Below are positions 1 to 28,718 of a DNA stretch of 28,718 nt, piece after piece. The stretch's first letter is position 1, and each line of letters begins with the position of its first letter. The position numbers were made by a program, and so were the translations under genes. The stretch comes from a virus, in the IMG/VR virus record IMGVR_UViG_3300046522_000726, positions 1 to 28,718 of that record; one strand, 5' to 3'. The notes under the pieces are model-generated. The model was not told where the DNA came from, searched no databases, and was given only the letters and a program-made list of their open reading frames with translations.

Positions 1-678
1 TCAGGAAACCCATCTGCCGTCTCCCTTGCCGCAGGATCGACGATCGACATTGCCGATCCGGTTACGCAGCCATCCTTTGAGGAAGGCGCGAAGCTTGGCG
101 TTGGCGGCGGCCAGGCGACGATATTCCGCCGCTTGCCGGGCATCGAGCGCGTCCAGCGTCGCGGTGCAAGCGGGCATGACGCCGAGCTTTGCCTGGAGAA
201 GCCGATATGCCGCGACGTCGGCAGGGCCCAGGGACGCCGCGCTGTCTGGCAGGCGTGCGCCACCCAGCACATTCATCGTCAGCCGAAACCAGCGATTGGG
301 TCGCCGCGGCCCCATATTGACCGCCGTGTCGATCAACTCGCCGGCAATTGCGGGTTCGATATCCACCAGCGGCATATAGCCTGGTGCGGCGATGTAGCTC
401 CGCACGTAGACGGCATCGGCGCAAATGCTGGCCGGGCCGTCGCAATGCTGCGGAAAGCGGCGCATGTCGCCACGATATCCATAATCGCGAGCGACTCGCT
501 CGGTGACGCCATAGCTCGTTGCGCCGCCGGGATCGCGGGCGTCGTTCACATAGCCGCCCTCGACGGCATAGACACCGGCGAGGATGACCGCCACCGCCGC
601 GGCGATGGCGCCCTTGCCGCCCCAGCCAGAACGCGCCGCTGCTTCGCCTTCGACCAGGGTGCTGACGCCTTCAGTCAT
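1..678 (-). CDS. GH108-type muramidase endolysin with probable SAR domain
   Basis: Phage lysozyme cutting the host cell wall at the end of infection. The motif EGGYVNDARDPGGATSYGVT (from residue 40) is the signature of glycoside hydrolase family 108, in which the first Glu (E40 here) is catalytic. The C-terminus carries FLKGWLRNRI, typical of the associated peptidoglycan-binding domain (PG_binding_3). Residues 21-39 form a weakly hydrophobic Ala/Gly-rich segment ending directly at the catalytic Glu. This resembles a signal-arrest-release anchor rather than a cleavable signal peptide (inference). The start ATG at 678 overlaps the stop of the preceding holin-like gene; a further 8 codons are open upstream, but this start has an AAAGG-type site. 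225 aa, complete. Last gene of the lysis cassette. Confidence 0.88.
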   Translation of the reverse strand: MTEGVSTLVEGEAAARSGWGGKGAIAAAVAVILAGVYAVEGGYVNDARDPGGATSYGVTERVARDYGYRGDMRRFPQHCDGPASICADAVYVRSYIAAPGYMPLVDIEPAIAGELIDTAVNMGPRRPNRWFRLTMNVLGGARLPDSAASLGPADVAAYRLLQAKLGVMPACTATLDALDARQAAEYRRLAAANAKLRAFLKGWLRNRIGNVDRRSCGKGDGRWVS

Positions 679-952
679 TGGGTGTCGCCTTTTGCGCCAC
701 AATCCGCGCCACCATGATGGCGACGAACAGGATCACGGGGATCGAGCGGAGCACCGGGGCGGGAAGATACGCCCGCATCTCGGGGGGCACGCCGTTCCAG
801 GCGGCCAAGACGGCATCGGGGAACCATTGCGCCAGTGCGGTGACGATTGCCCCGAACGCCGCCAGGCGGATGCTCCAGAAACGCCACCAAAGGCGCGCGT
901 CGTCGATCAGGTGGGCGCGGACAGGCGCCCACCATGTGCGTAGCAGGTTCAT
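671..952 (-). CDS. small two-TM membrane protein, probable holin (DUF7940-like)
   Basis: 93-residue protein with two hydrophobic segments: one around residues 22-45 (WSIRLAAFGAIVTALAQWF), and one near the C-terminus (SIPVILFVAIMVARIV). They are joined by a Pro-containing loop. The arrangement and the position directly before the endolysin match the small putative holins of alphaproteobacterial phages annotated as DUF7940. The holin role is inferred from size, topology and context. The ATG at 952 was chosen because GGAGG lies 5 bases upstream; a GTG four codons earlier lacks such a site. Its stop overlaps the endolysin start, so the two are probably translationally coupled. Confidence 0.7.
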   Translation of the reverse strand: MNLLRTWWAPVRAHLIDDARLWWRFWSIRLAAFGAIVTALAQWFPDAVLAAWNGVPPEMRAYLPAPVLRSIPVILFVAIMVARIVAQKATPND

Positions 953-985
953 GTTTTCCTCCACTTGCGGCCGCGGGCCGCGGGA

Positions 986-1237
986 TCAGGCTTGATCGTA
1001 GGCTTTGGCGATCGCGACGGTCGCGCGGATCAGCGGATCGTTGGCGAGTGCTTCATCCGCTTCGCGGATGAGGGCGTCGGCGTCCGCGCGAGGCGGTGCC
1101 GGGAGATACGACGCCAGCAACCCGGCCGCGATATGGACCGCGCCGATACGGGGTCGGGCAATCGTGATGTGGAGCGGCGGAACCAGCATCAATGCGAACG
1201 CCAGCGTCATCAGGAGCAGGCCCGTGCCTTCCATCAT
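986..1237 (-). CDS. small membrane protein of the lysis cassette
   Basis: 83-residue protein with a clear N-terminal transmembrane segment (GLLLMTLAFALMLVPPLHI), a second weakly hydrophobic stretch (GAVHIAAGLLASYL) and a charged C-terminal tail. I do not recognise a named family. AAGGAGG sits 7 bases before the ATG at 1237, and this ATG overlaps the stop of the upstream coiled-coil membrane gene (ATGATGA). Coupled translation within the lysis cassette is therefore likely. It could be a holin, an antiholin or a spanin-like helper. No lipobox cysteine is present, so it is not an obvious outer-membrane spanin. Confidence 0.65.
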   Translation of the reverse strand: MMEGTGLLLMTLAFALMLVPPLHITIARPRIGAVHIAAGLLASYLPAPPRADADALIREADEALANDPLIRATVAIAKAYDQA

Positions 1238-1500
1238 CTCGCCGCCTCCTTGGTGGGGGTGCCGGTGGGCAGGATCACCTCCAGCTTCGCCTCTATGCGC
1301 GCCGTCCGCTCGTTGATCTTGTCGAGCTTGTCTGCGTCGGACTCGCGCCGCGTTTCCAGCGCGGTCAAGCGGCGTTCGTGATCGGCCAGTTCGTTGATCT
1401 TGCCGCCGGTCGACAACAAGAAGCCGGCGATCAACGCAAGAGTCGTGACGACGGGAAGCCACGCCAGCCAGATCGGGGCGGACTTGGTCGACATTGTCAT
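1234..1500 (-). CDS. N-anchored coiled-coil membrane protein, lysis-associated
   Basis: 88-residue protein: a short polar N-terminus, one transmembrane helix (about residues 10-30, WLAWLPVVTTLALIAGFLL), then a long amphipathic charged helix (about 33-76, ELADHERRLTALETRRESDA and onward) with heptad-like spacing. This topology is shared by inner-membrane spanins and by small XhlA/DUF1515-like phage proteins. I cannot decide between them from sequence alone. First gene of the lysis cassette, after the tail fibre. An AGAGGA site lies about 9 bases upstream of the ATG. Confidence 0.65.
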   Translation of the reverse strand: MTMSTKSAPIWLAWLPVVTTLALIAGFLLSTGGKINELADHERRLTALETRRESDADKLDKINERTARIEAKLEVILPTGTPTKEAAR

Positions 1501-1606
1501 CGGGGTGGGTCCTCTTGTGGGAGGGGAAGACGCGCTGAGCAGCAGTGGCCCTTAATCGCGTCGAGCTGGAGTGCTGGAAAGTGCGCCAATTGCGCGACCA
1601 GGCGGA

Positions 1607-1624
1607 TGACTTAGGTCTAAGTCA
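1607..1624. repeat. 8-bp inverted repeat at the 3' end of the tail fibre gene
   Basis: TGACTTAG-GT-CTAAGTCA is a perfect palindrome with a 2-base centre. It includes the fibre stop codon. No U-run follows on the minus strand, so it is not a clear intrinsic terminator. The rest of the 1501-1621 interval holds no gene I can support. Confidence 0.45.
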
Positions 1625-4570
1625 CACATTTGCTGCGATAAAGTCGGCTATTATATTGCCGAAGATATCGCCGTTCCCGGTGAGTGCGCCGCTACCCGAG
1701 AAGTGGGTGCCGTCGCTCTTATAGAAGCCGATATTGGCCCACTTCAGGCGGGGGCCAAGGACGTCCGGCATCGCATTAATCGTCACGCCGTAGGCATAGG
1801 CCGCCTTGTAGAGCAACCAAGTGTACCGATCTTGCGAAGCTTGGGAAAGCACCGAGGGTTGTGTCGGCGGATCGCCCGAAACCATCACGTCCCCAAACGC
1901 GAGCGCTTGGGACAGGGCATATTGCACTGATGAGATGTAGAGCGCCTCATCGGTGACCGCGCTCGCATCGTTGGTGACGGCTTCATAGTGCGTAAAGCAG
2001 AGGCCGAGAGTGCCGAGCATACGGACCCAGGCCTGCACGCTATTTTCCGCTGCTCCGGAGTTAGAGGCGTCAAGGGCTAACGTGACCGCCGTCCGCAGCG
2101 TCGTACCGCCGTTGATGCACAGCACCGCCCGCACCAGAGTGTCGCGCTCGAGGCCGCCGCCGATCGTCTTTGGTAGGCTGTCGGTGCTGGTATAGGTAAA
2201 GGTGTTGACGCCGCGTACGACGCCGTCAGCCGGACCTAGCGTTGTGACGCGCGGCCCGATCGATTTGATGGTCGTGCTTGCAATCGTCTGCGAGACGCTG
2301 ACTTGGTACGTCCCGGTGCCGTTCGCCGCCCCGGTGAGTTGCTTGACGATCGTCGTTCCGGCGGTAGGCCCATTTGTCAGCGCGTCGCCTACCTGCGGGT
2401 AGCCTGTGCCCAAGGCCGTTACAGTCATCGTCGTGCCACTAATCGAGGCCGTATAGGCGGTCTCGCCTGCTGCCGTCTTAGCGTGCCCGTTGCCGTCCGA
2501 AAACTGCCATCCGCCGTAGCCCGGGAAGGTCCAGTAGAAGAAATTGTAGGTGTCGCTGATGCCGGGGACGACGTCTGTGATTGTCGCACCGTTGGTTGAT
2601 GTCTTCATCGACGCGCCGCCGAGCTGCGTTCCATAACCGGACCAGCCAGCCGAAAAGGTAAGACGTTCTGGACGGTAGGGGCTGGCGCCAGCGCTTGGCG
2701 CCGAGTTGTTGTTTCCGAACCAGCCGACGTACCGCGCGGGAATGCCATATTTTGACCAAAGGCGGGCGGCGACTTTAGCCGGCATGCTGTTCGCCGACGG
2801 ACCCGTGCTCGGCTCAACGCCCGCCGAATGACTTGTACCCTCGAACAGGGCGATGGCGTCAGCCGTATTGGCGCGCACTGCGGCCACGCCCGTCTTCATG
2901 TTCGGCAGGGCATTGCCGGGAATCTGCTGACGGAAGAGCTTGGCCCCCGAGTTTGCAAATGTCGGGATCGCAGTTGCCGTGTACTGGTCAAACAACGAGC
3001 GATCATCAACGCGGTCGAATGCCGAGCGCCATTTGATGCGCTTGATCCAGCCGCCAAGTACTTGCTGTCCAGAGCCGTCACCTTTCCCGCCGATAGCGGC
3101 GCTCGTTACTGAGGTGCCGTTGTTGAAAGCGGTGCTGTCGATGACCGGCATGCCGTCACCCGCGCCAAAGGTCGAACTCGAACTGCCCCAAGCAAATCCG
3201 AGTTTCTGATTCGCTCCCGCGCCGGTATTCCAGGCCTGATTGCCAAGCGGCGCGTTCACAGCCGCACCACGATAGCCAAAGCCGCTTGCACCGTTGACGA
3301 GAGCCCACGTCGCGCCGGTGAGCGCGACAATGCCGGGGGTTCGTGCGTAGCCGGTTTGTGCCTCGACACGCGAGATCTCGGCCAGGAATGAACCGGAAGG
3401 AGCCTTAAACGCGTTCAACAGGCCGCTCGCGGTAATAGCCTCATCCCAGTCACGCGTGACGGGGGCACCTGCGGTGACGATCAGCGGTGTAGCAATCGAG
3501 TTGTTCGTAAACGAGACGTTGGGGTTATATTCGACCTGGCAGACGTACCAAGTACCAGTACCCGCGTGCGTCACGCTGATATTGCCGGGAGTCGTGATCG
3601 TCAGAACCTGCGGCACGCCCGATGTAACCGGCCCAAACCCACTGCCGACTGCGCTACTGGCGGCCGAGGTGACCGTCACACCCGCGTCGTGGTGGCTCCA
3701 GATGATGATTTTGCCGGCCGGCACCGCGATAGCGAGCTGATCTACCGGCGTCAGGCAGTTGAGGAAAACGTTTCGTGACTGCGGCATGAATGCCGTTCCA
3801 AGGTCGGTTCTGCGGATCGGCTGACCCGCCGAAAAGGTCTGATACAGTGAACCCGGCGCATCGTGATAGCAGAGGTTTGTAGCTAGGGCGGAGCTCGGGT
3901 TCGCGCGCGTGATCGGCAGCAATGCCGTCGGATAGGTCGCCCCAAGGCTGAGGTCGTAATGCGACCAGCCGGCGTTTACATCCGCAGTTGCGCCGAGCGG
4001 CCAAGTGCTGTTCGTCTTTTGCCCATAGACAAGCCCGGTCGAGAGATCGGTATAGTCGTCCCCGTTCGCGCCAAAATTGTTCGCGGGCAGTCCGTAGCCG
4101 GTCAGGTGGGTGCCGGTCGTGCCGTTGGTACCGTTTGTGCCGGTCAGCACCTGCCCAGGAGGCCAAACGCCACCTGCCCTGGGACCGTAGAACGTAATGA
4201 CGTCGCCGGTGTTTCGATAGTAGATCTGCCCATCAACGCCCTCGGTCGTGGGCGCTGCGAACCCGAACAGCGGCCGCATCCCCGCAATCTGCACATCCAA
4301 TTGCGCCAGATCATACAGTTGCAGATCATGCACCTTGGGCGCCAGATACGACCCGTCCGCCGACGCGATCTGGACGTCATAAGCTCCATTGGCCGCCGCG
4401 AACCCGACCAGCCCGGAAGTTGCCGCGGTGATAGGGTTGGACAAACCGGCGCCCGAGCTGTCGTAGATCGAAGCCAGCGTGGTCGTGCCCGCCAAATAGA
4501 CAGTGATCTTGGCAAGCGGCAGTGCTGCCCCCGTGTCGCCACGGGCGGCGATGAATTCATAATATTGCAT
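1622..4570 (-). CDS. tail fibre / receptor-binding protein with SGNH-hydrolase-like domain
   Basis: 982 residues. The N-terminus (about 1-100) resembles attachment domains of phage tail fibres. A short Gly-X-Y stretch (GTNGTNGTTGT, about 143-153) leads into a fibre-type motif near 165-195. The C-terminal third looks like a GDSL/SGNH esterase: IALFEGTSHSAG near residue 573 offers the nucleophile Ser580, and KSDGTHFSG near 951 supplies the Asp953/His956 pair typical of block V. An Ala/Gly/Thr-rich repeat found in many phage tail proteins (about 704-768) is embedded between these blocks. Likely function is binding to, and possible deacetylation of, the host surface polysaccharide (inference). 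AAGG lies about 9 bases upstream of the ATG. It follows the tail hub gene directly. Confidence 0.82.
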   Translation of the reverse strand: MQYYEFIAARGDTGAALPLAKITVYLAGTTTLASIYDSSGAGLSNPITAATSGLVGFAAANGAYDVQIASADGSYLAPKVHDLQLYDLAQLDVQIAGMRPLFGFAAPTTEGVDGQIYYRNTGDVITFYGPRAGGVWPPGQVLTGTNGTNGTTGTHLTGYGLPANNFGANGDDYTDLSTGLVYGQKTNSTWPLGATADVNAGWSHYDLSLGATYPTALLPITRANPSSALATNLCYHDAPGSLYQTFSAGQPIRRTDLGTAFMPQSRNVFLNCLTPVDQLAIAVPAGKIIIWSHHDAGVTVTSAASSAVGSGFGPVTSGVPQVLTITTPGNISVTHAGTGTWYVCQVEYNPNVSFTNNSIATPLIVTAGAPVTRDWDEAITASGLLNAFKAPSGSFLAEISRVEAQTGYARTPGIVALTGATWALVNGASGFGYRGAAVNAPLGNQAWNTGAGANQKLGFAWGSSSSTFGAGDGMPVIDSTAFNNGTSVTSAAIGGKGDGSGQQVLGGWIKRIKWRSAFDRVDDRSLFDQYTATAIPTFANSGAKLFRQQIPGNALPNMKTGVAAVRANTADAIALFEGTSHSAGVEPSTGPSANSMPAKVAARLWSKYGIPARYVGWFGNNNSAPSAGASPYRPERLTFSAGWSGYGTQLGGASMKTSTNGATITDVVPGISDTYNFFYWTFPGYGGWQFSDGNGHAKTAAGETAYTASISGTTMTVTALGTGYPQVGDALTNGPTAGTTIVKQLTGAANGTGTYQVSVSQTIASTTIKSIGPRVTTLGPADGVVRGVNTFTYTSTDSLPKTIGGGLERDTLVRAVLCINGGTTLRTAVTLALDASNSGAAENSVQAWVRMLGTLGLCFTHYEAVTNDASAVTDEALYISSVQYALSQALAFGDVMVSGDPPTQPSVLSQASQDRYTWLLYKAAYAYGVTINAMPDVLGPRLKWANIGFYKSDGTHFSGSGALTGNGDIFGNIIADFIAANV

Positions 4571-4606
4571 TTTGGGCAGCCTTTCCGGGCGGCAAGGTGA
4601 GGGGGG

Positions 4607-7543
4607 CTACAGCGTCGGCTGTACTTTGTAATTGTGCGACAGCACGCCGTCGGACACGTAGGTATGGGCGTCGCCCACGGTGATCTTGGCGACGCGCGCC
4701 TCGCCGGCGGCGACACCGATCTCTTCCATCATCACCCAGCGGTCGAGCCAGAACCGGTGACGTGGCGTTGCTTTGGGATAACCCTCGGCGGCGAACACCG
4801 GATCGAGCGAGAACGAGATCGCGGTCACCGGATAAGCGCCCCATGCCCGCGTGATTTCGTGTTGCGTCCAGACCCAGTCGCCCACCTCGACCATCGATGC
4901 GGGCTTCTCGGTTCCCGGCCCGGAGCGCTCGGCGTCAGCCATCAGGATCAGCGCCGAGTCGATGACGCAGCGGCCGTTATAGCCGCCCCCGCCATCGCCG
5001 CCGCCGCCCGGCGAACTGCCGCCGCCGGTGGAGATCGTGAACGTCTGCTCGGCCGACAAATTGAGGAAAGCGGGGTCCGCCGTCCAGCCATCATAGGCGG
5101 CGATGCGGCCATAATAGGTACCGGCCGCCAGCCCATAGACCGTGATCGACGGAATGCCCGCAGAGAGCACCCCGCCTGAAGTGGAGGGATTGAAGCCGCT
5201 GGTCGACGAATAGAACATGACATAGCCGGCGAGATCCGGGTCGGTCGAGGCGGCGCAGGTCATCGTGCCGTTGGTCGTGCCGCCGATCGCCGCCGGCGAC
5301 GACACTGCTGGAGGAGCGTTGTTGGTGACGACAAGCCAGGGCGATGGCGGCGCGTCACCCGCCGCGTTCGAGGCGATGACCTCGACATGATAGACCCGGC
5401 TCACGCCATCCTGCGCCGCAAGCGCGGACGTATAGGTGGCCGCCGGGGTGGAGGTCACGATCTCGCGCTTGAGCGTGGTCCGGTCGGCCAGATAGAACCG
5501 GAATTTATAGGTGACGGCACGCGCAGACGGATCGCACACGACCGAAAGCGAACTGCCGTCCCAGGCATGGGCAAGCGCGAGGCCGGTCACGGGATCGGGA
5601 AGCGCCGTCGAGGGCGCGAGCGACACCGTGTAAGGCGATAGCGCCGACAAGTCCTCGATCTCCTGGCCGAAGATGTTGAACGACGGGAATTTGACGTAGA
5701 TCGTGGAGCCGACGTTGAGGCTGGCATAGCTGAACTTGAACACGCCATCGTCGAGCCGGATGAAGCGCTGGCCGACGGCATGGCTTGCCGGCAATGTCCC
5801 AGCGAATCCGCGGCGCAAGTTGGTCAGGCTATAGGTACCCGCCCCGGTCAGTGTTGCGGTCTGATAGGTGACCAATTCGTCCCCGATCATGCATAGCGAA
5901 CCACCGGCATTGGCCTCGGCGGCCGTCGCTGAACCGAGCTCGCCACGTGACGCGGTGAGATCGATTGCCAGTATGTTGGTCGTGTCCGGATCGGCATGGT
6001 TGGCCAGGGCCGCCGTCAGCACGCCGTAACGTGCCGGGCCGTTGATCGTGCCGGCGCGCGAATAGGTGACGTTGTCGGCACTGATCCATATTTCACAGCC
6101 GCCCCAGGTCGGCGACGATGAGGCGACCGCGCACCATATTTCGGGATCGCCATTGGTGAGCGAGGTTGGCGCATTGATCAGGGCGGGCGTCGAAACCGAA
6201 CCCGGAGCGTCCGCCGCATTGGGCTGCCGATCGGGTCCGCTCGAATGCGAGGCATAGAGCGCGGCCGACGCAGTCCCGACCGGCACACCCTCTCCGGTGA
6301 TCGACAGGAGTCCGTCGGCGTCTTCTGCGATTTCGGTGATCCGTACCAGCACGCGGTCGAGCGACAGCGAATCGCTGGTCGTCGTCAGCGTGACGAGATC
6401 GGTCGGCTCGAGCAGCGCGAAGTTCCACGGCAGCTTGAAGCTGTATTTCTCCCGCGTGTAGAGCACGCGCTGGCCGTAAAGCTGGACCGCTTTGCGCGCG
6501 ATCGCGGCGTCGCAGATGCAATGGACCGTCGTCGGGTCTTGCTTGCGCCGGCCATAGGTGACGATGTTGTCGAGATCCTGGGCGGTCGCGATGCCGACAT
6601 TATATTGCTGGCTGCGATCCAGGAATTCGAACTGGACGATGTTATAGGCATCGGACTGATCGACGATTTCGATGGAGGCGGCATTGCCGCTGTCGTCGAC
6701 CACCAGATCGTCCTCGGTCAGGTCGTATACCGGGGCCATGTTCGGCGTCCATGTCACCGAATTGCCCGTCGCCGCGGCATCGCCATAGGGCCGGATCTTG
6801 AGCATCCCCTCCGACCAATAGGCCGCCGCATTGGTCGCGGTCAGCCATTCCTCCAGGATCGACGCCGCGCTCGACTGCGATTCGAGCACTGGCGAGAGCA
6901 ACAGGTTGTTGGCGCGGCAATAGAGCGAATAGTCGGATAGATCCCCGATCAGGCCCGATCCCCACATCGGCACGCCATAATCGGCGTTGGTCAGGAAATC
7001 GGTGATGATGTCCTTGGGATCGGCATCGCATACGCCGCCGCCGAGCTGGGTCGCAAAGTCGACCTCGAAGCTGTGGTTCGACAGCGTCGCCGAGTCCGCG
7101 AGGTCGTAATCCTGGGCATAGACATAGGCGATGCCGGAATAGTTGATCGCCTGAGCGGGGAATTTGGACGTCAGATAGCCCCACACAGATTGGGTCGGCG
7201 CGCCGGTCGCGAGGCTCAGCCCGGCGGCCGATAGCGTCGTCAACACGGCAGTGTCCTTATAGATCGTGCGGATGCCCCGAATGCCGCTCGCGCCGCCTTC
7301 GCAAATGCCCATGATGATCGACGCGGTATAGGTATAGGTCGTGTTCTTGGAACCGCCGCCCAGCCCCTTGCCCGCGGTGGTCTTGGTGGTGTGCGGGATC
7401 GCCGTGAAGGCGTTGTACCAGATGAGGTTGCACTTCATTCGGCCGCGACCCCAGCCAAGCGAGATGGGCAGGCCCAGGGTAGACGATTGGACCTGCAAGC
7501 CGTTGAGCTTCGGTGATGTGGTCGAGGTAGACTTGCCGCCCAT
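4607..7543 (-). CDS. tail hub / tip protein (Phage-tail_3 family) with C-terminal Hint (intein-like) domain
   Basis: 978-residue central tail-tip protein. The N-terminal half (for example GLPISLGWGRGRMKCNLIWY and GIRGIRTIYKD) and the middle region (VIEL-like beta domain with DDLVVDDSGNAASIEIVDQ) match the hub family that follows NlpC/P60 in GTA-like and lambda-J-like tails. FN3-like beta repeats follow (about 600-840). After a Gly-rich linker, residues 859-978 form a Hint domain: Cys859 at the start, TPRHRFWLDR as the TxxH block, and VSDGVLSHNY with the terminal His-Asn seven residues from the end. Two ATGs are adjacent (7546 and 7543); GAGGA is 6 bases before the second, which I used. Overlaps the stop of the NlpC/P60 gene. 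Confidence 0.85.
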   Translation of the reverse strand: MGGKSTSTTSPKLNGLQVQSSTLGLPISLGWGRGRMKCNLIWYNAFTAIPHTTKTTAGKGLGGGSKNTTYTYTASIIMGICEGGASGIRGIRTIYKDTAVLTTLSAAGLSLATGAPTQSVWGYLTSKFPAQAINYSGIAYVYAQDYDLADSATLSNHSFEVDFATQLGGGVCDADPKDIITDFLTNADYGVPMWGSGLIGDLSDYSLYCRANNLLLSPVLESQSSAASILEEWLTATNAAAYWSEGMLKIRPYGDAAATGNSVTWTPNMAPVYDLTEDDLVVDDSGNAASIEIVDQSDAYNIVQFEFLDRSQQYNVGIATAQDLDNIVTYGRRKQDPTTVHCICDAAIARKAVQLYGQRVLYTREKYSFKLPWNFALLEPTDLVTLTTTSDSLSLDRVLVRITEIAEDADGLLSITGEGVPVGTASAALYASHSSGPDRQPNAADAPGSVSTPALINAPTSLTNGDPEIWCAVASSSPTWGGCEIWISADNVTYSRAGTINGPARYGVLTAALANHADPDTTNILAIDLTASRGELGSATAAEANAGGSLCMIGDELVTYQTATLTGAGTYSLTNLRRGFAGTLPASHAVGQRFIRLDDGVFKFSYASLNVGSTIYVKFPSFNIFGQEIEDLSALSPYTVSLAPSTALPDPVTGLALAHAWDGSSLSVVCDPSARAVTYKFRFYLADRTTLKREIVTSTPAATYTSALAAQDGVSRVYHVEVIASNAAGDAPPSPWLVVTNNAPPAVSSPAAIGGTTNGTMTCAASTDPDLAGYVMFYSSTSGFNPSTSGGVLSAGIPSITVYGLAAGTYYGRIAAYDGWTADPAFLNLSAEQTFTISTGGGSSPGGGGDGGGGYNGRCVIDSALILMADAERSGPGTEKPASMVEVGDWVWTQHEITRAWGAYPVTAISFSLDPVFAAEGYPKATPRHRFWLDRWVMMEEIGVAAGEARVAKITVGDAHTYVSDGVLSHNYKVQPTL

Positions 7544-7971
7544 CATTGATCCTCGAACAAGGTGAAGAACTTGACCGGCCGGGAGCGCAGCTCCTCGTCG
7601 CGATCGGCGTTTCCGCGCACGACGCCGCCGCCGCGGATGACGGCGTGCAGCACTTCGGGCATGTCGATGACGATCGCCGCGTGCGAATAGCAGCGGCCGT
7701 ACTTCCAGATCGCGAGATCGCCGGGGCCGACCGCCCCGCGCGCGATCTCGCGTGCAAACCGCGTGACCCAGCCCAGGAACTGCTCCTCGTCGCGATGCAG
7801 CATCCATTGCGGCGAGTAATCGGGCTCGACCCGTGGGATCAGGCCGACCGCTTCATAGACCATCGCCGGCAGCATCGCGCAGTCGACCCCGACGCCGCGC
7901 AACCGCGCCCGGTGATGGTATGGCGTTCCCTCCCAGCCGAGAGCCTCGCGCACCACGTCCTGGCGCGTCAT
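7543..7971 (-). CDS. NlpC/P60-family peptidase of the tail tip
   Basis: 142-residue cysteine peptidase. GVGVDCAMLPAMVYEAVGL places the catalytic Cys31 after Asp30, CYSHAAIVID gives the catalytic His97, and GPGDLAIWKYG is the conserved strand between them. Such proteins are mounted on GTA and siphovirus tail tips and cleave peptidoglycan peptides during DNA entry (family knowledge). The ATG at 7971 overlaps the stop of the DUF2163 gene by the ATGA pattern, and its own stop overlaps the hub start. An upstream extension of 32 codons is open but lies inside DUF2163 and is not needed for the fold. Confidence 0.88.
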   Translation of the reverse strand: MTRQDVVREALGWEGTPYHHRARLRGVGVDCAMLPAMVYEAVGLIPRVEPDYSPQWMLHRDEEQFLGWVTRFAREIARGAVGPGDLAIWKYGRCYSHAAIVIDMPEVLHAVIRGGGVVRGNADRDEELRSRPVKFFTLFEDQ

Positions 7972-8834
7972 CCGAACGCCGTTTCCGGCACTGGCACGTA
8001 TGGCGTCGCCTTGAACCGCCCGAGATTGTTGAAGCGGAGCGAACACCGGCTCTGCGTCAGATCGCACCCGGGATAGGCGGTGAAAGTGTTGCCGGCGACG
8101 GGCACCGTGGGGAGGGGAGAAACGAGCTGGAACAAGCCCGCCCCATCGTTCGCCATAACTGTCGCCGAGATGCCGGTATTTGGTCCCGACGTGAACACGA
8201 TGCGCCCTTGCGCGAAATCATTGGCCGGCGGCGTGAGGCTGGTGTCGAACATTGTGAGCGTCGGGGTTGGCGACGCGCCGACCGTGCCGGTCACGGCGAA
8301 GGCCGCGGGATTGAGCGCGCAGCCGGCGTCATAGACGGCATGCAGACAGGCCGCCTGATAGAGATTGGCCGGCATGTTGGCGTTGAGCAACACGGTCCAG
8401 GACGACACCGTGATCGTGGCACCGTCGCCAGTGATCGCGCTGATCGCGGTGACGCGCCCGGAAAACCTCAGCACGGTGCCGACCACCGGCAAGCCCCAAT
8501 CGGTCAGGAAGGCGCGGTCCAGTCTCACATTCGCGCCGTCGAAACCGTGCCCCCGGATGAACGGGATGATCGGCACGCCGTTGATCAGATCGTCGGGGCT
8601 CGCGGTGATCGCCATGTCGACGGTCGTGACGTCGAGCCCGATCTTCTCGCTGATGTCCTGCCGCTCGATCAGCGGGCCAAGCGCATAGACATGACCACCC
8701 GAGACGATCGGGACATCGCCGCCCGACCATCTAATCACGGCGCCGCCGACCAGCGTGATGGTCCAAAGGTCGACCATCTGGAAATCCGCGCCGCCGTTGA
8801 GCAAGGCGATCAGCGAAGGCGATGCTGCTTTCAT
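7968..8834 (-). CDS. DUF2163 / BR0599-family tail assembly protein
   Basis: 288 residues with two recognisable parts: an N-terminal beta-rich region (WTITLVGGAVIRWSGGD, DDLINGVPIIPFI) and a C-terminal BR0599 domain marked by FAQGRIVFTSGPNTG and GCDLTQSRCSLRFNNLGRF. Equivalent to the protein following DUF2460 in gene transfer agent and related tails, where it forms part of the hub/baseplate. The ATG at 8834 has AAGGG 8 bases upstream and lies two bases after the DUF2460 stop. Confidence 0.87.
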   Translation of the reverse strand: MKAASPSLIALLNGGADFQMVDLWTITLVGGAVIRWSGGDVPIVSGGHVYALGPLIERQDISEKIGLDVTTVDMAITASPDDLINGVPIIPFIRGHGFDGANVRLDRAFLTDWGLPVVGTVLRFSGRVTAISAITGDGATITVSSWTVLLNANMPANLYQAACLHAVYDAGCALNPAAFAVTGTVGASPTPTLTMFDTSLTPPANDFAQGRIVFTSGPNTGISATVMANDGAGLFQLVSPLPTVPVAGNTFTAYPGCDLTQSRCSLRFNNLGRFKATPYVPVPETAFG

Positions 8835-8836
8835 GG

Positions 8837-9493
8837 TCAGCCCTTGGTCGTGGTGAAGGAGAGCCCGTCCTGCGACCACAGGCCCTGCATCATCTGGTTG
8901 AGCTCGAGCGCGTCGTCGTCGAAGCGGCACACGAACATGAAGCGCCCGGTCCAGGTCAGCACTTTCCCGGCTGCGGGCGCGCTGGCGAAGGTGATCACTC
9001 CGCGCGGTCCAACCGTGAAGCTCGCGATTGGCGTCGTGTCGGCGAACACGGTCGGCGCGCCGAGCACGCTTCCGATCGGCTCGGAAAAGACCGCGCTGCC
9101 GAACGCCATGCTCCGAACAAGCTGGAACTTGGTCGTTACGCCGTCGCCGACCCCGAACCGCTGGTCGACGACGGTGTTATCGCCGGGGTCGAAGAACAGA
9201 AACTCCTGATATTGCCCGCCGTGCAGCAGGAAGAAGGCGGCCAGTCGCTCGAGGTCCGGCGTCGACGGCAGGTCGCGCAACACCTCATAGGCGACCTTGA
9301 ACTGCCAGCGCGGATAGGACCAGGTCTTGCGCCGTCGCTCGCGGCCGGAAGCTGCCGTCGCGATCTTCGTCGCCCATATCGGCTTCTTCACCATCAGGAA
9401 CGATTGCCCGATCAGCGTCGGGAACACGTCGGCATCGTCGATCGACGGATCGGCGGCGACGAGCCAGCGGGTCGGCAGATAGAGCGTGGGCAA
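8837..9493 (-). CDS. DUF2460 tail protein (distal tail / baseplate component)
   Basis: 218 residues. The family pattern is clear: DVFPTLIGQSFLMVKKPIWA, ATAASGRERRRKTWSYPRW, FKVAYEVLRDLP, FFLLHGGQYQEFLFFDPGDN, VGDGVTTKFQLVR and a C-terminal WTGRFMFVCRFDDDALE. In GTA-like tails this protein links the tube to the hub. No ATG fits; I chose TTG at 9493 because GGAG lies 6 bases upstream and the product begins just before the conserved region. The open frame continues further upstream without homology. In comparable tails this gene directly follows the tape measure, but here a plus-strand insert separates them. Confidence 0.86.
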   Translation of the reverse strand: MPTLYLPTRWLVAADPSIDDADVFPTLIGQSFLMVKKPIWATKIATAASGRERRRKTWSYPRWQFKVAYEVLRDLPSTPDLERLAAFFLLHGGQYQEFLFFDPGDNTVVDQRFGVGDGVTTKFQLVRSMAFGSAVFSEPIGSVLGAPTVFADTTPIASFTVGPRGVITFASAPAAGKVLTWTGRFMFVCRFDDDALELNQMMQGLWSQDGLSFTTTKG

Positions 9494-9833
9494 TCTCGTC
9501 TCCAATCGAATGGGCTGCGCGGATCGCCGCGGGGCTCGGTAGGGAAGATGCCGCGGCCGCGGCGGCGCAGATGCGGTCGCAGACCGGCGCTCGCGGCGCC
9601 TGTGCCGGCCGCACATTGGTCACCTGCCAAAATCCGTAACCGGCGCCGACAATCGCATCCAAATTGGAGCTATCGACCGGTCCGATATCTTGCGCGGCGA
9701 TCGCGTATCGCTAGCCTGGCGACCGACAATTCCGGCATCGTTTCAAGGATGTGCGCAATGACGTTCGTGATTTTCGATGTTGACGGCGGCGGCCCAATTC
9801 ACGCAATAGGAAACCCAAGGGGGAAATATTCCA
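9494..9833. other. gene-free interval between DUF2460 and the zinc-ribbon ORF
   Basis: This 340-base stretch marks the left junction of the plus-strand insert. A minus-strand frame from about 9662 runs into DUF2460, but it starts with TTG without a ribosome-binding site and overlaps DUF2460 by over 200 bases. I do not call it. A plus-strand frame reading MCAMTFVIFDVDGGG starts near 9750 but runs out of phase into the zinc-ribbon gene. No clear promoter or terminator was found. Confidence 0.4.
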
Positions 9834-10001
9834 ATGGCTCAGATTTCTTGTCCGCAATGCCGCAGCGCGACACCGCGCGCGGGCTTCGGCTTCGTCAAGA
9901 TCGCGGTGGCAATCCTGTTCTTTCCTATCGGTCTGCTAATCCTGTTGACTGGCCGCAAGCCGACGGCCTGCCGCCAATGCAATTTCCTTTTTACGACCTG
10001 A
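9834..10001 (+). CDS. 55-aa zinc-ribbon membrane protein
   Basis: Very short gene. The product begins MAQISCPQCRSATPRAG, has one strongly hydrophobic helix (about residues 20-39, VKIAVAILFFPIGLLILLTG), and then KPTACRQCNFLF before the stop. Two CxxC knuckles (C6/C9 and C46/C49) flanking a hydrophobic helix suggest a zinc-binding fold at the membrane, loosely like LITAF-type proteins. The function is unknown. A purine-rich AAGGGGGA lies about 10 bases upstream of the ATG. It is on the opposite strand to the late genes, as expected of a moron. Confidence 0.6.
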   Translation: MAQISCPQCRSATPRAGFGFVKIAVAILFFPIGLLILLTGRKPTACRQCNFLFTT

Positions 10002-10117
10002 TCCAGCCTGTCTGCCAAGCATCTCGGACAACTGGTCATCGCATCGGCCCTGATGCCCAATGTGCATCCGCGGTAAATCAGCGGACGCCAAGCAAGACCG
10101 GCAGTGCGAAGGCTTGG

Positions 10118-10876
10118 CTGGCGTCGAAAGGTGCAGCAGGAAGAATCAGGATCCGGCACGCCGCGGCATTGTTGGCAATGGTGGCGATTGGGGCCGCGTC
10201 GCCCGCGCTGGCGGACAATCTGGACAAGAAGGCCAATGCGGCGGCGATCGCCACCATCAAGGCGCGAGCGGAACAGTTGCGTGCCGACCCGCGAGGGAGG
10301 AAGTGCCTCGGTGCCGACGCCGTTACCTGCCTCGCGAGCCTCAGTTTTGGCCTAACCCTGACGACGGAGCCGTTATGGATGGGCGGCGGTTTCAAACTGC
10401 CGGGACCGGTCCAGCGCGATATCCATGGCGAGGCGGTGTCAGCGACGATGGATTTCCTGATCAGATTCAATCCCAAGGACCGCTATCTTTTCAACGACAG
10501 CATGGTCGGCGCCAAAATCAGCCTCAGCGACGGCGAGCATGTCGACAGCGTGCATTTCGATCTCAAGGAAAACCCCCTGCTGGCCGTGACCGAGGCCGAC
10601 TGGGATGCAACCCATGTTTTCGAATTGGCCACGACGGTGCTTGGTCCCGCTTGCATTGGGACCGATCGCCTCGCCTTCTATCGACGCTACGATGCGATAC
10701 AGCGCCAGGAATCGACTCCTGACAAGGTTGAAGGCCGTTACCGAAACCGTCACGTTTGGTCGTCGACCTCTGGCAGCACGAAAATTTGCGGCGTGACCAT
10801 GACCGCCATGCGTATCCGCGCATCCTCCCCCTCGATGGGCTCGTATGGCGGAGCAACGCTGATGTTCGATTTGTGA
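10118..10876 (+). CDS. secreted (periplasmic) protein of unknown function
   Basis: The protein has a typical signal peptide: a basic stretch (GRIRIRH), a hydrophobic core (AAALLAMVAIGAA) and the cleavage motif SPALA before DN. The mature part of about 220 residues has four cysteines (KCLGADAVTC, PACIG, KICGV), consistent with disulfides outside the cytoplasm. I do not recognise a family. The start is uncertain. The first in-frame ATG (10178) cuts off the basic region. The CTG at 10118 has AAGG 5 bases upstream and gives a complete signal peptide; TTG codons at 10169/10172 are other options. Opposite in strand to the tape measure, whose stop is 41 bases away. Could be a lysogeny-expressed envelope protein (inference). 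Confidence 0.6.
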   Translation: MASKGAAGRIRIRHAAALLAMVAIGAASPALADNLDKKANAAAIATIKARAEQLRADPRGRKCLGADAVTCLASLSFGLTLTTEPLWMGGGFKLPGPVQRDIHGEAVSATMDFLIRFNPKDRYLFNDSMVGAKISLSDGEHVDSVHFDLKENPLLAVTEADWDATHVFELATTVLGPACIGTDRLAFYRRYDAIQRQESTPDKVEGRYRNRHVWSSTSGSTKICGVTMTAMRIRASSPSMGSYGGATLMFDL

Positions 10877-10916
10877 CACTATTCTGGGCGCTTAGTCATA
10901 ACATCGCCGCCCGTTC

Positions 10917-13571
10917 TCAGCCCGGTAGCGCGAACCCCAGCTTCCCCTCGCGGTGAGCCATTTTCATAGCCTTGGCGAAGGCGTTGCGGTTGGCGATGAT
11001 CTGGCTTTCGGTGAGCCCGCGCGCGCTATGGTCGTGGTAATGGTAGCCGCCGCCAGCCGAAGACGGGTCATTCGCCGCGACCGGCGCGTTCGAATTGGCG
11101 GCGACGCCCCCCAGCATGGTCCGCAAGGGCTGCGCGGCCCAGGCTGGCAGGACCATTTCGGACTTGTGCAATTCGGTCAGCGCGCCATCGTGAGGCACGT
11201 CGTACCAGCCACCGGCAGCGGAAAAACTGGCAAAAGACATTGCGTAACTGGACATCAAGGTTCCGAACCCGGGCGCTGCCAGGTCGAGCGGCCATGGGGC
11301 GGCGGCGTAGGACGCCACGCCATTGGCTCCCGCGACTCCGGCTGAGGTGGTGATCTGTTCGATCGCCGCGGCCTTCGATGCGGCCTTTCCTAGGAGTAGC
11401 GCGGAAAGATGCTGCACCAGCCATTTCTGAATGATCTGCGCCAGCGCGTCCGACAGAACACCGACCATCCCCTTGTAGAGATTCTGGAGGGTGGTCGCGA
11501 AGGATTGCTGGAAAGTGAGCAACTTGGAGATATTCTGGCCCCATAGCTGCGCGGTTGCGTTGATCGCCTGGCGCTCGACTTGCGTGCGCTCGAGCAGCGA
11601 TTTGCGCTCGATCTCGGCAAGCTTCGCCTTCGACGTTCTGGCCGCATCCTCCTTCTTTTTCTGCAGCGTCTTCCAGTCCGCCGAATCCTTCAGATAGAGC
11701 TTCTGCTCCTCATCAAAAAACTTCTCCTCGTTAGCCATTCTGGCCTGCTCGGCCTTCTTCTCGTCCTGCAGCAATTGGCCTTGGGTTTTGACGCCCATCT
11801 GGACCAGGAATTCGTCCGATTTCTGGACGGCGTCGACGCGGTCCTGCTGGTCCTTTTTGAATTTCTCGATCGCTTTATCGTCGATCTTGCTCACCTCGGC
11901 GGCGGTTTCGCTCGCCGAGGCAACGATCTGCCCATCGGCCTGTCCGGCGCTCTTGGCCTTTTCAGCGGCAACAGGGGAGGCCTTGCTGGCGCTCCCGCCA
12001 GTGGCTGCCCGGCGCGTGCCACCGCCGCCGCCCCGGCCGGACGTTCGCCCGTTTTCGCCATTATGGCCATCTGTCTTGCCGCCGTCGCCGCCGGGCACAT
12101 GCGCGATTCCGCCTTTAGGAGCCGAGCCGGCAACCGCCTGTCCGTTGGCCGCCGCCGCCACGGTCTTCGCCAAGTCGACATAGGCCGCCTTGATCTGCGC
12201 CGCCGTCTCGGTCGCATGCTTCTTGATGCGGTCAAGACCAGCTTGCCAGTCGCCCTGGATCGCACCCCAATTCAGCGTGAACACATCGCGCGCGATCGTG
12301 CCCATCATCGTCAGCCGGTCGATGAACCCGATGATCAGTGCCTTGATCACCTGGATGACGATCGTAATGCCGTCCTTCAGGATTCCCCAGGCATCCTTGA
12401 ACAGGTTGAGCGCGGTTTCCGCCATTTGGGTCGCATTCGGTGTCTGCACCCCGAAGGCGTCGCTGATGTCGCTGACCAGCGCCCCGACGATATCGACGAC
12501 CGCGTCCCATAACGCCTTGAAGATACCGGCCACGGCGTCGATTTCGACACCCAGGTTTTTGACCACGGCGACGATCACCTCAAAGATCGTGGCGACCGTT
12601 CCGCCCGAATTGTAGCTGTCGATACAGGCCTTCACCAACCCGGTGAAGCTGCCGACGATATCGGTCAGCACCGGCGCCAGCGCGTCGGTCAGCACATTGC
12701 CCATGCCCGTCCAGGCAAGCTGCGCCTCGTTGACCGACTCGCCCAGCTTGGTGCCGCGCTCGATCGCCCGATCGTTGGCGACGCCATAAGATTCGGTCTT
12801 CTGCGCGAGAGTGGAGATCGCTGCGCCGCCCTGGTTCAGGAACGGGATCGCCTCGGCGCCCGCCTGGCCCATCAGCTTGATCGCCATCGCGGTCTTTTGC
12901 GGGCCATCGGCGGTTTTGGCGAATTTGTCGGCGACTGTGGTCAGGATCGTCATCTGATCCGACCCGGCCTTGATATCGATGCCGAGCTTCTTGAACGTAT
13001 CGGGGCTCTTGCTGAAATTCTTGTCCAGTGCCGCCGTGCTCTGCGACAATTTGGTGAAGTCGGTCCCGGTCGCTTTCGCCATCCCCTGCAGCAATTGTAC
13101 CTGGTGCGTCGACATGCCGAGCTGCTTCGACAGCATCGACACCTTCTCGGACGATTCTCCCATCGCGACAATGGCCTCGGCGGCCTGTTTGCCCGCTGAG
13201 TACAGATCACCGGCAATGTCTTTCGCGCCGCTGATGCCTTCCATCAGCTTGCCGATCCCGCTTTTGCCTTCGCCGGACTTGGCCGCCATTTCCTGCAATG
13301 CAGCGCTATTTTCCTTCAATGCGCTGGTCACTTCGTTTAAGCCTGCCACGATCTCCTGCGGCTTCAGTCCCCGCATGCTGGCGGTCAGCGCATCCATGGA
13401 CTGGGTGCTGCGTTCGACCGCACCGCGCATCCCGGCAAAGCCTTCGGTCATGCTGTCCGCGGCACCCTGGATCGTGCTCTTCAGCTCGCCCAGATCGCCG
13501 CGGACCTCTTGTATGCCCGCCTCGACTCCGGATGTGTCGGCCGTGATCCGGATAGAGACGGTATCGCTCAT
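10917..13571 (-). CDS. tail tape measure protein
   Basis: 884 residues, the longest helix-rich tail protein in the window. The N-terminus (MSDTVSIRITADTSGVEAGI) and the region with MLSKQLGMSTHQVQLLQGMA are typical of tape measures. Hydrophobic segments lie at about 294-415, a Gly-rich hinge at 480-525, a long charged coiled coil at 560-670, and a C-terminus with LTELHKSEMVLPAWAAQPLR. At the usual ratio of about 1.5 angstrom per residue, the tail would be roughly 130 nm (estimate from family knowledge). The start has AAGGA 6 bases upstream and overlaps the stop of the T-like chaperone frame (ATGA). Confidence 0.9.
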   Translation of the reverse strand: MSDTVSIRITADTSGVEAGIQEVRGDLGELKSTIQGAADSMTEGFAGMRGAVERSTQSMDALTASMRGLKPQEIVAGLNEVTSALKENSAALQEMAAKSGEGKSGIGKLMEGISGAKDIAGDLYSAGKQAAEAIVAMGESSEKVSMLSKQLGMSTHQVQLLQGMAKATGTDFTKLSQSTAALDKNFSKSPDTFKKLGIDIKAGSDQMTILTTVADKFAKTADGPQKTAMAIKLMGQAGAEAIPFLNQGGAAISTLAQKTESYGVANDRAIERGTKLGESVNEAQLAWTGMGNVLTDALAPVLTDIVGSFTGLVKACIDSYNSGGTVATIFEVIVAVVKNLGVEIDAVAGIFKALWDAVVDIVGALVSDISDAFGVQTPNATQMAETALNLFKDAWGILKDGITIVIQVIKALIIGFIDRLTMMGTIARDVFTLNWGAIQGDWQAGLDRIKKHATETAAQIKAAYVDLAKTVAAAANGQAVAGSAPKGGIAHVPGGDGGKTDGHNGENGRTSGRGGGGGTRRAATGGSASKASPVAAEKAKSAGQADGQIVASASETAAEVSKIDDKAIEKFKKDQQDRVDAVQKSDEFLVQMGVKTQGQLLQDEKKAEQARMANEEKFFDEEQKLYLKDSADWKTLQKKKEDAARTSKAKLAEIERKSLLERTQVERQAINATAQLWGQNISKLLTFQQSFATTLQNLYKGMVGVLSDALAQIIQKWLVQHLSALLLGKAASKAAAIEQITTSAGVAGANGVASYAAAPWPLDLAAPGFGTLMSSYAMSFASFSAAGGWYDVPHDGALTELHKSEMVLPAWAAQPLRTMLGGVAANSNAPVAANDPSSAGGGYHYHDHSARGLTESQIIANRNAFAKAMKMAHREGKLGFALPG

Positions 13572-13956
13572 GACATGTCCTTCAGTCTCTGGAGTATCGC
13601 GCGTGATGCCGCCGCCGTGTCGCCGCCGCCGACTGGCATCGCGACCTCGGCGGACAGCCGCGCGAGCGTTGGCTGGCTCGGCGAGAGTTCACGGGTCTCG
13701 GCCGAATGGCGGTCGTCGCTGGGGATCAGGTCGACTCCCAGGGCGCCGGCGATCGCGACCGCCGCGATGTTGAGCGGCGGACCGGTACGCCGCCAGGTCC
13801 GATGTTGGGCATCGACATCGGCCAGCCCCCAATCCCGTTCGATCGCGGCCTTCGATCCGCCTTCGATCCCGGCGGCGATCAGATCGTGGACGAGCTCGGC
13901 AAGTCCATCATCGAGGCTCCCGCCGGCGCCGCTTCCGTGGGAGCCGCCGCTTCCCC
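13568..13956 (-). CDS. T-like extension of the tail assembly chaperone, reached by -1 frameshift
   Basis: An open frame of about 129 codons lies between the G-like chaperone and the tape measure, in the -1 frame relative to the former. It has no ATG, GTG or TTG near its beginning (the first ATG gives only about 23 residues). It encodes a Gly/Ser-rich linker followed by LDDGLAELVHDLIAAGIEGG and ends KDMS, with the stop overlapping the tape-measure ATG. This is the lambda G/GT layout, in which a minority of ribosomes slip by -1 to make a fused chaperone. The best slip point is AAGGGGGAA at 13951-13959; the exact point is an inference, so the left boundary of this frame is approximate. Confidence 0.65.
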
Positions 13957-14253
13957 CTTGCGCTGCAGCCCCGATTCCTCGCTCAATTCGACGAAAGCGG
14001 TCTGCAAGCCGACGAACTCGTCCATCGACACGTTCGCCTCGAGATAATCGGGCGTCAGTATGGGATCGACCTTGACCAGCCCGATCGACAGGACGTTGAG
14101 CAGGTCGACCGCCGAGTCCATCAGATCGGACAGCGATCCGCTGCCGTCGGTCTTGCGCTGGATATTGTCGATGAACGGCGCGGCCCGGCGCAATTCGCCG
14201 AGTTTGTAGGGCGCGATCGCGAAATCGCGCCCGAGGATGCGGATGGTCGCCAT
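13879..14253 (-). CDS. tail assembly chaperone (G-like)
   Basis: 124 residues between tail tube and tape measure, the fixed position of lambda gpG-like chaperones that bind the tape measure during tail assembly. The sequence (for example RILGRDFAIAPYKLGELRRA and TPDYLEANVSMDEFVGLQTA) resembles short alpha-helical tail chaperones. The last 30 residues are an Ala/Pro/Ser-rich tail that overlaps the T-like frame. The start follows the tube stop by one base (TAAGATG) with no strong ribosome-binding site of its own, so coupled translation is likely. Confidence 0.75.
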   Translation of the reverse strand: MATIRILGRDFAIAPYKLGELRRAAPFIDNIQRKTDGSGSLSDLMDSAVDLLNVLSIGLVKVDPILTPDYLEANVSMDEFVGLQTAFVELSEESGLQRKGEAAAPTEAAPAGASMMDLPSSSTI

Positions 14254-14254
14254 C

Positions 14255-15016
14255 TTACTGCGCCGACCCCCATTTCAGTACGTTGCCCGACGGATCGGCG
14301 AACGCCGAGAAATCGAGTTCCGGGATCATGAAATCGTCGACCTTGGTCTGCAGCGCGAGCTTGTTCGACACGCAGGCGAACAAGGTCAATGCCAGCCCGT
14401 TACCACCCAGTTGATTGAAGAAATCGGCACGGAAAGTGGGGGCCTGGCCCATCTGGATGTTCTGCACCACCGAGGTCTTCGCGACCGTCGAGGTCGCGGT
14501 ATAGCTGTAGCTGATGAAGACCAGCTTGCCGGTGTCGGCGGAAGCGAACAGATATGCGCCCGCCGTGACGCTATACTGGCCAGCGGCGGGAGCCGAGGCA
14601 ACGCGGGTCATCGGGTTGCCGCTGGCATCTCGCACGCCCAGGTCGCCCGCCCAGGTGCCGCTGCCCGGCACGGTCGGAGTGATCGTGAACGGAGTCGACG
14701 GGATAGTTGCCCCGGTCACATCGTTGACGATGCTGTAGAGGCTCGATGTCACCGTCTGGCCGAAGAACAGGCTGTTCATCACCGCGCCGTTGAACTGGCC
14801 GTATTTGGCCTTGCCGGTGATCTTCATCTTGCCGCGGCCGACAGCGACCGGGAACTGGTTGGAACCATAGAGCTCCTTGATGTCGCCCTGGATGTCGATC
14901 GACACTTCCTGCGTCACCGCCAGCATCAGCGGGGTGGGGTTGGCGATTGCCGCCCCCGTTGCGTCGAAGGTCGGCGTGCCCCACAGCACTCCGGCACCGA
15001 AATTGTACATGGCCAT
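14255..15016 (-). CDS. major tail tube protein
   Basis: 253 residues, beta-rich, placed directly before the tail chaperone and tape measure. Features typical of tail tubes are the early region LMLAVTQEVSIDIQGDIKEL and the motif GRGKMKITGKAKYGQFNG. The central part (about 115-185) has a beta-rich excursion, ending in SYSYTATSTVAKTSVVQNIQ. Three ATGs lie close together. The one at 15016 was chosen because GGAG is 7 bases upstream. That ribosome-binding site begins right after the U-run of an intrinsic terminator. Confidence 0.82.
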   Translation of the reverse strand: MAMYNFGAGVLWGTPTFDATGAAIANPTPLMLAVTQEVSIDIQGDIKELYGSNQFPVAVGRGKMKITGKAKYGQFNGAVMNSLFFGQTVTSSLYSIVNDVTGATIPSTPFTITPTVPGSGTWAGDLGVRDASGNPMTRVASAPAAGQYSVTAGAYLFASADTGKLVFISYSYTATSTVAKTSVVQNIQMGQAPTFRADFFNQLGGNGLALTLFACVSNKLALQTKVDDFMIPELDFSAFADPSGNVLKWGSAQ

Positions 15017-15030
15017 GCCATTTCTCCAAT

Positions 15031-15052
15031 AAAAAGCCCGCAAAAAGCGGGC
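15031..15052 (-). terminator. intrinsic terminator upstream of the tail tube gene
   Basis: Read on the minus strand: GCCCGC, loop TTTTT, GCGGGC, then TTTTTATT. A perfect 6-bp GC stem followed by five Us. It lies between the small gene ending at 15085 and the tail tube ATG, inside the late cluster, so it would reduce tail gene transcription unless read through or antiterminated. Confidence 0.8.
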
Positions 15053-15084
15053 ATTAACGGTCGTGGTTGAAAGTGATTGGAAGC

Positions 15085-15336
15085 TTAGGCCGGAGTGCAG
15101 CCCGCGCGTGCGATCTGACGCCGCTCGTCTTCGCTCAGGTCAGAGGGCGCCGTCAGCACGCCATGCTCGATGGCGATCTCGCGCCCGGTCGACAGGATGA
15201 TCGCGCTGACATGGTCGGGCCCCGCGAAACGCAGCGGCAAGGGCGAGGTTGTTGGGGTCTGGCCGGTCGCCGGATCGCCGTCCGCTTTCGGCATCTGAGG
15301 ATCGGTGGCGGCCGCGGTGGATTGCGATCGTGCCAT
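15085..15336 (-). CDS. small phage protein of unknown function
   Basis: 83 residues between the tail terminator-like gene and the tail tube. The first 35 residues are Ala/Thr/Pro-rich and probably disordered. The rest (PLPLRFAGPDHVSAIILSTG, GREIAIEHGVLTAPSDLSED) looks folded and ends in AGCTPA. Not recognised. ATG 15336 has GGAG 6 bases upstream and is preferred over the ATG at 15348. The terminator at 15031-15052 lies 33 bases past its stop. Confidence 0.65.
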   Translation of the reverse strand: MARSQSTAAATDPQMPKADGDPATGQTPTTSPLPLRFAGPDHVSAIILSTGREIAIEHGVLTAPSDLSEDERRQIARAGCTPA

Positions 15337-15366
15337 TGGTTTCTCCATTCGGTTAGCTCTGCGTTC

Positions 15367-15795
15367 TCAGGGAAGGATGATCGTGATCGGCACGATCAGC
15401 ATGGCCTGACCGTCCAGGTCGCCATTGTCCTTGTGGATCGTACCGTCGATGAACGCGCGATAGGCCAGCCCGTCCAACGTCTGCCGCGCACCCGGTAGCG
15501 CAGGCCGGAACGCGGCCTGGATCGCGTCGAGGATGGCGTTGCTCGTTTCGGCGGGAGTGGCCGCCTGATCCTTGCCGCCGCGATGATAGATGATCCAACT
15601 CGCACGCAGGCTGTGCTTGTCGAGCTGGCCATCGAGCGAGACGACCGTCTCGGTGCCCTCGATCTGGTAGAGCCCGGGTACCGGCGCCTTGTCCCACATC
15701 TTGAGCCGGCGCGAGCGCTCGACGAACGTCTCGTCGTTGCTCCAATGCACGTCGGCGAGCGCCAGAAGCGCGTCGAACACCTCATTGCGTGTCAT
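15367..15795 (-). CDS. tail terminator / completion-like protein
   Basis: 142 residues directly after the HK97-gp10-like gene, the usual position of the tail terminator protein that caps the tube. Family-like features are SNAILDAIQAAFRPA near residue 86 and the end LDGQAMLIVPITIILP, seen in many phage proteins at this locus. The assignment rests on position and these motifs. Its ATG overlaps the stop of the preceding gene by the ATGA pattern. Confidence 0.68.
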   Translation of the reverse strand: MTRNEVFDALLALADVHWSNDETFVERSRRLKMWDKAPVPGLYQIEGTETVVSLDGQLDKHSLRASWIIYHRGGKDQAATPAETSNAILDAIQAAFRPALPGARQTLDGLAYRAFIDGTIHKDNGDLDGQAMLIVPITIILP

Positions 15796-16280
15796 CCGAT
15801 CGCCTCCTGTGCGGCGGTGATCGCCGCCAATTTCAGCGCTGCGGCGATCTCGCCGGCCTCATCGTTCAGTGCGCTTGCCAGATAGGGACGCGCCGGAAAG
15901 CGGGATCCGGGATGGTGGACCACGCGCGCGAAAACATGTTTGCCGCCCGCCGCGAAGGCGAGCGCCTTGGCCTTATCGGGCACGATATCGTGCGGCGACG
16001 TACTGCCACCATGTTCCAGGATCGCTGCATAACGCACGCTATCATTGACGAATACTTCGCCGGAAATGCTGCCGCCCTTGACTTCGATGATGCGTTCGAC
16101 CGCGCTTGCCAGGCGACCGGTGCGCGCGTTCAGCATCTGACCGTGAAGCTTGTCGTCGATCACATGCCGTTGCAGTTCGGCGGTCGCCGCTGCTACCTTG
16201 GCTTCGACCGCGGACGACACGTCCGACGACAGACGATCGAGCCCGGCACTCAGCGCCTCCGCATCCAGGGTCATGCTCAT
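15792..16280 (-). CDS. HK97 gp10-like neck / head-tail joining protein
   Basis: 162 residues. The middle shows the HK97-gp10 family signature RYAAILEHGGSTSPHDIVPD followed by KALAFAAGGKHVFARVVHHP, then RPYLASAL near the end. These proteins sit in the neck joining head to tail. The ATG at 16280 overlaps the stop of the connector gene (ATGA). A second ATG two codons later is possible. Its stop overlaps the next gene as well, so this block is a tightly coupled translation unit. Confidence 0.85.
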   Translation of the reverse strand: MSMTLDAEALSAGLDRLSSDVSSAVEAKVAAATAELQRHVIDDKLHGQMLNARTGRLASAVERIIEVKGGSISGEVFVNDSVRYAAILEHGGSTSPHDIVPDKAKALAFAAGGKHVFARVVHHPGSRFPARPYLASALNDEAGEIAAALKLAAITAAQEAIG

Positions 16281-16837
16281 AACGGCGCCGCCAACATGTA
16301 ATTGTTGAGCCGCGCCAGCACGGCCTGGTGCATCGCCTCGCGGCTGAACGCCACGGTGGTCGCGCCCGAACTCGCATGGCTGGTCTCGCCGATATGCGTG
16401 CGCGCCGAATAAGCCTCACCGACCAACTCGGTCACCGCCAGCATCAAATCGGCGGGCACCGCATCATATCCCGCGACATAGGTCACCCGAACCGGCCGGT
16501 CGTACGGCGTACGCGATCCGACCAGGATCACGCTGCGCCCATCGGTCGCGACGCCCGATGCGTTGCCGATCGCGTCGACCACAGTGTCGATCCGCGTCTC
16601 GCCCCATTCGACCGACGTCACCGACTGGACCGGCCAGTTCCTCAGCAGGAGCCGCGATCCCCCGGTACCGCGATAGGTTTCGACATGCGTTGCCGTCAGG
16701 ACATTCCGCTGGATCGTGTTTTCGACGAACGCCGACACCTGAGTGACCAGATCGGTCAGCAGCGCATCGTCATTGTCGCTCGAAATGTTGAGCCAGCGTT
16801 TGACCGCCGACAGGGTGGTGAGGTCGCCTGCTGCCAT
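16277..16837 (-). CDS. head-tail connector protein (HK97 gp6-like)
   Basis: 186 residues. The N-terminus LTTLSAVKRWLNISSDNDDA, then LTDLVTQVSAFVENTIQR, and the middle (YRGTGGSRLLLRNWPVQSVT, PVRVTYVAGYDAVPADLMLA) match the phage gp6-like head-tail connector family, which forms the adaptor ring below the portal. It starts four bases after the stop of the 64-residue gene and overlaps the gp10-like start. Confidence 0.86.
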   Translation of the reverse strand: MAAGDLTTLSAVKRWLNISSDNDDALLTDLVTQVSAFVENTIQRNVLTATHVETYRGTGGSRLLLRNWPVQSVTSVEWGETRIDTVVDAIGNASGVATDGRSVILVGSRTPYDRPVRVTYVAGYDAVPADLMLAVTELVGEAYSARTHIGETSHASSGATTVAFSREAMHQAVLARLNNYMLAAPL

Positions 16838-16841
16838 GACG

Positions 16842-17036
16842 TCACCGGCCCACGAAGTTGAAGCCGTGCGCGAGCAGTTCGGCCGTCGCCGCGATCGGCA
16901 CCGTCACGAGACCTTTGGCATCGACCGCGAAAGACTGTCCGCGCCAGCTACATCCAGCGCCGTCCTCATGACGCATCGCGACGCTATCGGCGGGCGCCGC
17001 GTTGGACGCACGGCGCGGGGAAGGATTGTTGGCCAT
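16842..17036 (-). CDS. 64-aa conserved-looking phage protein between capsid and connector
   Basis: Small protein with a disordered N-terminus (MANNPSPRRASNAAPADS) and a compact C-terminal part containing CSWRGQSFAVDAKGLVTVP and AELLAHGFNFVGR. Proteins of this size and pattern commonly sit between major capsid and connector genes; the function is unknown. The ATG at 17036 has GGAG 7 bases upstream. The open frame extends 14 codons upstream through the terminator hairpin, which argues for the shorter start. Confidence 0.7.
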   Translation of the reverse strand: MANNPSPRRASNAAPADSVAMRHEDGAGCSWRGQSFAVDAKGLVTVPIAATAELLAHGFNFVGR

Positions 17037-17055
17037 GCGGCATCTCCACTCGCGA

Positions 17056-17090
17056 AATGAAAAGGCCCCGCCGGTCATCGCGGCGGGGCC
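17056..17090 (-). terminator. intrinsic terminator after the major capsid gene
   Basis: On the minus strand: GGCCCCGCCG, loop CGATGAC, CGGCGGGGCC, then TTTTCATTTC. A perfect 10-bp GC stem with a short U-rich tail, 40 bases after the capsid stop and before the next start. It would set a high capsid to connector transcript ratio. Confidence 0.8.
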
Positions 17091-17130
17091 AGGAAGGCCC
17101 GGGGTAGGGGTGGGCGCCCGGGAAGGAGGA

Positions 17131-18660
17131 TCAACCGTTGGCGATATTGGCGATCACGCCCATCGCGAACGGCGCATAGACCGCCAGCGTCTCTTCGACA
17201 TACACGCCCGACATCTCGGCACGCGTCGTGATCGGCCAATCGATCTGATAATAATCGCGACGCACCTTCATCTCCGCGACGTTAGGCACTTCGCTCGATT
17301 GATATTGGACCGGCAAGTCGCCCGCCCAGCCCAGGATCGTTCCCGCCGACACATTGGGATGCAGGCGGATCGGAATCTTCTTGTTGAGGTACGGATTGTA
17401 ATAATATTCGACCACGCCGCCGGCGGTCAGTGCGACTTCGCCCGCCTTGGGATCCTGAAAGTAATTGAGCAGCGACGCGGTGCCCGACGCGAGCACCTTC
17501 TTGGTGATGTTCCGCTGCTCCTGGCTGTTCACGTACAGCACGTCGACCGAGCATTGATAATTGTCCCACATCGACTGCATCATCACGTCGATCTCGGTCA
17601 CCGATCCCTGGCCCGAAGAGGTCAGCGTCGTGCCGGCGCCCGGCGTACCGGTAGCGAGATAATTGACGTACGCGCCCGATCCAGCCTTCAGCGCAGTGGT
17701 TAGCAGGCCATCGAACGCGGTCGAGTTGGTCGAACAATCCGCGCTGACCGCGCTCGCCGCCTGGCCGGTGCCGACCAGCGGCTTGGCGAAGACGACGCTA
17801 TTGGTCGAACTGATCGCCTCGAGTTTCTCGCTGCCTGCGGTGCCGACAAACCAGGCATAGCCCGCCGCGCCCTGAATCGCCGGGACGCTGCACGACAGCG
17901 CCTGGCCGGCGGTCGTCGCCTGGCTCGCGGCCGACGATTTCATCGACGAGCCGCCATTGATCGAGAAGCTCTTGCCGTCCGCGCCGGTCACCGACTTCGA
18001 CGTCGCGACGCCGCTCGATAGCGAGCTGTTGCGCATGCCTTCCATGGTCAGTGCGACGACGATCACCGAATAGGTCACCGATCCCGGCAAGGTCGATCCG
18101 GTGCCGCCAGCGCTCAACGTCGGCGCGCTCGGCGTGCCCAATGCCAGCGAGGCATTGCCGAAGATCACCCCGGCTTCCTCCTTCAGCATCGTTTTCTGCA
18201 ACAGGCGCTGCGTCATCGACGCCTTGATGTCCTCGAACGTGCGGCCGGCGGAGATCGCCTCGAACGTCGCCTGATCTTCCTCGCCCAAAGTACGATACGG
18301 CGCGGCGCGGTCGGCGGTGGTGTACGCCATCTGCCCGGCACGCTGGCCCTCGGGCACCCAGGGCGTGTTGTCGAAGCCCGATCCGGTCAGCGCGGTGACC
18401 GACTTCCAGTTGGTCGCGGTGCCGCCGCCGCCACCGACGCGCGGCAGCGATTTGATGATCGGCGTGTTGACCGGATACAGGTTCTTGGCCGGTGCCTGCA
18501 GGTCATAAGCAACCAGACCGGTGCCGGTCGAAATCGCTTTTTCGACCATGTCGGGGCGGCCGCCCGCCATCAGCATGATCGCACGCGAAATATTCTCGTC
18601 GGGATTCGACAGGCTGGAGACGAGCGACTTCTTGATCTCGTCGGGAGTCAAATTGGTCAT
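17131..18660 (-). CDS. major capsid protein with Ig/FN3-like insertion
   Basis: 509 residues, following the protease-scaffold gene. The N-terminal region and the C-terminal third (EIDVMMQSMWDNYQCSVDVL, NPYLNKKIPIRLHPNVSAGT, VYVEETLAVYAPFAMG) look like an HK97-fold capsid protein. Residues about 176-300 are different: TPSAPTLSAGGTGSTLPGSV, YSVIVVALTMEG and AAGYAWFVGTAG are typical of an FN3/Ig-like beta domain. It is therefore probably a surface-displayed insertion. The ribosome-binding site AAGGA is 9 bases before the ATG, within a hairpin loop. A strong terminator follows the gene. Confidence 0.85.
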   Translation of the reverse strand: MTNLTPDEIKKSLVSSLSNPDENISRAIMLMAGGRPDMVEKAISTGTGLVAYDLQAPAKNLYPVNTPIIKSLPRVGGGGGTATNWKSVTALTGSGFDNTPWVPEGQRAGQMAYTTADRAAPYRTLGEEDQATFEAISAGRTFEDIKASMTQRLLQKTMLKEEAGVIFGNASLALGTPSAPTLSAGGTGSTLPGSVTYSVIVVALTMEGMRNSSLSSGVATSKSVTGADGKSFSINGGSSMKSSAASQATTAGQALSCSVPAIQGAAGYAWFVGTAGSEKLEAISSTNSVVFAKPLVGTGQAASAVSADCSTNSTAFDGLLTTALKAGSGAYVNYLATGTPGAGTTLTSSGQGSVTEIDVMMQSMWDNYQCSVDVLYVNSQEQRNITKKVLASGTASLLNYFQDPKAGEVALTAGGVVEYYYNPYLNKKIPIRLHPNVSAGTILGWAGDLPVQYQSSEVPNVAEMKVRRDYYQIDWPITTRAEMSGVYVEETLAVYAPFAMGVIANIANG

Positions 18661-18662
18661 TG

Positions 18663-18681
18663 CTATCCGTCCTTTGGATAG
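18663..18681 (-). promoter_or_regulatory. hairpin presenting the capsid ribosome-binding site
   Basis: On the minus strand, CTATCC-AAAGGAC-GGATAG forms a 6-bp stem with AAAGGA in the 7-base loop, and the stem ends two bases before the capsid ATG. The loop position would keep the site accessible or make it responsive to a binding protein (inference). Confidence 0.45.
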
Positions 18682-18723
18682 GCGCAGGAGTGAGGCCCGG
18701 GCGCAACGGCGCGGGCGACAGGT

Positions 18724-20175
18724 TCAGGCGGCTGCGCGGGCCGCGTGAATCAGGGTCGGGTTGGACAAAGCGATGCGCAACAGGAACTGGCCTCGCTCCT
18801 GCTCTGGCAGGGTATCGATCACTTTCTTGAGGTCATCGGCACTGATCGCCGACGCGCCATTGGCGGAATTAGGGGAGATGTCCTCGGCCTTGCTTACCGC
18901 GCGCAGCTGCCCGGCCGCGGTCCTGGGTGCGGCGGGCTCCGCCTCCACCCGTTCCAGACGCTTGGTCAGATCGCCGATCGTCGCATTCAGCATCGTGATC
19001 GTGTCGCCGAAACGCTTGGCCAGGTCGGCCATAACGACGTCGCCCAGCGCGTCCCCACGCCGTAGCTTCTCCGTGTCTTCCTCGGGATCGGGAGCGGGCG
19101 GCGCAGCTTGCGGGCGAGGGCGCCCGGCGGCGTCCGCGGAGGGTTGGTCCCCGTCGCCACAATTCTCTTTGCAGCATTGCGCACCCAGCGCGACGAGGTG
19201 GTCGTGCGCCGCCTGGACGCGATCGGCATCGGCTTGGGCCCCGGCATCGTCGTTGCCGGCGCCATCGGCGTCGCGGCCGGTCGCGACGCGCTTCACCTGA
19301 TCCTTGTTGCCCGGCGCCGACTTTGTCTTGGGCTTGGGTGGCGGTGCGTCGTCGTCAGCATCGGCCGGTGCATCGCCATCGCGGCGCGCTTCGGACGTAT
19401 CCGTGTCGGCGTCGCTATCGGCTCGCGCGTCGGCTGGCTTGGGTTGGGGTTTGGCCGAGGGTTGCTTGTCCTGATCCTCCGGCTTGCCACCGTCCGCATC
19501 CGCGGCGGGAGCATCGTGGTCGTTATCGGCATCGGCTTCGGCTGCCTCCGCATCGGGACGGCGATCCTCGTCCTCGTCGTTCTCGTCCTCGTCGTCGAGG
19601 TCGCTCGCCAGCGCCGCGGCGATCAGCCGTTCGCGCGCCTTGAACAGGAAGTCCTTGTACCGCCGCGACCCCGCGTCATCGGCGAGCTCGCGGGCCTTCG
19701 CGACCACTTCGTCGCCACTCGGAACATAATCCATATCGGCCTTCCACATGTTGATGACGGCGTCCGGGTTGCACGGGCTATCGACCAGGCTGATCTCGAC
19801 CAGCTTCAACGCGGTGACGACGCTGCGATCGGCGGTGTCGCGCTTCAGCACCTTCCCGCCGATCGAGAAGCCAGCATAAACCCCTGCGCGCACCTTGGTG
19901 ATCGCCAGCGGATCGACGACATGCGCGCAGATCTGGGTGATGCCATGGTCGTCGACCTCGGCCTCGACCACGCGTCCGGCGGCGCTCGGCTCGTGCATCT
20001 CGCGAAGCGCGGGAAAGCGTCCGTAATCGGGTAAGGCCGCCTTCATCGCCGCGGCGGTGATCGTCTCGCCCTGCTGGTCACGCGTCTCGGAAGAGGCGAC
20101 GCCCCAGACCTTGATGGTCCCGTCCTCCTGATCCTCGACCTTGGTAATCGCGCCGAACTGGCGAAACCGCGTCAT
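18724..20175 (-). CDS. prohead protease fused to scaffold-like domain
   Basis: 483 residues. The N-terminal 160 residues are a prohead serine protease of the XkdF/S78-like type: REMHEPSAAGRV offers His61 and GVYAGFSIGGKVL gives Ser104, followed by LKLVEISLVDSPCNPDA. A long low-complexity region rich in Asp, Ala, Glu and Pro (about 190-360) follows. Then comes a helical C-terminal part with a coiled coil (MLNATIGDLTKRLERVEAEP) suited to scaffolding. Protease-scaffold fusions are known in other phages; the scaffold role here is inferred from layout and from the absence of a separate scaffold gene. AAGGA lies 10 bases upstream of the ATG. Confidence 0.82.
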   Translation of the reverse strand: MTRFRQFGAITKVEDQEDGTIKVWGVASSETRDQQGETITAAAMKAALPDYGRFPALREMHEPSAAGRVVEAEVDDHGITQICAHVVDPLAITKVRAGVYAGFSIGGKVLKRDTADRSVVTALKLVEISLVDSPCNPDAVINMWKADMDYVPSGDEVVAKARELADDAGSRRYKDFLFKARERLIAAALASDLDDEDENDEDEDRRPDAEAAEADADNDHDAPAADADGGKPEDQDKQPSAKPQPKPADARADSDADTDTSEARRDGDAPADADDDAPPPKPKTKSAPGNKDQVKRVATGRDADGAGNDDAGAQADADRVQAAHDHLVALGAQCCKENCGDGDQPSADAAGRPRPQAAPPAPDPEEDTEKLRRGDALGDVVMADLAKRFGDTITMLNATIGDLTKRLERVEAEPAAPRTAAGQLRAVSKAEDISPNSANGASAISADDLKKVIDTLPEQERGQFLLRIALSNPTLIHAARAAA

Positions 20176-20256
20176 GCGATGGCTGTCCTTTCGATGGCGT
20201 GAGTGAACGCACCGCGACCGCGGCGAGCAGGAACTCGACGGTGTGTTTGATGGAGC

Positions 20257-21585
20257 TCAGATATTTTCGGCGCTCGGGCCCGACGGCGAAACGACGATAC
20301 GCTCCATCAGTACGGCGCCTTGCGTTGTATAGATCATCGGCCGCGAGCCCAGTCCGTCTACGAGTGGATCGTCCCCCCGCGCATGCCGCACTTCGTCAAC
20401 CGTCTTCGACCCATTCCGCAAATCGCGATCGTCGATCTCCGACTGCACCAGCGGGTCGATGCTCGTCGCTTTCACGAAAGCGAATTCCAGGTCGGGATAG
20501 CCGAACTCGATCTGGATCACGTCGTCGATCCAACGCTTCATCCATAGCTGCAACGGCTCGAGCCCTTCCTCGAGCGAGCGCTCCTGGTCCTCCATCGCGG
20601 TCGAGCGGTTCATCTGGCGCACGAACGGGGTAGGGGGCAGCGAGAAGGCGAAGGCGACGATCCGCGCCAGCCATTCGTCGAACTCGTCCTTGATCGGCGC
20701 CGCCTTGAACGCGGTGAATTGCGATCCGTGCGGCCCCCAGACCAGCTTGTTCTGCTCTGCGGCATTGCCCGCGATCCGGTCATCGAACCATTGCTGCAAT
20801 TCCTGGATCTTCGCCGCGTCCCATCCTTCGGGCGCGTTGAGCAACCCTGCCGGCACATTGCCTTCGGTGAAGTAGCTCAACTGCGCGGCCTGACGCCGCA
20901 GGATGGTGTTGATCGTGACGACGATCTGCTCGACCGGTCCGAAGCCATAGAGATGATGCGGCCGCACGTTACGCGGCGCGTAGAGCAGGTCGGCGTTGGT
21001 CAAATTCGCCCAAACCACGCCCTTGATCACTTGCTGATAGGCAATGTCGGTCGGTCCGCGCGGCCGGCGCCCGGTATCGTCGACCATCGGGTGGATCGTA
21101 TCGCCCGGCACGATCTCGAGCGCGATCAGCTTGCCGCCGCGGTTGCGCCGTTTCTCGAACGCCGGCGCGTCGAGCGTCAGCAGATCCTCGAGACTCGACC
21201 GCATGAACGTGGCGAACGGCGTGACCCCATCGGGCTTGCGCCAGAACCGCGTCAACTCGGCGATGCGCGGATCGTCGGTGATCTTGGGTGCACCGTCGAC
21301 CGGCTTGATCTGCCAATCGAGCCGCTCGACCTGATCCTTGCGCGTCTCGATCGCCAGCCGCACCAGCTCGACATTGGCGAACGCCCGCAATGCCGGGAAT
21401 CCGGTTTGCTCATAAGCGCGCGGCTGCAATGTCGCGTTGATATTCGGCTTGAAGTCATACCCGCGCACCGGCTGCTGCACGACCGGCGCGAGTGGAAAGC
21501 CGGGCGAAAACGGCCCCCATGCATTCTCGTTGCTCGAACTCCCCCAGCTATAGGTGACATTGGCCTGCACGCCGCCTTTGGGCAT
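20257..21585 (-). CDS. portal protein
   Basis: 442 residues. Diagnostic stretches are PALRAFANVELVRLAIETRK, TRKDQVERLDWQIKP, SSLEDLLTLDAPAFEKRRNR, VWANLTNADLLYAPRNVRPH and PPTPFVRQMNRSTAMEDQER, the last typical of HK97/SPP1-type portals. The portal forms the ring through which DNA is packaged and ejected. The ATG at 21585 has AAAGGAG 6 bases upstream. The frame is open for another 55 codons, but that extension does not resemble portal sequence. Two cargo-like genes separate it from the large terminase. Confidence 0.88.
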   Translation of the reverse strand: MPKGGVQANVTYSWGSSSNENAWGPFSPGFPLAPVVQQPVRGYDFKPNINATLQPRAYEQTGFPALRAFANVELVRLAIETRKDQVERLDWQIKPVDGAPKITDDPRIAELTRFWRKPDGVTPFATFMRSSLEDLLTLDAPAFEKRRNRGGKLIALEIVPGDTIHPMVDDTGRRPRGPTDIAYQQVIKGVVWANLTNADLLYAPRNVRPHHLYGFGPVEQIVVTINTILRRQAAQLSYFTEGNVPAGLLNAPEGWDAAKIQELQQWFDDRIAGNAAEQNKLVWGPHGSQFTAFKAAPIKDEFDEWLARIVAFAFSLPPTPFVRQMNRSTAMEDQERSLEEGLEPLQLWMKRWIDDVIQIEFGYPDLEFAFVKATSIDPLVQSEIDDRDLRNGSKTVDEVRHARGDDPLVDGLGSRPMIYTTQGAVLMERIVVSPSGPSAENI

Positions 21586-21691
21586 GTGGTTCTCCTTTGC
21601 GGGTAGCGCGACGCGTGCGCCGTGCCATGACCTGGTGAAGGGATGAGTGTAGGGATCGCCAGCCACAGCCATTGCGGCTAGCCCATGCCAA

Positions 21692-21973
21692 ATGCGCGTC
21701 ACCGCTATCGAAATGTTTTTGGATTCGTCGGGCGAATACCGCGGACGCATCTGCCGCCGCGGCGATGACCTGTGGGTATTCGTGATCGAACGGTTGGCCG
21801 AGGAAACCGACGAATTCCAGTCTTATTGGATCAACGGCGAGCCCTCGGGCCTCTATCCGACCCGCAACGGTGCGGTGTCGGCGCTTAGAATCGTGTTTGG
21901 CGAGATGATGCCGATCGAAGGTGTTCTGCCGGTCGTCTTCGATACCGATGTCGGACCCTATCCCGAACCCTGA
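21692..21973 (+). CDS. 93-aa protein of unknown function, moron candidate
   Basis: Plus-strand gene inside a minus-strand late cluster. The product has a convincing composition (MFLDSSGEYRGRICRRGD, DLWVFVIERLAEETDEFQSY, SALRIVFGEMMPIEGVLP) but no family I recognise. It is acidic, with no signal peptide or membrane segment. Neither the ATG at 21692 nor the one at 21713 has a clear ribosome-binding site. It converges with the membrane protein gene, 28 bases away; the short interval contains the palindrome AGCGATCGCT (21977-21986). Confidence 0.55.
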   Translation: MRVTAIEMFLDSSGEYRGRICRRGDDLWVFVIERLAEETDEFQSYWINGEPSGLYPTRNGAVSALRIVFGEMMPIEGVLPVVFDTDVGPYPEP

Positions 21974-22001
21974 GCGAGCGATCGCTTCTCAATCGTCGGG
22001 G

Positions 22002-22463
22002 TTAGCTGTTGGCGGCCTGTAGTCGCGCGCGCGCCGCGTCCACGATCGATTGCTGACGATGTTCGCTGAACGAGATCGTCCGACCCGAAGGAGTGACAAT
22101 CGAGCAGCGAAAATAGGGATCGCCTTCCCAATCCTTCTCTTCGGCGCAGACAGGTCGGGCAAGCCACTTCTGCGGAAAGCGCTCGACCCGGCTGAGCCCG
22201 ATCCAGCGCTCGTGAATGACGACTTCTCCATTGTGGATCACCAGCCGGACGCGAGGCTTGCCATAGAGGCGGACACAGGCCGCGCATCCGAGCAGCCACA
22301 ACAGCACGATGATCGCGACATCAGTGACCGGATCGAACATGCGGACGGCGTATTCGCGTGCAAACAGCCAGACGAACAGCGCCGCCATGAAGGTCATGGC
22401 GACGATATCGAGCCATTTCAGGACGGGCCTGTCGTTCACAAAGACCTGCTCCGCATGGGGCAT
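22002..22463 (-). CDS. two-TM membrane protein with beta-rich cytoplasmic domain
   Basis: 153 residues. Two transmembrane helices (about 17-40, WLDIVAMTFMAALFVWLFA, and about 46-68, VTDVAIIVLLWLLGCAACV) are followed by an 85-residue domain whose pattern (RVRLVIHNGEVVIHERWIG, RCSIVTPSGRTISFSEHRQQ) resembles bacterial PH-like domains. This is only a tentative fold guess. It is not a usual late structural protein and is a candidate lysogenic conversion or exclusion gene. GAGGAGG lies 8 bases before the ATG. Upstream there is an AT-rich stretch containing TTGACA and a near-palindrome. Confidence 0.62.
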   Translation of the reverse strand: MPHAEQVFVNDRPVLKWLDIVAMTFMAALFVWLFAREYAVRMFDPVTDVAIIVLLWLLGCAACVRLYGKPRVRLVIHNGEVVIHERWIGLSRVERFPQKWLARPVCAEEKDWEGDPYFRCSIVTPSGRTISFSEHRQQSIVDAARARLQAANS

Positions 22464-22606
22464 GCGTCAAGCCTCCTCGCCTGGCGCGACACTAGGGTTG
22501 ATATTTGTCAAAACCGTTAAGTCGCCAAAGCCGAGGCTGATCGCAACGCGATAGGGTGAAGTTACCGAATAGCCCGAGTTCGAGAAAAGCGGTGCTCGTC
22601 GTTCGA

Positions 22607-24316
22607 TCAGTCTTTCCGCGCCGCCGACCCTGCGGCATTCGCCGTGCGGACCAAGTCCAGAAACCCTGCCGACGCTACTGCATCCTCCGCCGGCCAAAAG
22701 GCCATCACCAGCGCATCCGCCTTGTTCGGCGACCTCGTGCCTTCCGGCTTCTTGTCCACCACCAGTTTCAGTGCGCCGTTCACCGCGCGCGTTGCCTGGC
22801 TCAATTCCTTCCGCAGCGATGCCAGGCCAGGCATATCGCGCGGCAGGCTGATCAGGTCGGCGGGATCGTAGATCTCGCCCGCCGTCACCGCCTTGTGCGT
22901 GCGCTCGAAGCGCAGCCGCAATTGCCACCAGGCCTGCGCCTTCAAGTTCGCGTAGAAATCGCCATTGACTGGCGTCTCGCGATCCCCCGGCACGACATGC
23001 TCGCGCGGCCGGAGCGGCGCGGCCCCAGCGTTCCACGGCCGAAACGTGATCCCGGCAGGCAGCAACGCCAGCCCATCGGCATCCACGTCATCGCGCAGCC
23101 GGTTGGCTTCCGCCTTTACCCCGGCGCCAACGCCGATACTGTCATATTGCAGCGCGACCGTTCGTCCGCGCAGCCGGCCGACCGCCAGTCGTGTCGCCTT
23201 GCCGACATCGCCTTCGCCCCAATCGTCGACCGAATGGACGATCGATCCCTTGGCGATGGCCAGCGCATGCCGGTCGCCACCCTCATCAGCCGGATCAAGC
23301 GCCGCGCGCCACGCGCCTTCATCGTCGAACCCGAGTGCTACATGTGCATCGATCGCGCTCGCCACCCAGTCGCCGGGAATGATGATCCCCTGGACCGCGG
23401 CGGTGTAATTGCGATCGACTTCCTGCGCGAAGACGTGGAGCAGCCCGTCCGTCGCAGCCTTGGCCCGCCGCCCGGCATACCAGGCGGCGTCCTTGGCCGG
23501 ATGGTCGCGCCAATCCATCACGAACACATTGACCCGGTCGGCGGCAAGCGTGGCGCCCGGCGCCCATTCGACCCCGCTTTCGCGCCGGCGATGGAACACA
23601 TTGCCCGGTCCGTTGACGGAGCTCATGTCGATCTGCACGTTGGTCGTGTCGGCCAACGCCGCCTCGATCTTCTCGGGCCGTTCGTAATGCGCGCTCTCAT
23701 CCTTGAAATAGATCAGCTTGCGCCCGCCGCGCCCGATATTGTCGCCGGACTCGCCGGTGATCGTGGCGCCCGTCGCGCGATTGACGATCTTCATGCTCGA
23801 CATGTCGTCGCGCGGATCGAACCCGGCGGGCAGCATCAGCCGGGGCAAGTGGCGGATGATGATCCGCATCTTCTCGAAAATACTGTCTGGGTCACCGATC
23901 TTGTCGACCAATTGCTCCTTGCGCGAACCCCATCCTATGGCGGCGCCGGGACGGTATAGCCACAACCATACCGAGAACGCGCAAGCCAGCCATGTCGCGC
24001 CCATGTCGCGCGCCTTCTCGATCAATCCGCTCTGCTGCCCATCGACGCAGGCGTGCAGGAAAGCGATCATCTCGGCCTGGCGCGGAAAGGGCACGAATGG
24101 CATCACCGTCGGCGCATCGCTCGCCGCCTTGCGCGGGTCGTACGTCACTGCCCAATGCGCAATCCAACTGATCGGACTCTCGCGATACCGCCCGGCCAGC
24201 CCGGCGCGCAGCCCGGCATCCGCCTTCAGCCGCCGTAACCGATGCTGTCGCGCGATCAGTTCGGCGACATAGTCGGGCGGCCAAGCCGAATGGACCGACG
24301 CGGTGGCCATAGTCAC
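22607..24316 (-). CDS. terminase large subunit
   Basis: 569-residue packaging motor. ATPase part: Walker A variant EKARDMGATW (K101 to W109) and Walker B LIYFKDES with D206/E207. RNase-H-like nuclease part: DPADEGGDRHALAIAKG (D341/D348), ALQYDSIGVGAG (D392) and NKADALVMAFW (D534). Complete set of catalytic acidic residues, so probably active. The start is GTG at 24316 overlapping the small terminase stop (GTGA), with GGAAG about 7 bases upstream; an ATG two codons later is the alternative. The 143 bases downstream hold no recognisable gene. Confidence 0.93.
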   Translation of the reverse strand: MTMATASVHSAWPPDYVAELIARQHRLRRLKADAGLRAGLAGRYRESPISWIAHWAVTYDPRKAASDAPTVMPFVPFPRQAEMIAFLHACVDGQQSGLIEKARDMGATWLACAFSVWLWLYRPGAAIGWGSRKEQLVDKIGDPDSIFEKMRIIIRHLPRLMLPAGFDPRDDMSSMKIVNRATGATITGESGDNIGRGGRKLIYFKDESAHYERPEKIEAALADTTNVQIDMSSVNGPGNVFHRRRESGVEWAPGATLAADRVNVFVMDWRDHPAKDAAWYAGRRAKAATDGLLHVFAQEVDRNYTAAVQGIIIPGDWVASAIDAHVALGFDDEGAWRAALDPADEGGDRHALAIAKGSIVHSVDDWGEGDVGKATRLAVGRLRGRTVALQYDSIGVGAGVKAEANRLRDDVDADGLALLPAGITFRPWNAGAAPLRPREHVVPGDRETPVNGDFYANLKAQAWWQLRLRFERTHKAVTAGEIYDPADLISLPRDMPGLASLRKELSQATRAVNGALKLVVDKKPEGTRSPNKADALVMAFWPAEDAVASAGFLDLVRTANAAGSAARKD

Positions 24317-24774
24317 CCCAATTCTTCCCGATAGCGCTCCGCTGCCTCACGCGCCGACATATCGCGCGTGATCGGTTCCGCGGCGCGCGCGCCATGTGGA
24401 TCGGGCGCCGAACCCTCGCGCCGTCCTGCGCGCGTCTTTTCCCACCACAGCATCGCCGTGGTGTTCCCGTTCATGGCGGTCTCGAACAAGGTCAGCGCGA
24501 TTCGGGCATTGGCCACTTCGACCCCCGCATCGAGTTCAGCGCGGCACCGTCGTTTCAACGTCGCCGCGCTCATGCCCATGATCCGCGCGATGATCGCATG
24601 CGGCGCTCCGACCTCTGCAAAGCGTCGTACGTCCGCACGCATCGCGTCGGTGATTTCGATCGTTACCCGCCGGCTCTTATGCGCAGCATTGGGAACGAGC
24701 GCCGCCGCAGGAGCGCCTGACCTCGCAGCGCCCTTGGCCGACGGTTTGGACCGAGTACGCTTCCGTTCCGCCAT
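24313..24774 (-). CDS. terminase small subunit
   Basis: 153 residues. Basic disordered N-terminus (MAERKRTRSKPSAKG), then a helix-turn-helix region VGAPHAIIARIMGMSAATLK for recognising the packaging site, a helical oligomerisation part with ALTLFETAMNGNTTAMLWWE, and a C-terminal tail. The residues around AMLWWEKTRAGRR are a common small-terminase pattern. GTGGAG is 5 bases before the ATG. First gene of the packaging and head cluster, overlapping the large terminase. Confidence 0.85.
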   Translation of the reverse strand: MAERKRTRSKPSAKGAARSGAPAAALVPNAAHKSRRVTIEITDAMRADVRRFAEVGAPHAIIARIMGMSAATLKRRCRAELDAGVEVANARIALTLFETAMNGNTTAMLWWEKTRAGRREGSAPDPHGARAAEPITRDMSAREAAERYREELG

Positions 24775-24870
24775 CCGAACTCCACCCGATCGCCATCCGC
24801 CCAGCGTGCCGCGGCAGCCCGCTCCAGCAACGTACGGACGTTGCCGGATGGGTGTCCGAGAAGCGGCGGA

Positions 24871-24885
24871 TTTTCTGCGAGAAAA
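24871..24885. promoter_or_regulatory. 15-bp palindrome in the leader of the small terminase
   Basis: TTTTCT-GCG-AGAAAA is a perfect inverted repeat. The related sequence GTTTTCTCG recurs in inverted orientation at 24938-24946. Both lie in an AT-rich stretch unusual for this region, close to a promoter-like TTGACT. A candidate binding site for a late regulator. Confidence 0.4.
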
Positions 24886-24924
24886 CTGCGCGACGTCGTT
24901 TCGGTCGAACGCAAATTTGGATGA

Positions 24925-24957
24925 TTGCTACATACACGTTTTCTCGTGGCAGTCAAG
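24925..24957 (-). promoter_or_regulatory. candidate late promoter for the terminase operon
   Basis: On the minus strand, TTGACT is followed after 16 bases by TATGTA. The -35 element is good, the -10 element weak, which would suit an activator-dependent late promoter. It lies in the 24775-25031 interval, about 150 bases before the small terminase start. No gene is seen in that interval. Confidence 0.35.
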
Positions 24958-24991
24958 AAGTTTTCACGATTTGTTCTCATTTTCCCCGGAT

Positions 24992-25025
24992 GCATGGAGG
25001 AGCGGCCGACGCCGCCCCTCCGTGC
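24992..25025 (-). terminator. strong hairpin after the monooxygenase gene
   Basis: The two arms at 24992-25006 and 25011-25025 pair over 15 bases (two G-U pairs on one strand) around a 4-base loop. The hairpin begins 6 bases past the monooxygenase stop. No U-run follows on either strand, so termination is plausible but not certain. It separates the cargo gene from the late promoter region. Confidence 0.5.
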
Positions 25026-25031
25026 GATGGG

Positions 25032-26549
25032 CTAGGCCATCACCGCCGGCCCGAACCAAGTTGCAAGCGCCTGGTGCAAGCCGCCGTCATTGCCATCTCC
25101 TACCCAGGCGACATGGCCGTCGGGCCGGACCAGCACCGCGCTCGGGGCGGGAACCGTACCGATCACCGGCAGCTCCCAGACCCCTTGATAACGGGCATCC
25201 AGCAACGTCACCCGGTCTGCCCAGGGCGATATGTCTATCGCGCCCGGCTCATCCAGATTGATCAGCACCGGTCGTGCATCGTGCAGCAATGCGAACACCC
25301 GCACCGGGCCGTCGGCGGTAATCAGGTCGAGATCGGGCATCCGCCGCCCGAGCAGCGCGTGCCCTTCGCCAAGATCGTAATGCACGTCCAACCCCGACAT
25401 CATTCCCGCGACGCGTCGGCGCGGTTCGTCCATGCCCAGCAGTTCGGCGACGATCTCGCGAAGCGCGCCGGAGCGCTCGTCGGCGCGCCGAAGGGCGACT
25501 TGCGCCATCGTGCTGCGCAGCACGCGCCCGGCGGCCGGATGACGCTCGGCATGGTAGCTGTCGAGCAGGCGGTCGGGTGCCGTCCCCGCGGCAACTCGCG
25601 CCAGCTTCCAGCCCAGGTTCACCGCATCGTGCAGGCCGATGTTGAGGCCTTGGCCACCATCGGGCGAATGAACATGCGCGGCATCGCCTGCCAGCAATAT
25701 CCGGCCTTTGCGATATGTCGCCGCCTGCCGCGTCGTGTCGCTGAAGCGCGAGATCCAGCTTGGATGGTGCACTCCGTAATCGGTGCCATAAACCGCGATC
25801 AGCCCTTCGCTCAGGTCGCTAAGCCCTGGATCGCCGGCACGTCCGGCCCGCTGCTCGGTGATCATGACGCGCACCGTCTTGCCGTCCTCCATCCGGCTCA
25901 GCCCATGCAGTCCGATCGCGTCGCGGCGAATGCCCCATTCTGGTTCCTCTTCCAGCTCGACCTCGGCGATCAGGTTGCTGATCGTGGGGTCCCAACCGGG
26001 AAAGTCGATCCCCGCCATCTTGCGGATCAGGCTGCGGCCGCCGTCGCACCCGACCAGATAGCGGGTCCGCAACGAACTCCCGTCGGACAGCGCGACGTCG
26101 ATGCCGGCCTCATCCTCGACGAACCCGATCACGTCACGCGCGCGATAGCTTGGTACCCCCAGCTCCTCGACCCATTCGGCCAGGATGCGTTCGATATGGT
26201 TCTGCCACAAAGCGAGCCCGTAATTGTGCCGGGTGGGGAAGTCGCTGATATCGAGCCTAGTGAGCGCGAAGCCCGTGACCTGCATCGTTTCCCCGGCGGC
26301 CAGGAAGCGGTCGGCGATGCCGCGTTGATCGAGCAACTCGATCGATCGAGCATGCAATCCGCCCGCTCGCGATCCCGCGAGTTGTTGATCGGCTCGCCGC
26401 TCGACGATCGCGACATCGGCGCCCGCCAGCGCCAGTTCGCCGGCCAGCATCAGTCCCGTCGGCCCGCCGCCGCAAATCACGATCGCGTGATCGGTCGCCT
26501 TCGTACTGGCGTCCTCGTGCAAGTCATAAGTAGATGATACCGCCCGCAT
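25032..26549 (-). CDS. FAD-dependent aromatic monooxygenase (PheA/TfdB family), cargo gene
   Basis: 505-residue flavoprotein hydroxylase, full length for the family. FAD Rossmann motif GGGPTGLMLAGELALAGADV (from residue 27), DG motif YLVGCDGGRSLIRK (D169/G170), GD motif RILLAGDAAHVHSPDGGQGL (D289), and a thioredoxin-like C-terminal domain with VRPDGHVAWVG. Members hydroxylate phenols, polyketides or rifamycins with NAD(P)H and O2. The overall layout is close to rifampicin-monooxygenase-like enzymes, but the substrate cannot be read from sequence. The ATG at 26549 has AGGGAG 7 bases upstream. It is not a phage function. It lies between a phage HTH gene and the small terminase and has its own 3' hairpin, so it looks like acquired cargo. 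Confidence 0.85.
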   Translation of the reverse strand: MRAVSSTYDLHEDASTKATDHAIVICGGGPTGLMLAGELALAGADVAIVERRADQQLAGSRAGGLHARSIELLDQRGIADRFLAAGETMQVTGFALTRLDISDFPTRHNYGLALWQNHIERILAEWVEELGVPSYRARDVIGFVEDEAGIDVALSDGSSLRTRYLVGCDGGRSLIRKMAGIDFPGWDPTISNLIAEVELEEEPEWGIRRDAIGLHGLSRMEDGKTVRVMITEQRAGRAGDPGLSDLSEGLIAVYGTDYGVHHPSWISRFSDTTRQAATYRKGRILLAGDAAHVHSPDGGQGLNIGLHDAVNLGWKLARVAAGTAPDRLLDSYHAERHPAAGRVLRSTMAQVALRRADERSGALREIVAELLGMDEPRRRVAGMMSGLDVHYDLGEGHALLGRRMPDLDLITADGPVRVFALLHDARPVLINLDEPGAIDISPWADRVTLLDARYQGVWELPVIGTVPAPSAVLVRPDGHVAWVGDGNDGGLHQALATWFGPAVMA

Positions 26550-26759
26550 ATCGCGTCTCCCTGCGAATCGATGGGGCAGGGGCTTTACGGCAAGTGGCGG
26601 GTCTTGAAGCAAGGCCCTTGTGAACTATATCTCGAAAGTGCGGGGGAGATATGTCCGCCGCGCACTCCCGAAATATCACCGCCAATCCGCCGATCCCGCG
26701 AAGGGCGTTAGTGCGGCGACGATCGCCGGCAACAGGTCATGGGCTTTGATGCCTACTCA
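26550..26759. other. interval between monooxygenase and HTH protein
   Basis: No convincing gene. A plus-strand ATG at 26651 with GGGGGAGAT in front opens a 32-codon frame (MSAAHSRNITANPP...), which may be a remnant or a chance frame. No clear promoter for the monooxygenase was found. Confidence 0.3.
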
Positions 26760-27494
26760 TCACGGTGCCCCCAGTAGCTCCCCAGCGCCCAGTCGCGCGT
26801 AGACCGCCTCGACATCGTCCCGATCCACATCCCGTCGCGCTGCCGCCGCCATCTCGGGCCACATCCGCAATGCGGTGATCAGCCGTTTGCGCGCGGTCCG
26901 CCATTGCATCCCATGCACGCGCGCCAATTGCACGAACGACTGGTCGCTCAGGACCATGTCGAGCACCATTGCCCTCGGCCGCGGGATCGCCTCGCACCAC
27001 GCGCGATAGGCAACCTCCAGCCGTATTCGTTTCAATGACTCGACCAGCTGGTCCCGCCCCGAATTGGCGAAGTCGACCCGCGTTTCCAGTGACACCGACC
27101 GGATCGACCCGGCGCGCCGGATACGCTCCGCCACGCCGGCAATCTCTTCGGCCGCGGCGCGCTCGTCCGCACTGATCTTGCCCAGCCGCTCCATCCGGTG
27201 GAGCGGCGATTGCCGCCGCCGCTCGGGCAGCGCATTCGCCTTTTCGTGCGTCTCGGGTGTGCCCTCATTCTTGTGCCGCCATCGCGAGATCATCGCCTCG
27301 TGCCGCCGTTCCGATTCCTCGCGCCGGTGCAGCGCCGCGGCCAGACGGTCGGCGGCGTCGGGCCGCTTGTCGCGTTGCGGAAGGGCCGCCAATCGGCGTT
27401 CGGCGCTGGCGCGGATCATCGCGAGCCGGTCACCGGCGGCGCCGCCTTCCCGTCGCTCGTCCACCTGCCGGATGTTCGGATTGATATCCGCCAA
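26760..27494 (-). CDS. HTH protein, candidate phage late regulator
   Basis: 244 residues. The N-terminal two thirds are charged and helical (RASAERRLAALPQRDKRPDA, HRREESERRHEAMISRWRHK) with no known domain. The C-terminal third has MVLDMVLSDQSFVQLARVHG followed by MQWRTARKRLITALRMWPEM, a helix-turn-helix resembling sigma region 4 or the ArpU/RinA type of phage late activators. The role is inferred from this and from its position upstream of the packaging genes. The start is TTG at 27494 with AGGAG 8 bases upstream. It might act at the promoter region before the small terminase. Confidence 0.6.
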   Translation of the reverse strand: MADINPNIRQVDERREGGAAGDRLAMIRASAERRLAALPQRDKRPDAADRLAAALHRREESERRHEAMISRWRHKNEGTPETHEKANALPERRRQSPLHRMERLGKISADERAAAEEIAGVAERIRRAGSIRSVSLETRVDFANSGRDQLVESLKRIRLEVAYRAWCEAIPRPRAMVLDMVLSDQSFVQLARVHGMQWRTARKRLITALRMWPEMAAAARRDVDRDDVEAVYARLGAGELLGAP

Positions 27495-27543
27495 CGTCTT
27501 TTCTCCTGATGATTTCGGTGTGCGATTTAGCCGGTGCGATGGC

Positions 27544-27714
27544 TCAGCCGGTCCGCGGTTCGGCCCCTGGCGCGGGTCGAAGGGATGAGGCCACGATGCC
27601 GCTGTAGATCGGATCGGGATGGTCGCAGAGCGAGCGTCCGCAGTCCGCGCACCTCGTTTGCGGTTCGCCCGGCGGCGATCCGCTGGCGCGGTCGTAGCAT
27701 GCGGGATTGGTCAT
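27544..27714 (-). CDS. small Cys-rich protein, divergent from the repressor
   Basis: 56 residues from the ATG at 27714; the frame stays open to an ATG at 27771. Contains TRCADCGRSLCDHPDPIYSG, a possible zinc knuckle (CxxC plus C..H). No strong ribosome-binding site is present for any of the five possible starts. It lies just left of the palindromic operator at 27725-27741 and precedes the HTH gene. It may be the first gene of a leftward operon under repressor control, or only a chance frame. Confidence 0.4.
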   Translation of the reverse strand: MTNPACYDRASGSPPGEPQTRCADCGRSLCDHPDPIYSGIVASSLRPAPGAEPRTG

Positions 27715-27724
27715 TGGTGATGAA

Positions 27725-27741
27725 TTGGACATATTGTCCAA
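27725..27741. promoter_or_regulatory. operator site 1 (perfect palindrome)
   Basis: TTGGACA-TAT-TGTCCAA, a perfect 7+3+7 inverted repeat between the leftward genes and the XRE repressor. Best copy of a motif found twice more near the repressor. Likely the repressor operator (inference). Confidence 0.65.
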
Positions 27742-27764
27742 CATAGCAATCGTCATTTGACGCT

Positions 27765-27792
27765 TTGCCATGGATCGAAGTCATGGTACAAT
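27765..27792 (+). promoter_or_regulatory. promoter of the XRE repressor
   Basis: TTGCCA (27765-27770) and TACAAT (27787-27792) are separated by 16 bases, each one mismatch from the sigma-70 consensus. The expected transcription start falls on the repressor ATG at 27799, so the transcript is probably leaderless. Confidence 0.55.
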
Positions 27793-27800
27793 TTGTCCAT
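27784..27800. promoter_or_regulatory. operator site 2 (imperfect), overlapping the repressor -10
   Basis: TGGTACAATTTGTCCAT has one exact half-site (TGTCCA) and one degenerate half. It overlaps the predicted -10 element and start codon of the repressor gene, a position suited to autorepression. Confidence 0.45.
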
Positions 27801-28131
27801 GAAAGATCCGATCACGCCAGAGGAATTCGACGCGCTTTACATCGCCAGGGTGAAAGCGCTTCGCCAACACAGAGGGATGACGGCCGGACAGATGTCGACC
27901 CTGCTTGGCGTGCCGGCTGAGCGCTATCGCAAGTACGAGTCGCGTACGCCGATGCCGCATGCGCTGATGGAGCAATTTGCCCTGATCACGGGAGTGTCGG
28001 TCGAGTTCCTCCTCACCGGACGACGCGTGGCCGGGAAGGGCCCCTATCCCGATGTGCCCGGTCCGCACATGATCGAACAATGGCGCGCCGGACAGCCCGC
28101 CAACGGCAAGCCTTCACGAAAAGGCGGCTGA
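27799..28131 (+). CDS. XRE/Cro-family repressor
   Basis: 110 residues. Residues 14-60 form an XRE helix-turn-helix: ARVKALRQHRGMTAGQMSTL followed by LGVPAERYRKYESRTPMP; then ITGVSVEFLLTG completes the domain. The C-terminus is a short basic tail. No cleavable LexA-like domain is present, so induction would not be by self-cleavage. The ATG at 27799 was chosen over one 14 codons upstream because the predicted promoter and operator overlap that extension. No ribosome-binding site precedes it, which agrees with a leaderless message, as for lambda cI from PRM. It probably binds the TGTCC-type sites around it and keeps lysogeny (inference). Confidence 0.8.
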   Translation: MKDPITPEEFDALYIARVKALRQHRGMTAGQMSTLLGVPAERYRKYESRTPMPHALMEQFALITGVSVEFLLTGRRVAGKGPYPDVPGPHMIEQWRAGQPANGKPSRKGG

Positions 28132-28256
28132 CTTGGCCAGATCGTCCCACTGAAGGCTATAATCCGGATCGGGTGAGCTGCCGTCGTTGACATTGAATAG
28201 TTGGACAATCTGTCCCATATCCGCTTTTCGCCGCTTTTCCGGCGTGGGAGCAATCA
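28132..28256 (+). promoter_or_regulatory. promoter/operator interval before the last gene
   Basis: 125 bases between the repressor stop and the next start. It holds a consensus TATAAT (28158-28163) with TTGGCC 19 bases upstream, and a consensus TTGACA (28187-28192) whose -10 is unclear. The operator site 3 lies just downstream of TTGACA. Rightward transcription under repressor control is likely, but which promoter is used cannot be told. Confidence 0.45.
28201..28217. promoter_or_regulatory. operator site 3
   Basis: TTGGACA-ATC-TGTCCCA, matching site 1 in its left arm and in all but one base of the right arm, with the same 3-base centre. It lies 40 bases before the start of the next gene, behind a TTGACA element. 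Confidence 0.55.
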
Positions 28257-28718
28257 TTGCCGCCTGCCGCTGTTCAGCCCTCGCCCGACCTCCATCCCGA
28301 AAGCGCGCGTCTGCTCGCGGTCGATTGCTGGACCCGTGATCCGGCGGTCGCGGTTTTGATCGATGCCGCGCAGGCGCTGATCCCGATCGGCGAGAGGTTG
28401 CGTGACTGGTGTACCCGGCGTCCCTCGATCGATCGGCTGATCGCCGACGAAATCGGGGGGCTTGTTTGGGAAACGATCGAAACGGGGCGGATCAATGTCT
28501 GGCGGCGAGAACCGCGCGCCAGCGGAGTCGTCGGTGCGATCTGGACCGAACTGGAAAGCTTGCGCGCGCGCTGGATTGCCGTTCGTTTGCGGTCGGAAGG
28601 ATTCTCGCCGGCCGCGCAGCACGTCGAACCCTGGTACGATCGATTGCAAGCGCTCGAAGAGGAAACGCCGACGGTAGCGGGGTTATGGAGCAATGGCCCG
28701 GCCGTCCAACCGCGGTGA
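28257..28718 (+). CDS. phage protein of unknown function, probable early gene
   Basis: 153 residues, not recognised. Mainly helical, with many Arg, Glu and Trp residues (VDCWTRDPAVAVLIDAAQAL, WTELESLRARWIAVRLRSEG). No signal peptide or membrane segment. No ATG is available; TTG at 28257 is supported by GGGAG 6 bases upstream. It ends exactly at the right edge of the window, complete. Its position behind operator site 3 suggests that it begins a repressor-controlled rightward operon. Confidence 0.65.
   Translation: MPPAAVQPSPDLHPESARLLAVDCWTRDPAVAVLIDAAQALIPIGERLRDWCTRRPSIDRLIADEIGGLVWETIETGRINVWRREPRASGVVGAIWTELESLRARWIAVRLRSEGFSPAAQHVEPWYDRLQALEEETPTVAGLWSNGPAVQPR

Follow-up and report, generated by a model that had tools for sequence, protein, structure and literature searches.

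A putative self-processing Hint domain with a conserved lysine just beyond its predicted cleavage site at the C-terminus of a phage tail hub protein

Domain organization and genomic context

The window, a 28,718-nucleotide stretch of viral DNA (IMG/VR record IMGVR_UViG_3300046522_000726), derives from a Sphingomonas-type phage, and all of the features described here lie on its minus strand. The open reading frame at 4607–7546 encodes 979 amino acids from its first ATG and corresponds to a tail hub protein of the GTA megatron or Rcc01698 kind, with matches to the Pfam families Phage-tail_3 (E = 1.1 × 10−31) and Rcc01698_C (E = 1.3 × 10−19), to the tail family PHROG 1101 (E = 3 × 10−110) and, under the family cut-off, to the NCBIfam model GTA_megatron (E = 7 × 10−48). 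Towards the C-terminus, AlphaFold2 and Foldseek place two FN3-like β-sandwich domains at approximately 5027–5599, FN3 tandems being the top Foldseek matches of the AlphaFold2 model of the hub C-terminus (E of about 10−9). They are followed in the translation by a glycine-rich linker, GGGSSPGGGGDGGGGYNGR (4970–5026), which is predicted to be disordered in the same model (pLDDT below 50 over model residues 211–223) and runs up to the predicted N-terminal scissile bond, Arg859-Cys860.

The last 120 residues of the hub (Cys860–Leu979) comprise a Hint domain, Cys860–Asn972, and a seven-residue tail, which together with the stop codon occupy 4607–4969; these limits are based on alignments, the AlphaFold2 models and matches in the PDB. 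The original prediction had read a Hint domain at exactly these coordinates, and both the position and the reading are correct; its numbering, which counted 978 residues from the second ATG, is lower by one, so that its Cys859 is Cys860 here. The glycine-rich linker, the TPRH motif and the terminal His-Asn seven residues before the stop that it described are likewise seen in the translation, which reads LSHN followed by YKVQPTL. All of the Hint blocks are present: Cys1, a block A GD, the block B TPRH, a block F AHTYV and the block G LSHN. Cys860 (4967–4969), which is invariant in a 12-sequence alignment and superimposes on residue 1 of inteins, would be Cys1, the nucleophile of the N–S acyl shift. 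The block B motif spans Thr927–His930 (4757–4768), and the penultimate histidine and the putative cyclizing asparagine are His971 and Asn972 (4631–4636); across 46 sequences the asparagine is invariant and both histidines are at least 90% conserved. The predicted C-terminal scissile bond is Asn972-Tyr973, and the tail YKVQPTL beyond it (4610–4630), which is disordered in both AlphaFold2 models (the Hint and the hub C-terminus), carries the conserved lysine discussed below, Lys974, at position +2 (codon 4625–4627).

The gene downstream of the hub (1622–4570) encodes a tail-fibre-like protein of 982 residues that has no Pfam match and whose presence does not track with that of the Hint domain. 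By eye, it contains an SGNH-hydrolase-like stretch (EGTSHSAG), and its relatives consist of a 707–708-residue protein and a separate 315-residue gene. Further downstream of the tail genes lies an endolysin-like glycosyl hydrolase 108 gene (1–702). At 25032–26612, adjoining the packaging genes, is a gene for an FAD-dependent aromatic-ring hydroxylase (FAD_binding_3 and Rng_hyd_C), which would be either an unusual piece of cargo or part of the host genome at the prophage edge.

Identification of the Hint fold

As a single sequence, the window Hint scored over the cut-off of no Pfam, PHROG or NCBIfam family, its closest approach being 15.4 bits against a cut-off of 15.6 for the intein C-terminal model TIGR01443 (intein_Cterm). 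A search with PF07591 across the record gave no match, and the sole hit of a single-sequence phmmer search of the PDB was to an unrelated protein (E = 1.5). Since the single-sequence scans stayed under their cut-offs, profiles, alignments and structure prediction were required. A profile built from 12 family sequences retrieves the Ssp DnaB intein from the PDB (E = 5 × 10−4), and the relatives themselves match PT-HINT and Intein_splicing in Pfam and intein_Cterm in NCBIfam. The profile search proposed earlier as a check stays under the cut-off for the lone window sequence and gives Hint matches among its relatives.

Structure prediction, also proposed as a check, bore out the assignment. The AlphaFold2 model of the Hint domain, calculated from 46 sequences, has a pLDDT of 92, and its top Foldseek match is BIL2 of the Tetrahymena BUBL1 locus. 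Eighty PDB chains reach a Z-score of 8 or more, with inteins, bacterial intein-like (BIL) domains and Hedgehog proteins on top and the closest structures, mini-inteins and BIL domains, at Z-scores of about 14–16. In the superposition, Cys860 and Asn972 coincide with the residues that begin and end an intein, respectively. Model and alignments together identify the hub end as a real Hint domain with a complete predicted catalytic set: as originally proposed, all of the catalytic positions are present, and Cys1, the block B histidine and the terminal His-Asn are aligned and conserved in the relatives.

Relatives and conservation

A scan of viral contigs yielded 13 relatives, to which one further record was added from a phage collection; wider scans produced 61 viral loci and four genome loci. 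Among 12 sequences with identities down to about 41%, Cys1, the block A GD, the block B histidine and LSHN are invariant, as are structural positions beyond the catalytic residues, and blocks B and G remain conserved across 46 sequences. The dN/dS ratio of the Hint, comparing the window with its relatives, is 0.12–0.28, close to the value for the remainder of the hub. These values indicate that the domain is under purifying selection, and the motif set in the hub end is, judged from the alignments, beyond chance.

Hint queries of the phage collection, intended to retrieve a cultured phage for which virion data exist, found none with the same architecture; the only match sharing the C-terminal architecture is MT835519, a record from a human faecal metagenome that carries no annotation, the remaining matches being terminase inteins or partial. 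Prophages carrying this hub are present in the genomes of Sphingomonas asaccharolytica NBRC 15499 and S. glacialis CGMCC 1.8957, and because these are named strains the question of processing is directly testable.

The Hint domain is an exchangeable C-terminal module that occurs on several kinds of tail protein. Besides the GTA-type hub, members of the family are found on a λ J-like tip protein (L064), a λ I-like tail assembly protein (L062), a tail protein that is presumably of podovirus type (L038) and DUF4815 proteins that are taken to be of T4 type (L045 and L057). At least four glycines occur within the last 12 residues before the domain in 28 of 30 terminal Hints and in none of the 19 internal Hints, which have a proline-rich flank instead. 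Hubs of about 45% identity, presumably of Burkholderia type, lack the domain and stop at the last FN3-like domain, where the glycine linker would start, with their 'ITFNT' end aligning with 'FTIST' just ahead of the window linker. In hubs that are about 75% identical to that of the window (L140–L160), the last FN3-like domains, the linker and the Hint are all replaced by a glycine-rich C-terminus, which is taken to be adhesin-like. This exchangeability, the recurrence on tail proteins and the lysine tail described below are new relative to the original prediction.

Two further features of the family were noted. A marine phage protein (L048:15-1604) apparently contains two tandem Hints, with the start of the second, N-terminal, being CPTPDMRILL. 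At the ends of three DUF4815-type open reading frames (L055, L057 and L058) the C-extein terminates in SDINLKSNIQPIDNALNRLFSI, which by eye looks like the beginning of a Peptidase_S74 intramolecular chaperone; for L057, no such match was reported by Pfam.

A conserved lysine after the predicted cleavage site

The residues following the terminal asparagine were read in 49 phage Hints, which form 31 clusters at 60% identity. A cysteine, serine or threonine at +1 is present in none of the 49 sequences and in none of the clusters. Instead, 47 sequences have exactly one lysine at +1 (28) or +2 (19), never at both positions simultaneously; the corresponding cluster counts are 16 and 13, with two others. 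The lysine share at positions +3 to +8 is only 0–6%. The residue preceding a +2 lysine is mostly Ile, Ala or Leu, and the window sequence at this site is Asn-Tyr-Lys. The two exceptions have an arginine at +2 (L035) and a lysine at +4 (L041). The earlier view that the domain is BIL-like rather than a splicing intein thus agrees with the tyrosine at +1 and with the lack of a +1 nucleophile in all 31 clusters; the tyrosine, however, although present and BIL-like, does not define the group, whose conserved feature is the lysine at +1 or +2. On the phylogenetic tree the position of the lysine shifts within a supported clade (L034 versus L028 and L029) and, with less support, L045 and L046 (lysine at +2) group with L050 and L055 (lysine at +1). 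The lysine has therefore been retained while its location drifts.

Two trivial origins of this pattern were considered and rejected. The lysine codons could contribute a ribosome-binding site for the downstream gene; however, the lysine is at +1 in each of the 21 Hints that continue into a long C-terminal extension as well, and the 36 bases that separate the hub stop from the next start in the window also count against this reading. The lysine could also be a search artefact, but the patterns used to collect the wider sets stop before block G and the lysine was therefore not selected by the search.

Cellular homologues were drawn from the genomes of Alphaproteobacteria and other Pseudomonadota. 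All 11 whose chain stops no more than ten residues past the asparagine are of the lysine type, some of them ending at HNK or HNKG, whereas all seven with a cysteine at +1 or +2 continue for at least 74 residues (Fisher P = 3 × 10−5 for tail length against type, with some long tails cut by locus ends and hence minimum lengths). It is apparently the Hint, and not a C-extein, that the lysine serves, because the short-ending homologues are all of the lysine type and those of the cysteine type carry long C-terminal domains. Its putative role is deduced from conservation only. By this signature, the hub Hint is assigned to a phage family that has hardly been described and is characterized by a lysine immediately past the predicted cleavage site.

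Among the alphaproteobacterial genomes, cellular Hint proteins that stop right at HNK or HNKG include L095, L097 and L103, among others.

Three loci (L069, L070 and L071) provide a natural experiment. In each, the gene starts at the Hint (from about 6950), so that there is nothing upstream to cut, and continues into a proline-rich stretch; Cys1 and the block B histidine are lost and His-Asn-Lys is retained. These Hints probably perform C-terminal cleavage only, and the pattern fits separately selected roles for N-terminal and C-terminal cleavage. Their sequences speak against the lysine acting solely as an acceptor of the N-terminal thioester: since it is kept where such a thioester could not form, its use may lie in asparagine cyclization or with the fragment set free, and not in aminolysis.

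Proposed processing and alternatives

With moderate confidence, the end of the hub is interpreted as a self-processing Hint belonging to a distinct 'lysine-tailed' phage subfamily near the type A BILs, which a flexible glycine linker connects to the second FN3-like domain. The intein fold and the cutting residues, found in a family marked by a lysine, suggest that the domain probably removes itself, or ties the hub to a lysine peptide, during assembly. Once folded, Cys860 would convert the Arg859-Cys860 bond to a thioester and Asn972 would cyclize, cutting at Tyr973; the thioester would then be hydrolysed or captured by an amine. This amine could be the freed N-terminus of YKVQPTL, which is the published route of type A BILs, or the side chain of Lys974, which would give an isopeptide. 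Either way, the hub would enter the tail without the Hint, ending in its glycine linker with or without the lysine peptide, and, as best suits its position, the domain would probably act during tail assembly, capping or timing the hub end temporarily, and would not be a permanent part of the virion. Self-cleavage is likely, although the conservation of catalytic residues is not in itself proof of activity. By analogy with type A BILs, including that of Magnetospirillum magnetotacticum with its +1 tyrosine, the most likely outcome would be that the Hint is removed and a fraction of the hub is ligated to YKVQPTL.

The conservation of the lysine also invites the tentative alternative that the domain is a ligase in which the lysine at +1 or +2 substitutes for the +1 Cys, Ser or Thr and attacks the Cys1 thioester, forming an isopeptide to the tail of its own hub or, within the ring, to that of an adjacent hub. 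This would explain why a lysine stands at the place of the nucleophile and is chemically possible; the near-constancy of one lysine at +1 or +2 (47/49 sequences and 29/31 clusters) against its rarity at +3 to +8, the fact that it never occupies both places together, its movement on the tree and its association with short tails in cellular homologues (11/11, against seven cysteine-type homologues with long C-terminal domains) are all in keeping with it. In its protonated form, lysine is nevertheless weakly nucleophilic as long as its pKa is not depressed, the published BIL chemistry runs through an α-amine, and the persistence of the lysine in L069–L071 in the absence of Cys1 and an N-extein implies at least one other use. 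Extending this reading to tail-tip self-ligases as a class found throughout phages, with the lysine taking the thioester by aminolysis to give isopeptide-linked C-terminal peptides or hub–hub cross-links, is rather doubtful. A degenerate, inactive intein remnant serving as a structural cap might account for the weak single-sequence profile scores, but is unlikely given that across remote relatives no positions are better conserved than the catalytic residues and that the domain is under purifying selection.

Ligation to a partner outside the hub fits the data less well. Retention of the Hint on the virion as a covalent adhesin, its thioester being taken by a host-surface amine or hydroxyl to anchor the phage, would suit the position of the domain at the distal hub end, where the 75%-identical hubs have their glycine-rich, adhesin-like C-terminus. 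This is quite unlikely, as Hints of this class lie inside marine phage proteins and are present on cellular proteins, the cyclizing asparagine, the histidine and the lysine would be superfluous, and known Hints such as inteins and Hedgehog act upon folding inside the producing cell. Permanent attachment to the host is possible but less likely than a transient role in assembly. Ligation to another particle protein, an outcome raised in the original prediction, would most directly involve the fibre encoded by the adjacent downstream gene, both genes adjoining at the distal tail. However, fibre genes of 707–708 residues with a common N-terminal domain follow both Hint-ended and glycine-rich-ended hubs, and a related fibre gene also follows hubs with neither. 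As the downstream fibre is alike regardless of the hub end, ligation to it is unsupported and very unlikely.

Maturation through intein chemistry is not known for phage tail tips. In the papers retrieved by a literature search of limited coverage, the phage Hint domains are reported as inteins in enzymes such as terminase, and no paper on a tail-hub Hint or a lysine-tailed Hint was retrieved. If the preferred reading of a self-processing domain is true, a fixed-lysine Hint subfamily that occurs repeatedly on distal tail proteins would suggest that tail assembly generally includes a step of self-processing, and would constitute a natural thioester/amine ligation module without the need for a C-extein cysteine.

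Comparison with known systems

With the definitions of type A and type B BILs taken from the literature (PMC4031507), the hub Hint most resembles type A: it has Cys1, the block B histidine and a terminal His-Asn without a +1 nucleophile, and it resides in the variable regions of variable proteins. It is placed with these domains rather than with splicing inteins because it combines the fold and the full catalytic set with the lack of a +1 nucleophile. In the accepted proposal for type A BILs, the freed α-amine attacks the thioester, with cleavage dominating, and the M. magnetotacticum BIL, which has a tyrosine at +1, spliced only after this residue was changed to cysteine (PMC4031507). The Hint model matches a type A BIL from C. 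thermocellum (PDB entry 2lwy) with a Z-score of 13.9. In contrast to this domain and to the M. magnetotacticum BIL, the hub Hint has a fixed lysine at +1 or +2 and a phage tail protein as host, and, unlike type A BILs, its family is C-terminal past a glycine linker with a tail of 4–14 residues in most terminal members. The hub Hint is therefore filed as BIL-like by sequence definition and features, not as a proven type A member, the tree containing no BIL references. Type B BILs lack an intein-like block G, which the hub Hint has (LSHN). BIL2 of the Tetrahymena BUBL1 locus (PDB entries 6y75 and 6tmm) is structurally similar (Z-score of 15.4), but belongs to a eukaryotic BUBL setting, whereas the hub Hint has no ubiquitin-like neighbour.

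Class 1 mini-inteins, such as the Ssp DnaB intein (PDB entries 1mi8 and 6fre) and the terminase inteins of Corynebacterium phages, share the fold and blocks A, B, F and G (Z-scores of 15.4–15.9); the hub Hint differs in having no +1 Cys, Ser or Thr and in being located at the end of a protein rather than inside a conserved enzyme, and it is not inserted in a conserved site with a functional C-extein. Hedgehog (Hog) domains have a sterol recognition region and no cyclizing asparagine, whereas only seven residues follow Asn972 in the hub. A likeness to PT-HINT (PF07591) is apparent in 23 of the 46 family members, which match at E-values up to 0.1; at the gathering score the window Hint has no match and, among the whole proteins of ten relatives, only L047 and L060 pass. 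The cellular cysteine-type homologues carry domains of at least 74 residues, whereas the hub Hint is of the lysine type without a toxin domain. Finally, the Hint-less hubs of the Rcc01698 or GTA megatron type have a common hub core with the window protein (45–75% identity) but end at the last FN3-like domain or in a glycine-rich C-terminus, at the place where the window protein carries its lysine-tailed Hint.
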